Program-made: the position numbers and the translations under genes
Part shown: positions 1 to 64,000 of the stretch, one piece after another
How the letters are laid out: each line of letters starts with the position of its first letter
Numbering within the stretch: position 1 is the stretch's first letter
The notes under the pieces: model-generated
Database searches by the model: none
What the model was told of the DNA's origin: nothing
Seen by the model: only the letters and a program-made list of their open reading frames with translations
NCBI GenBank assembly: GCA_022181065.1
Contig: BQMY01000075.1
Span: 124,001-188,000, forward strand
Source: Melioribacteraceae bacterium
GTDB lineage: Bacteria; Bacteroidota; Ignavibacteria; Ignavibacteriales; Melioribacteraceae
Reading direction: 5' to 3'
DNA length: 64,000 bases

Positions 1-2
1 GG

Positions 3-1148
3 AAACTTATGATGGGTCCCGACTTTGAGGAGTGGATTGAGATATATCTCAAGCTTGTAAATTCCGAGTTGGAGCTTGATACTCATCCGGAAGTTGATTT
101 AAGGCAGACCATAATAGACCAGAAGAAGGAATGTAATCAGGAGTTCAGCAAGTTTGTTGAAAAAAATTATAAAAATTGGCTTGATAGTGAAGACGATCCC
201 TATTCTCCGGAGCTTACACCCGCAATTGTAAAAAATCATGTTTTCCCTGAACTGGAAAAAGCACCTGGACCCGTGTTTTTATTTGTCCTTGATTGTTTAA
301 GACTCGATCAATGGCTCATAATGGAAAAAACTTTACTCGAAATTTTTGATATTGAGAAGAAGTATTACTATTCCATTCTGCCAACCGCAACACCTTACGC
401 GAGAAATTCATTGTTTGCGGGAGCATATCCCAGCGAAATTGAAAAATATTTCCCTGATCTATGGAGCAATAACAAGGATGACGAGAAGAGTCAGAACAAG
501 CACGAAAAACAGCTATTGCAAAGATTGATCGTTAGAGAACGTGTTAAATTGCGTAATGATTTAAAGTATATGAAGATTATCGATCCTGATGTCGGGCGAA
601 ATTTTGAACAAAACATTCTTTCTCACAAAAAGACACACTTCATGGCGGTTGTTGTGAATTTCCTTGATATGATCGCGCATGGCAGATCAGATTCCGATAT
701 TCTCAAGGAAATCGCCCCTGATGAACCCGCATACAGATCACTTACCGCAAGTTGGTTCAGGCATTCATCGTTGCTTGGTACATTCAAACAGATTGCCTCG
801 ATGAAAAACGCAACGATAATTGTAACTACAGATCATGGCAGTATCCGCACTCTTCGTGGAGCAAAAGTATTGGGGGATAAAGAAGCCTCTACCAATCTGC
901 GATTCAAGTTCGGGCGCAACCTCAAGGTGGATGACAAGCATGCCCTGTTTATAAAAAATCCCGCGGAATATAAACTTCCAAAACGAGGTTTAACGGTCAG
1001 CTACATTATCTCAAAAGAGGATTATTATTTTGTTTATCCGACAGACTATCACAAATATCTGAGCCATTACAAAGATACGTTCCAGCATGGTGGTATTTCG
1101 ATGGAAGAGATGATTTTGCCTGTAATTAAAATGACCAATAAAGCGTAG
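3..1148 (+). CDS. porX: PorX-type response regulator, PglZ domain part (5' truncated by window)
   Basis: The frame is open to the window edge, so the gene starts upstream; about 140 residues (a CheY-like receiver) would be missing compared with the roughly 520-residue PorX family. What is visible is the helical linker (WIEIYLKLVNSELEL, as in PorX) and the alkaline-phosphatase-fold PglZ domain: metal-site segment FVLDCLRLDQW, the PTATPYARNS segment carrying the nucleophile Thr, TTDHGSIRTLRG with Asp/His ligands, and QHGGISMEEMILPV at the C-terminus. Known PorX proteins are required for type IX secretion and hydrolyse cyclic/linear oligonucleotides. The stop lies 1 nt before tsaE, so it probably heads a co-transcribed operon. 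Three T9SS cargo proteins elsewhere in the window support the assignment. The receiver itself cannot be seen. Confidence 0.85.
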   Translation, partial: KLMMGPDFEEWIEIYLKLVNSELELDTHPEVDLRQTIIDQKKECNQEFSKFVEKNYKNWLDSEDDPYSPELTPAIVKNHVFPELEKAPGPVFLFVLDCLRLDQWLIMEKTLLEIFDIEKKYYYSILPTATPYARNSLFAGAYPSEIEKYFPDLWSNNKDDEKSQNKHEKQLLQRLIVRERVKLRNDLKYMKIIDPDVGRNFEQNILSHKKTHFMAVVVNFLDMIAHGRSDSDILKEIAPDEPAYRSLTASWFRHSSLLGTFKQIASMKNATIIVTTDHGSIRTLRGAKVLGDKEASTNLRFKFGRNLKVDDKHALFIKNPAEYKLPKRGLTVSYIISKEDYYFVYPTDYHKYLSHYKDTFQHGGISMEEMILPVIKMTNKA

Positions 1149-1149
1149 T

Positions 1150-1581
1150 ATGGCATTCCCGCTAAAATTTGTCAGCACCAGTGAAGAGGATACCGCTAAC
1201 GCAGCGAAAGCCTTTGCCGGAATCGTAAAACCGGGAAATATTGTGCTTTTCGAAGGTGATCTGGGAGTCGGTAAAACATTCTTTATTAAAAAACTTGTTG
1301 AAATATTTGGTGTTAAAGACGCTTCAAGTCCATCATTTTCAATAGTGAATGAGTATTACGGGAAGGTAAACTTTTATCATTTCGATTTTTACAGAATCAA
1401 AAAAGAAGTTGAGTTGTATGATATAGGTATTGAGGAATATCTTTCAGACCCCGATTCGATCAAGCTGGTTGAATGGGCAGAGCTATTCCCGAATGTTTTT
1501 GAAATGGTTGATTATAAGGTTAAAATTACTATGTTAGGTGCTGATAAAAGGGAGATTCTGATTGAAGGATTTAATAACTGA
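1150..1581 (+). CDS. tsaE: tRNA threonylcarbamoyladenosine biosynthesis ATPase TsaE
   Basis: P-loop ATPase of the t6A37 tRNA modification complex, working with TsaB, TsaC and TsaD in the cytoplasm. The Walker A motif GDLGVGKT is at residues 36-43, followed by the family signature SSPSFSIVNEY and FYHFDFYRI with the conserved HxDxYR-type segment; the DIGIEEYL and KLVEWAE segments are also typical. Length 143 aa is normal. The ATG is 1 nt after the porX stop and the 3' end overlaps tsaB by 20 nt, indicating translational coupling in the operon. Confidence 0.95.
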   Translation: MAFPLKFVSTSEEDTANAAKAFAGIVKPGNIVLFEGDLGVGKTFFIKKLVEIFGVKDASSPSFSIVNEYYGKVNFYHFDFYRIKKEVELYDIGIEEYLSDPDSIKLVEWAELFPNVFEMVDYKVKITMLGADKREILIEGFNN

Positions 1582-2227
1582 GTTACCTGTTCTCGGCATC
1601 GAAACTTCGGGTGAGTTGTGCGGGGTTTCATTATTCAAGTCACCCGGGGAGATATACTCCGCGGAAATAAGAAAAAAGAATATACATTCCGAAAAATTGC
1701 TCGAACTTGTTGACCAGACTTTAAAATCTGCCGCACTAAATATTAGAGAGGTCGGTTCGATTGCTGTATCCGTTGGACCGGGCTCATTCACGGGGTTAAG
1801 AATAGGGCTATCCGCGGCGAAAGGATTGGCGATGGGAGCTGAACTACCCATAATTCCGGTTCCGACATTCAGCGCGATGGCATTGCAAATGGCCTCTTAT
1901 CTACCTTTAGAAAGTGATTTCGTAATCGCTAACAGTGTTAATATCACTGAGCTTTATGTTGCCAGATACAAAAGGGAAAATGAATACTTCACAGAATTAG
2001 ATTCTCTTACACTCCTACTCAAAAAAGAGTTTGACTCTTATAAAAATGAAAATGATATTGTTTTTGGTAATTTTGCCGGAAATGAAATAAAAAAAATAAG
2101 CGAGCCCGCATCTGAATTTGTCTGTCGATATGCTTATTTTTTTGGAAAAGATTTATTAACTTATAACTTTGACTATTTAGAACCACTCTACTTAAAAGAC
2201 TTTGTAGCAAAGGAGAGTAAAAAATGA
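1562..2227 (+). CDS. tsaB: tRNA threonylcarbamoyladenosine biosynthesis protein TsaB
   Basis: Non-catalytic ASKHA-fold partner of TsaD in t6A formation. The N-terminal LGIETSG and the signature GPGSFTGLRIGLSAAKGLA (from about residue 72) identify the family; 221 aa is within the usual range. The start is a TTG inside tsaE (20 nt overlap), the only reasonable in-frame start ahead of the first conserved strand. The stop overlaps the ATG of the next gene (ATGA). Adjacent tsaE-tsaB is a common arrangement in this phylum, so both lines of evidence agree. Confidence 0.93.
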   Translation: MKDLITELPVLGIETSGELCGVSLFKSPGEIYSAEIRKKNIHSEKLLELVDQTLKSAALNIREVGSIAVSVGPGSFTGLRIGLSAAKGLAMGAELPIIPVPTFSAMALQMASYLPLESDFVIANSVNITELYVARYKRENEYFTELDSLTLLLKKEFDSYKNENDIVFGNFAGNEIKKISEPASEFVCRYAYFFGKDLLTYNFDYLEPLYLKDFVAKESKK

Positions 2228-2955
2228 AAAAATTAGTACTTTTTATTGTAATCTTTTTGGTTGCAACCAGTTTGAATGCACAAGTATTGGGTCCGAAGCT
2301 ATCTGTACCTAATGATGATTTTGACTTTGGGGATGTAAACGAAGGTGAAAAAGTTAAACATGATTTTACCCTTCTGAACAGTGGAGATGATGTACTCGTT
2401 ATCGAAAGAGTGACCGCGAGTTGCGGGTGTACAGCCGCTAAACCGGCGGTCGATTCACTTAAGCCAGGCGAATCCACCAGCCTTGAAGTTGTATTTAATA
2501 CCTCAAGAAGATCAGGGCTGCAAAAGAAATATGTTTATATAAAAACCAACGATAAAGAACAGGAAAACTACAGAATTTCGTTCTCTGCCAATATTCTGAA
2601 ACGGGAAACAACAGAAAAAATTAAAAAACCCGCGCCAAAACTTAGATTATCTACAAACCAGTACAATTTCGGCAAAGTAACTGAAGGTGAAAAAGTTAAA
2701 GCAAAGATCGATTTTTCGAATATCGGTACAGCAATCCTTGCGATTACTGATGTAAAGTCAAGTTGTGGATGTGCGGCGACTCTGTTGAAAAAGAATAAAT
2801 TAAATCCTGGTGAGCAAGGTAGTTTGATAATTGAATTTGATTCGGCTGATCGAAGCGGAAAACTTACAAGAACTGTTACCTTGTACAGTAATGATCCGGT
2901 ACAGCCTGTTCAGCCCATTACATTATATATCAATATCGCGAAAAAGGATTCCTGA
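2224..2955 (+). CDS. Secreted protein with two DUF1573 domains
   Basis: An N-terminal signal peptide (MKKLVLFIVIFLVATSLNAQ) is followed by two repeated immunoglobulin-like DUF1573 domains at about residues 28-120 and 134-235. Each has the hallmark F-D-F-G-x-V or Y-N-F-G-K-V start, the S-C-G-C motif (TASCGCTAA, KSSCGCAAT) and the L-x-P-G-E/Q turn. DUF1573 proteins are common exported proteins of unknown function in Bacteroidota; an adhesive or scaffolding role is only a guess. It overlaps tsaB by 4 nt and accD by 1 nt, so it is embedded in a housekeeping operon without an obvious functional link. Confidence 0.85.
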   Translation: MKKLVLFIVIFLVATSLNAQVLGPKLSVPNDDFDFGDVNEGEKVKHDFTLLNSGDDVLVIERVTASCGCTAAKPAVDSLKPGESTSLEVVFNTSRRSGLQKKYVYIKTNDKEQENYRISFSANILKRETTEKIKKPAPKLRLSTNQYNFGKVTEGEKVKAKIDFSNIGTAILAITDVKSSCGCAATLLKKNKLNPGEQGSLIIEFDSADRSGKLTRTVTLYSNDPVQPVQPITLYINIAKKDS

Positions 2956-3797
2956 TGGGATGGTTTAAAAGAAGTAAAGAGAATATTTCACCTGAAAGCC
3001 AGAAGTTTGATATTCCGGATGGACAATGGATCAAGTGTAATTCCTGTTCCGAGATTATTCACAGGAAGCAGCTCGAGCTGAACGCATGGGTTTGTCCAAG
3101 CTGCGATTATCATTTCAGGATAGGAAGTGGTGAATATATTTCTATTCTGTTTGAAAAAAACAGCTTCAAAGAATGTGATCCTAAAATGAAATCGGGTGAC
3201 CCTCTTGAATTTACCGATACTAAAAAATATAGCGACAGAATAAAATCGACTATTAAAAAATCTGGATTGAATGACGCGGTTAAAACCGGTCTGGGTATGA
3301 TCGGCAATAAAAAAGTATCATTCGCGTGTATGGATTTTCGTTTCATTGGCGGTTCTATGGGCTCTGTGGTTGGTGAAAAAATCGCGAGGGCGATTGATCG
3401 CGCTTACAACGAAAAAATTCCAATGATCATTATTTCGCAAAGTGGCGGCGCCCGTATGATGGAAGGGGCACTGTCGCTTATGCAAATGGCGAAAACCAGC
3501 GCGCGTCTGGCAAGACTTGATGACGCCGGTTTACCATTTATTTCTATTCTTACTGACCCTACTACTGGTGGTACAACTGCCAGTTATGCCATGCTTGGTG
3601 ATATCATCATCGCCGAACCGAAAGCGCTTATCGGGTTTGCAGGGCCAAGGGTTATCAAACAAACTATCGGTAAGGACCTGCCGGAAGGATTCCAGAGCAG
3701 CGAGTTTTTACTGGAACACGGTTTTGTTGATTATATTGTTAACCGTAAAAACATGAAAGAAAAATTAAGCCAAACATTGGAGTACCTGAAAAAGTGA
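2955..3797 (+). CDS. accD: Acetyl-CoA carboxylase carboxyltransferase subunit beta
   Basis: Beta subunit of the carboxyltransferase that transfers CO2 from carboxybiotin to acetyl-CoA, giving malonyl-CoA for fatty acid synthesis. The N-terminal four-Cys zinc ribbon is at Cys28, Cys31, Cys47 and Cys50. The crotonase-fold domain shows GGSMGSVVGEK, SGGARMMEG and TTGGTTASYAMLGD, all characteristic of AccD, and GFAGPRVI. Length 280 aa is normal. The ATG overlaps the previous stop by one base (TGATG). The alpha subunit is not in the window. The biotin ligase that serves the same enzyme is encoded 3 kb away on the other strand. Confidence 0.96.
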   Translation: MGWFKRSKENISPESQKFDIPDGQWIKCNSCSEIIHRKQLELNAWVCPSCDYHFRIGSGEYISILFEKNSFKECDPKMKSGDPLEFTDTKKYSDRIKSTIKKSGLNDAVKTGLGMIGNKKVSFACMDFRFIGGSMGSVVGEKIARAIDRAYNEKIPMIIISQSGGARMMEGALSLMQMAKTSARLARLDDAGLPFISILTDPTTGGTTASYAMLGDIIIAEPKALIGFAGPRVIKQTIGKDLPEGFQSSEFLLEHGFVDYIVNRKNMKEKLSQTLEYLKK

Positions 3798-4651
3798 GAT
3801 TCGTAATGTTAAATAGTGTACATGAAGTACACAATTATTCCCGCCAGGCTCGTTCTCTTGGTAAAAAAATTGGTCTTGTTCCAACAATGGGTTATCTGCA
3901 CGAGGGGCACTTGTCTCTGGTCAGGGAAGTTAAAAAACATTGCGATCTGGTAGTTGTTTCAATATTTGTTAATCCTACTCAATTTTCGCCAAATGAAGAC
4001 CTTGATTCATATCCGCGAGATCTCGACCGTGATATAAAACTCCTCGAGAAAGAGGGAGTAAATGCTGTGTTTTACCCGCAACCTGAAGAGATTTATCCCG
4101 GAAATTATTCCACATTTGTTGATGTTGAGGAATTGAATAAACGCTTTGAAGGTTCAACCCGACCAACACATTTTCGGGGTGTAACAACGGTAGTTTCAAT
4201 ATTGTTCAACGCTGTTAGCCCGAATGTTGCGGTGTTTGGACAGAAGGACGCGCAACAGGCTGCCATAATCAAAAAGATGGTTAAAGATCTGAAGTTTGAT
4301 ATCGATATAATTATTGCGCCAATAATCAGGGAAGATTCGGGGTTGGCAATGTCTTCCCGCAATATCTATCTCAGCGAAGAAGAACGGAGTGATGCTACAA
4401 TATTGTTCCGAGCTTTGCGTCATGCTAAGTTTTTAATTGATCAGGGGGAGAGAAACACAGCCGAAATCAAAAAGCATATGATGGATATGATCAATGCTGT
4501 TAATTCAGCCAGTTTAGATTACGTTGCTGTTGTTGAGTCGGAATTATTTCTTGAAGTTGATGAATTGGTCGAAGGTTCGGAATATTTTATTCTGGTAGCC
4601 TGCAGATTTGGTAAAGCGAGACTGATAGATAATTTCCTTATCGCATTATAG
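3794..4651 (+). CDS. panC: Pantothenate synthetase (pantoate--beta-alanine ligase)
   Basis: Cytoplasmic ATP-dependent condensation of pantoate with beta-alanine, the last step to pantothenate for CoA. HIGH-type motif PTMGYLHEGHLSLV, the VSIFVNPTQF segment, FGQKDAQQ and the KMSKS-equivalent IREDSGLAMSSRNIYLS are all present; 285 aa is usual. I place the start at a GTG overlapping the accD stop (GTGA) with GGAG 11 nt upstream; an ATG 12 nt further in (3806) is an alternative that loses only four residues. It ends the plus-strand operon and overlaps the convergent cysteine desulfurase gene by 6 nt. Confidence 0.95.
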   Translation: MRFVMLNSVHEVHNYSRQARSLGKKIGLVPTMGYLHEGHLSLVREVKKHCDLVVVSIFVNPTQFSPNEDLDSYPRDLDRDIKLLEKEGVNAVFYPQPEEIYPGNYSTFVDVEELNKRFEGSTRPTHFRGVTTVVSILFNAVSPNVAVFGQKDAQQAAIIKKMVKDLKFDIDIIIAPIIREDSGLAMSSRNIYLSEEERSDATILFRALRHAKFLIDQGERNTAEIKKHMMDMINAVNSASLDYVAVVESELFLEVDELVEGSEYFILVACRFGKARLIDNFLIAL

Positions 4652-5806
4652 GCGAAAATTTCTGCACATCTTTATGATTATTTCTGTCGCTTCCTTAATC
4701 TCCTCATCTGTATTCCGTGGAGAGAGTGAAAAACGTATAGTACCATTCGCTTCCCCCACAGATTTTCCCGATGCCAAAATAACGTGAGAAGGCTTTAATG
4801 TGCCGGAAGTACATGCGGCTCCGTTAGATGCGGCAATTCCATTGATATCAAGATACATTAAAAGTGCTTCGGCATCTGTGTTGTATACATCTGCTGTTAG
4901 AGTCAAACTGATTATATAAGGTGAGAAATATTCTTCAGAGTTTAAAGAAACTCCCTCAATACCGGAATTAAGAATTCTTTCGCAGAATAATGATTTCAGG
5001 TTCTTTACGAATTCGTAATTCTGTTCCATTTCATTTACAGCGATTTTCGCGGCTTCTGCCATACCTATTATTGCTGCCGAGTTTTCAGTCCCGCCACGGC
5101 GATTGCGTTCCTGTGAACCACCGAAAATCATGGGGGAGAGGGGAGTACCTGATTTCGCAAAAGTAAAAGCGGAGCCTTTAGGACCAAATATTTTATGCGC
5201 TGATACGCTGATGGAATCGACTCCCAAATCTTTTACATCTATCCCGGTTTTACCGAAACTCTGTACAGCGTCTGTATGAAACCATGCACCGGCATCGTGC
5301 GCGATTTTTGCCAATTCTTTAATTTGATTTATGCCACCTGTTTCATTATTGATATGCATTAAAGAAACGGTCGAGGCGTTACTGTCAATATTTGCCGAGA
5401 GTGTATCGGGTGAAACTGTGCTATCCGGAAGAACTTCTAAAATATTTGTGTTAAATCCGTTTTCAGCAAGTTGTTCTATTGGTTCGAGTACACACTTATG
5501 CTCTGCTTTCGAACTGATAATTTTATTTTTGCCGGAATCCTGGAATTCTGTTTTTGCGATTCCGAAAAGAGCAAAATTGTTGGCTTCGGTACCGCTGCTG
5601 AAGAAGTATATTTCCGATGGATCAGCATTTATGATGTCAGCGATAGTTTCTCGTGCTTCCTCGATCGCTATTCTCACCTCTCTGCCGTATGAATGGATTG
5701 AGGAGGGATTGCCGAAATTATCCCTGATATAAGGGAGCATTTTTTGAAATACTCTTTCATCAAGTGGAGTGGTGGCGGCGTTATCGAGATAAATTCTTTT
5801 ACGCAT
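4646..5806 (-). CDS. Cysteine desulfurase (NifS/IscS class)
   Basis: PLP-dependent removal of sulfur from cysteine for Fe-S cluster or thiolation pathways. N-terminal YLDNAATTPLDERV, SSGTEANNFAL and the His of AEHKCV (about residue 104) fit the family; the PLP lysine is in SVSAHKIFGPKG (Lys205) and the persulfide cysteine in NGAACTSGTLKPSH (Cys332). Length 386 aa is typical of the IscS/NifS class. It is the third gene of a minus-strand operon after birA and coaX and overlaps coaX by 8 nt. No iscU, thiI or mnmA neighbour reveals its dedicated acceptor, so no gene symbol is given. Confidence 0.93.
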   Translation of the reverse strand: MRKRIYLDNAATTPLDERVFQKMLPYIRDNFGNPSSIHSYGREVRIAIEEARETIADIINADPSEIYFFSSGTEANNFALFGIAKTEFQDSGKNKIISSKAEHKCVLEPIEQLAENGFNTNILEVLPDSTVSPDTLSANIDSNASTVSLMHINNETGGINQIKELAKIAHDAGAWFHTDAVQSFGKTGIDVKDLGVDSISVSAHKIFGPKGSAFTFAKSGTPLSPMIFGGSQERNRRGGTENSAAIIGMAEAAKIAVNEMEQNYEFVKNLKSLFCERILNSGIEGVSLNSEEYFSPYIISLTLTADVYNTDAEALLMYLDINGIAASNGAACTSGTLKPSHVILASGKSVGEANGTIRFSLSPRNTDEEIKEATEIIIKMCRNFRL

Positions 5807-6554
5807 GATTTAGCTCATAAATCGTTTTGATTCCACGCATAACGAGGTCGGGCGCATGGTAATAATTCATAGATATAAAACGCCTGATTGCTTCCGCGTT
5901 GCCGCCCGTAATGAAAGTGTAGATATTGCAATCCCTGTTTTCCGATTCAAGATTTGTGATAATCTTGTCAATCATTCCTAGCGTTGAGTTTAGTACACCA
6001 CTCGCGATAGATTTTACAGTACTTTTACCGATGATATCGTCATAATCTTCTAACTGAACAGTGGGGAGTGCCGCTGTTTTTTCCGTAAGGGAATTGAACA
6101 TTGTGTTGAGACCGGGAGCTATCATTCCACCTGCAAATATATTTGGCGACTTAATAACGTTCAACGTTGTCGCGGTGCCAAAATCAATGGTAACAATAAC
6201 TTTCGGTCTGGATGATGTTCCGCTGTAAACTTTATCAAATAGCGCAACCGCTCCGCAAGCACCGCAAATTCTGTCGATGCCGAGAGTTTCGGGTGTATCG
6301 TAATCGAGTTCGATATTAAGTTTTGAAGCGCGCGAAATTAAAAAGGGAGTTATTCCAACCTCCGATTTAATCTTCTCAATAAGGGAGTTTGATACTTCAG
6401 GGACAACTCCGGATATTGCGCACTCGGTAATTTTGTTTGTCAGCAATGTGTCAGGAATTTCATTTCCGGGGAAACGGATTGTTTCGCTGATCTCATATTT
6501 ATCGAACAATGCTGCTTTTGTTACAGTATTGCCTACATCGATTGCAAGAAACAT
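5799..6554 (-). CDS. coaX: Type III pantothenate kinase
   Basis: ASKHA-fold kinase phosphorylating pantothenate, the first step of CoA synthesis proper. Visible motifs are DVGNTVTKAALF at the N-terminus, RICGACGAVALF, TIDFGTATTLNVI, the GGMIAPGLNTMFNSL segment and FITGGNAEAI near the C-terminus; 251 aa is normal. It begins 1 nt after the birA stop and overlaps the cysteine desulfurase start. The birA-coaX pairing is widespread (sometimes fused), and panC, one pathway step earlier, lies on the opposite strand nearby. Confidence 0.95.
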   Translation of the reverse strand: MFLAIDVGNTVTKAALFDKYEISETIRFPGNEIPDTLLTNKITECAISGVVPEVSNSLIEKIKSEVGITPFLISRASKLNIELDYDTPETLGIDRICGACGAVALFDKVYSGTSSRPKVIVTIDFGTATTLNVIKSPNIFAGGMIAPGLNTMFNSLTEKTAALPTVQLEDYDDIIGKSTVKSIASGVLNSTLGMIDKIITNLESENRDCNIYTFITGGNAEAIRRFISMNYYHAPDLVMRGIKTIYELNHA

Positions 6555-6555
6555 T

Positions 6556-7344
6556 CTACCTGATACTCACGTCGCCAATATGTACTTTTTCTCTACCTTC
6601 GGGAGTTTTAAGAAGAATAAAACCATTTTGATCGATGTTATCAAAAATACCAAAACGAGCTTTCCCGTCATCCTCGATCTTGATTTTTTCGCCAAGCATC
6701 TTGCATCGGTCGCGCCATGCATCGAGAACTTTTTCCGGTGTTTTGACCAGTTCAATAAAAATGGCTTCGAGATTGTTGAGAATCTCTGCAAGGAGGCGTT
6801 CTCGTTCAACTGTGGATTTAAATTCCGATTTAACTGAAGTAGGTGTAATGTTGTATTTACCGGGAAAATTAACCTGGTTGACATTTATTCCAAAACCAAT
6901 TACGAGTTTGTCAAGTTTGCTTCCTTTGGCGGATGATTCAAGAAGGATGCCGCAGATTTTTTTTCTTTTAACCAGCACATCGTTGGGCCATTTCAGTTCA
7001 ACGTTTAACTGGTAAAGATTCTCAAGTGCCTGCGCGACCGCAAGCGCAGAACCAAGAATCAACAGGTTAACATTAACTTTATCAAGGTTATTATTAAGCA
7101 GAACAGAAAATGTAAGATTGAGTTCTTTTGCTGATATCCATTCTCTTTCACGTCTGCCTCTGCCGGCTGTCTGATAGTCTGCCAAAATGACAGTACCGTT
7201 TTGATTGTAATCGTTTGTTTTTAGTAGAAAGGCGTTAGTTGAATCAATTTCATCAACTTCTACAAAATTTCTTCCAATAACATCGGTATCGAGCTTCAAA
7301 TAAAAATCTTCATGATTGAAACTTTTTTTATCGATTGTTTTCAT
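6556..7344 (-). CDS. birA: Biotin--[acetyl-CoA-carboxylase] ligase (monofunctional)
   Basis: Ligase that adenylates biotin and attaches it to the biotin carboxyl carrier protein of acetyl-CoA carboxylase. Signature segments: EIDSTNAF, the biotin/ATP loop TAGRGRREREW, LKWPNDVLVKRKKICGILLE and VIGFGINVN. At 262 aa it has the catalytic and small C-terminal domain but no N-terminal winged helix, so it should not act as the biotin-operon repressor found in the E. coli protein. First gene of birA-coaX-cysteine desulfurase; the region upstream is shared with the divergent dnaK gene. Confidence 0.94.
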   Translation of the reverse strand: MKTIDKKSFNHEDFYLKLDTDVIGRNFVEVDEIDSTNAFLLKTNDYNQNGTVILADYQTAGRGRREREWISAKELNLTFSVLLNNNLDKVNVNLLILGSALAVAQALENLYQLNVELKWPNDVLVKRKKICGILLESSAKGSKLDKLVIGFGINVNQVNFPGKYNITPTSVKSEFKSTVERERLLAEILNNLEAIFIELVKTPEKVLDAWRDRCKMLGEKIKIEDDGKARFGIFDNIDQNGFILLKTPEGREKVHIGDVSIR

Positions 7345-7450
7345 TTGGTTTAATATCCGCTTTTAATTTTCAAATCAAGCAAAAATATAAATTATTTGAC
7401 ACTAATTAAAGGAGATTAAACGAATATTAGATACAGAGGATAAACTAATG

Positions 7451-7484
7451 GTGTGACATTATGGCAGTTGTGTGATAATATGGC
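7451..7484 (+). promoter_or_regulatory. Pair of 15-bp direct repeats upstream of dnaK (possible activator sites)
   Basis: GTGTGACATTATGGC (7451-7465) and GTGTGATAATATGGC (7470-7484) match at 13 of 15 positions with a 19-nt period. They lie about 90-120 bp upstream of the sigma-54-like promoter at 7572-7589, the usual distance for enhancer-binding-protein sites. The link to an activator is inferred. Confidence 0.4.
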
Positions 7485-7535
7485 GCATTCGTATCAATAC
7501 AGCTCTTTAAACGAAACACGACAAAGCCTTTAAGT

Positions 7536-7553
7536 TGTTATTATAAAATAACA
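7536..7553. promoter_or_regulatory. Palindrome TGTTATT-N4-AATAACA upstream of dnaK
   Basis: Perfect 7-bp arms around ATAA, 18 bp upstream of the -24 element of the putative dnaK promoter and 193 bp before birA. It could be an operator for either divergent gene or a chance AT-rich palindrome. Confidence 0.3.
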
Positions 7554-7571
7554 TAGAGTGGTTGTGAAATA

Positions 7572-7589
7572 TTGGCATGAAAAATGCTT
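7572..7589 (+). promoter_or_regulatory. Sigma-54-type (-24/-12) promoter of dnaK
   Basis: TTGGCATGAAAAATGCTT matches the RpoN consensus TTGGCACG-N4-TTGCT at 12 of 13 defined-core positions apart from CAT for CAC and A for the first T; the invariant GG (7574-7575) and GC (7586-7587) have the required 10-nt separation. Transcription would start near 7599, giving a leader of about 33 nt that contains the Shine-Dalgarno GGAG just before the dnaK ATG. No CIRCE element is present. Confidence 0.6.
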
Positions 7590-7631
7590 GAAGTTGAGCA
7601 AAGATATTATTGATTAAAATACGGAGATATT

Positions 7632-9575
7632 ATGGGTAAGATTATAGGAATTGACCTCGGGACCACCAACTCGTGTGTGGCAGTGATGGAAGGAAATGAA
7701 CCAGTTGTTATACCTAACGCTGAGGGTGCAAGAACTACTCCTTCTGTAGTAGCGTTCGCAAAAAATGATGAAAGACTAATTGGTCAGCCTGCTAAAAGAC
7801 AAGCAGTTACCAATCCCGCAAATACAATATTTTCCATAAAAAGATTTATGGGAAACAGAATTGATGAAGTTCAGGGAGAAATTCACGAAGTACCTTACAA
7901 AGTAGTTGGCGGTGACAATAATTCAGCGCGTGTTGACATCAACGGCAGATTATATTCGCCACCCGAAATAAGCGCAATGGTGCTTCAGAAAATGAAAAAA
8001 ACAGCTGAAGATTATCTTGGTCAGGAAGTAACCGAAGCGGTTATTACTGTTCCGGCTTATTTCAATGACGCGCAGCGTCAGGCTACAAAAGACGCAGGTG
8101 AGATTGCAGGACTTTCAGTTCGCAGAATAATCAACGAACCTACTGCTGCCGCTTTATCATACGGTTTGGACAAGAAAAACAAAGAACAGAAAGTTGCGGT
8201 ATATGACCTCGGTGGTGGTACTTTTGATATTTCAGTTATGCAGCTTGGTGAAGGTGTTTTTGAAGTAATGTCAACTAATGGTGATACTCACCTTGGTGGT
8301 GACGACTTCGACCAGAGACTTATCGATTTTCTTGCTGACGAATTTAACAAGCAGGAAGGTGTTGACCTTCGCAAAGACCCGATGGCGTTACAGAGATTAA
8401 AAGAAGCTGCAGAAAAAGCAAAAATTGAGCTTTCTTCATCGATGCAGACTGATGTAAATCTTCCTTTTATAACTGCTACGGCAGATGGTCCGAAACACTT
8501 GAATATTTCAATTTCCCGTTCAAAATTTGAGCAGCTGGTAGACGACCTGATTGAAAAAACTGTCGCGCCTTGTGAAAACGCATTGAAGGATGCCGGTTTG
8601 ACAGCTTCACAGGTTGATGAAGTTATTCTTGTTGGTGGTTCAACACGTATTCCTAAAGTTCAGGAAGTTGTTAAAAAAGTATTTGGTAAAGAACCTCACA
8701 AAGGTGTGAATCCTGATGAAGTTGTCGCTATTGGCGCGGCAATTCAGGGTGGTGTGCTTGCAGGTGATGTAAAAGATGTTCTACTTCTTGATGTTACTCC
8801 GCTTTCACTTGGTATTGAGACTTACGGTGGTGTGATGACCAAACTTATTGAAGCGAACACAACAATCCCGACAAAAAAATCTGAAGTCTTTTCAACCGCA
8901 GCCGACAATCAGCCTTCTGTTGAAATTCATATTCTTCAGGGTGAAAGGTCGATGGCGAACGATAACAGAACTCTTGGTCGTTTCCACCTTGATGGAATTC
9001 CACCTGCGCCACGCGGTGTACCTCAGATTGAAGTAACTTTCGATATTGACGCAAACGGTATTCTGCATGTTTCCGCGAAAGATAAAGCTACAAGCAAGGA
9101 GCAGAGCATCAGAATTACTTCTTCAAGCGGTTTATCTGAAGATGAAATCGAAAAAATGAAGGAAGCTGCAAAAGCTAACGCCGCTGAAGACAAGAAGAAA
9201 AAAGAAGCTGTGGAAGTGAAAAATCAGGCTGATAATCTTGTTTTCCAGACTAAAAAGCAGATCACCGAAATGGGTGATAAAATGCCGGCTGACGCAAAAG
9301 CTAAACTTGAAGCCGAAATCAAGAAAGTTGAAGAAGCGCTTGCTTCAAATGATACTGATACTATTAAATCAGCAACAGACAGCCTTAACAAGGTTTGGAA
9401 CGACATAGCTCAGAATCTTTATCAGCAGGCAGATCCGCAGCAGGGTGGTCCGCAGGATCCTAATGCAGGTGCCGGTCAGCAACAGCAGCAAGCCGCAAAC
9501 GATGGTCAGGCAAAGAAAGATAAAGCTGACGACGTTGAGGATGCCTCTTACGAAGTTGTTGATGAAGATAAATAA
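7632..9575 (+). CDS. dnaK: Molecular chaperone DnaK (Hsp70)
   Basis: Cytoplasmic ATP-dependent chaperone acting with DnaJ and GrpE. The N-terminus [20 protein letters not shown], the [20 protein letters not shown] segment, the phosphate-2 loop [12 protein letters not shown] and [11 protein letters not shown] define the nucleotide-binding domain (to about residue 385). The linker [16 protein letters not shown] leads to the substrate-binding domain and helical lid; the tail is Gln/Gly-rich and ends in an acidic [15 protein letters not shown]-like segment, as usual in bacteria. 647 aa is normal. Unlike many genomes no grpE or dnaJ follows; it stands alone between a sigma-54-like promoter and a repeat-split terminator. 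Confidence 0.98.
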
Positions 9576-9666
9576 TCGTATTACATAGATTCTTAAATAG
9601 GTGTTGTCAGGTGAGCCCCAATCAATTAGCTATGGCGAAGGGCATGACAGCACTTATTATTGATAT

Positions 9667-9927
9667 GGTTTTACAACAAACTTAGCCGGACTAATAATCC
9701 GGCTCAGACTGTTAACAAAATCGTTTCGTTATAAAGTCCTCCTTAGAAGGAGGTGGATTCCGACGTAAGACGGAGGATGATTTTTTTTACTTTTTCATGA
9801 CTTTTGGTCATCCCCCATCACAAAATCCGCCAATGGCGGAGTGATTTCCCCCTTCGGAAGGGGGACTTGAAAAAAAACAATCAGGTTTTACAATAAACTT
9901 AGCCGGACTAACACTCCGGCTTTTTTT
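9667..9927 (+). repeat. Terminator-split repeat element, copy 1 (direct repeats + palindrome-ended core)
   Basis: Two 38-nt direct repeats (9667-9704 and 9884-9921; 35 of 38 identical) each hold the stem-loop AGCCGG-N9-CCGGCT and enclose a 179-bp core. The core has inverted ends that are themselves hairpins: AAGTCCTCCTTAGAAGGAGG (9734-9753) and CCCCCTTCGGAAGGGGGACT (9848-9867), plus an inner TCCGCC-AAT-GGCGGA hairpin. Similar cores occur at 50420-50622 (same strand) and 59340-59520 (opposite strand). No gene is present in the 433-nt gap after dnaK. Confidence 0.75.
9901..9927 (+). terminator. Intrinsic terminator downstream of dnaK (distal stem-loop)
   Basis: AGCCGG (9901-9906), 9-nt loop, CCGGCT (9916-9921) followed by a run of seven T. 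The gene-proximal copy of the same stem-loop (9684-9704) has no T-run. Confidence 0.7.
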
Positions 9928-10008
9928 ATGATTATTATTTATCATTTTGTATTCTTATTTTTTATTTTGGATAAGAAAAATTAACCATAATCTATTTTGT
10001 GAGGCTTT

Positions 10009-10869
10009 ATGCTGAGAGAGAAAAGATTTGTCTTTGTAATGTTACTTTTTATATCGGTCGGATTCATGACCTCCTGTGATACTGTAACAGATGTAATAGG
10101 CGATATTAATTTGTTTACAGATAGTGATGAGGTTCAACTCGGGGCTGATGTTGTGACTGAGATTAGATCAAATCCCGCAGAGTATCCGATATACACGAAA
10201 AATCCTGCCGTAAAAAGTTATCTCAAATCAAGAATTTTTAATGAAATTTTGTCATCATCGAAAATTGCCAAAAAGAATGTATTTAATTATACACTTGAGA
10301 TAATTGATGATGACGATGTTCTAAATGCATTCGCGCTGCCAGGCGGACCGTGTTACGTATATACCGGCTTATTGAAATATCTTGATTCTGAAGCAGCTCT
10401 GGCCGGTGTACTGGGTCATGAAATCGCCCACGCGGAGGAAAGTCACGCCGCGGAAAGAATGACCGAACATTACGGTGTATCAATTGTGATTGGAATGGTT
10501 CTCGGTGAAAACCCTTCCGAACTCGCGCAGATCGCCGCAAACCTTTTCACAGGTATCGCGTTCCTTGCCAACAGCAGAAGCGACGAAGACCAAAGTGACG
10601 AACGCTCATTTGAATATCTTCAGGATACAAGATATTATCCGGGGGGTGTCAAGTTTTTCTTCGAGAAATTACGTGATGACGGACTTATAAGCTCAGGTGG
10701 CGGAATTGAGAAATTCCTTTCTACTCATCCTGACCCGGTTGAAAGGATATCGAGTACCGACGCACGATTGCAAAACGCGGGTTTAACTGTTTATACTTAC
10801 GCCAATGCCGATGAATCAGCAGGAATATTCCGCGATGAGTATAAAACTAATATACTTGACGCATTATAA
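10009..10869 (+). CDS. M48-family zinc metalloprotease, lipoprotein
   Basis: A hydrophobic N-terminus ends in a lipobox-like MTSC (Cys23), so the mature protein is probably lipid-anchored in the periplasm. The zinc motif HEIAH is at residues 137-141 within GVLGHEIAHAEESHAAER, and a likely third ligand Glu sits in SDERSFEYLQDTRYYPGG; the segment NAFALPGGPCYVYTGLL is the usual M48 lead-in to the active site, and STHPDPVERI is the conserved C-terminal signature. 286 aa matches BepA/LoiP-like proteases without TPR repeats. Likely role: turnover of envelope proteins. The next gene, a putative outer-membrane protein, starts 23 nt downstream and may be co-transcribed. Confidence 0.88.
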   Translation: MLREKRFVFVMLLFISVGFMTSCDTVTDVIGDINLFTDSDEVQLGADVVTEIRSNPAEYPIYTKNPAVKSYLKSRIFNEILSSSKIAKKNVFNYTLEIIDDDDVLNAFALPGGPCYVYTGLLKYLDSEAALAGVLGHEIAHAEESHAAERMTEHYGVSIVIGMVLGENPSELAQIAANLFTGIAFLANSRSDEDQSDERSFEYLQDTRYYPGGVKFFFEKLRDDGLISSGGGIEKFLSTHPDPVERISSTDARLQNAGLTVYTYANADESAGIFRDEYKTNILDAL

Positions 10870-10892
10870 TAAGTTTTAGATTGGGGCTATTT

Positions 10893-12242
10893 ATGAAGAA
10901 ATTGATTTTAGCTTTATCGCTGTTTTTGGCGATTACTATAAACGCGCAGTTCACAAATCCGCTTCCCGATCAGGGGTTTTTTGGTGGTGGTGCGGGCGTT
11001 ACCTGGATTGATGGAGCGCCACATTATACAATAAGGTTGTTTCCTGAAATTGCGTTTGCCAATATTGGTGTCGGATTGGATTTAAATCTCGAATTTACGT
11101 CAGATGGAAATCTCAGAACAGAAAATTTCAACGAGTTTTCAGATTATCTGAGCATAATAAGATATTTCCGGTATGGAAAAAAAAATGATCCTGTCTATGC
11201 CCGGCTTGGCGCTCTTGACCACGCGACACTTGGTCATGGAACGATTATCAACAGATATAATAATAGTGTAAGTTACGATAAAAGACGTGTCGGACTTGAA
11301 CTCGATATTGATTTCGGGATTTTCGGGTTTGAATCGGTTTATTCCGCATTCGGTGAGGCAGGAGTAATCGGTATGCGCGGATATCTTAGACCATTGCAAT
11401 TAACTTCGCTGAAAGATGTACCGATTCTTGGTAATCTTGAAACAGGCGCGACTATCGCCATGGATACCCACGAATACGCCGATATTGCACCCGACAATAC
11501 CTACGTTGGGGCTGATAACGGTATTTACGCTTCTAATGATACCGATTATGGCAATATGACCATCTGGGGATTTGATCTCGGTTTGCCTATCGTAAGAAGT
11601 AAAATTGTGAATATGGATCTCTACTACGATTTTATCAATATCGTTGATTACGGCAATGGTAGCGCAATTGGTTTGCAAATTGCGTTTAAGGGACTCGGAC
11701 TCGTGGATATCTACACAAAATTTGAGCGCAGGATCAACGGTGACCAGTATCAGCCGGCATATTTTAACAGTCTGTATGAAATCGACAGATTTAGTATAGT
11801 GGATACTACCACAGGTATAATCAGAAGCAAAGCGTTTGATTTGTATTCATCAGTTTCACCGGGAAACGGGTATTTTGGTGAGCTGACCGTTTCTATTATA
11901 AATACTTTTAATATTATCGGAAGTTACCAGAGACTTGATGATGATCCGAAAAGTGGTATTCTGCATCTTTCTACCAATATTGCGCCTGAAGAGGCATCCT
12001 TTGTCGCGAGAGCGGGATACGACAAAGTGAGGATTCAGGATGAGAAGGATCTTTTTACTCTCGATGACAGATCTTATCTTTACGCGGAACTGGGATACAA
12101 ACCGATACCTTATGTACTTGTGTCAATGGTTTATCACTGGACATTCACCCCTGAACGTGATGCAGATGATAATATTCTCGGGTATATTCCGCAGAAGAAA
12201 ATTGAACCACGAGTATCGTTCGTTTATCCGTTTAATATGTAG
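10893..12242 (+). CDS. Putative outer-membrane beta-barrel protein, function unknown
   Basis: Starts with a clear signal peptide (MKKLILALSLFLAITINAQ). The ATG at 10893 is preferred over a TTG 12 nt upstream because it begins directly at the charged n-region. The rest (about 430 residues) alternates short polar turns with amphipathic strands rich in Tyr, Phe, Gly and Asp (for example IRLFPEIAFANIGVGLDLNLEF and FRYGKKNDPVYARLGALDHATLGHGTI), and ends with an aromatic residue region FVYPFNM, as expected for a barrel. The middle segment ETGATIAMDTHEYADIAPDN is unusually acidic. I do not recognise a named family. A terminator follows at 12264. Confidence 0.65.
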   Translation: MKKLILALSLFLAITINAQFTNPLPDQGFFGGGAGVTWIDGAPHYTIRLFPEIAFANIGVGLDLNLEFTSDGNLRTENFNEFSDYLSIIRYFRYGKKNDPVYARLGALDHATLGHGTIINRYNNSVSYDKRRVGLELDIDFGIFGFESVYSAFGEAGVIGMRGYLRPLQLTSLKDVPILGNLETGATIAMDTHEYADIAPDNTYVGADNGIYASNDTDYGNMTIWGFDLGLPIVRSKIVNMDLYYDFINIVDYGNGSAIGLQIAFKGLGLVDIYTKFERRINGDQYQPAYFNSLYEIDRFSIVDTTTGIIRSKAFDLYSSVSPGNGYFGELTVSIINTFNIIGSYQRLDDDPKSGILHLSTNIAPEEASFVARAGYDKVRIQDEKDLFTLDDRSYLYAELGYKPIPYVLVSMVYHWTFTPERDADDNILGYIPQKKIEPRVSFVYPFNM

Positions 12243-12263
12243 AAGAATACATAATATTATTAG

Positions 12264-12293
12264 AGAGTCGTGATTTAGGCGGCTCTTTTTTTT
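12264..12293 (+). terminator. Intrinsic terminator
   Basis: AGAGTCG (12264-12270) pairs with CGGCTCT (12280-12286, one wobble), followed by seven T. It closes the M48 protease/outer-membrane protein unit. Confidence 0.75.
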
Positions 12294-12337
12294 GAACATT
12301 AAAGCCGGGATTCCTACTAACGAAAAGTTAAATTCTG

Positions 12338-12375
12338 TTGTCATGCTCGAGCTCCATCGGGCATCCAGTTTTCGA
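12338..12375. repeat. Short dispersed repeat, TGTCATGC...GGGCATCC family, copy 1
   Basis: TGTCATGCTC followed 9 nt later by GGGCATCCAGTTTTCGA resembles 37518-37565 (TGTCATGCCC ... GGGCATCCGGTTTTGA) with a different interior. It lies in the 454-nt gene-free gap 12243-12696. Confidence 0.4.
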
Positions 12376-12527
12376 TATCAATTTTTAATCTTAGTACTAC
12401 ATTAATAAAGAGTCTTGATTCCCTCATTCCCGGCGGCCTCGTTAGAATGACAATAAGAAATATTTGTTATACCCGTGAAGACGGGTATCTATTTTTTTGA
12501 GATGTATTCCGAGACCATTGCACTTAG

Positions 12528-12676
12528 GCAATTAACCCACGGTTTCAACCGTGGGTGGAAGAATAAAGAGAATAGCACTTTAACCGTTTCAACGGTTTCC
12601 AAAAGAAAAACGGTTGAAACCGTTCCTGAAGAGCTGGCGGCTCTTGATCAGCCCACAACTGAAGTTGCGGGTTAAT
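12528..12676. repeat. REP-like cluster of four hairpins
   Basis: Four stem-loops follow each other: CCCACGGTT-TC-AACCGTGGG (12536-12555), AACCGTT-TC-AACGGTT (12582-12597), AACGGTT-GA-AACCGTT (12609-12624) and CCCACAACT-GA-AGTTGCGGG (12652-12671, one mismatch). The outer hairpins are bordered by ATTAACCC and its inverse GGGTTAAT, so the whole 150-bp block is an inverted repeat. This layout resembles REP/BIME elements moved by IS200-like REP-associated transposases; no such transposase gene is in the window. A 66-codon open frame across it is not considered a gene. Confidence 0.6.
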
Positions 12677-12696
12677 GAATGACTGATGGTCTGAGT

Positions 12697-14460
12697 TTAC
12701 TTAAGCAAAAGCATTTTGTTGCTGTGGGAGTAAACAATTTTGCCTTTTTCATCGTGCACTTGAATGCGGTAAATATAGACTCCACTCGCCAGATTACTAC
12801 CATCAAAAACTACTGAATGATTTCCCTCACTTTGTATGCCGTTAGCCAGTACTTCAACTCGTTCCCCCTGTACGTTCAGGACTTCAAGAAATACTCGTGA
12901 CTCTTTTTCAAGTTGATACTCAATTATTGTTTTGGGATTAAAAGGATTGGGATAATTCTGATTTAGTTGATATGTAGGCTCCAGCTCCGCCTCATCTTCA
13001 ACTGATACAATTCTTCCATGAAGTCTTTCTGTAGGTCCACTCTCATTACCTGCTGAATCTATTGCCGTTAAAACATAATAGTAGTTAAGCGTGGGCGTAA
13101 CAAAAGTATCTACAAAACTATTTTCATAAACTGTGTCCAGTAAGTATTCAGGTGATGGTTGAAAGTTCCAGAGGAATGACCGGTACAAATAGTAACCCAT
13201 GAAGTCCTTTTCATAATTATCATCCCAATTAAACAAAAAACCGTTTATACTGTCGGGTGCACTAATACTAAATCCCTGAGGAGGTAACGGTGCGAGGTCC
13301 TGATAAATATAACTCTTTCCACCTGCTCCGCCATAGGCACCAATATCACTTCTTGAGCCATCAACATCAAAAAGGGTAGAATCACCCATGTCTATCAATG
13401 GAGAGTATTTTTGCAAGTGAACGTCAAAATCATCCTTATATCCTTGAACCGGGTCTTTATAAAACATAGGGTATTCTATTATATCGTTTTCTCCGGAGTG
13501 TCCACCAATAACATTGTAGTCGTTATCCCAGAAACAGTTATAGTCGATGTTTTGAGGATATATTGTTGTTCCCTGAAGAAAGATTCCGGTGTGGCAATTA
13601 TAGAATATATTATTGGTTATTACAGGTTGATTTGATTTATATGTATAAATAGCTGCAAGAGAATTTAATTGATCAGCCCATTGATTACAGAAGGTATTAT
13701 TTTCTATGATAATAAAATCCTGAACCTCTTCAGTAGATATTGCTCTGTTTTGAGCACTGTTTATGATATTATTTTTAATGAGTAAACTTTTCATACTAAA
13801 AACTGCGCTAATACCCTCACTTAATCCATCGAAAGATATAGGTACCATTAAACAATTTTCGACAATAAGGTGGCCATAGTGAGACAAACTAATCCCGAAA
13901 CCAAGTTCTGAAATTAAAAAATCGGAGTTTTTTATTACAGCTCTACTTGCCATACTTAGATCGGCTAAATCTACTCCCACAGCACAATGAGTAAAAATGA
14001 GGTTATCGCAAAAAATTGAGCCAATAGTGCCTATCGCAGCATTTGAACTATCAAATCTGCAATTGAGAATGGTTAAACTATCTGCGGTTGATTCCAATAT
14101 GATATTAAGCTCACCAAATAGAATCTCTTTACCAATAAACCTTAAATTCGCAAATGTGCAGATTTCCCTAATAATTATTGTACTAGAGTTTAACCCTTTA
14201 CCATCAATTATTGTTGAATCTCTAGACATTCCCAAAAAACATAATTCATTTTCTACCTCAAAGTTTTCACGATACCTTCCATTTGCAATCATAATGGTAT
14301 CGCCATCCTGTGCTATTTCAATTGCTTTGTAAATACTGTCCGCGGCGGACGCCCATGATGAGTAAGGAGGGATTGAAGACCCGTTTTTACTCACGTAAAA
14401 AGTATGCGCATTGAGGAGCGTACTTAAAAAAATAAAATAAATAAAGATTACCCGAATCAT
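12697..14460 (-). CDS. Secreted right-handed beta-helix protein with T9SS type A sorting domain
   Basis: Signal peptide MIRVIFIYFIFLSTLLNAH, then a DUF1565/pectin-lyase-like N-terminus (FYVSKNGSS, SIYKAIEIAQDGDTIMIANG) and about 300 residues of parallel beta-helix repeats rich in I-x-N-N and N-C-x-F turns (VIKNSDF, LIVENCLM, LLIKNNIINS, IIENNTF). A fibronectin-III-like segment follows (FNWDDNYEKDFMGYYLYRS). The last 85 residues are the sorting domain: LNQNYPNPFNPKTIIEYQL, GERVEVLANG, SGVYIYRIQV, KMLLLK. It should cross the outer membrane by T9SS and bind or act on a polysaccharide, but catalytic residues cannot be named. I use the ATG with GAGTGG 8 nt upstream; a GTG at 14472 is possible. Confidence 0.85.
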   Translation of the reverse strand: MIRVIFIYFIFLSTLLNAHTFYVSKNGSSIPPYSSWASAADSIYKAIEIAQDGDTIMIANGRYRENFEVENELCFLGMSRDSTIIDGKGLNSSTIIIREICTFANLRFIGKEILFGELNIILESTADSLTILNCRFDSSNAAIGTIGSIFCDNLIFTHCAVGVDLADLSMASRAVIKNSDFLISELGFGISLSHYGHLIVENCLMVPISFDGLSEGISAVFSMKSLLIKNNIINSAQNRAISTEEVQDFIIIENNTFCNQWADQLNSLAAIYTYKSNQPVITNNIFYNCHTGIFLQGTTIYPQNIDYNCFWDNDYNVIGGHSGENDIIEYPMFYKDPVQGYKDDFDVHLQKYSPLIDMGDSTLFDVDGSRSDIGAYGGAGGKSYIYQDLAPLPPQGFSISAPDSINGFLFNWDDNYEKDFMGYYLYRSFLWNFQPSPEYLLDTVYENSFVDTFVTPTLNYYYVLTAIDSAGNESGPTERLHGRIVSVEDEAELEPTYQLNQNYPNPFNPKTIIEYQLEKESRVFLEVLNVQGERVEVLANGIQSEGNHSVVFDGSNLASGVYIYRIQVHDEKGKIVYSHSNKMLLLK

Positions 14461-14495
14461 AGGTTTTGCCACTCTTTTTAACAGGTAACTTTAAT

Positions 14496-15155
14496 TTAAT
14501 GTTTTACAAATTGTTTTGCCAAATAATTATACAATCCGAATACATCATTAAATTTAAATTCCGGGTTCAGTTTTTCAACATCTGCCTTACCATAGCTATC
14601 CCATAGAGCCGCGGCAAAATGTACGCCCGTTTCTTTACTTGCTGCCGCGTCATGCACAGAATCGCCAATCATAAGCACATTTTCAGGTTTCAGGTTATGT
14701 GTGTGGAGAAATAACTCTATACCTTCACCCCCTGGTTTGTGACGTTTTACATCATCACCGGTGACGATTGGATAGAAAAAGTCTCGCAAAGATAATTCCG
14801 AAAGGGTAATTTCGGTCGCTACTCTTCCTTTTCCGGTAAAAATTCCGAGTGGAATATCTGCTTCCTTTATTATTTGCAGACATTCGCGAATTCCCGGATA
14901 TAGTGCCGCCATTTTTTTGTGATTATTCTGATAGAAGTTGTAATAGTCGTATTTAACCGATTCAAACTCTTCTTCATTGGTAAGCTTTTTCAGCACTACG
15001 TCTTCCGGCGGACCGAAAAGGGCGATGATCTGTTTTTCAGATAAAGAATTGCCGGTATATTTTTTGGCAACAAAATTAAATGAGTCGAATATCAATTGAT
15101 TTGTTGAGGTAAGAGTACCATCAATATCGAATATAATACCTGTAATTTCCAACAT
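14496..15155 (-). CDS. HAD-family hydrolase, phosphoglycolate phosphatase-like
   Basis: Haloacid-dehalogenase phosphatase. Motif I is FDIDGTLT (nucleophile Asp10, acid Asp12), motif II is in GIFTGKG, motif III Lys in KRHKPGGEG, and motif IV MIGDSVHDAAASKETG. An alpha-helical cap lies between motifs I and II (about residues 18-80), as in subfamily I phosphatases such as Gph and PpaX. 219 aa is normal. Substrate not determinable. The start overlaps the end of the upstream phosphoesterase gene by one base, so the two are likely co-transcribed. Confidence 0.88.
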   Translation of the reverse strand: MLEITGIIFDIDGTLTSTNQLIFDSFNFVAKKYTGNSLSEKQIIALFGPPEDVVLKKLTNEEEFESVKYDYYNFYQNNHKKMAALYPGIRECLQIIKEADIPLGIFTGKGRVATEITLSELSLRDFFYPIVTGDDVKRHKPGGEGIELFLHTHNLKPENVLMIGDSVHDAAASKETGVHFAAALWDSYGKADVEKLNPEFKFNDVFGLYNYLAKQFVKH

Positions 15156-17023
15156 TATTTTGTCCTGAACATTATTATTTTTCCATCCATATTTGAAGCA
15201 ACAAAAGTATGCGCGTCATACGGGATGATTGAATGAATTCTTGCGCTTCCCATAAACAAAATTTTCCGGGAAGTGAATTTGTTATTATTTATCGCGTAGA
15301 TATCACCGTTTTTTGTACCGAAATAAACCTCATCACCCGTTTCAACCATTTCGACAGGCATGGTATCAATTCCGAACTTAAGGTTGTAGTTTTTTACGGG
15401 ATTACCTGTTTTAGCGGAGATTATGTGAAATCTATCATCCATACTTTTAATAAATAGCCGGTTTCCCTTATTCGCGATACCGATTGATTCCCAGGCTTTA
15501 TATTGCGAGCTTTTCCATTGAGTTGTGCCAAGGAGCATATCAATGGCATACACTTTTTTCTCGGGTGTGGTTATATAAATGTTCTCTCCATCTGATACAG
15601 GAACGACCGCGGCAGGGGAGTAGTAGAAGTTTCCGCCATCACGCCACTTCCATATTAGCAGACCTGTTTTGGCATCAACGCAGTAGAAGTTACCATCCCA
15701 CGCGCCGTAATATACCTTGTCATCATAGATAAGTGGTTTGGTCTCGATCATCCCTTTCGCGGCGTCATTTTCCCAGACCATCTCAAGTGTTTCAAGATCA
15801 TAGCAATAGAGTTTCCCGGCAGATGTACCAAAAATGACCGTAGATTTAAGGTTTCGAGGTTTAGGGAGCATAAACGATTTATTCCCCTTATACTCATAAG
15901 TAACCAACTGGGAAGTCACGGGAGTATCAAATCCGATAGTTTGCATCGCCTCGCCGGTTTTGGCGTTTATGGTTGATAAGTCCCCCTGCACCGTCGCGGC
16001 TATGAGAATATCATCCGCCGCAGCGGGTCTGCTCATAACATTTCCAAACGCATCGTAATCCCAAACAAGATTACCGAGGGTATCGAGACAATATACAAGT
16101 CCGCTGTAATCCGCCATATAGATGTGCGAGTCGTATATATAAGGTGAAGGGGACAGTGTAAATCTGGCATCATATTCCCACAGAATCTCGGCATCATAAG
16201 TTATGGTTGAAGCGGAATCTATCTGCGGGATAGTGAGTGTATCTGTAAGAGAGATAGCTCCCCAATCTTGAGGGAGAAGAGTAGTATCAATCTCACTAAA
16301 ATATAGTGTATCGTTCAAACAGGTTACGGAGGAAAACCCCTCGCTCTCTTTTCCTTTACTGATTACAGCCCTGCTCATTGCAGCCGGAATACCGTTAAAA
16401 TCGAGCACTTTGCTCGTGTGTGTATGTCCGCAGAGAACCGCGCCAACGTTATATTTCATGAGAATATTTGTTACTTTGTACCAATTATCAATCGATTCAT
16501 CAAGAGGGTGGTGAACAAAGAAGAATGTTTTCTTGAAGTTTTCGCTTTGCAGAAGGGTATTTTCCAGCCAGATCAAATCTTGTGGCGCTATATGTCCGCC
16601 ACCGCCCCGCCACGGAATTCCGCTATTAAGCCCGACAAATTTGTACCCGTTGTAATCAAATTCAAATTTGTCATCTTCCCAGAGTTCCGTGAATTTTGTC
16701 AATCCGCTTTCACTCCATTTTGTGTCGTGGTTTCCGGGAATGATGTAGTATGGCTTTTTCAGTTTTTCAAGAATATTGAAGGCGGTCTGAAGTTCATCAT
16801 TTTTACCTTTTTCAGCAATATCGCCCGTAACGACCGTGAAACTAAATGATGGGTCATTGTTGATTATTTTAACAACGGAATCGAGTTCAGTATCGGCATC
16901 GGTATAGCCAATGTGAATATCTGTCAGCCATGCAAATTTAAAGTCTTGTGAGTAGCTGATACCTGCGATAAAAAGGAGGAGTACTATAATTTTTTTCATG
17001 TCGATCCGGAAATAATTAGCCAA
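15155..17023 (-). CDS. Secreted metallophosphoesterase fused to a PQQ-type beta-propeller
   Basis: N-terminal signal peptide (core IIVLLLFIAGISYSQ), then a calcineurin-like phosphoesterase domain at about residues 28-270: DIHIG (35-39), VTGDIAEKG, PGNHD (96-100), FFVHHPLD and CGHTHTS supply the two-metal ligands. From about residue 300 to the end there are repeated PQQ-like blades (YMADYSGLVYCLDTLGN, GKLYCYDLETLEMVWE, FYCVDAKTGLLIWKWR, KVYAIDMLLGTTQWK). I keep the TTG start because AGGAG lies 7 nt upstream; the ATG at 16999 lacks such a site but would give a more standard signal peptide. The propeller may bind a ligand or partner; the phosphoester substrate is unknown. Confidence 0.85.
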   Translation of the reverse strand: MANYFRIDMKKIIVLLLFIAGISYSQDFKFAWLTDIHIGYTDADTELDSVVKIINNDPSFSFTVVTGDIAEKGKNDELQTAFNILEKLKKPYYIIPGNHDTKWSESGLTKFTELWEDDKFEFDYNGYKFVGLNSGIPWRGGGGHIAPQDLIWLENTLLQSENFKKTFFFVHHPLDESIDNWYKVTNILMKYNVGAVLCGHTHTSKVLDFNGIPAAMSRAVISKGKESEGFSSVTCLNDTLYFSEIDTTLLPQDWGAISLTDTLTIPQIDSASTITYDAEILWEYDARFTLSPSPYIYDSHIYMADYSGLVYCLDTLGNLVWDYDAFGNVMSRPAAADDILIAATVQGDLSTINAKTGEAMQTIGFDTPVTSQLVTYEYKGNKSFMLPKPRNLKSTVIFGTSAGKLYCYDLETLEMVWENDAAKGMIETKPLIYDDKVYYGAWDGNFYCVDAKTGLLIWKWRDGGNFYYSPAAVVPVSDGENIYITTPEKKVYAIDMLLGTTQWKSSQYKAWESIGIANKGNRLFIKSMDDRFHIISAKTGNPVKNYNLKFGIDTMPVEMVETGDEVYFGTKNGDIYAINNNKFTSRKILFMGSARIHSIIPYDAHTFVASNMDGKIIMFRTK

Positions 17024-17160
17024 ATATTCACTCCTAAAATACGAAAAATTGAATGAATGTTTCAGAATTGCTGTTTACAATCTTGTTGAGATAAAAAAAT
17101 GTCAAATTGAATTTAGGCTAGTCAATATTTATATTACCAGATTCAAATTTTTAGGATTAT

Positions 17161-18957
17161 ATGAAAAATATCAGGAATTTTTGCATTATCGCCCATATCG
17201 ATCATGGTAAGTCCACGATTGCAGACGCGCTGCTGGAGGCTACAAGAACTGTGAGCGAGAGGGAAGCGAAAGAACAACTCCTTGACGATATGGAGCTTGA
17301 AAGAGAGCGTGGTATTACTATAAAATCGCACGCGATTCAGATGAAGTACCTCGCCAATGATAAAGTTGATTATACATTTAATTTAATTGATACCCCCGGA
17401 CACGTTGACTTTACCTACGAAGTATCCCGTTCACTTGCCGCTTGTGAAGGTGCTATCCTCATAGTTGACGCTGCTCAGGGTGTTGAAGCGCAGACTATCA
17501 GTAACTTGTACCTCGCCATTGAAGCTGGGCTGGAAATTATTCCGGTAATAAATAAAATTGATCTTCCGGGTGCTATTGTAGATACTGTAAAGTCGCAGAT
17601 TATTGATCTGCTTGGCTGCGAGGATGAGGAAATAATTCTCGCCAGCGCTAAAACAAGAATAGGTATTGAAGATATTCTCGAAGCCGTTGTGCATAGAATC
17701 CCGGAACCGGAAGGTGATCCGGAAGCTCCGTTACAGGCACTAATTTTTGATAGCGTGTTCGATCCTTATCGTGGCGCGATTGCATATATTCGTATCAAAA
17801 ACGGTACGTTGAAAGAAAAAGAGCAGCTCAAATTTTTCGCGAACGATAATGACAATTATCTAGCGGAAGAAGTTGGAATATTGGGTCTGAGAAAAGTGAG
17901 AACAAAATCACTTTCAGCCGGAAATGTTGGATATCTAATTTCCGGTATTAAAGATGTGCACGATACAAAAGTTGGTGATACAGTTACCCATCTGAAAAAT
18001 GGAGCGACAAAACCTTTGCCGGGTTACCAGGATATTAAACCGATGGTGTATTCCGGCTTGTTCCCGACTGATTCCGACGATTTTGAAGATTTGCGTGATG
18101 CTCTCGATAAACTAAGGCTGAATGATTCAGCACTCGTGTATGTTCCCGAAACATCTGCCGCGCTGGGTTTTGGTTTCCGCTGCGGATTTCTCGGCATGCT
18201 CCATATGGAAATCGTACAGGAGAGACTTGAACGTGAGTATGATCAATCCATTGTAACTACGCTACCTAACGTTGAGTACGTATGCTACAAGAAGGACGGG
18301 ACCGAGGTTATAATTGATAAACCATCCGATATGCCTAACCCCGGAGATATTGATTATATCACCGAACCTTATGTTAAGGCGCAAATTGTTTGTCCGAGCG
18401 AATATGTAGGCGCAATAATGAAACTGGCAATGGATAAACGTGGTGAATATAAAAATACAGACTATCTTGATCCCACACGTGCGGATTTACAATTTGATTT
18501 CCCGTTAAGTGAGATCATTTTTGATTTTTATGATAAACTGAAATCAATATCACGAGGATATGCTTCATTTGATTATGAATATACCGGTTACCGCGATTCT
18601 GATCTGGCTAAACTTGATATACTTCTGAATAATGATAATGTGGATGCCTTATCCGTGATCGTACATAAAACCAAAGCGTACGAGTATGGAAGGAAAGTTT
18701 GTTCCAAGTTAAAAGTTTTAATTCCTCGTCAAATGTACGAAGTTGCGATCCAGGCTGCGATTGGAACAAAAGTGATCGCGAGAACCAATGTGAAAGCGTT
18801 GAGAAAAAATGTTACCGCCAAATGTTACGGTGGCGATATTACCCGTAAGAGAAAACTGCTCGAGAAGCAGAAAGAGGGTAAAAAGCGTATGAAACAGGTA
18901 GGGAATATTGAAATTCCTCAGGAAGCTTTTCTCGCGGTTCTTCAGTTGGAAGATTAA
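17161..18957 (+). CDS. lepA: Elongation factor 4 (translational GTPase LepA)
   Basis: Ribosomal back-translocase GTPase. G1 AHIDHGKST, switch region [13 protein letters not shown]3 DTPGHVDF and G4 NKIDLP are intact. The LepA-specific C-terminal region is present ([29 protein letters not shown]), ending [15 protein letters not shown]. Length 598 aa is exactly typical. It precedes lepB, the classical lepA-lepB order, with a 61-nt gap. Confidence 0.98.
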
Positions 18958-19018
18958 TCAGAACTTTTAACTTAAATAGTTGTATAATTCTCGTATTTCA
19001 TAATCAAGGAAAAAAACG

Positions 19019-19930
19019 TTGGCAAAGAAAATAGTCAAGAAGCAAACAAATGAAGATATAATTAAAGATAATGCTAAGAAATTCCTGATATTCCTTAAAA
19101 ATTTATTTTTTGCTTTCCTCGCGGCGATGACGATTAAAATATTCTTTATAGAGACGTCCCGAGTACCAACCCCGTCAATGGAAGAGACTATTTTGGTCGG
19201 TGATTTCCTCTTTGTGAATAAAATTATTTACGGAATTTCCACTCCGAGAAACATTCCATTTACCAACGTGCGACTTCCATATTATCAGTTTCCCTCTTTC
19301 AGCGAACCTGATCGCTATGATATAGTAGTTTTCGAATATCCCGGCTCCAAGGATGAGCTTCTCCCGGAAGCAGTGGATAATTATGTCAAACGCTGTATCG
19401 GGTTGCCGGGAGATACCGTCAAGATTGTGGACAGAGTAGTTTATGTAAATGGCGAAGAAGCTTATCGTCCACCTGCTATGCAGTATAAACGGCAGAAATC
19501 TTATCCTGCCGGGTTCCCGAACGGAAGAATTTTCCCCAAAGGGGCGCAGTGGAATGAAGATAATTTCGGATCTCTCTACATCCCCAAAAAGGGAGACACA
19601 ATTTATGTTAGTCCGCAAAATATAGCTCAGTGGCGCACCATTATTGACCGCGAATATGGAAAACGTGTTGTAACGATCGCCGGAGACAAAATTAAAATTG
19701 ATGGCGAAATTGTTGATTTTTACGTGTTAAAGGATGATTATTACTTTATGCTCGGTGATAACCGGGATGACAGTCTTGACAGTCGTTACTGGGGATTTGT
19801 TCCGCGGAGAAATATTATGGGTGAAGCCTTGATGATATATTGGTCATGGAACCCGAATGTATCAATTTCAAATATATTCAAGCTTCTCAGTACTGTAAGA
19901 TTGGAAAGAATCGCGAAACTGGTACACTGA
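19019..19930 (+). CDS. lepB: Signal peptidase I
   Basis: Inner-membrane serine protease (S26) that removes signal peptides from exported proteins. After one N-terminal membrane segment (about residues 21-44) comes the catalytic Ser53 in PTPSMEETILVGD; the general-base Lys124 is in VDNYVKRCIGLPGD, and the conserved GDNRDDSLDSRYWGFVP box is near the C-terminus. 303 aa is normal, with an inserted segment around residues 150-200 as in Bacteroidota enzymes. The start is TTG, supported by AAGGA 8 nt upstream and by absence of an ATG before the membrane segment. Confidence 0.95.
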   Translation: MAKKIVKKQTNEDIIKDNAKKFLIFLKNLFFAFLAAMTIKIFFIETSRVPTPSMEETILVGDFLFVNKIIYGISTPRNIPFTNVRLPYYQFPSFSEPDRYDIVVFEYPGSKDELLPEAVDNYVKRCIGLPGDTVKIVDRVVYVNGEEAYRPPAMQYKRQKSYPAGFPNGRIFPKGAQWNEDNFGSLYIPKKGDTIYVSPQNIAQWRTIIDREYGKRVVTIAGDKIKIDGEIVDFYVLKDDYYFMLGDNRDDSLDSRYWGFVPRRNIMGEALMIYWSWNPNVSISNIFKLLSTVRLERIAKLVH

Positions 19931-20009
19931 GTTTAGCATTTATTTTGTTCTTTAGAATATTTAAGTTTGGTTCATAACTATTTCTTAATCAAAGAAAGTT
20001 GAGATATTT

Positions 20010-21998
20010 ATGAGATTCTTTCTCCCGATTTTATTTCTGTTATTATCTGTGTCTTTGTTCGCACAGGAAAAATATTTGATCTATTTTGTTGACAAAGGCC
20101 CGGAAATCGCGAAATCGGGAGAGAACCCGGCTTTGTTCAGGGCACTTACATCAGATTATATTTCCGAAAAAGCGCTTGAGCGTAGAGCTAAAAATCTTCC
20201 CGCTGATGAAATAATAACCTACGAAGACCTTCCCGTCTATTCACAATATATAAATTCACTTAACTCACTTGGTATAGAGCCTGTAAGGGTTCTGAGATGG
20301 TTTAACGCTATTAGTGGATACCTGAATTCTGATCAGGTGAAAGATATCAAATCTCTGCCTTTTATTAGCAAAATTGAGAAGGTTAAAAAACTCAGAGTTG
20401 ACAAGAAATTTCTTCCTGCTGAAGAAAAGCCGTTAAACAAGATCAGTTCCGCAAACTATTCGCTCGATTATGGATTTTCACTCACACAAAATGAAATGTC
20501 GTTCATCCCTCAGGTACATGAACTTGGTTTTGACGGCAGTGGGGTGCTGATTGGGGTTCTTGATACAGGTTTCGACTGGGCTGCACATGACGCGCTCAAA
20601 ACCAGAAACGTCGTGAATGAGTATGATTTTGTCTTTGGTGATAATGTCACAAAAAATGAATCGAATGATTCACCTTCACAACATAATCATGGCACATATG
20701 TGTTTTCTATTCTTGCAGGATATCTTGAAGGAGCGATTGTTGGTCCTGCATACGATGCGTCTTTCCTTTTAGCCAAAACTGAAAATGTAGCGAGTGAAAC
20801 ACACGCTGAAGAGGATGACTACGCAGCGGCGATGGAATGGATGGAGAATCAGGGTGTTGATATAACTACTTCTTCATTAGGATATAGCGAATTTGACGAC
20901 GGCGAGCAGAGTTACACCTATCAGGATATGGACGGGAATACAACTATTGTCGCGCAGGCTGCCAAACTGGCATTTTCAAAGGGTGTGGTTACAGTAACTT
21001 CTGCCGGAAATGAAGGTAGTGGAAGCTGGTATTATATAACTTCACCGGGTGATGAGCAGAATATATTGACTGTCGGTGCTGTATCTTCGTCAAATAGTAT
21101 AGCCGGCTTCAGTTCCAGGGGACCGACTCCCGACGGTCGTATCAAGCCGGAAGTTACCGCTATGGGTGTAAGCGTATTCGGGGCACGGGCAACCGTAAAT
21201 GATTACCAGTTTAGTTCGGGTACTTCATCTGCGGCACCAATTATCGCCGGAATTACCGGTCTGCTGCTTGATGTTTATCCCCATCTGACCAACAGACAAG
21301 TAAGAAAAATTATGATAGAAGCGGGAGATAATGTTGATTCTCCTGATAATGATTATGGTTACGGACTTGTATCAGCTTTAAGAGCTATCAGTTTCCCAAA
21401 TATAAAAACCGAAAATAATGAAATTCACATCAATAAATTGTTTGCCGATTCTCTGCTTTCAAGCGCGGTAGTTCCACAGATATCATTAAGTTATGACGGT
21501 AGTAATTTTACTACTGCAAATCTTTCCACTTCGGATAATTTGATTTACTCATATAATCTTGGTACTCCGGGCGCGGAGGATACTGTCAGATTTCACTTCA
21601 CTTATACAAAATCGAGTGGAGGTGATGTTAGAGTTCCCGCTTCCGGTGAATACAAATTTATTGCTGGAAGTGACCAGATTTCCCTGGTTACCGGACTTGA
21701 AATACGTGAACCTGCTCCTGACGATTTTTACCTGTATAATAATTATCCTAATCCATTTAACATCTCGACAAAAATTGAGTTTTATACAGAAAGAGTGACG
21801 CCGGTTGAGTTATCGGTTTATGATATACTTGGTCAAAAGGTGAAAACAATATATTCCGGAACTTCCAATCAGGGATATAATACTTTTAACTGGAACGGAC
21901 GCAACGAGTATAACGGAATTGTCTCTAGTGGTGTTTACTATTACGTGCTTAAGGCGGGTGATAAAATAGAAGCTAAAAATATGGTATTGCTCAAGTAG
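20010..21998 (+). CDS. Subtilisin-family (S8) serine protease with T9SS type A sorting domain
   Basis: Signal peptide MRFFLPILFLLLSVSLFAQ, an inhibitor-like propeptide (to about residue 150), then the S8 catalytic domain: Asp185 in IGVLDTGFDW, His227 in HNHGTYVFSIL, oxyanion Asn in TSAGNEGSG and Ser406 in SSGTSSAAPIIAG. The C-terminal 85 residues are a T9SS sorting domain (LYNNYPNPFNISTKIEF, VYDILGQKVKTIY, SGVYYYVLKAG, KNMVLLK). An extracellular or cell-surface protease whose signal peptide would be removed by the adjacent LepB. It stops 1 nt before the methyltransferase start. Confidence 0.94.
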   Translation: MRFFLPILFLLLSVSLFAQEKYLIYFVDKGPEIAKSGENPALFRALTSDYISEKALERRAKNLPADEIITYEDLPVYSQYINSLNSLGIEPVRVLRWFNAISGYLNSDQVKDIKSLPFISKIEKVKKLRVDKKFLPAEEKPLNKISSANYSLDYGFSLTQNEMSFIPQVHELGFDGSGVLIGVLDTGFDWAAHDALKTRNVVNEYDFVFGDNVTKNESNDSPSQHNHGTYVFSILAGYLEGAIVGPAYDASFLLAKTENVASETHAEEDDYAAAMEWMENQGVDITTSSLGYSEFDDGEQSYTYQDMDGNTTIVAQAAKLAFSKGVVTVTSAGNEGSGSWYYITSPGDEQNILTVGAVSSSNSIAGFSSRGPTPDGRIKPEVTAMGVSVFGARATVNDYQFSSGTSSAAPIIAGITGLLLDVYPHLTNRQVRKIMIEAGDNVDSPDNDYGYGLVSALRAISFPNIKTENNEIHINKLFADSLLSSAVVPQISLSYDGSNFTTANLSTSDNLIYSYNLGTPGAEDTVRFHFTYTKSSGGDVRVPASGEYKFIAGSDQISLVTGLEIREPAPDDFYLYNNYPNPFNISTKIEFYTERVTPVELSVYDILGQKVKTIYSGTSNQGYNTFNWNGRNEYNGIVSSGVYYYVLKAGDKIEAKNMVLLK

Positions 21999-21999
21999 T

Positions 22000-22644
22000 A
22001 TGGGAAGAGTACCTGACATCAACGATATCAACTACATCCTTGCAAATTCAGGTAAGGATGATGCGCTGATTCTCGAAATGGAAGAGTACGCACGTGAAAA
22101 CAATGTGCCAATTCTGGACAAGATATCGTCCAAATTTCTTGAGCAGATGATTTTGGTCTCTAAACCTGAAAGTATTCTTGAGATTGGTACAGCTATCGGC
22201 TATACATCTATCAAGCTTGCGGCACACATGGATCAGAAAGCCTATATCGATACAGTAGAAGTTGATGAGAGGATGTATGAAACCGCAAACCGGTTTATAA
22301 CCATGGCGAAAAGAAATTCGAAAATAAATGTTATATTTGATGACGCGATTAAATATTTATCGCGTACAAACAAAACTTACGATATGATATTTTTGGATTG
22401 TGATAAGGAAGTTTATCCGGAAATATTCAGGCTTGTAATTGAAAAGCTTAATACAGGCGGTGTTTTTATCGTTGATAATTTATTATGGCACGGATTTACT
22501 GCAGCAGGGGAGGTACCGGAAGAAAAAATGATTTCTACAGAGGCAATAAGAGAATTTAACAATTTGTTTTTAACTACTGAAAAATTAAAATCAGAAATTC
22601 TTCCCATTGGGGATGGAATAGGATTAGGAATCAAACTGGCATAA
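22000..22644 (+). CDS. SAM-dependent O-methyltransferase (family 3)
   Basis: Class I Rossmann methyltransferase of the catechol/caffeoyl-CoA O-methyltransferase type. SAM-binding motif I is ILEIGTAIGYTSIKLA; TVEVDERMYETA holds the acidic ribose ligand, and MIFLDCDKEVYPEI plus FIVDNLLWHG supply the metal-site region. 214 aa matches bacterial YrrM/TrmR proteins, some of which methylate 5-hydroxyuridine in tRNA, so that is one candidate role; small-molecule methylation is the other. It begins 1 nt after the subtilase stop and ends 4 nt before the next gene. Confidence 0.85.
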   Translation: MGRVPDINDINYILANSGKDDALILEMEEYARENNVPILDKISSKFLEQMILVSKPESILEIGTAIGYTSIKLAAHMDQKAYIDTVEVDERMYETANRFITMAKRNSKINVIFDDAIKYLSRTNKTYDMIFLDCDKEVYPEIFRLVIEKLNTGGVFIVDNLLWHGFTAAGEVPEEKMISTEAIREFNNLFLTTEKLKSEILPIGDGIGLGIKLA

Positions 22645-22648
22645 ACTT

Positions 22649-23077
22649 ATGAGTGCGATAAAAGAAAAAGTAGATACTTTCATATTAGAGGTTGAGAACA
22701 TCGCCTTTGGTGAGTTAATTCATAAAGATGATGTGAAAAGGTTACTGGAAATTATTTTCGAGACGAAAAAGGAAAAAATATTATTTGAGTTAAGTTTTGC
22801 CGCGAAGTATAATACGGGGATTTTACGAATAATCAGGAATGGCGCAAAAGAAGCCGAAGATGAATATTTCTCACGGATCAAGAAGGAATATTCAGAAAAT
22901 CTTACAAAATTAAAGGTTTATCTGGAAGATATATTATCGGGTACAACAGATTATTATAAAAATCTGTTTGAGAAAAAATATTTCGGAAGTACCCAAAAAG
23001 CACTAGATAACCTCAACGATCTCTGTGAAGATTTCGCTAAAGTGAAATTACTGCTCGACGATAGAAAGTACGCATAA
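22649..23077 (+). CDS. Hypothetical protein, helical and highly charged
   Basis: 142 residues rich in Lys, Glu and Leu with no signal peptide or membrane segment; predicted mostly alpha-helical (for example EVENIAFGELIHKDDVKRLLEII and the C-terminal LDNLNDLCEDFAKVKLLLDDRK). No family recognised. Codon use and amino acid composition look like neighbouring real genes, it starts 4 nt after the methyltransferase stop, and it is followed immediately by a strong terminator, so it is very likely expressed as the last cistron. Confidence 0.65.
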   Translation: MSAIKEKVDTFILEVENIAFGELIHKDDVKRLLEIIFETKKEKILFELSFAAKYNTGILRIIRNGAKEAEDEYFSRIKKEYSENLTKLKVYLEDILSGTTDYYKNLFEKKYFGSTQKALDNLNDLCEDFAKVKLLLDDRKYA

Positions 23078-23103
23078 AAAAAGGGGCGAAAGCCCCTTTT
23101 TTA
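23076..23103. terminator. Bidirectional intrinsic terminator
   Basis: GGGGC-GAAA-GCCCC flanked by A-run on the left and T-run on the right, between the convergent hypothetical gene and the Rrf2 gene; the T-run overlaps the Rrf2 stop codon. Confidence 0.85.
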
Positions 23104-23532
23104 ACCTTTATTTCTTCTTAATGTTTCAGAATATTTTTGCGCAACTTCCTGTACAGATTTACTCGAGATCAGGTTATAAATTCTGTCGCGAAGTTCAGCC
23201 CATTCTTCATGAAGCGGACACGGATTTTCGTCTGAACATTCTTTCAAACCGGTAACACACTTCAAGTTTATTACAGGACCTTCAACTCGTTCAACAATTT
23301 CAAGTATCGAGCTTTTTTTGGCAAGTTCAGTGATTTTGAATCCGCCGCCTCTACCTTTATACGAATCAACGTAGCCGTATTTTGCCATTCTCTGCAAAAT
23401 TTTAGCAAGATAATGTGCCGGGATATCTTCACTTTTCGCGATTTCAGAGGACATGATTAAGGTATCTTTTGATTGACGCGCCAAAAATAAAATGGCCCTT
23501 ATCGCATATTCGCCGGTTTTGGTATAAATCAT
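23101..23532 (-). CDS. Rrf2-family transcriptional regulator with Fe-S ligand cysteines
   Basis: Winged-helix regulator; N-terminus MIYTKTGEYAIRAILFLA and the KGRGGGFKIT wing are family hallmarks. Three cysteines at 92, 99 and 105, with His108, closely follow the IscR ligand set (Cys92, Cys98, Cys104, His107), so it probably senses Fe-S status, redox or NO through a [2Fe-2S] or [4Fe-4S] cluster. 143 aa is typical. It is monocistronic, divergent from the SDR gene across a 257-nt very AT-rich spacer. Target genes are not evident; a cysteine desulfurase gene is 18 kb away and unlinked. Confidence 0.9.
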   Translation of the reverse strand: MIYTKTGEYAIRAILFLARQSKDTLIMSSEIAKSEDIPAHYLAKILQRMAKYGYVDSYKGRGGGFKITELAKKSSILEIVERVEGPVINLKCVTGLKECSDENPCPLHEEWAELRDRIYNLISSKSVQEVAQKYSETLRRNKG

Positions 23533-23789
23533 TCTGTTATCCTCATCAAATTAGTATATAATAAATTATAAAATCATATTTTGGGGAGTTTAATATCTTA
23601 ATATGAAATTAAGTAAATAGGAACTTTTTGTCAAGATAGTAGCCGAAAAAAAACAAATAAAAAACATCTTTTAGTCATATTTAATTATTAAATTGGAATT
23701 CATACGAAAATATTCAAATAAAAGCGTTATATCCTTTTAATTATATTTTGTACTTTTAAGTTCCATTTTATGATAAAAAAATAAATATT

Positions 23790-24578
23790 ATGAATTTTAA
23801 TCTGAAAAATAAAAATGTTATCGTATCCGCTTCGAGCAAAGGTATCGGTTTTTCGGCAGTAAAACTGTTCCTCGAAGAAGGCGCAAATGTAACAATGCTC
23901 TCCTCAAACCGGAAAAACCTTGATATAGCTGTTAATAAACTCTCAAATTATCAGGATAGGGTACATACCATTATCTGTGATATAAACAACTATGATGACA
24001 TTAAGAAAGCTGTAAAGTCTGCCGAAGATAAATTTGGCTCAACAGATGTATTGGTGAATAATTGCGGTGGTCCGAAACCGGGATATTTTGACCAGCTTAA
24101 TGAGGACGACTGGCTGAATGGCTATTATCAGGTTTTAATGAGCGCTGTGAGGTTTACGCGTGAAGTTCTGCCGGGAATGAAGAAAAAAAATAATGGACGC
24201 ATTATCAATGTAACATCTCTTTCTGTAAAGCAACCGGTGGATAATCTGCTCCTTTCCAACACTTTCAGAAGTGCTCTTACAGCATTCACGAAATCATTGA
24301 GCAACGATATTTCAAAGTACAATATCACGCTTAACAATGTGGCACCGGGATATACGCACACAGAAAGACTTGATGAATTAGCCGAAATTCGAGCAGAATC
24401 CTCAGGGAAATCAAAAGATGAAATCTTCAGCGAAATGGCGTCAGGTATTCCGCTTAAACGTATAGGTGCACCCGAAGAAATCGCTTCGATGATTGTTTTC
24501 CTCGCGTCCGAGCAAGGCGGCTATGTCAATGGAACCACTATTCAGGTAGATGGTGGTGTAATTAAATCAACATACTAA
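23790..24578 (+). CDS. SDR-family oxidoreductase lacking the canonical Tyr-x3-Lys
   Basis: Rossmann fold with an N-terminal cofactor loop SASSKGIG (13-20, in place of TGxxxGIG), DVLVNNCGG, and the C-terminal NGTTIQVDGG typical of 3-oxoacyl-ACP reductase-like SDRs; 262 aa is normal. The catalytic Ser is expected at Ser143 (NVTSLSV), but the residues at the Tyr and Lys positions, 13 and 17 further on, read Ser156 and Arg160 (LSNTFRSA). This fits a known SDR subgroup with altered active site, so chemistry may differ from normal ketoreduction. It is followed 29 nt later by an FAD-dependent dehydrogenase. Confidence 0.85.
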   Translation: MNFNLKNKNVIVSASSKGIGFSAVKLFLEEGANVTMLSSNRKNLDIAVNKLSNYQDRVHTIICDINNYDDIKKAVKSAEDKFGSTDVLVNNCGGPKPGYFDQLNEDDWLNGYYQVLMSAVRFTREVLPGMKKKNNGRIINVTSLSVKQPVDNLLLSNTFRSALTAFTKSLSNDISKYNITLNNVAPGYTHTERLDELAEIRAESSGKSKDEIFSEMASGIPLKRIGAPEEIASMIVFLASEQGGYVNGTTIQVDGGVIKSTY

Positions 24579-24607
24579 AATATAATTTTTCTCCATAGAC
24601 AGGGGAC

Positions 24608-26170
24608 ATGATGATAAAGGAAGTAGATTTACTCCTTAAACCCGCCTTGATTGGCAGTAATGAAGCAATAAGAAAAATTGCTGCCCGTAAAGCAAATATT
24701 CCAGTAGAAAAAGTTAACGCCATTCGAATTCTGAAACGCTCGATCGACGCGCGAAAAAAAACGCCACACTTTTGGGTGAAGGTAGCGGTTTACTCCGGTG
24801 AGAAAATGGGCGCACTCTATGAGACTGTGAAATTTGCGAAACCGGACAACCGATTCACTGTCGGTATCATAGGTAGTGGTCCCGCAGGTATGTTTGCTGC
24901 GTTAAGACTCCTTGAACTTGGAATAAAACCTGTCATTCTCGAGAGAGGCTCCGATGTTCAGCTTCGCAGGAGAGATTTGCGAGCAATACAGCAGGAAGGA
25001 AAAGTTAACCCTGACTCTAATTATTGTTTCGGGGAGGGTGGTGCAGGCACATACAGCGATGGTAAGTTATATACACGTTCGACGAAGCGGGGTGATCTTA
25101 GAAAAATAACCGCGCGGTTAGTTCAGCATGGGGCTGTGGAAGATATTCTTGTTGACACACATCCTCACGTAGGTTCGAACAAACTTCCCAAAATTGTTGA
25201 AAATATCCGGAAGACAATCCTCGAAAATGGTGGTGAGTATCACTTCAACTCCAAAGTCACCGATTTAATAGTGGATGATCAAAAAATTAAGGGTGTTGTG
25301 ATAAATGACAATCAGGAGCGGATATTTGATGCGGTAATTCTCGCTACAGGGCACTCCGCCAGAGATATCTTTGAATTACTGCAAAGCAAAAAGATTTTTA
25401 TGGAGCAAAAGCCCTTCGCGATGGGGGTAAGAATTGAGCATCCGCAGGCACTTATCGACAAAATTCAGTACAAAATGCCTGAACGGGATTCCAACCTCCC
25501 TGCAGCGAGTTATTCGCTTAATTGCCAGATAAACGGGAGAGGCGTCTATTCATTCTGTATGTGTCCGGGTGGAATTGTAATTCCGGCTGCAACAGCGCCG
25601 GGAGAGATTGTGCTGAATGGAATGTCAGTATCTCGCAGGGATTCCCCGTTTGCCAATTCTGGAATGGTAGTGGAAATAACGGAAAATGATCTGGCAAAAT
25701 ATAAAGAGTTTGGTGTTTTTGCCGGAATAGAGTTACAGAAGGCGGTTGAAAAAGCCACATTTGACGCGGGTGACGGTTCTCAAAAAGCCCCGGCGCAACG
25801 GGTTACCGATTTTGTCAGACACAAAGTTTCAGGTTCGCTACCTGATACATCTTATATACCCGGTATTTTTTCCGCTGATCTGCATGAAATTTTACCGGAA
25901 AACATAAGTGCCAGACTCACAGGCGGATTGAAATATTTCAGTAAAAGAGTTAATGGCTACTACACTGACGAAGCTATTCTGCTTGGCTCCGAGACGAGGA
26001 CAAGTTCTCCGATTAGAATCCCTCGAGATAAAGATTCTTATCAGCATGTTGAGGTAGAAGGATTATTTCCGGCAGGAGAGGGCGCTGGCTATGCCGGTGG
26101 TATTCTTTCGGCCGCGATTGATGGTCACAATTCCGCTTCGCTTGTCGCGAAATTTATCAAGACGCTATAA
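24608..26170 (+). CDS. FAD-dependent dehydrogenase (COG2509-like)
   Basis: Has an N-terminal alpha/beta domain of about 80 residues (KANIPVEKVNAIRILKRSIDARKK region) and then the dinucleotide-binding motif GIIGSGPAGMFAALRLLELG (86-105) with acidic residue in ILERG. Downstream FGEGGAGTYSDGKL, DAVILATGHSARD, MGVRIEHPQ, SFCMCPGGIVIPA and the C-terminal FPAGEGAGYAGGILSAAIDG match the uncharacterised FAD dehydrogenase family. 520 aa is normal. Substrate unknown. A second ATG at 24611 is better spaced from AGGGG, so the true start may be one codon in. Likely co-transcribed with the SDR gene. Confidence 0.85.
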   Translation: MMIKEVDLLLKPALIGSNEAIRKIAARKANIPVEKVNAIRILKRSIDARKKTPHFWVKVAVYSGEKMGALYETVKFAKPDNRFTVGIIGSGPAGMFAALRLLELGIKPVILERGSDVQLRRRDLRAIQQEGKVNPDSNYCFGEGGAGTYSDGKLYTRSTKRGDLRKITARLVQHGAVEDILVDTHPHVGSNKLPKIVENIRKTILENGGEYHFNSKVTDLIVDDQKIKGVVINDNQERIFDAVILATGHSARDIFELLQSKKIFMEQKPFAMGVRIEHPQALIDKIQYKMPERDSNLPAASYSLNCQINGRGVYSFCMCPGGIVIPAATAPGEIVLNGMSVSRRDSPFANSGMVVEITENDLAKYKEFGVFAGIELQKAVEKATFDAGDGSQKAPAQRVTDFVRHKVSGSLPDTSYIPGIFSADLHEILPENISARLTGGLKYFSKRVNGYYTDEAILLGSETRTSSPIRIPRDKDSYQHVEVEGLFPAGEGAGYAGGILSAAIDGHNSASLVAKFIKTL

Positions 26171-27139
26171 CTAATTTACACTATAGCCAAATTGTTTGAT
26201 GTAAAGGTTATCCATTCTGATGAAGAATGTACGGTCTGTGAAGTAACTTGCAAAGATGCCGCTTCCGCCGTTGATGTTGGAATAATCGAGCTGATCGAGT
26301 ATAATGGAATATCCACCAAGAAAAGTTTCGGTGGACATGTAATAAGGCACAAGATTATTATCGAGAAGCAATATCTGGAAAACCGCTCCGAGAACCACAT
26401 AATTTTGCTTTTCAGGATCACCTTCAGAGATAAGCTCCATTGTTTTATCAATTGCGCCCATCTCGAAGCTAAGATGACTTCTATTGTTGGGCAAAGGATA
26501 ATTGGGCACAAGCTCACCGCGCCTGTCGATGTAGTTTAGTGGAATAGTCTTTTCATTATAGATTTTATCGTTGCCTTCAATTTTGTAATAGGCGATCTTA
26601 ACTTCGGGAAGATAAACCTGTCTGTATTTATCACCATCAGTTATTTCCCACTCGATATCGAGAAATCCATCACTTGCCGGAATAAGGGCATCGCTGTTTT
26701 TATCGAAGCGAAGACGGGTATATTTGGGAGTCAGTGTCTCAGCGTTAAGAGTAGTTCCATCGGGTAAAACTATGTTAAGGTACAGTAGCTTTCCGACATC
26801 GGGAGAAAGGTTGTCTATTACGTAACAGGGAGCCGTACCTGATAGCCGCTCATTATTTTCAATCTCGAAAGTTGATTCTTGAAGAGTATAGACCGAATCG
26901 TCATAAGTAATCGTGACAGACGCGCCTGATATGAAAGTATTTACATTGTATTCGAATGGGTTAAAAGCATCAGGATTGTAATTAGTTTGTATGTAAACTA
27001 CCTGATATGTTGTGTCACATCTTATAATACCGTTTACAATATATTCCTGCTCAAAATCCGCTTTGGGATCAAAAGAATCGTCGCATCCAATCAGGAATAG
27101 CAAACCAAGAATCGATATGGTAGAGAGAATTTTTTTCAT
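26171..27139 (-). CDS. DUF4249 lipoprotein
   Basis: Signal peptide with lipobox LIGC (Cys19), then a beta-rich domain with the DUF4249 features: early YIVNGII strand, GASVTITYDD, the TAPCYVID segment and repeated LNIVLPDG-like strands. 322 aa. Members are lipoproteins usually encoded directly after a TonB-dependent receptor, as here (ATGA overlap with the receptor gene). A surface partner of the receptor in substrate capture is inferred from this pairing; the ligand is unknown. Confidence 0.85.
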   Translation of the reverse strand: MKKILSTISILGLLFLIGCDDSFDPKADFEQEYIVNGIIRCDTTYQVVYIQTNYNPDAFNPFEYNVNTFISGASVTITYDDSVYTLQESTFEIENNERLSGTAPCYVIDNLSPDVGKLLYLNIVLPDGTTLNAETLTPKYTRLRFDKNSDALIPASDGFLDIEWEITDGDKYRQVYLPEVKIAYYKIEGNDKIYNEKTIPLNYIDRRGELVPNYPLPNNRSHLSFEMGAIDKTMELISEGDPEKQNYVVLGAVFQILLLDNNLVPYYMSTETFLGGYSIILDQLDYSNINGGSGIFASYFTDRTFFIRMDNLYIKQFGYSVN

Positions 27140-29325
27140 ATTTCAAGTTTAACTGTTGCTGTCGGTAAAAATGGAAGCATATTAACACGCTTCCCGGTAT
27201 CTCTTTCGAAATAAAATATGTTACCTCTATCGTAAACATTCAGTACACTCACATCGAGATATAATTTTAATCCGTAAAATTCAGTGACTTTTGACAGACT
27301 GAAATCGAGGCGGTGGTAATCAGGCAGTCGTCCAACATTTTTAGAACCAAGCATTAAGTATGGTGAATAGCGTAAATAACGGTTAGCGAGATCGGTAAAA
27401 TATGCTTTGTCATAATACCCGATAATTTGAGTATATGGCATACCCGAGTGATAACTGAATGTTGCGCTTGCGATAAATTCGTTTCCTAAATCAGCCTGAA
27501 GAATAAAATTCGCCGCGTTACGGACATCGTATCGTGGCGCATACTTGAATCCGTTTAACTCTTTCTCCGCTCTACTCCATGTGTAGCCGCCGGAGAGCTT
27601 GAATATATCGAAATAATAATCGAACGCGAGTTCTATACCATATGCGGTACCCGCTGCGGGCAGCAAGTCAGGATCTTCAAGATAGTATTTTTGCTCGTTC
27701 AGGGTGGGTACGTTGGAGAGTAATTTATAATAAGTCTCCAATTCCAGAGAGATTACCGGGATTGGTTCGAATTCAAAACCCAGAATGAAATGATCCGAAC
27801 TTGCCGGTTTAAGGTATTTGGGTGATACAATCCAGGGTTCAAATATTGTGAGGAGAGCGTTTTCATCCGAAACTGTGGTGAACTCCTGGAAGTACCTGCC
27901 CCAGCCACCTTTGACAGATAAATTATCTGTAAGTCGATATAAACCGCTGATACGAGGTTCCATGAAATTTTCGCCTGCGGTTCCGGCGGCAATTCGTGTG
28001 ATGTTAAATCGTGTTCCAAACTCAAGTCCGAAGTTTTTATGACGCATCAATTTATATTTGGCGAAGAAACTAATGTTTGCGCCGTAAGTATCAATAGCCG
28101 AAATTCCGCCACGGATATTCTCAAGTTCAAGTCGGGAATCGATCTCCTTGATTTGAATGCCCGCCATAACTTCATCGTTGCTTGGAAAAAGATAATTTAT
28201 TGAAGTCCGCATTGAGAGATCGGCGATCTCATTTTTCATGTAACGCGAGCCTGAATTGTTAGGGTTCTGCTCCCCCCTGAAATTACTCACGTTGATGTTA
28301 AACTGATAAAAGAGGGGACTGTTTTCGAGCACCTGAAACCATTTGAGTCCGTAAATGCTGTTAAACCACTTGTAATTTTCCTTTGACGGATCATTGTGAT
28401 CTATAATGTCGCCACTCACAAAACCGTTGACTGTAAATTTTCGTCCTGATATAATTTTCGGATTTGAATAGCTCGCTGAAAATGCGGCATCATAAAATTC
28501 GAGTGGTGCGTTCTGGTTATTCAAAAACTTCTGGAGTATATCAGTTGAAAAACTTTTTCTTCCGGAAATAAAAAACGAGCCATAAGGATATGGACCTTCA
28601 ACCAGTGCCTTGCCGGATAAATAACTTGAAGAAGCTCTTCCCGAATATCTGTTCTTGTTACCTTCCTTGGTGACTATACTCATAACCGAAGAAAGTCTGC
28701 CGCTGTATTCTGTAGGAAAGCCACCTTTGTAGAATTCTACACTGTTGATAATTTCCGGGTCGATAACACTGAAAAGACCGAGAGCATGAAATGGAGAGTA
28801 AACCGTCGCGCCATTCAGAAGCACAAGGTTCTGGTTACTACTGCCGCCACGTACATTATATCGCGCCGATACATCCCCGGTTGACTGCACTCCGGGAAGG
28901 AACTGCAGTGACCGGAAGATATCGGCTTCTACGCCCTTGGGCAGGGTTTCGAGTGATTTAACTGATATATTTTCCAGACTCACGACAGCTTCGTTCGGTG
29001 CGCGCTCAAGTCTGCCGAGCTTTTCGATGGTTTCCATCATGAAGCTTGTGGTGGTAAGCTGGATTTTTTCTTCGGTAATTTGACCTCTACCGATATAAAC
29101 TTTCAGGTTTTTCGTTACATATCCAACGTATGAAACTTTGACGGTGTAAAATTTATCGGGTGGAATTGAAGTAATGTGAAAAATACCACTGGCATTGGTT
29201 GAACTACCGCGCCCCAGTTCTTCAATAAAAATATTGGCGTATGAAAGTGCCTCATCATTAAGCGAATCTACCACAATTCCTCTGAATGTGCCCATGGATT
29301 GAGCCTCTGTATCAGAAAAACTCAA
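27136..29325 (-). CDS. TonB-dependent receptor with carboxypeptidase-regulatory-like N-domain
   Basis: Outer-membrane active transporter. From the N-terminus: CarboxypepD_reg-like domain (FRGIVVDSLNDEALSYANIFIEE, SYVGYVTKNL), plug domain (LPGVQSTGDVSARYNVRGGSSNQNLVLLNG) and a barrel ending ATVKLEI. 729 residues from the TTG at 29325. That start leaves no signal peptide, yet the frame stays open upstream and encodes a hydrophobic stretch (IRFFYSLIFLIIISAL) ending in AQ; GGAG at 29376-29379 is 5 nt before an ATC codon at 29370. No ATG, GTG or well-placed TTG precedes it, so initiation may use a rare codon, or a base error is present. Partner: DUF4249 lipoprotein downstream. Confidence 0.88.
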   Translation of the reverse strand: MSFSDTEAQSMGTFRGIVVDSLNDEALSYANIFIEELGRGSSTNASGIFHITSIPPDKFYTVKVSYVGYVTKNLKVYIGRGQITEEKIQLTTTSFMMETIEKLGRLERAPNEAVVSLENISVKSLETLPKGVEADIFRSLQFLPGVQSTGDVSARYNVRGGSSNQNLVLLNGATVYSPFHALGLFSVIDPEIINSVEFYKGGFPTEYSGRLSSVMSIVTKEGNKNRYSGRASSSYLSGKALVEGPYPYGSFFISGRKSFSTDILQKFLNNQNAPLEFYDAAFSASYSNPKIISGRKFTVNGFVSGDIIDHNDPSKENYKWFNSIYGLKWFQVLENSPLFYQFNINVSNFRGEQNPNNSGSRYMKNEIADLSMRTSINYLFPSNDEVMAGIQIKEIDSRLELENIRGGISAIDTYGANISFFAKYKLMRHKNFGLEFGTRFNITRIAAGTAGENFMEPRISGLYRLTDNLSVKGGWGRYFQEFTTVSDENALLTIFEPWIVSPKYLKPASSDHFILGFEFEPIPVISLELETYYKLLSNVPTLNEQKYYLEDPDLLPAAGTAYGIELAFDYYFDIFKLSGGYTWSRAEKELNGFKYAPRYDVRNAANFILQADLGNEFIASATFSYHSGMPYTQIIGYYDKAYFTDLANRYLRYSPYLMLGSKNVGRLPDYHRLDFSLSKVTEFYGLKLYLDVSVLNVYDRGNIFYFERDTGKRVNMLPFLPTATVKLEI

Positions 29326-29537
29326 CGCAGATATTATAATCAGAAATATTAAGCTGTAGAAAAATCTGATGACTACTCCGGAATAAATTTCTTTACAAAG
29401 AGAAATTAAATATATATTAATTATATGGAAAGGGACAAAATTTTACGCGGAAAATTATTTGCATTGTCTCTCAAAAGAGCATGGATTTAGAACTTAAAAT
29501 TATTACTACATGTTTTACAGAAAAAAACGGAGGAATT

Positions 29538-30050
29538 ATGTATAGATTTGGAGTACTTTTTTTATTAACCGTGTTATTGGTTGCTTGTGGAGGTAACGCG
29601 GATAATATCACTGTGAATCAGGAGGCACCTGATTTTACTTTACAGGATATCGATGGAAACAATTACAAGCTGTCAGATTATGAGGGTGAAAACCCGGTAG
29701 TGATATATTTTTATCCCAAAGCTTCTACACCCGGATGTACCAAACAGGCATGTGGAATCAGGGACGATTTCGCCAAATTTGATGAGAAGGGGATAAAAGT
29801 ATTTGGAGTTAGTGTTGACGATAAAGAAGATTTGGCAGAGTTCAGAGAAGAATATACCCTTAATTTTCCGCTACTTTCCGACGCTGACAAAAAAGTTGCG
29901 GAAGAATATGGAGTTCTGAATAATATTGGTTTGGCAAGCAGAATAACATTTATAATAGACAAATCAGGCAAAATTGCTGAAATAATCCGTGATGTGGATG
30001 TAGATACCCATTCTGATGATGTTTATAAAATCGCGAGTAAGCTTCTTTAA
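29538..30050 (+). CDS. Lipoprotein peroxiredoxin, BCP/PrxQ type
   Basis: Thiol peroxidase reducing H2O2 or organic peroxides. Peroxidatic Cys67 in YPKASTPGCTKQ and Cys72 four residues on (C-x4-C) give the BCP/PrxQ two-cysteine pattern; APDFTLQDIDG and FGVSVDDKEDLAEF are also diagnostic. Unusually it carries a signal peptide with lipobox LVAC (Cys17), placing it in the periplasm on a membrane anchor. I chose the ATG at 29538, preceded by GGAGG, over an upstream in-frame ATG at 29481 that would bury the signal peptide. 170 aa. Confidence 0.9.
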   Translation: MYRFGVLFLLTVLLVACGGNADNITVNQEAPDFTLQDIDGNNYKLSDYEGENPVVIYFYPKASTPGCTKQACGIRDDFAKFDEKGIKVFGVSVDDKEDLAEFREEYTLNFPLLSDADKKVAEEYGVLNNIGLASRITFIIDKSGKIAEIIRDVDVDTHSDDVYKIASKLL

Positions 30051-30052
30051 AA

Positions 30053-30078
30053 TAAAAAAGGGGCGATCACCCGCCCCT
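30053..30078 (-). terminator. Intrinsic terminator (minus strand)
   Basis: GGGGCG (30060-30065) pairs with CGCCCC (30072-30077); reading leftward it is followed by a T-run. It serves the RND pump operon and abuts the peroxiredoxin stop. Confidence 0.7.
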
Positions 30079-30098
30079 GCCCAAGTAGCCGGCTAATG

Positions 30099-33000
30099 TT
30101 AGTTTTCGCGCTTTACATAAGCCGGTTCCAATTCAATTCGTTGCTTTTTCCTGTTAAACAACTTACGAATATCACTAATAACAAAAAGTGCTGAAGGTAA
30201 CATCAAAAGTGTGAGGAATGTACCAAATATTAATCCGAATGCTACCGAAACCGCCATCGGTACAAGGAATTGTCCCTGTTCGCTCGTAAGCATAATGATT
30301 GGTGCCAGTCCTGCGGCAGTTGTGATGGTTGTCAACAATATCGGACGGAAACGTGTGATCCCCGCCTCGTAAAGAGCATCTCTCACACCCAACCCATCTT
30401 TGATCAGATTGTTATATTTATCTACCAGAACAACCGAATCGTTAATGATAATACCAGCGAGTGCCACTATCCCAAGGAATGAAAGTATAGACACCGGTAT
30501 TCCGACAATATAGTGTCCGAAAACAGCGCCAATTACGCCCAACGGTATCAGGGACATGATCAATGCAGTCTGCCAGTATGATTTCAATAAAAACATAAGG
30601 ATTGTAAACATAATAAGAACAGCGATTGTCATGGAAGAAACCATCGAACCGGTCATTTTGTCAACTTCCTCTGACTGACCACCAAACGCTCTCGAAACGT
30701 TGTCAACCTTGCTGAGAACTGAAGGTACTATAGACGCGTTCAATTCCTGCAGAACAATCGACTGATCATTTTTTGAATAATCGAGATCGGCGTAAACCGT
30801 AATCGATCGTTGTCCGTTTTCATGACGAATTCTTCTTATACTTCTCTGAATTTTATATTCTGCAACTTCCTTAAATGGTACATATTCGCCTTGCGGAGTT
30901 CTCACTTTAAGATTTTCTACCTGACTGATTGAAACCCTGTCGTCTTTCGGAAAACGTACCCAGATTTTAACTTCGTCGCGCCCGCGCTGTAGTCTCATAA
31001 CTTCCTGACCGTAAAAACCTTGTCTGAGCTGAGTTGTGAGGTCGCGTAATGTAAATCCGAGCGCTTTACCTTTCGGTTTCAAGTCAACAACAAATTCATT
31101 ATTACCTAAGGGGGTATCATCACGAATATCTTTCACACCATCAATCTTTTTAAGTTCTTCTTTCAGCAGATCTTTAGCTTTCATTAGTTCGGCATAATCA
31201 GGACTCATAAATTTTACGGAGATAGGAGAACCGCCGAACTGCCAGCCACCGACAGTGATATTTTCCGCTTCCGGGTAGGTTCCGATATAATCACCCAAAG
31301 CGTGTGAAAATTCACCGATTGTGTATTCTCTGTCTGCGGAGGAGGGGAGTACGAAGAAAATATTTATTGTTCCCGAATTCATCCACGAAGTAAAGTGTAA
31401 TATCGGATTGAGGTTATTCTCAACAGAATCTGCCCATACTTTCCCAAACGAAAGCGATTTATCTATAAGATCATTTCTTATCTCGTCAGCAACCTCAGCG
31501 GATGTTCCGGCGGGAAGTTCAACCTGTATTCTCGCGTATGGCGGTTCGAGTTCGGGGAAAAACTGAGCGCGAACATGTGAACCCTGGAACAATCCAGCTA
31601 CAACAAGTATTCCTGCAAGAACGACAGCGGAAACCGCCCATCGGTGCTCGAGACTGATTTTCAGTAAAGGTCCGTAAAATTTATCAATCAACCATTTGAA
31701 TGCTTTATCCAGACGAATACGAAGTCGCCTGAAAAATCCGGTTTCCTGCCCGGCGTCTGTCATAGCTTTTGAATGCGCAAGGTGAGCCGGAAGTATGATC
31801 AATGCTTCAACGAGTGAAAATAGAAGCGCTATAATCACTACCGCGGCAATCTGCCATACATATTTTCCTAACATTCCGTAAAAGTAAAAATAGGGTGTAA
31901 ACGCTACAATGGTCGTGATGATGGAAATAGTGACCGGTTTTATAACATCGAGCGTTCCATCAATTGCTGCGTCAATTGGTCCCTTTCCATACTTCTGATA
32001 CTGATAGTAGATGCTCTCACCGATGATAATCCCATCATCGACCAGAATACCTATTACCATGATCATTCCGAAAAGCGAAAACTGGTTTATACTGATGTTC
32101 AGCGTCCAAAGAACGAAGAACATACCGAGCAACGATATTGGAATACCAAGCGCAACCCAGAATGACAATCTTACATTAAGGAAAATACCCAGTACTACGA
32201 GTACCAGAACCAGGCCGATAATACCATTCTGTGATAACAGGTCGATACGTTCCTGAAGCTGATCAACTTCCTTGATCATGGTGCTGAATTTTACCAAACC
32301 GTTATATTTCTCTTCATACTGACGAGCCATTTCTTCTGTGATTCGGTCTATTTCAACAACATCTTCATTATTGTTGTACATTACGTTAAAACCAACCGAT
32401 TTACGACCATTATATTCGCTGTAAAAACGGTTTTCAGGCCACTGTTCTGTTACTGTACAAATATCGCGAAGTTTTATTTTTTGTCCGTTAATTCCTGATA
32501 CAATTTCAATATTCTCAAGGTCGGCTGCCTGATATTTTTTATTATATGAGCGGATTAGAATTTCCTGCTGGTCGGTAACAACAGAACCCGATGAAATATT
32601 CAGGTTAGCGTTTCTGATAGCGTTTGAGATCTCGCCAATTGTGAGTTTATATCGGATGAGGTCTTCAGGGCGGATTTCAGCAACTATTTCTCGTGCAGGT
32701 AAACCCCACATTCTGATATTGGATATTTTACCCGTTCTGATTAAATCTTCCCGGAATTCCTCTACAATTTTTTTAAGGGTGAACAGGTCTTCAGGTCCAT
32801 ATATACTAAGCATGATAGCCCTGTTCCACATTGTGTTCTGGTAAACAACCGGTTTTTCAGCATTTGTTGGATAATTGCTTACAGAGTTGACAGAATTTTT
32901 AATATTCTGCAATGCTTTGTTCATGTCGTAATCGGGATTGATTTCAACATTTATCCAGCCGTAATTATCCTGCGAACCTGATGTGATCTCAAGAATACCT

Positions 33001-33230
33001 TCCATACCTCGAAGGTTTTCCTCAATCTTGATAATAATACCATCTTCTACTTCAATAGCTGATGCACCCGGATAAGGTATATCGATTGAGATCTCTTCAA
33101 TCTCGAACTTGGGATCGAGTCGTTTATTAAGATTCAGGAGCGCGAAAGCACCGGCAACCATAATAACGAGCATAATCCAGTTGGTAACTACAGAATGTTT
33201 AATGAAGTAGTTTACAAAATTCTTTAACAT
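30099..33230 (-). CDS. RND efflux transporter permease (AcrB/HAE1 type)
   Basis: Inner-membrane proton-driven exporter, 1043 aa, the normal length, with 12 expected membrane segments and two large periplasmic loops. The N-terminus VNYFIKHSVVTNWIMLVI and RLDPKFEIEEISI are typical; the proton-relay Asp pair lies in IGILVDDGIIIGES (TM4), and GIVALAGIIINDSVVLVDKYN is the TM10-11 region. Partner adaptor gene lies 75 nt upstream; no TolC-like channel gene is nearby, so an outer-membrane component must be encoded elsewhere. Substrate not inferable. Confidence 0.93.
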   Translation of the reverse strand: MLKNFVNYFIKHSVVTNWIMLVIMVAGAFALLNLNKRLDPKFEIEEISIDIPYPGASAIEVEDGIIIKIEENLRGMEGILEITSGSQDNYGWINVEINPDYDMNKALQNIKNSVNSVSNYPTNAEKPVVYQNTMWNRAIMLSIYGPEDLFTLKKIVEEFREDLIRTGKISNIRMWGLPAREIVAEIRPEDLIRYKLTIGEISNAIRNANLNISSGSVVTDQQEILIRSYNKKYQAADLENIEIVSGINGQKIKLRDICTVTEQWPENRFYSEYNGRKSVGFNVMYNNNEDVVEIDRITEEMARQYEEKYNGLVKFSTMIKEVDQLQERIDLLSQNGIIGLVLVLVVLGIFLNVRLSFWVALGIPISLLGMFFVLWTLNISINQFSLFGMIMVIGILVDDGIIIGESIYYQYQKYGKGPIDAAIDGTLDVIKPVTISIITTIVAFTPYFYFYGMLGKYVWQIAAVVIIALLFSLVEALIILPAHLAHSKAMTDAGQETGFFRRLRIRLDKAFKWLIDKFYGPLLKISLEHRWAVSAVVLAGILVVAGLFQGSHVRAQFFPELEPPYARIQVELPAGTSAEVADEIRNDLIDKSLSFGKVWADSVENNLNPILHFTSWMNSGTINIFFVLPSSADREYTIGEFSHALGDYIGTYPEAENITVGGWQFGGSPISVKFMSPDYAELMKAKDLLKEELKKIDGVKDIRDDTPLGNNEFVVDLKPKGKALGFTLRDLTTQLRQGFYGQEVMRLQRGRDEVKIWVRFPKDDRVSISQVENLKVRTPQGEYVPFKEVAEYKIQRSIRRIRHENGQRSITVYADLDYSKNDQSIVLQELNASIVPSVLSKVDNVSRAFGGQSEEVDKMTGSMVSSMTIAVLIMFTILMFLLKSYWQTALIMSLIPLGVIGAVFGHYIVGIPVSILSFLGIVALAGIIINDSVVLVDKYNNLIKDGLGVRDALYEAGITRFRPILLTTITTAAGLAPIIMLTSEQGQFLVPMAVSVAFGLIFGTFLTLLMLPSALFVISDIRKLFNRKKQRIELEPAYVKREN

Positions 33231-33262
33231 CTTGATTGTCCTTATATTAACAAATAGGCGGG

Positions 33263-33299
33263 ACTGCGGAGGATCATCCCCCCGAGATCCATCCGCAGT
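33263..33299 (-). promoter_or_regulatory. Intercistronic hairpin between adaptor and RND permease genes
   Basis: ACTGCGGAGGATC (33263-33275) pairs with GATCC-a-TCCGCAGT (33286-33299), a 12-13 bp stem with one bulge and 10-nt loop. No T-run follows in the reading direction, so it looks like an mRNA-stabilising or expression-balancing structure rather than a terminator. Confidence 0.45.
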
Positions 33300-33305
33300 T
33301 ATTGG

Positions 33306-34517
33306 CTATTTGGCTACAGCTAAACTTCCTTCTTCCATTTCTTTTTCAACTTTATCCTGCATTTTTGATTTGGCAAGATCTTCAGTTGTCTGAATATTCA
33401 TGCCAACAAGGGGTTTCTGCAGGATGGTTGTAACTAATTGTGTGTTTTCAGGAAATGTTTTCGCGACAATAGCGTTTTGTCCCTGGAAAGCCAGAATATC
33501 GACTATTTCGCGACCAAGTTTTCCATCTTCATTAGTATAAATCTCATTATCATTACCAATCACATGACGTGGTATTTCAGCTACTTCCTCAAGTTTTCTG
33601 CCCGTGATATCAACGTGAACATAGTTGCCGGGGTAGAAAGTACTTAGCAGATGGTTATTTGTAAACTGAACATAAACGTTGAGAGATTGCGAGTTTCTTT
33701 CAAGTTTTGTGTCTCTTCTAACCAATCTGCCTGAAAGCTTAACATTTTCATTATCTTCCGAATAAATGCTCACACTGCTGGATCCGTTAAAATCAACGAG
33801 GTTATAGTCTTGTACCAAAAGTGGAACTGCAATCTCGAGGTGGTTTACATCCTCAAGTTCAAAAAGCTGTTGACCCCGGTTTATATAACCATCTGCAAAT
33901 ATACCTTCGGATTTAATGTATCCGCTGAAAGGAGCCTTTACAGTATGTTTTGAGACAAGAATTTCCTGATTTTTCACAGAGTAAAATTTAGTGTAAATAT
34001 TTTTCGAACTGATTTTAATTTTTTCCTGTGAGGTAGAGATTTCAGGTAGTTCTGGCACGGTATTGTTGATATCGAGTGATGTAAAATAGGTATGCCATTT
34101 TTCATAAACCTCGGCATCCTCAACCTTGAGGTCGGGAAGTATTGAGGCAACATTATTTATAAAATCAGAACGCATTGAAAATAGCGAGTTTTCAGCCTCG
34201 CGTTTGTCAATTTCAATAACAACCTCATCCTTCGATACGAATGTGCCCGTTTTTAATCCGTTTTTGGAATAATCAACCTTGCCACTTACCTCAGCAACTA
34301 CACTGAGTGACCTTTGTGACTCGATAACTCCATTTCCCGAGACGAGCAGATTAACTTCACTAAAATGTACATTTTCAACTTTGACAGTTCTTACTTCGGG
34401 TTCGAGTTCTTTTTTATTGCTTTCTTTATTCCCGGAACTTAGCAGCATCATACCACTAGCACCAAAAGCAACAATAATAACAACAATGGCAACTTTAAGA
34501 TATAAACTCTTTTTCAT
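33306..34517 (-). CDS. RND efflux periplasmic adaptor (membrane fusion protein)
   Basis: One N-terminal membrane segment (about residues 7-27), then the lipoyl/barrel-sandwich half SGNGVIESQRSLSVVAEVSGKV and its matching half HTVKAPFSGYIKSEGIFADGYI, separated by an alpha-helical hairpin region, then beta-barrel and membrane-proximal domains (VPLLVQDYNLVDF, FYPGNYVHVDITGR). 403 aa is normal. It is the first gene of the two-gene efflux operon and would link the RND permease to an outer-membrane channel. Confidence 0.92.
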   Translation of the reverse strand: MKKSLYLKVAIVVIIVAFGASGMMLLSSGNKESNKKELEPEVRTVKVENVHFSEVNLLVSGNGVIESQRSLSVVAEVSGKVDYSKNGLKTGTFVSKDEVVIEIDKREAENSLFSMRSDFINNVASILPDLKVEDAEVYEKWHTYFTSLDINNTVPELPEISTSQEKIKISSKNIYTKFYSVKNQEILVSKHTVKAPFSGYIKSEGIFADGYINRGQQLFELEDVNHLEIAVPLLVQDYNLVDFNGSSSVSIYSEDNENVKLSGRLVRRDTKLERNSQSLNVYVQFTNNHLLSTFYPGNYVHVDITGRKLEEVAEIPRHVIGNDNEIYTNEDGKLGREIVDILAFQGQNAIVAKTFPENTQLVTTILQKPLVGMNIQTTEDLAKSKMQDKVEKEMEEGSLAVAK

Positions 34518-34739
34518 GACTTTTTTCGCAATTATTTTTTATACTGTTTGCTAATTAGGACGCAAACAACCTGTCAAAAGTTACATATGAGTTCTATTAA
34601 TTTTTCTGTTTGGAGGAAAGTAAAATTTCTAAAAAAAAGACCAAAAATGATAAAAGTGTATTTTTTCTGCAAATTATTTTTTACAAAGTAAAATATCTTC
34701 AAGATGTGGTTGGTTAGAAAAAATTTATTATATATTTTT

Positions 34740-34755
34740 AAGATGTTAACATCTT
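34740..34755. promoter_or_regulatory. Perfect 16-bp palindrome between efflux operon and nfnA
   Basis: AAGATGTTAACATCTT is fully self-complementary, 61 bp before the nfnA start codon; a related half-site CAAGATGTGG lies at 34700-34709. The 298-nt spacer is otherwise very AT-rich and serves divergent promoters. Operator function is inferred. Confidence 0.4.
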
Positions 34756-34815
34756 GTCATCTATGTTTCGTCTGCGGTTAACTCCATAATTTACACCGAA
34801 TTAAAGGATGAAGTT

Positions 34816-35673
34816 ATGAACAAAATTCTCTACAAAAAGCAGCTCTCCGAAACAGTATTTTTAATGCGTGTTGAAGCTCCTTTAATTGCTGAAGAAAGAA
34901 AAGCCGGTCAATTTGTTATTCTGCAACTGGATAATGAATATGGTGAAAGAATCCCGCTTACTATTGCTGACGCTGATAAAACGGAAGGTTCAATTACAAT
35001 AATATTTCAGGTTGTTGGTAAATCTACAACCGATCTGGCCGAGAAGGCTGAAGGCGATTTTATTGAAACAATTGTTGGTCCACTCGGTACACCAACTCAC
35101 ATTAAAAACTACGGAACAGTTGTTTGTGTGGGCGGTGGTATAGGAGTCGCGCCTCTCCATCCAATCGCGCAAGCATTAAAGGCAGCGGGTAATAAAGTTA
35201 TTACAATTATTGGTGCACGTAACAAAGAATTGCTGATCCTTGAAGATGAAATGAAAGCAATAGCCGATGAATTTGTTGTCTGTACAGATGATGGTTCATA
35301 TGGTAGAAAAGCTCTCGTTACCGAACCTTTGAAAGAGTTCTGTGAAATGGATCCAAAACCCGATATGGCAATAGCTATCGGACCACCGGTAATGATGAAA
35401 TTCTGTGCCGAAACAACCCGACCTTATGAGGTTTATACAGAAGTGTCGTTGAATACCATTATGGTTGATGGCACCGGTATGTGCGGCGGCTGCAGGGTCA
35501 ACGTTGACGGCAAAGCTAAATTTGTCTGTGTGGACGGTCCTGAATTTGATGGGCACAAAGTTGATTTTGATAACATGATCTCCCGTCTGAATTCGTATAA
35601 AAAGTTTGAAAGTGATGCTCACAATTGCAGACTCGATCAACAAATCAAGGAAAAAGAGGAGGCTGCATTATGA
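34816..35673 (+). CDS. nfnA: NfnA-type ferredoxin-NADP reductase small subunit
   Basis: FAD- and [2Fe-2S]-binding subunit of NADH-dependent reduced ferredoxin:NADP+ oxidoreductase (also annotated sulfide dehydrogenase subunit SudB). FAD-domain RIPLTIADADKTEGSITIIF, NAD loop VCVGGGIGVAPLHPIA, CTDDGSYGRKALVTEPL, and the C-terminal cluster motif DGTGMCGGCRVNVDGKAKFVCVDG are present; 285 aa is typical. It ends with an ATGA overlap onto the large-subunit gene. Electron bifurcation between NADH, NADPH and ferredoxin in the cytoplasm is the expected role. Confidence 0.9.
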   Translation: MNKILYKKQLSETVFLMRVEAPLIAEERKAGQFVILQLDNEYGERIPLTIADADKTEGSITIIFQVVGKSTTDLAEKAEGDFIETIVGPLGTPTHIKNYGTVVCVGGGIGVAPLHPIAQALKAAGNKVITIIGARNKELLILEDEMKAIADEFVVCTDDGSYGRKALVTEPLKEFCEMDPKPDMAIAIGPPVMMKFCAETTRPYEVYTEVSLNTIMVDGTGMCGGCRVNVDGKAKFVCVDGPEFDGHKVDFDNMISRLNSYKKFESDAHNCRLDQQIKEKEEAAL

Positions 35674-37181
35674 GTTTTATTCCAAAAGAAAAACTTGCAG
35701 AAGACGCTAAAAAAATCCTTGCCGAATACGAAGGTCGTGAAAATGAATTAAAAACTCGCGACAGGATGAAAATACCACCACAGATGATGCCCGCTCAGGA
35801 TCCTGATGTTAGAAGAAATAATCTGGAAGAAGTCGCTACAGGCTATACAGAGGAACAAGCCCGTCTTGAAGCTCTTCGTTGTTTGCAGTGCAATAAAAAA
35901 ACTTGTGTTAGTGACTGTCCGGTTTTTATTGAAATTCCCGGTTTCATCAAGATGGTCGCAGAAGGAAATTTTGAAGGCGCGATAAAACAAATTAAAACTA
36001 CAAGTCTGCTTCCTGCTATTTGTGGTAGAGTTTGCCCTCAGGAAACACAATGTCAGCAAAATTGTACCGTTGGTAAAGCATTGAAGGATGTTGATAAAGG
36101 TGTTGCGATAGGCAGACTTGAAAGATTTATAGCCGACTGGGAACGCGCCAGCGGTAAGGTTCAGATCCCTGACGTTAAACCTGAAACAGGTAAGAAGGTT
36201 GCAGTTGTCGGATCAGGTCCGGCCGGATTAGTCGTTGCCGCTGATGTTAGAAGGGAAGGGCATCAGGTAACTATATTCGAGGCATTCCACAAACTTGGTG
36301 GTGTGATGAGATATGGTATCCCTGAATTCAGACTCCCAAATGAAATTATAGATCAGGAAATAAATACTCTCGCAAAAATGGGTGTTGAGTTTAAGACTAA
36401 TTTTGTGGTTGGCAGAACACGCAAGCTGATGGACCTTATTGAAAAGGATGGTTACGATGCTATCTTTGTTGGTACGGGTGCCGGATTACCATATTTTATG
36501 GGTATTGAAGGTGAAAACCTTGTTGGTGTATTCTCCGCAAACGAATATCTAACCAGAGCCAACCTGATGCGCGCTTTTGAAAAAGGAAAAGCTGATACTC
36601 CTATTTTCGAGTCAAAACGTGTTGCGGTTTTAGGCGGCGGTAACGTTGCGATGGACGCGGCAAGAATGGCTGTACGTCTTGGTGCAGAGAAAGTATATAT
36701 TGTTTACAGAAGAACTGAAAAAGAGATGCCTGCCCGTGTTGAAGAAGTTCATCACGCCAAGGAAGAAGGTATTGATTTCAGGTTACTTCAGAACGCAAAA
36801 CGTATCATCGGTACCGAGGATGGCAGAGTAAAAGCAATGGAATGCCTGAAATATGAACTTGGCGAACCTGATGCATCCGGAAGACGCAGACCGGTTGAAA
36901 TTAAAGGTAGTGAGTTTATTCTTGACGTCGATACCGTAATTGTCGCTATCGGTAACGGTAGTAATCCATTGATAAGTCAGACGACCCCTGATATTGAAGT
37001 TAACAAGTGGGGTAACATTATTGTTGACGATACACAGAAAACTTCTGTAAATAAAATATATGCAGGTGGTGATATTGTATTAGGCGCAGCAACTGTGATC
37101 CTTGCTATGGGTGAGGGAAGAAAAGCAGCTGAATCTATCAATAAACAGCTTGCGGAAGAACTTGCTGAAGTTCCTGCCTGA
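35670..37181 (+). CDS. nfnB: NfnB / GltA-type NADPH oxidoreductase large subunit
   Basis: 503 residues. Two [4Fe-4S] sites at the N-terminus (CLQCNKKTCVSDCP and CGRVCPQETQCQQNC), then FAD motif VVGSGPAGLVVAADV and NADP motif AVLGGGNVAMDAARMAVRLGA, ending AGGDIVLGAATVILAMGEG. This is the homotetrameric glutamate synthase (GltA) / NfnB family; pairing with the NfnA-like subunit favours the bifurcating transhydrogenase. ATG at 35670 has GAGGAGG upstream and overlaps the nfnA stop; an earlier in-frame start inside nfnA is rejected. Terminator at 37208. Confidence 0.92.
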   Translation: MSFIPKEKLAEDAKKILAEYEGRENELKTRDRMKIPPQMMPAQDPDVRRNNLEEVATGYTEEQARLEALRCLQCNKKTCVSDCPVFIEIPGFIKMVAEGNFEGAIKQIKTTSLLPAICGRVCPQETQCQQNCTVGKALKDVDKGVAIGRLERFIADWERASGKVQIPDVKPETGKKVAVVGSGPAGLVVAADVRREGHQVTIFEAFHKLGGVMRYGIPEFRLPNEIIDQEINTLAKMGVEFKTNFVVGRTRKLMDLIEKDGYDAIFVGTGAGLPYFMGIEGENLVGVFSANEYLTRANLMRAFEKGKADTPIFESKRVAVLGGGNVAMDAARMAVRLGAEKVYIVYRRTEKEMPARVEEVHHAKEEGIDFRLLQNAKRIIGTEDGRVKAMECLKYELGEPDASGRRRPVEIKGSEFILDVDTVIVAIGNGSNPLISQTTPDIEVNKWGNIIVDDTQKTSVNKIYAGGDIVLGAATVILAMGEGRKAAESINKQLAEELAEVPA

Positions 37182-37207
37182 TATTTATTAAGGTAATTAT
37201 CATTTTT

Positions 37208-37235
37208 AAGCCTCGCATTATTGCGGGGCTTTTTT
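37208..37235 (+). terminator. Intrinsic terminator of nfnAB
   Basis: AAGCCTCGC-ATTATT-GCGGGGCTT with one mismatch, followed by a T-run. Confidence 0.8.
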
Positions 37236-37279
37236 GTTGGCGAGAATTTATTTATCTCAAATTAGAATTGATTCGATTT

Positions 37280-37770
37280 TATGGTAAAGACTGGATTCCA
37301 GCCCCTCCTAAGGCGGGTAAACTTCGCAGGAATGACAAAAAAGGATAATTCCGTTAAGGGTGAGGTGGAAAAGAAGCTTGAATGAGTTTTAGAGACGCCA
37401 TATGGTTCGAGAGCCTCACCAACCTAATGGCGTCTTTACGGTGAAAGGATAAGAAATTATGGATTACTGCGCCCATCTGAGACGGCTAAACGCGGAAATG
37501 ACACTGGTTATAAGCTTTGTCATGCCCTTGAATCCGCCATTGGCGGAGGGCATCCGGTTTTGAGAATCAGACACCAAGAACCCATCCTAAACCTGTGCGC
37601 CTCAGGAGCATCCTTCCCTTTAGTAAAGGGAAGGACTTTTAAAAAGTTAACTACAATATTTTTTCTCCCCTCCATTTGACAAAGGGAGGGTTCGGATGGT
37701 AGCATCGCGAAAAACGATAATGACAAGTAAAAAACAACATAAAACAGGGGAGTTGTCGCAGAATTCCACC
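37280..37770. repeat. Intergenic repeat island
   Basis: No gene is seen between 37236 and 37787. The stretch is a patchwork of dispersed repeats: ACTGGATTCC ... GGAATGACA (37284-37337), a hairpin with conserved loop (37393-37435), TGTCATGCCC ... GGGCATCC (37518-37565, with inner TCCGCC-ATT-GGCGGA), and a module AACCCATCC ... AAGGACTTTT (37579-37640) containing the palindrome CTTCCCTTTAGTAAAGGGAAG, whose inverse recurs at 63233-63286. The 18-mer at 37589-37606 recurs exactly at 50559-50576. Confidence 0.6.
37393..37435. repeat. Hairpin with conserved GGTTCGAG loop, copy 1
   Basis: Perfect 9-bp stem AGACGCCAT (37393-37401) / ATGGCGTCT (37427-37435). The enclosed GGTTCGAGAGCCTCACC and ACCTA recur at 63310-63334 inside a different stem. 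Inner pairing GAG/CTC and GGTT/AACC is possible. Confidence 0.5.
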
Positions 37771-37787
37771 CCAATGGGTTTTAAAAC

Positions 37788-37817
37788 AAAAATGCCCCGA
37801 AACATTCGAGGCATTTT
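37788..37817 (-). terminator. Intrinsic terminator of the ferritin gene
   Basis: ATGCCCCGAA (37792-37801) pairs with TTCGAGGCAT (37805-37814) with one mismatch; A-run left and T-run right make it potentially bidirectional. Confidence 0.7.
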
Positions 37818-37838
37818 GTTGAATTCTGTCGGTTCGTT

Positions 37839-38327
37839 TTATGCTCTTGAACCAAGTTCTCTGTCAAGCATATAAAGAGCTGTTTTATTTTCGCCAACCA
37901 TTTTGAATTTATCAACGATGGCAGTAGCTGAAGAAACTTCTTCAACCTGTTCCTGAACGAACCATGCAAGGAAACCTCTTGTAGCGTGATCTTTCTCTTC
38001 GTAAGCAAGATCGGTTAATTTGTTGATACAATCTGTAATGTGGATTTCATGCTTAAGAGCTGCTTTGAATGCGTCTTCAGCAGATTTCCACTTTAGTTCA
38101 GGCTTATCAATTTTATCCAATTCAACTTTGGCACCAATATCAGTTAGATAACCGAAGATTTTCATTCCGTGTTCGTACTCTTCCTGTGATTGTTTCATCA
38201 TCCAGTGCGCAAAACCGTCAAGGCTTTCATCAGCGAAATATGCTGACATTGAAAGATATAGATATGATGAAAATAGCTCTTCGTTTATTTGCTTGTTCAA
38301 CTGTTTGGTCATTTTTTCTGAAATCAT
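37839..38327 (-). CDS. Ferritin
   Basis: Iron-storage four-helix-bundle protein of the bacterial FtnA type, 162 aa. Ferroxidase-centre residues are visible: Glu in LNKQINEELFSSYLYLSM, E-x2-H in QSQEEYEHGMKIFGYL, and Glu residues in FLAWFVQEQVEEVSSA. No heme-binding Met pattern of bacterioferritin was noted. The start has GGAG 6 nt upstream. It is transcribed alone and closed by its own hairpin terminator. It would buffer iron for the many Fe-S and heme proteins encoded around it. Confidence 0.94.
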   Translation of the reverse strand: MISEKMTKQLNKQINEELFSSYLYLSMSAYFADESLDGFAHWMMKQSQEEYEHGMKIFGYLTDIGAKVELDKIDKPELKWKSAEDAFKAALKHEIHITDCINKLTDLAYEEKDHATRGFLAWFVQEQVEEVSSATAIVDKFKMVGENKTALYMLDRELGSRA

Positions 38328-38492
38328 GATTTCTCCGCAATTTTTGTGTAAGATTTATTCTTTTTCGGTTTATTTTCCTAACTTTATTCCAAATTCAAAC
38401 TTATTTATTTGAGTTCAATTATTCAATCGCTATTTTTTAAATCAATTCTTCAAACAATAGAATATAACTATAAAATATATTTGAGAGTAAAA

Positions 38493-40979
38493 ATGTTCCG
38501 TAATTCACTACTAATTTTGATTTTTGCCGGTTTTTTCGTTTCACTTTTTTCACAAGACCTTCCGAGGTACATGACTGAAAAAGAGAAAAAGATGATGGAG
38601 AGCTATCAGTTTCCGGCTGTTGAAACAGGTTATACCACTCCACCGGACTTCTCTCCAAGAACTATGGCTGAATGGGAAAAACTTGACGGTATTATGATAA
38701 CCTGGACTTCCTTCACAAATATTTTGTCGCAAATTGTTGATTACGCTCAGGAAGAAGGGATGGTATATATTGTCTGTTCCGATTCCAATTCCGTGAAGAA
38801 CTATTTGAATAGCCAGAGTATTCCACTTTATAACATTGAGTATCTTGAAGAATCGTATAATTCAATCTGGTGCAGAGATTACGGTCCTTGGACTATCTAC
38901 AAGGATTATACGGAGCAGTTAAGCTATGTGGATTGGGTCTATAATCGTCCCCGCCCTTCTGATGATCTGATTCCTGAAAAACTCGCAGATTATCTTGGTC
39001 TGGATTATTATTCCACTTCAGTGAGTCCTTACCGACTGGTAAACACCGGTGGAAATTTCATGACAGATGGGCATGGTACCGGTTTTGCATCAAAATTGGT
39101 TTTGAACGAAAACTCCGCGCTTTCTGAAACTCAAATTGATAATATTGTGGATGAGTTCATGGGAATCGAAAAGTATATCAAGATGAATACTCTGCCTTAT
39201 GATGGTATTCATCACATCGATATGCACATGAAATTACTCGACGAGGAGACACTTCTTGTGGGGCAGTATCCTCCGGGTGTGGCAGATGGGCCACAAATAG
39301 AAGCAAATCTTGAGTATGTTCTTTCAAACTTCAAAACATGTTTTGATCGCGACTTTAAAGTTGTAAGAATTCCAATGCCACCCGACGCTCAGGGAAGATA
39401 CCCAAATCAGGGAGGGGATTACAGAACCTACACAAATTCACTAATTGTAAATGGGACAGTAATCATACCCACTTATGAAGAACAGTATGATACAACTGCT
39501 TTCAGAATTTACCGCGAGGCTATGCCCGGATATAAAATTGTTGGTATAAATAGTAATAGTATAATTCCTTCTCTCGGTACAATTCATTGTATTACAAAGG
39601 AATTGGGTTCGGATGACCCGGTATTTATCTCACATGCAAAAGTGCGGGAAGGAGCCTACAATTCGGCAACCGAAATAAAAACATTCGTAAATACTCCTTC
39701 CGGGGTATCAGATGTAAAATTATTCTGGTCAACCGATACTCTCACGGGATATAATGAAGTTAGTATGACGATGGCAGTCGATACTTTTTATGCTTCAATT
39801 CCACCACAGGATTATGGTACTGACGTTTTTTATTATATAGAAGCTGAAAGCAACAGCGGCAGTAAAATGAGAAAACCACCGGTTGCTCCGAGAGGTGTTT
39901 ATAAATTCTCCATTGGCGAAGAACAATTTAGCTCTAACATTGAAATGAATACAGGATGGAATCTCGCTTCTGTACCTGTTGTCCTGGAAAATATGAACGC
40001 AAATGTTGTATTTGGCAACGCTGCCTCTGCAATTTTCGGATATGATTTAACATACACAATGGTTGAAGAAGTTGAACCGGGAAGAGCATATTGGGTTAAA
40101 TATGACACGCCAGAAAATATTCCGGTTACAGGAATACGTCCGAATGGTCATATAGCCTTAGGTTTAGACTGGAATATGATCGGTCCGTTCAACCGGGATA
40201 TGGCTGTTGAAGAAATATATACAGAGCCCGAAAATATTATCACCACTCAATTCTACTTTTTTGATGGTGGTTATTTTGCCGCTGATACCTTGAAACAGGG
40301 CAAAGGATACTGGGTTAAAACGAACGCCGAGGGAATGCTGATAGTCGATGTACCCGTAGCTAAAAAAGGAAATGCTAATAGTAACGAGTTGAAAGGCTCG
40401 TTGACTATAACTGATGCTTCGGGAAAGAGCAGAAGTTTATACATGATCGACGATAATAATGTGTCATATTACGAAATGCCTCCAAAAGCGCCCGGGAAAA
40501 TATTCGATGTACGTTTTGATGATAATACGATGGCGATCAATGCTGATGAGTTTAAAAATATCCTTGTTGAAAATGCTACCTATCCTTTGAGTATATCATC
40601 AGAAATTTCCGGTATTTCAATTAATGGCAATCGCATTTCGGATGAAGGAATTGTTATACAATCTGAAAGGATTCTGGCGGTTTCTTTCAATGCAGCACCG
40701 CAATCTTTTTCCCTGGACCAGAATTATCCGAATCCGTTTAATCCATCTACAAAAGTAGCGTTTACTGTACCTGTTCAAAGTAGAGTGAGCCTCGAAGTTT
40801 ACAACACGCTTGGTGAGAAAGTATTTGAATATGTGAACAATGAAATAGCTGCCGGATCACAAGAAGTTGAGTTTAGAGCATCCGGTTTATCTTCAGGCAT
40901 CTATTTTTATTCACTGAAAGCCCACGGATTGGACGGTTCAGAGTTTAACGCCACGCGCAAAATGATGCTGATTAAATAG
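38493..40979 (+). CDS. T9SS-secreted peptidylarginine/agmatine deiminase-family protein
   Basis: Signal peptide (FRNSLLILIFAGFFVSLFSQ), then a guanidine-modifying deiminase domain to about residue 385. Likely catalytic residues: Asp129 in SIWCRDYGPW, His241 and Asp243 in GIHHIDMHMKLL, Asn315 in TYTNSL and Cys366 in GTIHCITKEL. They follow the order and near spacing of Porphyromonas PPAD, which is also T9SS-exported. A middle beta-rich region (about 390-735) and a sorting domain (LDQNYPNPFNPSTKVAF, SGIYFYSLKAHG, RKMMLIK) follow. The ATG at 38493 is chosen over 38409 because the signal peptide begins there, with GAGAG upstream. Peptide versus free agmatine as substrate cannot be decided. Confidence 0.87.
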   Translation: MFRNSLLILIFAGFFVSLFSQDLPRYMTEKEKKMMESYQFPAVETGYTTPPDFSPRTMAEWEKLDGIMITWTSFTNILSQIVDYAQEEGMVYIVCSDSNSVKNYLNSQSIPLYNIEYLEESYNSIWCRDYGPWTIYKDYTEQLSYVDWVYNRPRPSDDLIPEKLADYLGLDYYSTSVSPYRLVNTGGNFMTDGHGTGFASKLVLNENSALSETQIDNIVDEFMGIEKYIKMNTLPYDGIHHIDMHMKLLDEETLLVGQYPPGVADGPQIEANLEYVLSNFKTCFDRDFKVVRIPMPPDAQGRYPNQGGDYRTYTNSLIVNGTVIIPTYEEQYDTTAFRIYREAMPGYKIVGINSNSIIPSLGTIHCITKELGSDDPVFISHAKVREGAYNSATEIKTFVNTPSGVSDVKLFWSTDTLTGYNEVSMTMAVDTFYASIPPQDYGTDVFYYIEAESNSGSKMRKPPVAPRGVYKFSIGEEQFSSNIEMNTGWNLASVPVVLENMNANVVFGNAASAIFGYDLTYTMVEEVEPGRAYWVKYDTPENIPVTGIRPNGHIALGLDWNMIGPFNRDMAVEEIYTEPENIITTQFYFFDGGYFAADTLKQGKGYWVKTNAEGMLIVDVPVAKKGNANSNELKGSLTITDASGKSRSLYMIDDNNVSYYEMPPKAPGKIFDVRFDDNTMAINADEFKNILVENATYPLSISSEISGISINGNRISDEGIVIQSERILAVSFNAAPQSFSLDQNYPNPFNPSTKVAFTVPVQSRVSLEVYNTLGEKVFEYVNNEIAAGSQEVEFRASGLSSGIYFYSLKAHGLDGSEFNATRKMMLIK

Positions 40980-41008
40980 TCTATAGTCGTTAGTCGATGG
41001 TCATTTGT

Positions 41009-41037
41009 CAAGCCTCCGGTTTCGGGGGTTTGGTTTT
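41009..41037 (+). terminator. Probable terminator after the deiminase gene
   Basis: CAAGCCTCCG (41009-41018) pairs with CGGGGGTTTG (41023-41032) using two wobbles, followed by a weak GTTTT. Confidence 0.5.
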
Positions 41038-41206
41038 AAATATCAAGTGGTTTTTTTGAGGTGTTTGTGCTCAACTGTGAACAACAAATATTATCGCTTA
41101 AATTCTCCGCAAACTATTGCAGGAATTATTCAATTTCCCATTTTCCTGCTGAACATTCGTTGCGATTCTTGTTTGAATATTTTATCATTTATTGTAAATT
41201 AAATTC

Positions 41207-42271
41207 ATGTCGTGTAGAAGTAATCTTGTAAACTTATTCGTTGAACTCGCCTCCATTAATGCTCTTTCAGGTGAAGAAAAACCGGTGATTGATTTCCTGA
41301 TCAATTTTGCTGAAAAGAGAAAACTCCCTTATATATTTGAGCCTATTCCTGAAAAGTGTCCCGAAGAAACGGGAAATATAATATTTACTGTAAATGGCGG
41401 GGGCCATAAGTTGTTTGTTTCACACATGGATACTGTTCGTCCGACCAATAAATTACGGGTTCAATTTGATGGTAAAACTCTCAAATCGGATGGTCGTTCA
41501 GTTCTTGGCGCGGATAACAGAGCCGGCATCGCGGCTATCCTTTTTTACATTGATGAGTATCTCTCAATTCCCGGGGATAAAGAAGGATTCTATGCTGCAT
41601 TCACAGTTTGTGAGGAAACAAATCTGGCGGGCTCGTTAAATCTCGATTTTCCTGCCGAGGTTGAGCACGCGTTTGTTTTTGATTCATATTTACGACCGGG
41701 TAAAATTATCACATCTTCGTTTGGCGCTTTAGGATTTAATATTATACTTACAGGAGTGGAAAACGAAGGTAATAAGGTTTTGCAAGCAGCAAAAAATATT
41801 TTGAGTAAACTGCCGCAAGGGAGAGTGGAATCAGAGACAACCTTTACTATCGATATAAAAGAGAATAAAACTGATACCAAAGAAGTTTTACTGGAAGGGG
41901 ATATCCGTTCTTCAGCCAGGGGAAGGATAGAGGAACATCTCGAAAATCTTAAGGCATTGACTAAACAAGTTTGTTCCTTAACAGGTTGTGATTTTACGCT
42001 CAAGATCAATTGGGATTTTAAGCCATATTCTCTCGAAAACAATTCATCCATATTGCAATTGGCAAAGGAGGCGATAGAAACTTCCGGACTAGAATACGAA
42101 GAACTGGTCTCAATTGGAGGCAGCGACGCCAATTCGTTTAATGAGAGAGGTTTGCCAGCTGTTAATTTCGGGATCGGTGCGCAGAATCCGCATTCGTTTG
42201 ATGAATTTATTGAGATTGAAGATTTTGAAAATGTAGTAGAAATAATTCGAAAATTAGTTAGTAGCAAATAA
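41207..42271 (+). CDS. M20-family metallopeptidase/aminoacylase
   Basis: Di-zinc hydrolase. HMDTV (ligand His, catalytic Asp) follows GGGHKLFVS; bridging Asp is in LGADNRAGIAA, base and ligand Glu pair in TVCEETNLAGS, ligand Asp in FVFDSYLRPG, and the last His in NFGIGAQNPHSFDEF. The dimerisation domain lies between about residues 165 and 265. 354 aa, cytoplasmic (no signal). PepT/ArgE/DapE-like chemistry; substrate not resolvable. A YfcC-family permease starts 15 nt downstream, suggesting import plus hydrolysis of a peptide or acyl-amino acid. Confidence 0.85.
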   Translation: MSCRSNLVNLFVELASINALSGEEKPVIDFLINFAEKRKLPYIFEPIPEKCPEETGNIIFTVNGGGHKLFVSHMDTVRPTNKLRVQFDGKTLKSDGRSVLGADNRAGIAAILFYIDEYLSIPGDKEGFYAAFTVCEETNLAGSLNLDFPAEVEHAFVFDSYLRPGKIITSSFGALGFNIILTGVENEGNKVLQAAKNILSKLPQGRVESETTFTIDIKENKTDTKEVLLEGDIRSSARGRIEEHLENLKALTKQVCSLTGCDFTLKINWDFKPYSLENNSSILQLAKEAIETSGLEYEELVSIGGSDANSFNERGLPAVNFGIGAQNPHSFDEFIEIEDFENVVEIIRKLVSSK

Positions 42272-42286
42272 TTCAGGTTTATCTTA

Positions 42287-43684
42287 ATGAAATTTTCCGC
42301 TTTAAAAGCTCCGAATACATATCTCATCATTTCATCCATAATTGTTCTTGTAGCTATCCTGACATGGGTTATACCCGCAGGTGAGTTTGAGAAAAAAGAA
42401 ACAAACGGTAAAACTGTAGTAATTAACGGTACTTATCATGAAGTTGAAAAAAATCCGCAAGGTATAGAGGCAATTCTTACTGCCCCAATCAACGGGTTTA
42501 TTGATGCCGCCGCTATAATTGCGTTTGTTTTACTGGTAGGGGGAGCTTTCGGTGTATTTCAAAAAACTGAGGCTGTTGAAGCCGGGATTATGTCAATAGC
42601 CAAGGCATACAAAAGATCAGCATTTGTGAGAAAATCGATAATTCCGCTTTTTATGATAATCTTTTCACTCGGGGGTGCCATTTTTGGCATGAGTGAGGAA
42701 GTTATTCCTTTCATTTTATTTTTTGTACCACTGGCGATTATGTTAGGTTACGATTCAATTACCGGTGTTGCGATTCCTTTCGTTGGCGCGGGTGCCGGAT
42801 TTGCCGGAGCGTTTATCAATCCTTTTACTCTTGGCATAGCACAGGGGATTGCTGAACTTCCACCTCTTTCCGGTATGGAGTATAGAATTATCGTGTGGAT
42901 TTTTACAACCTCCACAGCAATTATATTTGTTTCGATATATGCGGCGAAAATTAAAAAAGATCCTCAAAAAAGCATTGTTTATGAAATTGATAAGAAAAAG
43001 CGGGATGAATACAATACCAGCAAAATTGATCAGTTTACCGGTCTGGATCGACACCATAAACATGTATTGTGGATTTTTCTGGCAGGGTTAGCGGTACTGG
43101 TTTTCGGCGTGCTGCAATACCAGTGGTTCATCAAAGAGATATGCGCGGTATTTCTCGTGACGGGGATGGTTGTTGGAATTGTGGGCAGGCTCTCTATTGA
43201 TGAGATCACAGAATCATTTATTGATGGTGCCAGGCAGCTTATTGGCACTGCTTTAATAATAGCTTTGGCAAGAGGCATTTTTATTGTCGCGGATGATGGA
43301 AAAATAGTTGACACTATTTTGTTCGCTCTTTCCGGAGTAATTGAAGAATTTCATCCTGTTATATCATCACACGCAATGTTTCTTGTGCAATCATTCCTCA
43401 ACTTTTTTGTTCCCTCGGGGAGTGGGCAGGCGGCTCTTACAATGCCGATTATGGCTCCTTTGAGCGACCTTGTTGGAGTATCCAGACAGACAGCAGTATT
43501 GGCATATCAGTTTGGTGATGGTTTTTCAAATCTGATAATTCCAACTTCAGCTATCACGATGGGAGTGCTTTCGCTAGCGGGAATACCATGGGAAAAATGG
43601 GCTAGATGGATGTTTCCTCTACAGATCATATTTATGCTTCTTGGCTTTTTGCTTCTCATACCGCCATTTATACTGGGATGGTAG
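42287..43684 (+). CDS. YfcC-family membrane permease
   Basis: 465-residue integral membrane protein with about 11-12 hydrophobic segments. N-terminus PNTYLIISSIIVLVAILTWVIPAGEF is the hallmark of the YfcC/DcuC-like ion-transporter superfamily members; FGMSEEVIPFILFFVPLAIMLGYD and the re-entrant NFFVPSGSGQAALTMPIMAPLSDLVG are also conserved. Family members move C4-dicarboxylates, basic amino acids or peptides; which applies here is unknown. The close upstream M20 hydrolase hints at peptide or acylated amino-acid uptake. Confidence 0.88.
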   Translation: MKFSALKAPNTYLIISSIIVLVAILTWVIPAGEFEKKETNGKTVVINGTYHEVEKNPQGIEAILTAPINGFIDAAAIIAFVLLVGGAFGVFQKTEAVEAGIMSIAKAYKRSAFVRKSIIPLFMIIFSLGGAIFGMSEEVIPFILFFVPLAIMLGYDSITGVAIPFVGAGAGFAGAFINPFTLGIAQGIAELPPLSGMEYRIIVWIFTTSTAIIFVSIYAAKIKKDPQKSIVYEIDKKKRDEYNTSKIDQFTGLDRHHKHVLWIFLAGLAVLVFGVLQYQWFIKEICAVFLVTGMVVGIVGRLSIDEITESFIDGARQLIGTALIIALARGIFIVADDGKIVDTILFALSGVIEEFHPVISSHAMFLVQSFLNFFVPSGSGQAALTMPIMAPLSDLVGVSRQTAVLAYQFGDGFSNLIIPTSAITMGVLSLAGIPWEKWARWMFPLQIIFMLLGFLLLIPPFILGW

Positions 43685-43799
43685 ATCAATTGAGTTTGTC
43701 AAAAAGACACGGAACCGGTTTACTGGCGAGGGTGTTATTCATTAGAAATATTTTATACTATAAAATAATCCTGACGCGGCCTACGGGGATTATTTAAGG

Positions 43800-43821
43800 C
43801 TGCGGGTAGAAGTACCCGCAG
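43800..43821. repeat. Perfect hairpin between convergent genes
   Basis: CTGCGGGTA-GAAG-TACCCGCAG, 9-bp arms, between the YfcC permease and the minus-strand MCP gene. No T-run follows on either strand, so intrinsic termination is uncertain. Confidence 0.4.
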
Positions 43822-43841
43822 ACCCTATTCCTTGCAATATA

Positions 43842-46800
43842 TCAATTCAGATACAGATCACCATTCTGTCCGCTCAAGCGTTTTGTATTGAAATAACCTG
43901 CCTTGTTTTCAAGCTGACTGGTTTTCCGGGTCAAATCTTCAACTGAATCAAGAATTTGTCTTACTGCCTGCTCGAATTCTTTATTTATATTATTTATACT
44001 TTCAACACTCATCACTATTTGTGTGCTGGCCGCGGCCTGCTCTTCGCTTGCGGTCGCTACCTGAACTATCACGCTGTTTAGCTCGCCTGAATTTTCATTT
44101 ATACGAGTGAGTACTTCGCCCGCTTTACTGACCAGTTTTATACCACTTTCAACCTCTTCTTTTTCCTCTTCAATTGAGTTGATAACCGTGGAAGTGTCCT
44201 TTTGGATTTGTTTGATCATTTTTGAAATATCATTGGTCGCGATGGTAGTTTTTTCACTAAGCTTACGAACTTCGTCAGCAACTATGGCAAAACCTCTTCC
44301 GTGTTCACCGGCACGGGCAGCCTCAATCGCGGCATTCAATGCGAGCAGATTGGTTTGATCCGCGATATCATTTATAACACTAATTATATCACCGATTTTT
44401 TCGCTGCTTTCACCAAGAGTGTGCACTAAACTGTTAGAGTTTGTTACAGAACTTTCGATAATCTGCATTTTGTCTATAACAGATTTAACAACTTTTTCTC
44501 CCTCTAAAGCATCTTGTCCCGCTTTTTCTGAAGATAGAGAGACAACTTCAATGTTGCGAGCAGTATCATTTATAGTTTTGTTCATTTGCTCAATTGAGGA
44601 CATAACTTCGTTAAGCTGCATACTCTGGTTCTCAACACCTCTGTGTACACCTTCAGCTTCATCCTGTATCTTTTTACCCGAGTTATTTGTGTTCTCAATT
44701 GTGATAACAAGGTCATCGAAAACTTCTTTTATGCGACTGATTGCATCGTTAAATCCGGCAAAAAGTTTACCAATATCATCGTTCAACTCATTTTTAAGCT
44801 CTACTGTCAGATCACCTTTCGCGAGTAAATTTATATTTTCAAGCATGTACGCGCTTCTTTCAGCAAGGTAATGTTTTTCATCCTCGATCATTTTTTTCGC
44901 TTTTTCCATCTCAGCCATCATATTATGAGCTTTCTCTTCATTTTTCTCAGCGAGTTTTTTGTTTTCTTCAGCGGCTTCCAGGTGCTTTTTCAGTTCTTGT
45001 TCCCGTGCTTCCATAAGTTTAACTCTTCTCCTGAAAAAGTAAACCGAGCCCGAAATAACAAATGCGGCTAATAGCAGGTAAAACCATACAGTCTGATAGA
45101 AAAACGCCTCAAATTCAAATTGCAGCGAACTTCCAGCCTCATTCCAAATGCCATCATTGTTACAGGCGATTACTTTAAACTCATAACTTCCCGGCGGAAT
45201 GTTATTGTAATAAGCTACTCTTCTTGTTCCAGCGTCAACCCAGTCGTCATCAAGTCCTTCAAGCATATATTTGAATTTTACATGCTCGGGAGATGAGTAA
45301 CTAAGCGCTGTGTAGTGAAATTCAAATTTTTCCTGTCCTGCTTCCACCACCAGTTCTTCAGATAGTTTGATGTTGTAATTATCCACCACAACTTGTTCGA
45401 TAATAACCGGAGGAATGTAGTCATTACTGGTAATTTTTGCCGGATTTATGGTTACAACACCCTTGATGGTTGGGAACCAGATATTTCCGGTTGAAGCTAA
45501 TATCCCGGCGGGTGAACCTGTACCGTTACACTCTGAAGATTTCATACCATCTTTTTTACCGTATGCTACTGTTTCAATAAGCTCTTCACCTTTACTGTAA
45601 CTCAACAAATCTGCTATTTTGACGGAATAAACACCTTTGTTGCAGCTTATCCAAAAGTTGCCGTAATTATCATCCACAAGTGCGAAGACAGGATCATCAA
45701 ACAAGCCATCTCTTACAGTAAAAGGACTTACGTTTCCATTTTGTATAAGATTTAATCCCGCGCTTGTTCCTGCCCAGATATTGCCTTTTTTATCTTCACT
45801 TATAACTCTGACTGTGTTGTTGCTAATACCCTCACTTTCGGTAAAGGTATTAATTACCCGACCATTGGATATTTGAGAAATTCCCCCACCTCTTGTTCCT
45901 ACCCACGCATTGCCACGGGAGTCATGTAATACGTCACGAACGTAAGAAGAAGCTAATCCGTTAGATGTAGTGTAGGTGATATCTGAAACTTTCCCGTTCG
46001 TAACTATATTGAGTCCTTTTGTAGTGCCGACCCACAAATTCCCGAAATTGTCCATATCAATCGAGCGTATTACATCGCTTAAAAGTCCATCATTCTCAGA
46101 CAAAACCGAGATTTTTCCGTTTGAAATTTTCACAAGTCCGCTGCCGTATGTCCCAACCCACATATTACCTTCACGATCTTCCTCGAAAGCGAAAATAACA
46201 TCATTGGGTAAACCTGACGCAGAATTTAATATTTCAACAGAGCCATCCTTTTTAATAATATTTACTCCACCGCCATCTGTTCCGATCCATATATCACCAT
46301 TACTTCTTTCGAAGATCGTCCATATGATATCATAATTCAGACCCTCATTCTGTGAATATGTAGTAAATTTGCCATCGCGAATCTTGGTTACACCTCCGCC
46401 GGCGGTACCAACCCACAGATTTTTTTCGAAATCCTCAAGTATTGTATAGACTGATTTTACCGGAAGGCCGTCAGATTCATCGAGAATTTTTATTTTTCCG
46501 TTCACAACTCGATTAAGGCCGTCAGAAGTACCTACCCACAATGTTCTGAAAGAGTCATAGAAGAAATATTTTACTTCGTCGGAGGAAAGACCATCATCAG
46601 AAGTTACATGTTCAACAATTGAATTGTTTCTGATACGAAAATAACCGTTGTTTTTAGTTCCCGCATAGATGCCATCCGGGGAGGCGAGAACTGAGAAAAA
46701 TTCCATTCCCGAGATTTCCGGGATATTTGGTGAAGTTACGCTTCCGTTATAAGTTGACAGACCGGATTCTGAAGCAATCCAGATTTTACCTGCATTATCG

Positions 46801-47348
46801 CAAGCCATTTCATGGATAGTATTTGAAGGCAATCCGTCAGATCCGGTTAAGAAGCGATTAACTTTATCGTCGCCAAGGATAGCTATACCATTCAGGTCGG
46901 TACCAATATAAATATTACCCTTTTTGTCTTCGATAATGCATTTTGCAAAACTGAGTTTTGTATCGGAATACGGGGTATAAAAAGTGCCCTTACTGTAATA
47001 TACCACACCTCCGCCGTTAGTGGCAATCCACAAACGGTTTTGCGAATCCTCATAAATATCATTTATAAAGTTTTCCTGGAGAATATCAGTATTGATCTTG
47101 TTAAAAACTTTAAATGATACACCATCAAAACGTGCCAGACCCTCTTCTGTGGCAAACCAGAGATACCCGTCCTGTGTTTGAATTATCTCCCTTACCGAGT
47201 TTTGGGGGAGTCCATGATCGGTTTGCCATGATTTTATCAAATACTGGGATAAATCTTTGTTTGGATCAAGCCCGTTCCGAGAATAAAATGAAACATTAAA
47301 TGAAAGAAATAGAAAAATGCCGATTAATAGTTTCCTGCTTTTAATCAT
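43842..47348 (-). CDS. Reg_prop/Y_Y_Y sensor fused to a methyl-accepting chemotaxis domain
   Basis: 1168 residues. Signal peptide, then many two-component-regulator propeller repeats ([31 protein letters not shown] and similar D-x-x-G-x-x-W-x-G-T units) to about residue 660, a Y_Y_Y domain (about 680-745: [37 protein letters not shown]), one membrane segment (about 752-775), a Lys/Glu-rich coiled coil, a HAMP-like segment ([10 protein letters not shown], about 841) and the MCP signalling hairpin ([20 protein letters not shown] and following, about 989). Such periplasmic propellers normally feed histidine kinases; here the output would be CheA/CheW control. No CheB/CheR tether pentapeptide at the C-terminus. 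No che genes nearby. Ligand unknown. Confidence 0.9.
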
Positions 47349-47577
47349 ACCCTTAGTACCCTTATAACTGTATAAATGGAATAATAGTTATAGTGAATTA
47401 TCGAAGAATTGTTTAAGAAGTTTAATGGTTATTAACCGGCTTAAAAGTATTTTATATTTATAAACCGATATTTTACTCGCTAAAATAAATTTTACTTGAA
47501 TATATTCGATAATTACAATATAATTTGTTTTACAGACTAAAAGATTATTGCTTAAAAACAGATAACGAGGTTCTAAT

Positions 47578-48957
47578 ATGCCTGTTAGAATATTGATTGT
47601 TACATTATTATTGAGTATCACATTGTTTTCACAGGATCATTCCGAGTTTGTAGAAGGTCCTTTTGATTCACCACAGGAAGTAACAGAAACATGTTTAATG
47701 TGTCATGACGAAGTAGGTGAGGATATACTTCATACGCGTCACTGGAATTGGTTTGGAAGAGGAACTCACCCTGACAAAGCGAAATTTTCAGGTGCCGGAA
47801 AGACGAACATAATCAACAATTTTTGTATTGCAACACCCTCAAATATGCCGAGATGTACCAGCTGTCATATAGGATATGGCTGGAAAGATAATACTTTCGA
47901 TCATAGCGATCCCTCAAATATTGATTGCCTTGTTTGCCATGATCAGACCGGGGAATACAAAAAAATTCCTACGGGCGCCGGCATGCCTTTCAAAGAAGTT
48001 GATCTTTTGAAAGTTGCTCAGAATGTTGGTCCTACATCCAGAGCCAACTGCGGAAAATGTCACTTTGACGGGGGCGGAGGAGTTGGTGTCAAACATGGCG
48101 ATATGGATGATACCCTTTATGATCCTTCCGAGGAAATGGATGTTCACATGGGAGGTATGGAGTTTAACTGTACCGAATGCCACACAGTAGAAAATCATGT
48201 AATAGCGGGTGCAAGCCACGGTTCAATGAATTTGGGTAAAAATCATATTGAATGCGCCGATTGTCATGAAGGTGAAATTCATGAGCTTAAGGTGATTGAT
48301 AAACATACCGCTTCGCTTGCCTGCGAAACCTGCCACATTCCTGAATACGGAAGAGGCTTACCCACCAAAACTTACTGGAACTGGGAAACCGCGGGGCAGG
48401 ATATTGAACCGGAAAAAGATAAATACGGTAAAGAAACATATATGAAGAAAAAAGGTACTTTTGAGTGGGGCATGGATGTAACACCTTATTATTCCTGGTA
48501 CGATGGTACTGCTGAATATCAGTTGATCGGAGATAAAGTTAATTCAGCTGAACCTGTTCAATTAAATCAACTCAATGGCGATATCACGAATAAAAAAGCA
48601 AAAATCACTCCGTTCAAGGTTATGCGCGGAAAACAGCCTTATGATCCTGAAAATGACTTGATGATTGTTCCAAATTTGTTCGGTAAAAAAGGTTTCTGGA
48701 AGACTTTTAACTGGGTGAGCGCTTCGGAGATAGGAATGAAATCTGTTGGTCTTCCATTTTCGGGAGATGTTAAATTTGTTGAGACAGAAATGTACTGGCC
48801 AATAAATCATATGGTACCACCGGCAAGTGAAGCCCTCAAATGTACTTCATGTCACGGTAAAGCAGGTACTCGTATGGATTGGGAAAAACTTGGATATAAA
48901 GATGGTGACCCGATAAAGACAAGAGGCAGATTTACAAATGAATGGGTTAAGAAGTAG
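47578..48957 (+). CDS. Octaheme c-type cytochrome (tetrathionate reductase-family)
   Basis: Signal peptide MPVRILIVTLLLSITLFSQ and eight C-x2-C-H heme sites: CLMCH (39-43), CTSCH, CLVCH, CGKCH, CTECH, CADCH, CETCH and, far downstream near the C-terminus, CTSCH. The segments RHWNWFGRGTHP, NNFCIATPSNMPRC, GLPTKTYWNWETAGQD and YWPINHMVPPASEALKC match the octaheme tetrathionate reductase family, whose members can reduce tetrathionate, nitrite or hydroxylamine in vitro. Soluble periplasmic, 459 aa; no membrane quinol-oxidising partner is adjacent. Divergent from the MCP-like sensor and convergent with a histidine kinase. Confidence 0.9.
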   Translation: MPVRILIVTLLLSITLFSQDHSEFVEGPFDSPQEVTETCLMCHDEVGEDILHTRHWNWFGRGTHPDKAKFSGAGKTNIINNFCIATPSNMPRCTSCHIGYGWKDNTFDHSDPSNIDCLVCHDQTGEYKKIPTGAGMPFKEVDLLKVAQNVGPTSRANCGKCHFDGGGGVGVKHGDMDDTLYDPSEEMDVHMGGMEFNCTECHTVENHVIAGASHGSMNLGKNHIECADCHEGEIHELKVIDKHTASLACETCHIPEYGRGLPTKTYWNWETAGQDIEPEKDKYGKETYMKKKGTFEWGMDVTPYYSWYDGTAEYQLIGDKVNSAEPVQLNQLNGDITNKKAKITPFKVMRGKQPYDPENDLMIVPNLFGKKGFWKTFNWVSASEIGMKSVGLPFSGDVKFVETEMYWPINHMVPPASEALKCTSCHGKAGTRMDWEKLGYKDGDPIKTRGRFTNEWVKK

Positions 48958-48968
48958 TTGAAATAATT

Positions 48969-50267
48969 TTATTTAGCATCGAAAGTGAGAATAAACTTAC
49001 TGCCTTTGTTTTTCTCGCTTTCGACTTCAATTTTGATGTTATTTATATCACAATAAGATTTTACGAGAGATAGACCTAAACCGCTGCCATCAAATTTACG
49101 GGTATATCCTGTATCTTCCTGTGTGAATGGTTTGAAAATTTCAGCCATAAATTCTTTACTCATTCCAATACCTGAATCTTCGACAAAAATATTTATTTTA
49201 CCATCGGTGTCAGTTTTACAAATCACTTTTACATAACCGCTATTAGTATATTTTATCGCGTTATCGACCAGATTGGAAAGGATCTGTACAACACTGTACT
49301 GGTCACCATTGATATACAGGTTATCAATATCACATTCGGAAATTAGCTCCAGATTTTTATTTACAGCCAGTGCCCGGTATTCTCTTGTTAAGTTTGAGAT
49401 AATCTCAATTAGATTAATATCCTCAAAAATGGGGTTAAATGCTTTATTTTGAACTTCTGATACATTTAACAATAAATCTATGGTACGAACGAGTCGGCCG
49501 CCTGAAATTTCTATTGAATTAAAATACTCCTTCAGTTCTTCTTCAGGCGTATTGTTTTCAAATGTCGCTTCTTTTACGAGGGAGATAAAACTCAACATTC
49601 CCGCAAGGGGTGAACGGATTTCATGGGACACCTGAGCAAGAAATTCACTCTTTACTTTATCGGAGTACTCGGCAGCTTCTTTAGCGCGGATGAGTTGAGT
49701 TTCCGTTAGTTTCCGTTTTTGTATCTCATCCTCGAGATCGGAATTTTTATGAAGCAGGTTCACAAACAGTTGCGAATTCTCAAGTCTTAATGCTACCTGA
49801 TTGGATACTAATTGAAGCAGGTGGAGTTCTGATGAAGTAAAATCTCTCTTGATCTCTATTCTGTATATGCCGATTATTCCAATCTCTTTTTTATCCGCGA
49901 TCAGAGGGGCGCCAGCATATGAAACAAATTTTAATTCGTTTTTTCTTTTATTCAGTTGAGATTTTATAATTGGCTCGGCATTTATATCGTAAACCGATTG
50001 AGGTTTAAATGTTTCGAAGATTCTTTTAGCCAAACCTTCATATTTGTGAAGTACGGGGGTCAATTTTTCCTGAGGCACACCATATGAACCAAGTATGTAT
50101 AACTCTTCACCTTTGATAAACCTGATAACACATGCATCAACCTCAAAAATTTCTGTAACTTTTTGAGAAATTTGATTAGCGTGTTCGTTGCTTTCCAGAT
50201 CGTTAAGTATATAGCTACTTAACTCGGATATTTCCTGAAGTTTTGCAAAATACTGTTCATTGGTCAT
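48969..50267 (-). CDS. GAF-domain sensor histidine kinase (cytoplasmic)
   Basis: 432 residues with no signal peptide or membrane segment. GAF domain at about 25-170 (AGAPLIADKKEIGIIGIYRIE), coiled coil (LLHKNSDLEDEIQKRKLTETQL), HisKA with phosphoacceptor His in FLAQVSHEIRSPLAGMLSF, and HATPase_c with N-box LSNLVDNAIKYTNSGY, G1 EDSGIGMS and G2 GSGLGLSLVKSYC. No receiver or response-regulator gene is adjacent, so it is an orphan kinase. It may sense a small molecule or redox signal through GAF. Converges on the octaheme cytochrome gene with an 11-nt gap. Confidence 0.93.
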   Translation of the reverse strand: MTNEQYFAKLQEISELSSYILNDLESNEHANQISQKVTEIFEVDACVIRFIKGEELYILGSYGVPQEKLTPVLHKYEGLAKRIFETFKPQSVYDINAEPIIKSQLNKRKNELKFVSYAGAPLIADKKEIGIIGIYRIEIKRDFTSSELHLLQLVSNQVALRLENSQLFVNLLHKNSDLEDEIQKRKLTETQLIRAKEAAEYSDKVKSEFLAQVSHEIRSPLAGMLSFISLVKEATFENNTPEEELKEYFNSIEISGGRLVRTIDLLLNVSEVQNKAFNPIFEDINLIEIISNLTREYRALAVNKNLELISECDIDNLYINGDQYSVVQILSNLVDNAIKYTNSGYVKVICKTDTDGKINIFVEDSGIGMSKEFMAEIFKPFTQEDTGYTRKFDGSGLGLSLVKSYCDINNIKIEVESEKNKGSKFILTFDAK

Positions 50268-50387
50268 ACGAAAATTAAATGATCTTCAAGTTGTGTTGTG
50301 TAAGGCTAAGATATAAATTTTCTTTGTAAAAAACATTCCGAATTTTGATACTTTTAATTTAGTTTTTTGGGAACCCGTGTACAATCA

Positions 50388-50415
50388 TAAAAAAAACCGG
50401 GTCTAAAACCCGGTT
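50388..50415 (-). terminator. Intrinsic terminator of the S66 peptidase gene (distal stem-loop)
   Basis: Reading leftward, AACCGGGT ... ACCCGGTT is followed by a run of eight T. The gene-proximal copy (50623-50643) lacks such a run on this strand. Confidence 0.65.
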
Positions 50416-50647
50416 TAATCTTCTGACAAAATCATTTCGTTACAAAGTCCTCCTTGGAAGGAGGTGGATTCCGACGTAAGTTGACTTATTCCATTTTTTG
50501 TGACTTTTGGTCATCCCCCATCAAAAAATCCGCCTATGGCGGAGTGATTTCCCCCTTCAAACCTGTGCGCCTCAGGCGTAAGGGGGACGTGAACATCAAC
50601 AACCAAGTTTTTCAACATTCTCAACCGGGCTAAAAACCCGGATTAAT
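50388..50647. repeat. Terminator-split repeat element, copy 2
   Basis: Direct repeats 50395-50419 and 50623-50647 (21 of 25 identical) each hold an AACCGGG ... CCCGG stem-loop and enclose a 203-bp core that matches copy 1 in the same orientation from ACAAAATC through AAGTCCTCCTT, GGTGGATTCCGACGTAAG, TTTTGGTCATCCCCCATCA and GGCGGAGTGATTTCCCCCTT. The right-hand hairpin is interrupted by a 22-nt insert including the 18-mer AAACCTGTGCGCCTCAGG. No gene in the 398-nt gap. Confidence 0.75.
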
Positions 50648-50665
50648 TTTTAATGAAATTCTGAG

Positions 50666-51607
50666 CTAAATTACAGCGGCCTCGGTAAATTCAATAAACT
50701 TTCTGGAAGTATTCAATTTAACATTGAGACCATAAGGGATAGTAATGTTCTGTCTGATATGTCCATGCTTAATATTGTAGAAAACAGGAATATCCATATC
50801 TGTAAAGAAATCGGCAATAACTTCATTTAGTGAAAGAGTAGCGTTTTTATCATCATCGTCATAACAATCAACAAATCTGCCGAGGATGATACCTTTCGCT
50901 TTTTCAAAAACACCGGCGAGACGCAATTGGTTAAACATTCTGTCAACCCGGAAGGGTGCTTCACCAATTTCTTCGATCAGCAATATTTTGTCAGTATAAT
51001 CCGGTTCATATTTGGTACCCAGGAGGGAACAGATCAGGGACAGATTACCACCAATTATCTGACCTTCACTTCTCCCATGCGAAAGGATATAAAAGTTTTC
51101 GTCTTCGGGGTTGCGGAGTTTTCCAATTTTGTTTTTTGATGTAAGGGTTGACCAGAAAATTTCTTCCGCAAATGGATCAACTTCGTCATGGAAATCAACA
51201 GCAACCATTGGTCCGGCAAATGTTACCAGGCCGGTATATTTCATGAAGGCAGTCTGTAGAGCTGTGATATCACTATAGCCGACAAATATCTTCGGGTTTT
51301 TCTTGATCAGATCGTAATCAATCCGATCCAGCAATCTTCCCGAACCGTACCCGCCTCTTACACAAAAAATTGCTTTTACTTCTTTATCGCCGAACATGTC
51401 GTGTAAGTCCTCAAGGCGTTGATCGTCAGTGCCGGCAAGATATCCTCTCTGCGATCCGACATTCTTTCCAACTTTAACGTTGTATCCCATATTTTCGAGA
51501 TAAGATACACCTTTATTTATACGTGATAAATCCGCTGGAAGTGAAGCGGGAGTTACCAATCCAATCAAATCACCTTTGTCAAGTTTACGGGGTTTTACGA
51601 TATTCAT
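50666..51607 (-). CDS. S66-family peptidase (LD-carboxypeptidase-like)
   Basis: Serine peptidase family that trims murein tetrapeptides or cleaves microcin-like peptides. N-terminus LIGLVTPASL, FCVRGGYGSGRLL and the nucleophile Ser112 in VGYSDITAL are typical; Glu and His of the Ser-Glu-His triad are expected in ILLIEEIGEAPFRVDRM and FYNIKHGHIRQN. 313 aa from the ATG at 51607; a GTG three codons upstream is possible. Cytoplasmic, as for LdcA in murein recycling. Transcribed alone, with the repeat-split terminator behind it. Confidence 0.9.
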   Translation of the reverse strand: MNIVKPRKLDKGDLIGLVTPASLPADLSRINKGVSYLENMGYNVKVGKNVGSQRGYLAGTDDQRLEDLHDMFGDKEVKAIFCVRGGYGSGRLLDRIDYDLIKKNPKIFVGYSDITALQTAFMKYTGLVTFAGPMVAVDFHDEVDPFAEEIFWSTLTSKNKIGKLRNPEDENFYILSHGRSEGQIIGGNLSLICSLLGTKYEPDYTDKILLIEEIGEAPFRVDRMFNQLRLAGVFEKAKGIILGRFVDCYDDDDKNATLSLNEVIADFFTDMDIPVFYNIKHGHIRQNITIPYGLNVKLNTSRKFIEFTEAAVI

Positions 51608-51753
51608 ACAATCCACAACTAATTTAAAAATGTCTTAAAATAAACTATTTATCGGGAATAGATATTCACTCAAGTGTAAAAGATATAAGATTTCTAATAT
51701 ATAATCTTAACTATATCTTTGCAAGCAAAAGGCGCAATATATCATTCAGTTGA

Positions 51754-52551
51754 CTAATTGTGAGCATTCACCAGCTTATTGAAAAAACGGAGGTGCCTGC
51801 CAACAGCTTCACGCCAGAAATCCCTGTTATGCTTTCCGGGACGTGAAATAAATGTACATTTAACCTTTTGATCGAGGCAGGCTTTCATAAATTTTTTATT
51901 TACTTCATATGCAAAATCCTCGGTGCCACACTCAACTATTACCTCTTTTTCTGTATCAATAATATTGCCGATAAGATTTATAGCGGAATTATTTTCCCAA
52001 GCGTCGGGGTAATCCTTGATTGAACCAATTCCGTCGCGAATACTCCACCTGTCGGGAAAATGTGTTAAATCGAGAATACCGCTCATTGATCCGGCAGCAC
52101 GGAAATAATCTTTCTTTTTAAGGAATATGGTTATCGCACCATGCCCCCCCATACTTAACCCGGTTATAAAAACTTCATCTTTCGGATATTGGTACTTTTT
52201 TTCAATCGCCGGCGCAACATCATTCCAGAAATGTTTTTCGTATTGTACGTTTGGTTTCAACGGACTGTCGACGTACCAGGAGTCGTTAAATCCATCCGGA
52301 CAAACAATAATAAATCCAAACTCGTTAGCTAACGAATCGAGGTTGCTTATTTCATCCCAGTATGACCAATAGCCCGTCCAGCCGTGCAGCAGATAAACAA
52401 GAGGATAGGTTTGCTGATCGGAATAATCATCCGGTGTAACTATCAAAACAGTGTCGGGATGGGGGATGTAATCAGCCTGAAAGATCAGAGTATCGCGTTG
52501 CGCGTAAATGTTAAGAGTAATAAGAACAAGTATTAGCAAAGATTTTTTCAT
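51754..52551 (-). CDS. Secreted alpha/beta-hydrolase esterase (esterase D/tributyrin esterase type)
   Basis: Signal peptide MKKSLLILVLITLNIYAQ; then an alpha/beta-hydrolase with oxyanion-region YLLHGWTGYW, nucleophile elbow GLSMGGHGA and a C-terminal catalytic His in PGKHNRDFW; the acid is probably the Asp in ECGTEDFAY. 265 aa, matching the putative esterase (PF00756) family that includes esterase D and feruloyl esterases. GCGGA 8 nt before the ATG supports the start. It is the last gene after the two radical-SAM genes, separated by only 15 nt. Confidence 0.85.
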   Translation of the reverse strand: MKKSLLILVLITLNIYAQRDTLIFQADYIPHPDTVLIVTPDDYSDQQTYPLVYLLHGWTGYWSYWDEISNLDSLANEFGFIIVCPDGFNDSWYVDSPLKPNVQYEKHFWNDVAPAIEKKYQYPKDEVFITGLSMGGHGAITIFLKKKDYFRAAGSMSGILDLTHFPDRWSIRDGIGSIKDYPDAWENNSAINLIGNIIDTEKEVIVECGTEDFAYEVNKKFMKACLDQKVKCTFISRPGKHNRDFWREAVGRHLRFFNKLVNAHN

Positions 52552-52566
52552 TTGTGATCCGCCTCG

Positions 52567-54720
52567 TTAAACAAATAGTAAAAACTCGGTTCTAATTTCC
52601 TGCCAGATTTCCGAATTAAAAAAATGATTTTTATTTATCTCTTTAGGTTTAGAATCTAATAAGTCTGAAAAGGTAATCAGCTCGCCATTAACTAATCGTT
52701 CTATATTGGGTTCCAGCCAGTCCCAGATTTGAACCGACAGTTCATATTCGCCAACTATTTCATTGTTGTGTATCACTATCGTCATCCCGTTTTCACTTTC
52801 AAAAGTAACGGGCGTAGCTGCTATCCACATCCCCCTTGATTTTGGAGAGGGGACATTGGATGAAGCACCTTCGATAAATTTTTTCACCTCGTTTTTTCTG
52901 ATCCTTGTTTTGGGAGTGCTGAAATCAAACCAGTCGCGCACATCCCAATCGATACCATTACCATTCATATAATTATAGATTGCTTTTCTCAAGCCTTCGG
53001 AAAAACGCTCATGATCTGTACCTTTTTCATCAGTGTGTATAAGATCATTGTTCGCAAAGGGATTGTTACGGGGTGTTTCTATACTAATCCTGAATTTTTC
53101 AGGGTCAGCAGCAACCGGAGAGTGATCAGTAAGTGTGAAAAGGTGCCAGAACCCGGAATCAATTAATCCCATCTCCATAAATTGTCTGACATACTCAAGA
53201 CTATCTATAGACTCTTGCGCTGTTTGAGTGGGGAAACCATACATCAAATACGCATGAACCATAATTCCCGCGTTTTTGAAATTGCTGCATGCATTGGCGA
53301 CTTGCGCTATTGTTACACCTTTATCAATAAGTTTTAGCAACCTTTCGTCAGCTACTTCAAGTCCGCCACTCACAGCTATACACCCTGCAGCGGACATCAG
53401 TTTGCATAAATCGGGAGTAAATGCTTTTTCAAATCGTATGTTGCCCCACCATGTAACATGCAAACCACGTTTTAATAATTCGAGGGAAAGATCACGAAGC
53501 AGCGCCGGAGGAGCAGCCTCATCAGTAAAATGGAATGTGTTTCTACCCGATTTCTCGATTAAATCTTCCATCCAGTCAACTATAGTCACAGCTTTTGCGG
53601 GGGAATATCTTCCAATATAATCGAGGTTAACGTCACAGAATGTACATTTCGCCCAGTAACATCCGTGCGCAAGTGTTAGTTTATTCCAGTAGCCGTCTGA
53701 CCACATCCTGTGCATGGGATTAAGGAGTTCTGTGAGGGAAACATATCGTTCCGGATTTAAACCACCGATATCAGGTGATGAGGTTTCATTAAAATGGAGG
53801 TTTTTTACAGGGTGAACATCTATGTATTCAACTTTATTTGTCCGTTCGTTCAACAGGTATGTTCTCACCAGAAGATTCAAATCATCATGCTGAATAGAGT
53901 GAATCAGGTTGAGAAGGGGCATTTCACCTTCATCGAGGGTAATAAAATCGGTGAATTCAAAAATCCCGGGGTCTTTCAGTTTGCGTAGTTCTGTATTTAT
54001 GTAACCGCCACCATATACAACATAAGTATTGGGGAACAAATTTTTGATATTTTCAGATGAGATCATCGCCCCGAGAAGATTACCCGGAAATGGTATTGAA
54101 TAACCTACAAGTTGAGGTTGAAAACTTTCAATTTTTTCAATGGTCAATTCACGAATAATTTCTTCAATAATATTTTTCTCTTTCCGGAGTGCCTTTTTGA
54201 TCGGGGCAAAAGTTGGGGAGCTAGTGGCTATTTTTTCGGCATACCTGCTCAGTCCGAAGTTTGGTGAAACATTGGCTCGGATAAAGTTGGTAAGGTCTTC
54301 AATGAGCAATGACGCGAAATGTTTTGCGCGATCATATTCACCCATCTCCCCAAAAGCTCTGACTAAATCGGTTTCTCTGGAAAAGGCTTCGTTTTTTGGT
54401 AAAAATCCATCCGATAGAATCTTTCTGAAATATTCAGGTTTGCTTCCATCAAGAAACGCGATCACTTCATCAATCACATTTATATAGGAATTCCTGAGGG
54501 CATATACTCGTTCAGAATACTCCTCCTCCGGCAGTTCGGTTATACTGTCGAACAAACGGGTAAGTCCGGCTCTCGAAAACAATACCCTGAATGTTTCAAG
54601 TGATAAATCATAGCTTTCTGCTGAAATACCATTATTGTTAAGGAAACCTGAAAGTTTTGTTACAGAGGGGTAGGGGGAGTTTAACTGAGTAAATGGTGGA
54701 ACTATTAATAATACTTTCAT
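52567..54720 (-). CDS. B12-binding-domain radical SAM protein
   Basis: 717 residues. N-terminal Rossmann-like cobalamin-binding type domain (LLIVPPFTQLNSPYPS, GYSIPFPGNLLGAM, YVVYGGGYI, DEGEMPLL), then a radical SAM core with the [4Fe-4S] motif GCYWAKCTFCD, here C-x4-C-x2-C, and downstream FTDEAAPP, CIAVSGGLEVADERLLKLIDKG and HAYLMYGFPTQTAQE. The C-terminal 150 residues are less conserved. Such enzymes do methyl transfer, rearrangement or sulfur insertion; substrate unknown. It starts 9 nt after the upstream SPL-like gene, so the two radical enzymes form an operon with the esterase. Confidence 0.85.
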   Translation of the reverse strand: MKVLLIVPPFTQLNSPYPSVTKLSGFLNNNGISAESYDLSLETFRVLFSRAGLTRLFDSITELPEEEYSERVYALRNSYINVIDEVIAFLDGSKPEYFRKILSDGFLPKNEAFSRETDLVRAFGEMGEYDRAKHFASLLIEDLTNFIRANVSPNFGLSRYAEKIATSSPTFAPIKKALRKEKNIIEEIIRELTIEKIESFQPQLVGYSIPFPGNLLGAMISSENIKNLFPNTYVVYGGGYINTELRKLKDPGIFEFTDFITLDEGEMPLLNLIHSIQHDDLNLLVRTYLLNERTNKVEYIDVHPVKNLHFNETSSPDIGGLNPERYVSLTELLNPMHRMWSDGYWNKLTLAHGCYWAKCTFCDVNLDYIGRYSPAKAVTIVDWMEDLIEKSGRNTFHFTDEAAPPALLRDLSLELLKRGLHVTWWGNIRFEKAFTPDLCKLMSAAGCIAVSGGLEVADERLLKLIDKGVTIAQVANACSNFKNAGIMVHAYLMYGFPTQTAQESIDSLEYVRQFMEMGLIDSGFWHLFTLTDHSPVAADPEKFRISIETPRNNPFANNDLIHTDEKGTDHERFSEGLRKAIYNYMNGNGIDWDVRDWFDFSTPKTRIRKNEVKKFIEGASSNVPSPKSRGMWIAATPVTFESENGMTIVIHNNEIVGEYELSVQIWDWLEPNIERLVNGELITFSDLLDSKPKEINKNHFFNSEIWQEIRTEFLLFV

Positions 54721-54729
54721 AAATATAAT

Positions 54730-55599
54730 CTATCCGAACAAATCAAATTGTTCAACACGTTCTTCTTCATAAAATTTCATTTTGGTGTCTATGCCCAAAT
54801 CAGCACAGAGGTTGTAAAAATAGGCATACAATTTTTCTACTTCTTCCGGCTCGCAGGAGTATTTATTGCCAAATTTTTCCTCATATTTTTCTTTTAGGCC
54901 GGGGAAATGCTCCTCGAGTTTTTCATAAAAATACTCGCGGTTACCATCACGCAGGGTCATTCCAAATGCGGGAATAATATATTTGGCGCCATATTTCACA
55001 CCCATGGTCACAACTTCATGTATGTTCTCGATCGAGTCTTCGATAAATGGAAGGAGGGGCATGAATGTAACACCCGTATAAATTCCCTCATCGGAAAGCT
55101 TCTTCATTGCTTCGAGTCTTCGTATTGGAATCGGGGCACCCGGTTCAATTTTTTTAGCAAGCTCGTTATCGCATGTAGTAATAGTGAAACTTACGGCACA
55201 ATAAACTGATGACGCTTTTTTAAGCACGTCAATATCACGAGTGATCAGATCACCACGAGTAATGAGGTGCATCGGGAAACGGAAATCGGCAACAGCTTTT
55301 ATACCTTCACGAGTTAATTCAAGCTGCTTTTCAATCGGCATGTAGGGGTCGTGCATCGAGCCAAAACCGATAGTGGACTTATTCCTTTTGGATGCGAGTT
55401 CTTTACGCAGAAGTTCAATTCCATTAGTTTTTGCCTGAACATCATTGAAATCCTCATGGTTGTAAATATCGCTGCGTGAATCGCAATAAATACACTGGAA
55501 TTGGCAACCGCGATACAGGTTCATCGTGTATGCTATCCCGAACCAGGTATCGGGTCGGCTTAATCTGTTCAGTATGGTTTTAGCTTCGCGTTCTTTCAC
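54730..55599 (-). CDS. SPL-family radical SAM protein
   Basis: Radical SAM enzyme of the spore-photoproduct-lyase/COG1533 group, 289 aa. The cluster motif is YRGCQFQCIYCDSRSD (C-x3-C-x2-C); FGSMHDPYMPIEKQLELTR and HLITRGDLITRDIDVLKK are family features. The protein ends in EQFDLFG, resembling the Q-x-x-L-F clamp-binding pentapeptide seen in DNA repair proteins. It starts with GTG, as the nearby ATG is out of frame. Role unknown; DNA repair is one possibility, but most members of this group are uncharacterised and the organism need not sporulate. Confidence 0.85.
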   Translation of the reverse strand: MKEREAKTILNRLSRPDTWFGIAYTMNLYRGCQFQCIYCDSRSDIYNHEDFNDVQAKTNGIELLRKELASKRNKSTIGFGSMHDPYMPIEKQLELTREGIKAVADFRFPMHLITRGDLITRDIDVLKKASSVYCAVSFTITTCDNELAKKIEPGAPIPIRRLEAMKKLSDEGIYTGVTFMPLLPFIEDSIENIHEVVTMGVKYGAKYIIPAFGMTLRDGNREYFYEKLEEHFPGLKEKYEEKFGNKYSCEPEEVEKLYAYFYNLCADLGIDTKMKFYEEERVEQFDLFG

Positions 55600-55886
55600 A
55601 TTGTTCTACTTCATTCGTGAAAAGAAATAATAATAAGTAAGATAATAATTTTACATGCAAAATGATTTACACATTTAACAAAAAAACTTATTTAGGAGTT
55701 TTATGGTAAATCGTTTATTTATTTATGAAAAAAGAGATTAAATCTTATGAATTGCAAAGTAATATTAAGCTAATATTAACTTTTATATGGAAATATAAGA
55801 AAATGTTATGTTTTGATTTGTATTGCAATATCAGATAAGGTTAACTATTTTTTCATATTGTAATAAAAATAATACGTTTGCAAAAG

Positions 55887-57524
55887 ATGAAAATTGCTTT
55901 AGGACAGATAAATCCTGTAATCGGTGATATAGAAAGCAACAAAAAGAAGATAGAAGAAATATACTGGAAAGGGTGCAGTGACGGCGCGGATTTGGTGATT
56001 TTTCCAGAGCTCGCGATTTGCGGTTACCCACCTCAGGATCTTATCGAAAAAGAGTGGTTCCGAACCAAAGTTCGGGAAGCCACTGAAGAACTAGCCTCAA
56101 AAACCGGCGGAATTGGATTGGTATTTGGTACAATTACCGAAGAATTTGATAAAGTTGGTACCGGAATCTACAACTCTGCTGTTTTGTGTTATAACGGCGA
56201 AATAAAATTCACACAGAATAAAACCTTACTCCCTAACTACGATGTATTTGATGAAGTCCGTTATTTTGAATCCGCGAAAGATGTTCACGTGCATCAGTTC
56301 AAGGGGGAGAAGCTCGGTATTTCAATCTGTGAGGATATCTGGAATGACGCCGACTACTGGAAACAACGCAGGTATGAAAAAGACCCGGTGCAGCGCCTCG
56401 TAGATAAAGGGGCGACGGTTATGATAAATGTCAGCGCTTCACCATACGCATACGGCAGAAGAGCGGAGCGTTTTCAGATGTTATCCCGACTCACTCAGGT
56501 AGATCAGCTGCCCCTGGCGTATGTTTGTTGTGTGGGTGCTCAGACTGATCTTGTGTTTGACGGCGCGAGTATGTGCTACAACAGCAAAGGTGAACTTTGC
56601 AAGGTTGGGAAAACCTATCAGGAAGATTATTTCATCTTTGACACGAATGAAGAATATACGCCTATCGAAGAATTTGAAGGAAGTTTTGAGGAAGAAGTTT
56701 ATAACTCACTTGTTCTTGGTGTTAAGGATTACGCGCGTAAAGCAAGATTCAAAAACGCTATCCTTGGTTTAAGCGGTGGTATTGATTCCGCGCTTGTTGC
56801 TGTAATTGCGGCAGACGCGTTTGGACCAGAAAATGTAAAAGTACTTATGATGCCCTCGCAATATTCAAGTGAGGGGAGTGTAATAGATAGTGAGAAACTT
56901 ATTTCAAATCTCGGCATCTCATCCTTAAATATTTCAATACAACCTGTGTTTGAAAGTGCTAAAAATGTACTCAAACCGGCTTTTGAAGGAAAGGAAGAGG
57001 ATATCACAGAGGAAAATCTCCAATCAAGGATCAGGGGATTATACCTTATGGCGATGTCGAATAAATTTGGAAGTATGCTATTAACTACAGGAAACAAATC
57101 AGAGATTGCAGTCGGATACGCAACATTATATGGTGACATGTGTGGTGCGCTTGCTGTAATTGGAGATGTTTATAAAACCGAAGTTTACAAACTTGCAAAA
57201 TATATTAACCGCGCCGGTGAAGTGATACCGGATAACATTATCACAAAAGCACCATCAGCGGAATTACGACCCGACCAGAAAGATGAAGATTCTCTACCTC
57301 CTTATGATACGCTTGATACAATCCTGAAAATGTACCTCGAGGAATACAAGGAGATTGACGAGATTACAGATGTTATCGGTAATGATGAGCTTGTCAGGCA
57401 GACACTCCGACTCGTTGACCTCAACGAATTCAAGCGGAAACAGGCGGCTCCTGTACTCAGAGTTTCCACAAAAGCATTCGGATACGGACGCAGGTTCCCC
57501 ATAGTCCATAACTGGAAAAGGTAA
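55887..57524 (+). CDS. nadE: Glutamine-dependent NAD+ synthetase
   Basis: Two-domain enzyme, 545 aa: N-terminal nitrilase-like glutaminase (MKIALGQINPVIGD, Glu in IFPELAICGYPPQD, Lys in FTQNKTLLPNYDVFDE, Cys in GISICEDIWND) supplying ammonia to the C-terminal synthetase (P-loop LGLSGGIDSALVAVI, LLTTGNKSEIAVGYATLYGDMCG). It converts deamido-NAD+ to NAD+. ATG at 55887 is preferred to a TTG three codons earlier because the conserved N-terminus starts there. The upstream 287-nt gap is very AT-rich and shows no gene. dsbD-like gene follows 17 nt later. Confidence 0.97.
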   Translation: MKIALGQINPVIGDIESNKKKIEEIYWKGCSDGADLVIFPELAICGYPPQDLIEKEWFRTKVREATEELASKTGGIGLVFGTITEEFDKVGTGIYNSAVLCYNGEIKFTQNKTLLPNYDVFDEVRYFESAKDVHVHQFKGEKLGISICEDIWNDADYWKQRRYEKDPVQRLVDKGATVMINVSASPYAYGRRAERFQMLSRLTQVDQLPLAYVCCVGAQTDLVFDGASMCYNSKGELCKVGKTYQEDYFIFDTNEEYTPIEEFEGSFEEEVYNSLVLGVKDYARKARFKNAILGLSGGIDSALVAVIAADAFGPENVKVLMMPSQYSSEGSVIDSEKLISNLGISSLNISIQPVFESAKNVLKPAFEGKEEDITEENLQSRIRGLYLMAMSNKFGSMLLTTGNKSEIAVGYATLYGDMCGALAVIGDVYKTEVYKLAKYINRAGEVIPDNIITKAPSAELRPDQKDEDSLPPYDTLDTILKMYLEEYKEIDEITDVIGNDELVRQTLRLVDLNEFKRKQAAPVLRVSTKAFGYGRRFPIVHNWKR

Positions 57525-57541
57525 TTAAAAACGGTGAAAAA

Positions 57542-59308
57542 ATGCTAAAAAAACTTTCTCTCCTGTTCGTTCTATTGTTTTCAATCCAGAGTTTCGCGCA
57601 GTTTGGTATGGATCTCAACCTTGTCAAAGCTTCATATTATACTTCTTTCGATCAGCTACATCCCGGAAGTGAAGTAAAATTTGCTGTTCAGCTTGATATT
57701 GAAGAGACCTGGCACATAAATTCAAGTAAACCCAAAGATGATTTTCTTATCGGCACTTCTGTAAGTTTTGAAGGTGGCGAAAATTTTACTGTATCAAATC
57801 TGACATTTCCTCATGCTGAGGAGTTGACTTTCAGTTTCTCGGAAAATCCTGTTTCTGTGTACGAAGGTATAGTGTATATAACTGCTCTTATCAAAGTTAA
57901 GGAAGGTCTCGCCGCCGGTTCTTATGATTTGCCGGTAAGTATCGAATATCAGGCATGTAATGACGCGAGTTGTATGCCGCCAACCAATATCGATACGGTA
58001 TTATCACTTAATGTTGTAAGTACTACAACTCCTGTAAGTGAAATAAATAATGAAATTTTCAGCAAAGTTGATATAGATTATTCTGCACCGGTTAGTGAAG
58101 ATGGTGACGATGAAGATTCGCTCGGCAAAACCCTCGAAGAGAGTGGATTGTTCATAAGTCTGATTCTAATATTTCTCGGTGGTTTGGCGTTAAACCTGAC
58201 TCCTTGTGTATATCCGTTAATTCCAATTACAATCGGGTATTTCGGTGGACAAAGTGAAGGTAACACCGGTAAATTGTTTATGTTGGGTCTGTTTTATGTT
58301 CTTGGTATGGCGCTAACATACTCGGTTGTGGGAGTTGTAACTTCACTTTCAGGAGCGGTATTTGGCTCATTAATGCAGAACCCGATTGTGATTATTGTGA
58401 TCGCTGCTGTGTTAGTTGCTCTGGCATTTAGTATGTTCGGAATGTACGAATTCAAGATGCCTGACAGTTGGGTTACAAAAGCGGGTGGCGCGAAATCTGG
58501 AGTACTCGGCGCCTTTTTTATGGGTCTGACAATGGGTATCGTCGCGGCACCTTGTATTGGTCCATTCGTGCTTGGATTGGTTACAGCGGTTGCGGCTAAA
58601 GGTGATCCGGTTTACGGATTTTTTATGTTCTTCACCCTTGCGGTCGGACTGGGAACACCGTACCTGTTCCTTGCTATATTCTCAGGAAAATTAAAAGCAC
58701 TACCAAGAGCCGGATTCTGGATGGAAGCCGTAAAACATATATTCGGATTTATCCTCATTGGTATGGCTATTTATTTCATTATCCCGATTTTACCTAAATC
58801 GTTCAGCGGTTACGTTCTTCCGGTATATATGCTCCTTGCGGCTATCTACCTGCTTCTGTTTGACAAACTAGCGAATAACCAGAAGGGATTCAGGATATTC
58901 AAATCTGTCTTTTCTGTCGTAATTATCGCCCTTGCTGTCTGGATGTTGTGGCCGGTAGAGAAGAAATCACCCGACTGGCAGAATTTCACAATCGCGGAAT
59001 ATGAAGCATCTGTAAATTCAGGAGACAAGATCATCATCGATTTTTACGCAGATTGGTGTGTGCCTTGTAAAGAGTTGGACGCACTTACATTCTCTGACCA
59101 GCGCGTTATTGATAAATCGAAAGAGTTTATCAACTACAAGGTTGATATGACAAAATCAATGTCGGAAACCACAGAGGAAATCAGAGATAAATTCAGGATT
59201 ATCGGTATGCCCACAATCATATTTATAGATGAAAGCGGCAAAGAAGTTAAAAGATTAACAGGGTTTGTAAATGCCGATGAATTTCTGAAAATAATGCAGG
59301 ATATTTAA
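57542..59308 (+). CDS. dsbD: DsbD-like thiol:disulfide interchange protein
   Basis: 588 aa. Signal peptide, N-terminal disulfide-corrector domain (about 30-155, IEETWHINSSKPKDDFL, EYQACNDASCMPP with its Cys pair), eight membrane segments of the CcdA/DsbD core (LNLTPCVYPLIPITIGYFGG and IVAAPCIGPFVLGLVTA hold the redox Cys), and a C-terminal periplasmic thioredoxin domain with FYADWCVPCKELD. It carries electrons from cytoplasmic thioredoxin to the periplasm, needed to keep apocytochrome c heme sites reduced, fitting the octaheme cytochrome in this window. Followed by the repeat-split terminator (copy 3). Confidence 0.94.
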   Translation: MLKKLSLLFVLLFSIQSFAQFGMDLNLVKASYYTSFDQLHPGSEVKFAVQLDIEETWHINSSKPKDDFLIGTSVSFEGGENFTVSNLTFPHAEELTFSFSENPVSVYEGIVYITALIKVKEGLAAGSYDLPVSIEYQACNDASCMPPTNIDTVLSLNVVSTTTPVSEINNEIFSKVDIDYSAPVSEDGDDEDSLGKTLEESGLFISLILIFLGGLALNLTPCVYPLIPITIGYFGGQSEGNTGKLFMLGLFYVLGMALTYSVVGVVTSLSGAVFGSLMQNPIVIIVIAAVLVALAFSMFGMYEFKMPDSWVTKAGGAKSGVLGAFFMGLTMGIVAAPCIGPFVLGLVTAVAAKGDPVYGFFMFFTLAVGLGTPYLFLAIFSGKLKALPRAGFWMEAVKHIFGFILIGMAIYFIIPILPKSFSGYVLPVYMLLAAIYLLLFDKLANNQKGFRIFKSVFSVVIIALAVWMLWPVEKKSPDWQNFTIAEYEASVNSGDKIIIDFYADWCVPCKELDALTFSDQRVIDKSKEFINYKVDMTKSMSETTEEIRDKFRIIGMPTIIFIDESGKEVKRLTGFVNADEFLKIMQDI

Positions 59309-59570
59309 TTATAAGCCCCGTGAGATAAAATATTTAAATTGTTTTTTAGTCCCCCTTTTGAAGGGGGAAATCACTCCGCGGCAGGCGGATGGTGATGGGG
59401 GATGACTAAAATTATGGAGAACCAAGTATCATCCTCCGTCTTTCGACTAACATCGAAAGCCACCTCCTTCGAAGGAGGACAATTAGAGCGGAGCGAACTT
59501 GTTTTCTGCTTGAGGCGTTTAATCAAAGGCCCCGTGAGATAAAAGTTTCAAATCGGGGTTTACTTTTTTT
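59307..59570. repeat. Terminator-split repeat element, copy 3 (core inverted)
   Basis: Imperfect direct repeats at 59307-59339 and 59521-59553 (27 of 33 identical; GCCCCGTGAGATAAAA exact) enclose a core in inverted orientation relative to copy 1: CCCCCTTTTGAAGGGGG, AAATCACTCCGC, GGTGATGGGGGATGAC, ATCATCCTCCGTCTT and CCACCTCCTTCGAAGGAGGAC are all recognisable. The left direct repeat begins in the dsbD stop codon and has lost the 3' arm of the stem. No gene in the 380-nt gap before korA. Confidence 0.75.
59529..59570 (+). terminator. Intrinsic terminator of nadE-dsbD (distal stem-loop)
   Basis: CCCCG-TGA ... TCA-AAT-CGGGG (59530-59558) followed by TTTAC and seven T. Confidence 0.6.
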
Positions 59571-59688
59571 GTAAAAAAAGCAAAAATGATGTTAATTTAT
59601 TGTTAAAAACCGATTGCTTTAATATTTTATTATATAAAACAATTTCTAAACTAATTGGTCCTAAAAAAAAGATCAGAGTTAAAAAAAA

Positions 59689-61539
59689 ATGGCACAAGAA
59701 AACGGAAAAGAAGTAAAAAGTGTTAGTGAAGTTACAGTGATGTTTGCCGGTGATTCCGGTGACGGAATGCAGCTAACCGGAACACAATTTAGTGACACAA
59801 CAGCATTTGTTGGTAATGATTTGAGTACATTGCCCGATTACCCGGCTGAAATTCGCGCCCCCGCCGGAACTCTCTATGGTGTGAGTGGATTCCAGTTGCA
59901 TTTTAGTTCAAACCCAATTCATACTCCGGGTGATTCTCCGGATGTTCTGGTGGCAATGAACCCCGCCGCTTTGAAAATAAATCTGAAAAACATCAAACCA
60001 CATGCTGTAATTGTTGTTAATACAGATTCATTCGATAAGAAAAACCTGAATACAGCAGGATATGATGAAAATCCGCTGGAAAATGATACCCTCGCAGGAT
60101 ATAAAGTTTTCCAGGTGCCGATCACCACGCTTACAGAAAACGCGCTTGAAGGAAGTCCACTAAGTATAAAAGAAGTGCAGCGCTGTAAAAACTTCTTTGC
60201 ATTAGGACTTATGTATTGGTTATACAACCGACCGTTAGAACCAACCATTGAATGGATTGAGACCAAGTTTAAGAAACGTCCGGAACTTATTGACGCAAAT
60301 ATGAAAGCGTTAAAAGCCGGTTTCTATTATGGTGACGCTACACAACTATTTACAACCAGATATACTGTTAAACCAGCAAGTTTGCCTGAAGGTACATACA
60401 GAAATATTTCCGGTAATGAAGCCACAGCGATAGGATTTGTTGCCGCCTCCCAGTTAAGCGGCCTCCCATTGTTCCTTGGTACATACCCGATTACTCCTGC
60501 GAGTGATATTCTTCACTACATGAGTGTATATAAAAATTATGGTGTTAAGACGTTTCAGGCGGAAGATGAAATCGCGGGTATCGCCTCAGCAATAGGTGCC
60601 GCGTTCGGTGGTTCTCTTGCGGTTACCACAACATCCGGTCCCGGACTCGCGCTAAAAACAGAAGCTACGGGTCTTGCGGTAATGACTGAATTACCACTTG
60701 TGATAGTTGATGTTCAGCGTGGGGGTCCTTCAACAGGCCTTCCAACCAAAACTGAGCAAGCTGACTTAATGCAGTCAATTTATGGCAGGAATGGTGAATC
60801 ACCAGTGGCTGTTATAGCGGCTTCCACTCCGAAAGATTGTTTTTATATGGCAATTGAAGCATCAAGGATAGCGTTGAGGTTTATGACCCCTGTAATTCTT
60901 CTCACAGATGGTTACATCGCTAATGGCGCTGAACCGTGGAAACTTCCCGAAATAGATGAATTACCAGAAATCAACGTTGCCCCGTTGGATGAAAGCAAAG
61001 AGTTCCAGCCCTATAACAGAGATGAGTTTCTTGCGCGTCCGTGGGTAAAACCGGGAACGCCGGGAATGGAACACAGAATAGGAGGTTTGGAAAAACAGAA
61101 TATTACCGGAAATGTTAACTATGAACCTGATAACCATGACTTTATGGTAAGATTACGTCAGGAAAAAGTTGATAATATCGCAAAGTTTATTCCTGATCTG
61201 GAAGTTGATGGCGAGCAGGAAGGTGATATACTCGTGCTTGGCTGGGGTGGTACATATGGTGCTATTACCGAAGCTGTAAAACAGATGAGAGCTGCAGGAC
61301 ACAAGGTTTCACAGGCTCACATGAAATACCTTAATCCTATGCCTGCTAATACCGAAGATGTGTTGAAAAAATTCAAAACTATCATCGTCCCTGAATTGAA
61401 CCTCGGACAGCTTGCAACACTCATCAGAAGCAAATATTTAATCGACGTGGTTTCTCATACCAAAATAAAAGGCTTACCTTTCAGAGCAGCTGAAATCAGG
61501 TCAAAAATTGAAGAAATCCTCGGAGGATCAAATGGCTAA
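59689..61539 (+). CDS. korA: 2-oxoacid:ferredoxin oxidoreductase subunit alpha (gamma-alpha fusion)
   Basis: 616 aa, oxidatively decarboxylating 2-oxoglutarate (or a related 2-oxoacid) with CoA and ferredoxin. The N-terminal gamma domain reads MFAGDSGDGMQLTGTQFSDT and the alpha (pyrimidine-binding) domain TYPITPASDILHYMS, FQAEDEIAGIASAIGAAFGG, TTTSGPGLALKTEATGLAVM and VDVQRGGPSTGLPTKTEQADLMQ. No ferredoxin-domain cysteines, so the electron acceptor is separate. Gene order and architecture match KorAB. The stop overlaps korB by 8 nt. Specific substrate (2-oxoglutarate versus pyruvate) is inferred from architecture only. Confidence 0.92.
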   Translation: MAQENGKEVKSVSEVTVMFAGDSGDGMQLTGTQFSDTTAFVGNDLSTLPDYPAEIRAPAGTLYGVSGFQLHFSSNPIHTPGDSPDVLVAMNPAALKINLKNIKPHAVIVVNTDSFDKKNLNTAGYDENPLENDTLAGYKVFQVPITTLTENALEGSPLSIKEVQRCKNFFALGLMYWLYNRPLEPTIEWIETKFKKRPELIDANMKALKAGFYYGDATQLFTTRYTVKPASLPEGTYRNISGNEATAIGFVAASQLSGLPLFLGTYPITPASDILHYMSVYKNYGVKTFQAEDEIAGIASAIGAAFGGSLAVTTTSGPGLALKTEATGLAVMTELPLVIVDVQRGGPSTGLPTKTEQADLMQSIYGRNGESPVAVIAASTPKDCFYMAIEASRIALRFMTPVILLTDGYIANGAEPWKLPEIDELPEINVAPLDESKEFQPYNRDEFLARPWVKPGTPGMEHRIGGLEKQNITGNVNYEPDNHDFMVRLRQEKVDNIAKFIPDLEVDGEQEGDILVLGWGGTYGAITEAVKQMRAAGHKVSQAHMKYLNPMPANTEDVLKKFKTIIVPELNLGQLATLIRSKYLIDVVSHTKIKGLPFRAAEIRSKIEEILGGSNG

Positions 61540-62590
61540 CGAAAATATGAATATAGATAAACCCAAACTTACAGCTAAAGATTTTTCATCGGGTCTTGAT
61601 GTAAGATGGTGCCCGGGCTGCGGTGATTATTCAATTCTTGCCCAGGTTCAGCGTACATTCCCCGCAATGGGAATACCTAAAGAAAAATTTGTGTGGGTCT
61701 CAGGTATTGGTTGTTCCAGCCGTTTCCCATATTATATGGATACATACGGAATTCATGGCATTCACGGACGCGCTCCGGCAATTGCATCCGGATTGAAAGT
61801 TGCTCGCCCTGATCTTTCTGTGTGGGTTGCGACAGGTGATGGTGACCTGATGTCAATCGGTGGTAACCATTTCATCCACACTTGCCGTAAAAATATTGAC
61901 TTGAAAATATTACTGTTCAATAACAGAATTTACGGACTTACCAAAGGACAGTATTCTCCAACCTCGGAACAGGGGAAAGTAACAAAATCTTCTCCTTATG
62001 GAAGTGTTGATTATCCTTTTAATCCCGCTTCGTTGGCTCTTGGCGCGGAAGCTTCCTTTGTCGCTCGTACTTTGGATCGCGATCCAAAACATATGCAGGC
62101 TATGATTAACAGAGCTGCCGAGCATAAAGGGACAGCTTTCATTGAAATTTACCAGAACTGTAATATATTCAATGATGGCGCTTTTGAAGTGTTGACTGAT
62201 AAAAAATCCAAAGCTGATAACATTGTTGTTCTTGAGCATGGTAAACCAATGGTTTTCGGTGCTGAAAAAGATAAAGGTATTGTACTTGACGGCTTCACTC
62301 CAAAAGTTGTAAGTCTTGCAGATGGTAAACATACTGCCGATGATTGCTGGGTACACGATGAAAAAGACCCGAATCCGTTGAGAGCGTTTATTATTGCTCA
62401 CATGACAGATCACGAAGAACTACCTACTCCTGTTGGTGTTTTCCGTCAGATACTAAAACCTACCTATGACGAAGGTGTTGAAAACCAGATCAAGGGTGTT
62501 AAAGAGAAAAAAGGTGACGGAAGCCTTGAAAAACTTCTTTACAGCGGAAATACCTGGGTTGTAAATGGTAACGGAGAGGTTGAGAAGTAA
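61532..62590 (+). CDS. korB: 2-oxoacid:ferredoxin oxidoreductase subunit beta
   Basis: 352 aa thiamine-diphosphate-binding beta subunit. Fe-S/TPP features: VRWCPGCGDYSILAQVQ with Cys pair, GIGCSSRFPYYMDTYG with a further Cys, and the TPP Mg motif GDGDLMSIGGNHFIHTCRKN ... NNRIYGLTKGQ. The ATG at 61532 is preceded by GGAGG and overlaps korA, and is preferred to an earlier in-frame start at 61508. A strong terminator follows at 62627. Together with NfnAB this suggests ferredoxin-linked central metabolism. Confidence 0.94.
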   Translation: MANENMNIDKPKLTAKDFSSGLDVRWCPGCGDYSILAQVQRTFPAMGIPKEKFVWVSGIGCSSRFPYYMDTYGIHGIHGRAPAIASGLKVARPDLSVWVATGDGDLMSIGGNHFIHTCRKNIDLKILLFNNRIYGLTKGQYSPTSEQGKVTKSSPYGSVDYPFNPASLALGAEASFVARTLDRDPKHMQAMINRAAEHKGTAFIEIYQNCNIFNDGAFEVLTDKKSKADNIVVLEHGKPMVFGAEKDKGIVLDGFTPKVVSLADGKHTADDCWVHDEKDPNPLRAFIIAHMTDHEELPTPVGVFRQILKPTYDEGVENQIKGVKEKKGDGSLEKLLYSGNTWVVNGNGEVEK

Positions 62591-62626
62591 AATAGTGCTG
62601 AGTGAATAGTACTAAGTTCAAAGTTA

Positions 62627-62652
62627 ACGGGCTCTCAACAGAGCCCGTTTTT
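62627..62652 (+). terminator. Intrinsic terminator of korAB
   Basis: ACGGGCTCT-CAAC-AGAGCCCGT, perfect 9-bp stem, followed by five T. Confidence 0.85.
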
Positions 62653-62718
62653 GATTTTAAATTTTAGGAATTATTGTTATATGATTTTAATCATAACGAG
62701 AGAGCATCATTTAGCGAA

Positions 62719-63036
62719 ATGAAATATCCATCATCAAATATTGGGTCATTAAAATAAGTTCACGAACTTTGTCAAAAGTATAATGTTAAAAGTTTGTATT
62801 TGTTTGGATCGACAGCAAACGGGAATAGTAATCTGTCGAGCGATATTGATCTACTTGTAGATTTCATTGATTTATCTCCCATAACATATACAGACAATTA
62901 TTTCGGACTACATGAATCACTCCAGAAATTGTTTCGGAAGAAAGTTGATCTCGTAACACTTAGGTCATTAAAAAATCCTGTACTTATCGATGAAGTTGAC
63001 AACAGTAAAAAACTGATTTATGCAGCAAAAAATTAA
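62719..63036 (+). pseudogene. Decayed MNT-type nucleotidyltransferase
   Basis: From VHELCQKYNVKSLYLFGSTA onward (62758) the frame encodes a minimal nucleotidyltransferase of the MNT family: GS motif LFGSTANG and catalytic DxD in SSDIDLLVDF. The family-type N-terminus from an ATG at 62719 (MKYPSSNIGSLK) is in the same frame but is separated by a TAA at 62755-62757. The only later starts, such as TTG at 62794, cut into the first conserved strand. A nonsense mutation is the simplest reading; a functional short protein from TTG is the alternative. MNT proteins are usually antitoxins that AMPylate HEPN toxins, and a HEPN-like remnant overlaps the 3' end. Confidence 0.6.
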
Positions 63037-63088
63037 AAAGTTTCTGATCGATATCGATATTTCAATCTCAGGAGTCATGTTTATTTAG
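63020..63088 (+). pseudogene. Possible HEPN (HepT/DUF86-like) N-terminal remnant
   Basis: An ATG overlapping the MNT 3' end by 17 nt opens MQQKIKKFLIDIDISISGV, which resembles the first helix of HEPN toxins paired with MNT, then stops at TAG after 22 codons. Downstream sequence turns into dispersed repeats, so the rest of the gene appears lost. Tentative because only one short helix is available for comparison. Confidence 0.3.
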
Positions 63089-63109
63089 AAAGGGCAAGGG
63101 GATGACAAA

Positions 63110-63460
63110 AAAGTCTCAATACCCAATAAATAATCCTCCGTTTTTCTACTATCGTAGAAATCCACCCCTGGGAACCTGTTCAGAAAGCATTCGGTAGGAG
63201 GACTTTTAAAACCAGCACAATTGCCAAGGGTCAAAAGTCCTTCCCTTTAATAAAGGGAAGTCCGCCCCAGGCGGATAGGATGGGTTAGTTTAATTTCATG
63301 CTGTTAACGGGGGTTCGAGTGCCTCACCCACCTATGATGGTCGTTAATCTATGATTGTTAGTTTTAAGTGAAACACGAAAAACAAAAACTGGATACCTCC
63401 CGATTTTACTGGGGGACACTGACATAGCTGTTTTTTAACAAGGGGCTGAGTCCCTTGTTA
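63110..63460. repeat. Intergenic repeat cluster (degenerate copies)
   Basis: The 411-nt gap 63089-63499 has no gene. It holds a degenerate inverted copy of the palindrome-ended core (ATAATCCTCCGTTTTTC ... AAATCCACC, then an insert, then AGGAGGACTTTT at 63197-63208), the module AAAAGTCCTTCCCTTTA ... AGGATGGGTT (63233-63286) that is the inverse of 37579-37640, the GGTTCGAG hairpin copy 2 (63304-63347), an ACTGGATACC ... CTGACA unit, and a perfect hairpin TAACAAGGG-N7-CCCTTGTTA (63436-63460). Confidence 0.6.
63304..63347. repeat. Hairpin with conserved GGTTCGAG loop, copy 2
   Basis: Stem TTAACG (63304-63309) / CGTTAA (63342-63347) around GGTTCGAGTGCCTCACC ... ACCTATGATGG. The loop matches 37404-37430 whereas the stem is different but still complementary. 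Confidence 0.45.
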
Positions 63461-63499
63461 GTCAGCGCCATACAGAAGAACTCGATGTAAATAGTCTTT

Positions 63500-64000
63500 T
63501 TACTCCATCGCCAGGATGCGGTTATGAATAATATCGAAGGAGAAAGTTTTTGAAACAGTCCTGCGTTCGAGGTATTCCGCGACTTTCTGCAAACGAGCGG
63601 GAATCTTCATGATTTTTTCCTGTGCGGCTCTTCCCATTTCATTTAAACCTGTTAATGTTTCAATTTCCCAATGCGCGATTGCCTCTTCAACTATTTTTTT
63701 ATAATCCCAGGGACCATAAATACCGGCTCTGCGAATAACATCTGCCATATCACGGAAGTTGGGCATCGATATACCGGGCATATCAATAGCGGGCATTATC
63801 GCAAGTGCTGATTGCAAAGCGTTGTTCGGGTCAATTTCAAGGACAGACTTAAATACGCGTCTGTAAAAATTAAAATGTTTCGCCTCATCTTTAGCAATAT
63901 TACCAAGTATATTTTTGATCATCGGCTCATCATCACCAATCACGGCACCGGTGTTTCTATGAGAATATTGTGTGGCTCTTTCCTGAAGAGTTGTATAGAC
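63500..64000 (-). CDS. Acyl-ACP desaturase (5' part beyond window)
   Basis: The minus-strand frame is open to the window edge (166 residues visible), so the gene begins outside. TLQERATQYSHRNTGA, NIAKDEAKHFNFYRRVFK with the second Glu-x2-His di-iron motif, and MPNFRDMADVIRRAGIYGPWDY identify the type 2 (soluble, plant/mycobacterial DesA-like) acyl-ACP desaturase family. It introduces a double bond into acyl-ACP using O2 and ferredoxin, which implies that the organism meets oxygen at least at times. The first Glu ligands lie outside the window. Confidence 0.88.
   Translation of the reverse strand, partial: VYTTLQERATQYSHRNTGAVIGDDEPMIKNILGNIAKDEAKHFNFYRRVFKSVLEIDPNNALQSALAIMPAIDMPGISMPNFRDMADVIRRAGIYGPWDYKKIVEEAIAHWEIETLTGLNEMGRAAQEKIMKIPARLQKVAEYLERRTVSKTFSFDIIHNRILAME

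Follow-up and report, generated by a model that had tools for sequence, protein, structure and literature searches.

A short IS1182-type element and related transposons that lie between direct copies of terminator hairpins

The element described here recurs between direct repeats that contain a terminator stem-loop, and sequence comparison with related full-length transposons demonstrates that, when members of this group insert, hairpins of any length are duplicated in full. As the best explanation of the data as a whole, we consider it highly probable that the element is a MITE, a non-autonomous derivative of the IS1182 group, that targets the stem-loop of intrinsic terminators and duplicates the hairpin upon insertion. 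The MITE is apparently new, of a known family, and a mode of insertion in which the hairpin sets the length of the duplication is apparently undocumented. The original prediction, made from the letters of one DNA stretch, was of a mobile element with terminators as its entry sites and duplication of the stem-loop as the result. This core claim is supported, with the difference that the element enters at both feet of the hairpin and not, as had been suggested as one possibility, between the stem and the T-run.

Three sites in the window

The window is the whole stretch of 64,000 nucleotides that was analysed. Its three sites comprise the following features.

Site 1
7632-9575, + strand: HSP70/DnaK gene, upstream of the left hairpin
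9667..9684, + strand: right-end-like stretch GGTTTTACAACAAACTTA, just outside the left hairpin (right-end motif match)
9682..9704, + strand: left terminator hairpin copy TTAGCCGGACTAATAATCCGGCT (repeat score 19, p 0.0006, -10.7 kcal/mol)
9704..9901, + strand: MITE, IS1182-type, non-autonomous, 198 bp, with left end TCAGACTGTTAACAAAATC and right end AGGTTTTACAATAAACTTA
9899..9921, + strand: right terminator hairpin copy TTAGCCGGACTAACACTCCGGCT, a direct repeat of the left copy, followed by a T-run

Site 2
50395..50419, - strand: gene-distal hairpin copy (repeat score 18, p 0.0006, -11.7 kcal/mol)
50418..50622, + strand: MITE with a diverged left end and a hairpin-tip insert AAACCTGTGCGCCTCAGGCGTAAG (read directly and from pattern matches)
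50623..50647, - strand: gene-proximal hairpin copy, a direct repeat of 50395-50419
50666-51616, - strand: S66 peptidase gene, beside the site

Site 3
ORF end at 59308: DsbD gene, before the site
59304..59348, + strand: gene-proximal copy of repeat D8, decayed, 3' arm of the hairpin gone (-0.3 kcal/mol)
59348..59482, - strand: element core in opposite orientation, without recognisable ends
59518..59562, + strand: distal copy of repeat D8, hairpin intact, followed by a T-run (-15.4 kcal/mol)

For repeat scoring the boundaries of the three sites were placed by hand, and the null consisted of mismatched flank pairs, with left and right flanks taken from different copies. Repeats bearing the terminator stem-loop had been predicted to flank the element at every site, which is the case at sites 1 and 2 (p about 0.0006 each) and only partly at site 3, where one copy has decayed. 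The stem-loops likewise match each other within sites 1 and 2 as claimed, and fail to do so at site 3 because the proximal copy is unfolded (-0.3 vs -15.4 kcal/mol) and the element ends are missing. D8 itself is an imperfect repeat of 45 nt with 78% identity, and its score of 25 exceeds all null pairs. The distal hairpin of site 2 has an A-run on its outer side, corresponding to a T-run on the strand of the S66 peptidase gene. That the T-run accompanies the distal copy only, an observation of the original prediction, is explained by geometry: with the hairpin as the duplicated unit, the outer A-run remains beside the left copy and the outer T-run beside the right one.

For site 1, a repeat of 38 nt had been proposed. 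The repeat is confirmed in a shorter form, as the first 18 nt resemble the right end of the element and the hairpin repeat proper comprises about 19-23 nt; the right-end-like stretch at 9667..9684 is possibly the remnant of an earlier insertion. The MITE at this site (locus L001) aligns with the family consensus over its full length and folds as a single long imperfect hairpin (-56.9 kcal/mol, z -2.65). It belongs to the 59 two-ended copies described below; sites 2 and 3 are outside that set, site 2 because its left end has diverged.

Group IIC introns insert beside the stems of terminators, and a retroelement with a similar preference for terminator stem-loops was therefore considered. An Rfam scan of the window returned no family at the gathering threshold, so no group IIC intron RNA was recognised, and the inverted ends of the element are those of a DDE transposon. 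To our knowledge, duplication of a whole stem is not a product of the group IIC intron pathway, and we regard the chance that such a retroelement accounts for these sites as close to negligible.

Ends, copies and structure of the MITE

The left end TCAGACTGTTGACAAAG and the right end AGGTTTTTCAACAATCTCA of the MITE are both located outside the core that had originally been drawn. The motif AAGTCC(T/C)CCTT, previously taken for the element ends, forms the ends of an internal palindrome, and the true IS1182-type ends are found about 30 nt further out. The MITE is asymmetric, a long imperfect palindrome being enclosed by the left end TCAGACTGTTGACAAAGTCATTTCGTT and the right end AACCAGGTTTTTCAACAATCTCA. 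It is short (about 170-245 bp), too small for a transposase gene, and multicopy.

A whole-genome BLAST search located the element in at least 41 places, 40 of 203 candidates having been scored. With up to 3 mismatches allowed, a core pattern of 18 bases occurs at 103 places in the genome, against a single place for the reversed pattern, and part of the 103 represent a diverged group without outer ends. In the collected loci, 128 core hits were reduced to 111 upon removal of identical ones, some possibly still being the same place counted twice; 59 of these are copies with both ends, aligned at 169-244 nt. Identity between nearest neighbours reaches 97.5% (median 93%), which indicates copies of mixed age. 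Six of 57 copies score below half of the maximal consensus score and their ends are thus doubtful.

Outside its own genome, the core was absent from all 37 relatives (38 genomes searched, E 1e-5). The left end, with up to two mismatches allowed, was absent from 162 of the 163 other genomes of the order, with one two-mismatch match in the remaining genome, and the exact left end had no occurrence in a collection of 84,980 species.

Several additional structures were noticed in or beside the element. Five tandem core copies without outer ends, with a period of about 210 bp, are present at L072 (G000:C93, about 51.8-52.7 kb). A hairpin insert AACCTGTGCGCCTCAGGCGTAAG, or its variant CCCGAA..TTTCGGGACAGG, occupies loops of internal hairpins in the window (about 50558-50583) and at many loci, and may be a separate repeat unit. 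At L010, L015, L017, L023, L056, L058 and L061 the element is broken at internal hairpins, at contig ends, by a sequence starting with CAATGGCGTCAACTTA or CAATGCTGTCAACTTA that resembles the terminus of an insertion sequence. Finally, the repeat CTTCCCTTTAGTAAAGGGAAGGACTTTT is found in the window at 37613-37640 and 63233-63260 (96% inverted match), and a similar stretch adjoins the MITE in the left flanks of L037, L053, L060 and L066.

Flanking repeats and gene context

Flanks of sufficient length were available for 57 of the 59 MITE copies, the other two being dropped for short flanks. A direct repeat scoring above 95% of the null, and starting no more than 8 nt from the element on both sides, was found for 34 of the 57 (above 99% of the null for 25), while the remaining 23 have no direct repeat above the 95% level. 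Among the 34 repeats, 32 fold at -3 kcal/mol or better, as compared to 18% of control windows. A probably spurious case among the 34 is the AT-rich repeat at L052, with 67% identity over 63 nt. At least four A among the eight outer bases on the left were counted in 23 of the 34 and at least four T among the eight on the right in 22, with one or the other in 30. Hairpins as such are a permissive measure beside the MITE, as 20 of 114 shuffled flanks also have one. The genome-wide pattern of flanking repeats is not due to chance, and across copies genome-wide the stem-loops resemble each other within a site and differ between sites, as the original prediction had stated for the window.

Repeat score rises with the conservation of the MITE copy (rho 0.39, p 0.002, n=57), the older, more diverged copies tending to lower repeat scores. 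Within the 34 copies with a repeat, there was no significant correlation between repeat identity and the conservation of the copy (rho 0.22, p 0.22).

At 50 of the 59 copies, a raw count without a random-site control, an ORF of 100 aa or more has its 3' end within 160 nt and facing the element; it is on the left only in 18, on the right only in 17, on both sides in 15 and on neither in 9. No copy (0/59) is inside an ORF of at least 150 aa. Both orientations relative to the host gene are about equally frequent, so that the variable orientation deduced from the three sites applies more widely. Copies without a flanking repeat (23/57) or away from a gene 3' end (9/59) had been named in advance as evidence against the prediction, and such evidence is thus partly present. 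Folding energies of the proximal and distal hairpins, compared at 19 of the 35 copies with a single gene end, were mostly equal or close to equal, with a few differing in either direction and no trend.

A right-end-like stretch outside the left hairpin, as at 9667-9684 of the window, was also noticed at L025 and L044, i.e. in 3 of 57 copies where 0.04 would be expected from shuffles. The repeat at L044 spans about 42 nt or more and reaches into the end of the upstream ORF. Serial insertion at one terminator and a repair event are two candidate origins of these stretches.

The flanking repeats also bear on another reading, in which a RAYT (HUH) enzyme moves the palindromic core, a REP/REPIN-like sequence, and the hairpins on either side have nothing to do with this movement. 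The core does form a long, imperfect palindrome whose own ends match, and core-like copies without outer ends exist, a tandem array included. However, 59 copies share IS1182-type outer ends, many of them with hairpin repeats, and the absence of target duplication expected from REPIN/RAYT movement is contradicted by the 34 of 57 copies with repeats above 95% of the null; HUH transposition, as far as we know, makes no target duplication. A REPIN-like element is for these reasons an unlikely source of the pattern. A separate origin of the core would be compatible with the derivation of the MITE from the IS1182 group, which we favour.

The partner transposon and the search for a transposase

A transposon from the same bacterial family (L133) has the inverted repeats CAGACTGTTGACAAAGC and CAGGTTGTTGAAAAACCCTGC. 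The same protein is encoded at L154, in JABFGH010000009.1 from an Ignavibacteriae bacterium, which suggests that the MITE host likewise belongs to the Ignavibacteriota; both loci belong to a genus other than that of the MITE host. The MITE ends (left CAGACTGTTGACAAAGTC; right, as reverse complement, TGAGATTGTTGAAAAACCTGG) match those of L133/L154, so that the MITE shares its inverted ends with an autonomous transposon. The combined end score of L154 (33) is the highest among 58 transposons, followed by 32 for five Lentisphaera-type copies, with a median of 22, and exchanging left and right ends gives a higher score in just one of the 58. As judged from these end sequences, the MITE can be placed firmly in the transposon group of L154, and weakly next to L154 in particular. 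The partner protein is an IS1182 transposase (NF033551, E 2.3e-141, over the curated cut-off) with the domains PF13751 and PF05598.

At L133/L154 the flanking hairpin copies have identical stems with inverted loops (TCC vs GGA), as if one hairpin had been flipped during or after insertion.

A homologue of the partner transposase was absent from the MITE's own genome at E 1e-20. Across the order, PF13751, the IS1182 domain, matches in 31 of 160 genomes, the MITE host included. The single PF13751 gene of the host was rejected as the source, being frameshifted and having other ends (GGGGCTGACTAAAAAG), and so were its three PF01609 genes, one of which is the PF13751 gene while the other two have ends like CACTAGTGTCCGGTTAA. 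A DDE_Tnp_1 element whose ends resemble CACTAGTGTCCGGTTAA was seen twice, at L122 (G000:C76) and L124 (G000:C105), and the copy at L122 is apparently enclosed by the arms of an inverted repeat. The end motif TNAGANTGTTGANAAA has 26 matches in the host genome; five are away from known copies (C76, C77, C86, C89 and C129), and within the 550-620 nt inspected there, no transposon was present. A TIR-like stretch at a stop codon at L091 was taken as chance.

Hairpin duplication in the transposon group

Of 200 confirmed related loci, the best 80 were analysed, with hosts among the Bacillaceae, Lentisphaera, several Proteobacteria, a flavobacterium and others. Sixteen of the 80 were dropped for lack of both ends and six of the resulting 64 for short flanks, leaving 58 transposons. 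In 46 of these, a direct repeat scoring above 99% of the null (3,306 mismatched pairs) begins within 2 nt of the element. The offset is 0/0 in 44 of the 46, the repeat is perfect in 42, and the folding energy is -3 kcal/mol or better in 45. No two of the 46 have the same sequence, and their lengths are 15-33 nt (median 22). In every one of the 46, both ends of the repeat fall no more than 2 nt from the stem base, and this property together with the energy limit is satisfied by 45 of them as opposed to 30 of 992 neighbouring control windows. At least four of the eight outer bases are T on the right in 44 and A on the left in 40, runs that make these repeats terminator-like. A hairpin abuts both ends in 51 of the 58 transposons, a count to be read against a permissive shuffled control (32 of 116 flanks). 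When further plasmid copies were opened, six out of six had perfect hairpin repeats of 17-28 nt.

The 12 transposons that failed consist of L154, where the strict repeat test failed because of the inverted loop; L215, where a repeat is visible by eye and was missed by the test as the end caller had misplaced at least this one end; five with different hairpins on the two sides; and ambiguous cases. In the five (L160, L176, L181, L218 and L227) a hairpin is present at each end, but not the same one, which likely reflects exchange or recombination between two transposon copies.

An ordinary transposase might make a long staggered cut in linear DNA, with only those insertions surviving that span a terminator. 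Some insertion sequences do make duplications that are long or variable, and selection would purge insertions within genes, in agreement with the absence of MITE copies from longer ORFs reported above (0/59). Survival bias cannot account for both ends falling on the stem base, however: the repeats range from 15 to 33 nt and all 46 nevertheless match their hairpin with no more than 2 nt of difference at either end. We therefore consider a linear staggered cut improbable.

Empty sites

The flanks of four of the six plasmid copies were joined with one hairpin and searched in a plasmid collection, an empty site being a match in one piece with a span in the record equal to that of the query. For the Bacillus pumilus site, two records matched over 320 and 319 nt, with 99.4% and 98.4% identity. 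The Rhizobium leguminosarum site was covered to at least 80% by 109 records, the best full-length one among the matches listed being 98.8% identical. For Rhizobium binae there were 12 records with at least 80% coverage, the top one at 85.4% over 98% of the query. Five records matched the Bacillus subtilis site over all 320 nt, four of them at 100%, and two filled plasmids matched partly.

At all four plasmid sites searched, relatives without the transposon have a single hairpin. As there is one hairpin in the empty site and two in the filled site, the second copy arises on insertion. This bears directly on the view that two tandem terminators pre-existed and that the element merely sits between them. 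Paired terminators do occur in bacteria, and the five transposons with a different hairpin on each side (L160, L176, L181, L218 and L227) could be counted in favour of it. Against this, the hairpins match within a site, loops included, with 42 of 46 perfect, and the two pre-existing terminators that, according to the original prediction, would speak against duplication were not seen in the empty sites of these partner-transposon relatives. Tandem terminators are refuted for the transposons tested, and very improbable as a general account.

Mechanism

A DDE transposase joins both 3' ends of its element to the target at staggered positions, and the duplication equals the stagger. A stagger of 15-33 bp that matches the target hairpin in each case means that the hairpin defines the cut. 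The transposase would join each 3' end of the element to a 5' foot of the hairpin, one on either strand, and gap repair would then copy the whole hairpin on each side. The simplest setting for joining at the feet would be a palindrome extruded as a cruciform: the 5' feet are adjacent at the four-way junction at any stem length, so that one enzyme geometry could serve hairpins of all sizes. Joining at the hairpin feet is, from the sequences, well supported for this transposon group; extrusion and recognition of a cruciform are what we infer from it. The outer A- and T-runs would stay where they were and, with the hairpin duplicated, one copy would be beside the T-run of the gene, so that termination may survive.

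Transposase geometry normally dictates how long a target duplication is, and that length is fixed. Duplications of 15-33 bp, each as long as the hairpin of its target, are difficult to account for unless the cut is made in the folded hairpin. We think it likely, with less confidence than for the nature of the MITE, that the IS1182 group, present over several phyla, and its MITEs read DNA secondary structure in living cells, attacking the feet of extruded cruciforms, with the hairpin setting the duplication length and each insertion restoring the terminator of the gene. If true, these transposons would naturally report where terminators extrude cruciforms in living cells, and they would have a route to spread with little harm.

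Comparison with known systems

The MITE is similar to prokaryotic MITEs as reviewed (PMC10969869) in being short, multicopy and intergenic, with ends common to a transposon and a transcript that folds strongly; a target duplication above 95% of the null accompanies 34 of 57 copies and is lacking at 23. It differs from MITEs in general, as portrayed in the parts of that review consulted, in that a whole terminator hairpin, of varying size, is what is duplicated, and no terminator-duplicating MITE is named in those parts.

Among the closest known systems are IS1272 and TnSha1. IS1272 is of the IS1182 family and transposes by stem-loop replacement (PMC4923244; Wan et al. 2017, PMC5678879); according to the sections of the 2016 report consulted, IS1272 and TnSha1 delete the target hairpin, wholly or partly, without duplication (PMC4923244). 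The transposons studied here resemble them, on the same partial view of these sources, in having an IS1182-family transposase and inverted-repeat targets, several of them terminator hairpins, without a target sequence consensus. Unlike IS1272/TnSha1, where the hairpin is lost, they retain and duplicate the whole of it: at the four plasmid sites the hairpin is present twice in filled and once in empty sites, which is not the IS1272-type deletion.

Other members of the family vary. In the excerpts consulted, IS1182-related enzymes are described as acting with or without duplication or deletion and as possibly recognising DNA structure (PMC12056078), and two copies of the IS1182 element ISCaa15 have 4-bp direct repeats (PMC3196728), so that, as far as these excerpts go, fixed short duplications also occur in the family. 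A report of whole-hairpin duplication was absent from the full-text literature searched, a scope that lies outside ISfinder and most subscription journals.

Whole-stem-loop duplication has been drawn as a hypothetical pathway. As an alternative to the IS1272 replacement model, pathway b in Figure 13 of Wan et al. 2017 (PMC5678879) shows, in the portion consulted, a cruciform to whose 5' feet the 3' ends are joined, with the whole stem-loop duplicated, as in the mechanism proposed above. It is there a drawn alternative, with no example seen in that portion of the paper, whereas the present duplications are observed. Under pathway b the duplication should equal the stem-loop at any length, and each of the 46 transposon repeats, of 15-33 nt, stops no more than 2 nt from the base of its stem.

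Relatives of these transposons use palindromes in yet another way. Six IS1182 elements (L132, L135, L136, L138, L141 and L146, labelled by eye) are inserted in palindrome loops; they have the same transposase family and also reside in palindromes, with the difference that their flanks are the two arms of one palindrome, which resembles loop pathway c of Wan et al. as far as that source was consulted (PMC5678879). The centre of the palindrome is ACG at L132 and TTAA at L141. In a tree of 44 proteins, the 26 from hairpin-duplicating and the six from loop-inserting elements are separated by one change on one branch, a clustering rather than a dated origin, given that 12 rows are unlabelled, 20 of 71 loci were without a usable protein (17 with no matching long ORF, 3 with no ORF) and several branches are long; seven identical proteins had been merged. 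One transposase family would thus have three outcomes, in which the hairpin is deleted, its loop is entered or the whole of it is duplicated, and the choice among them is open to experiment.
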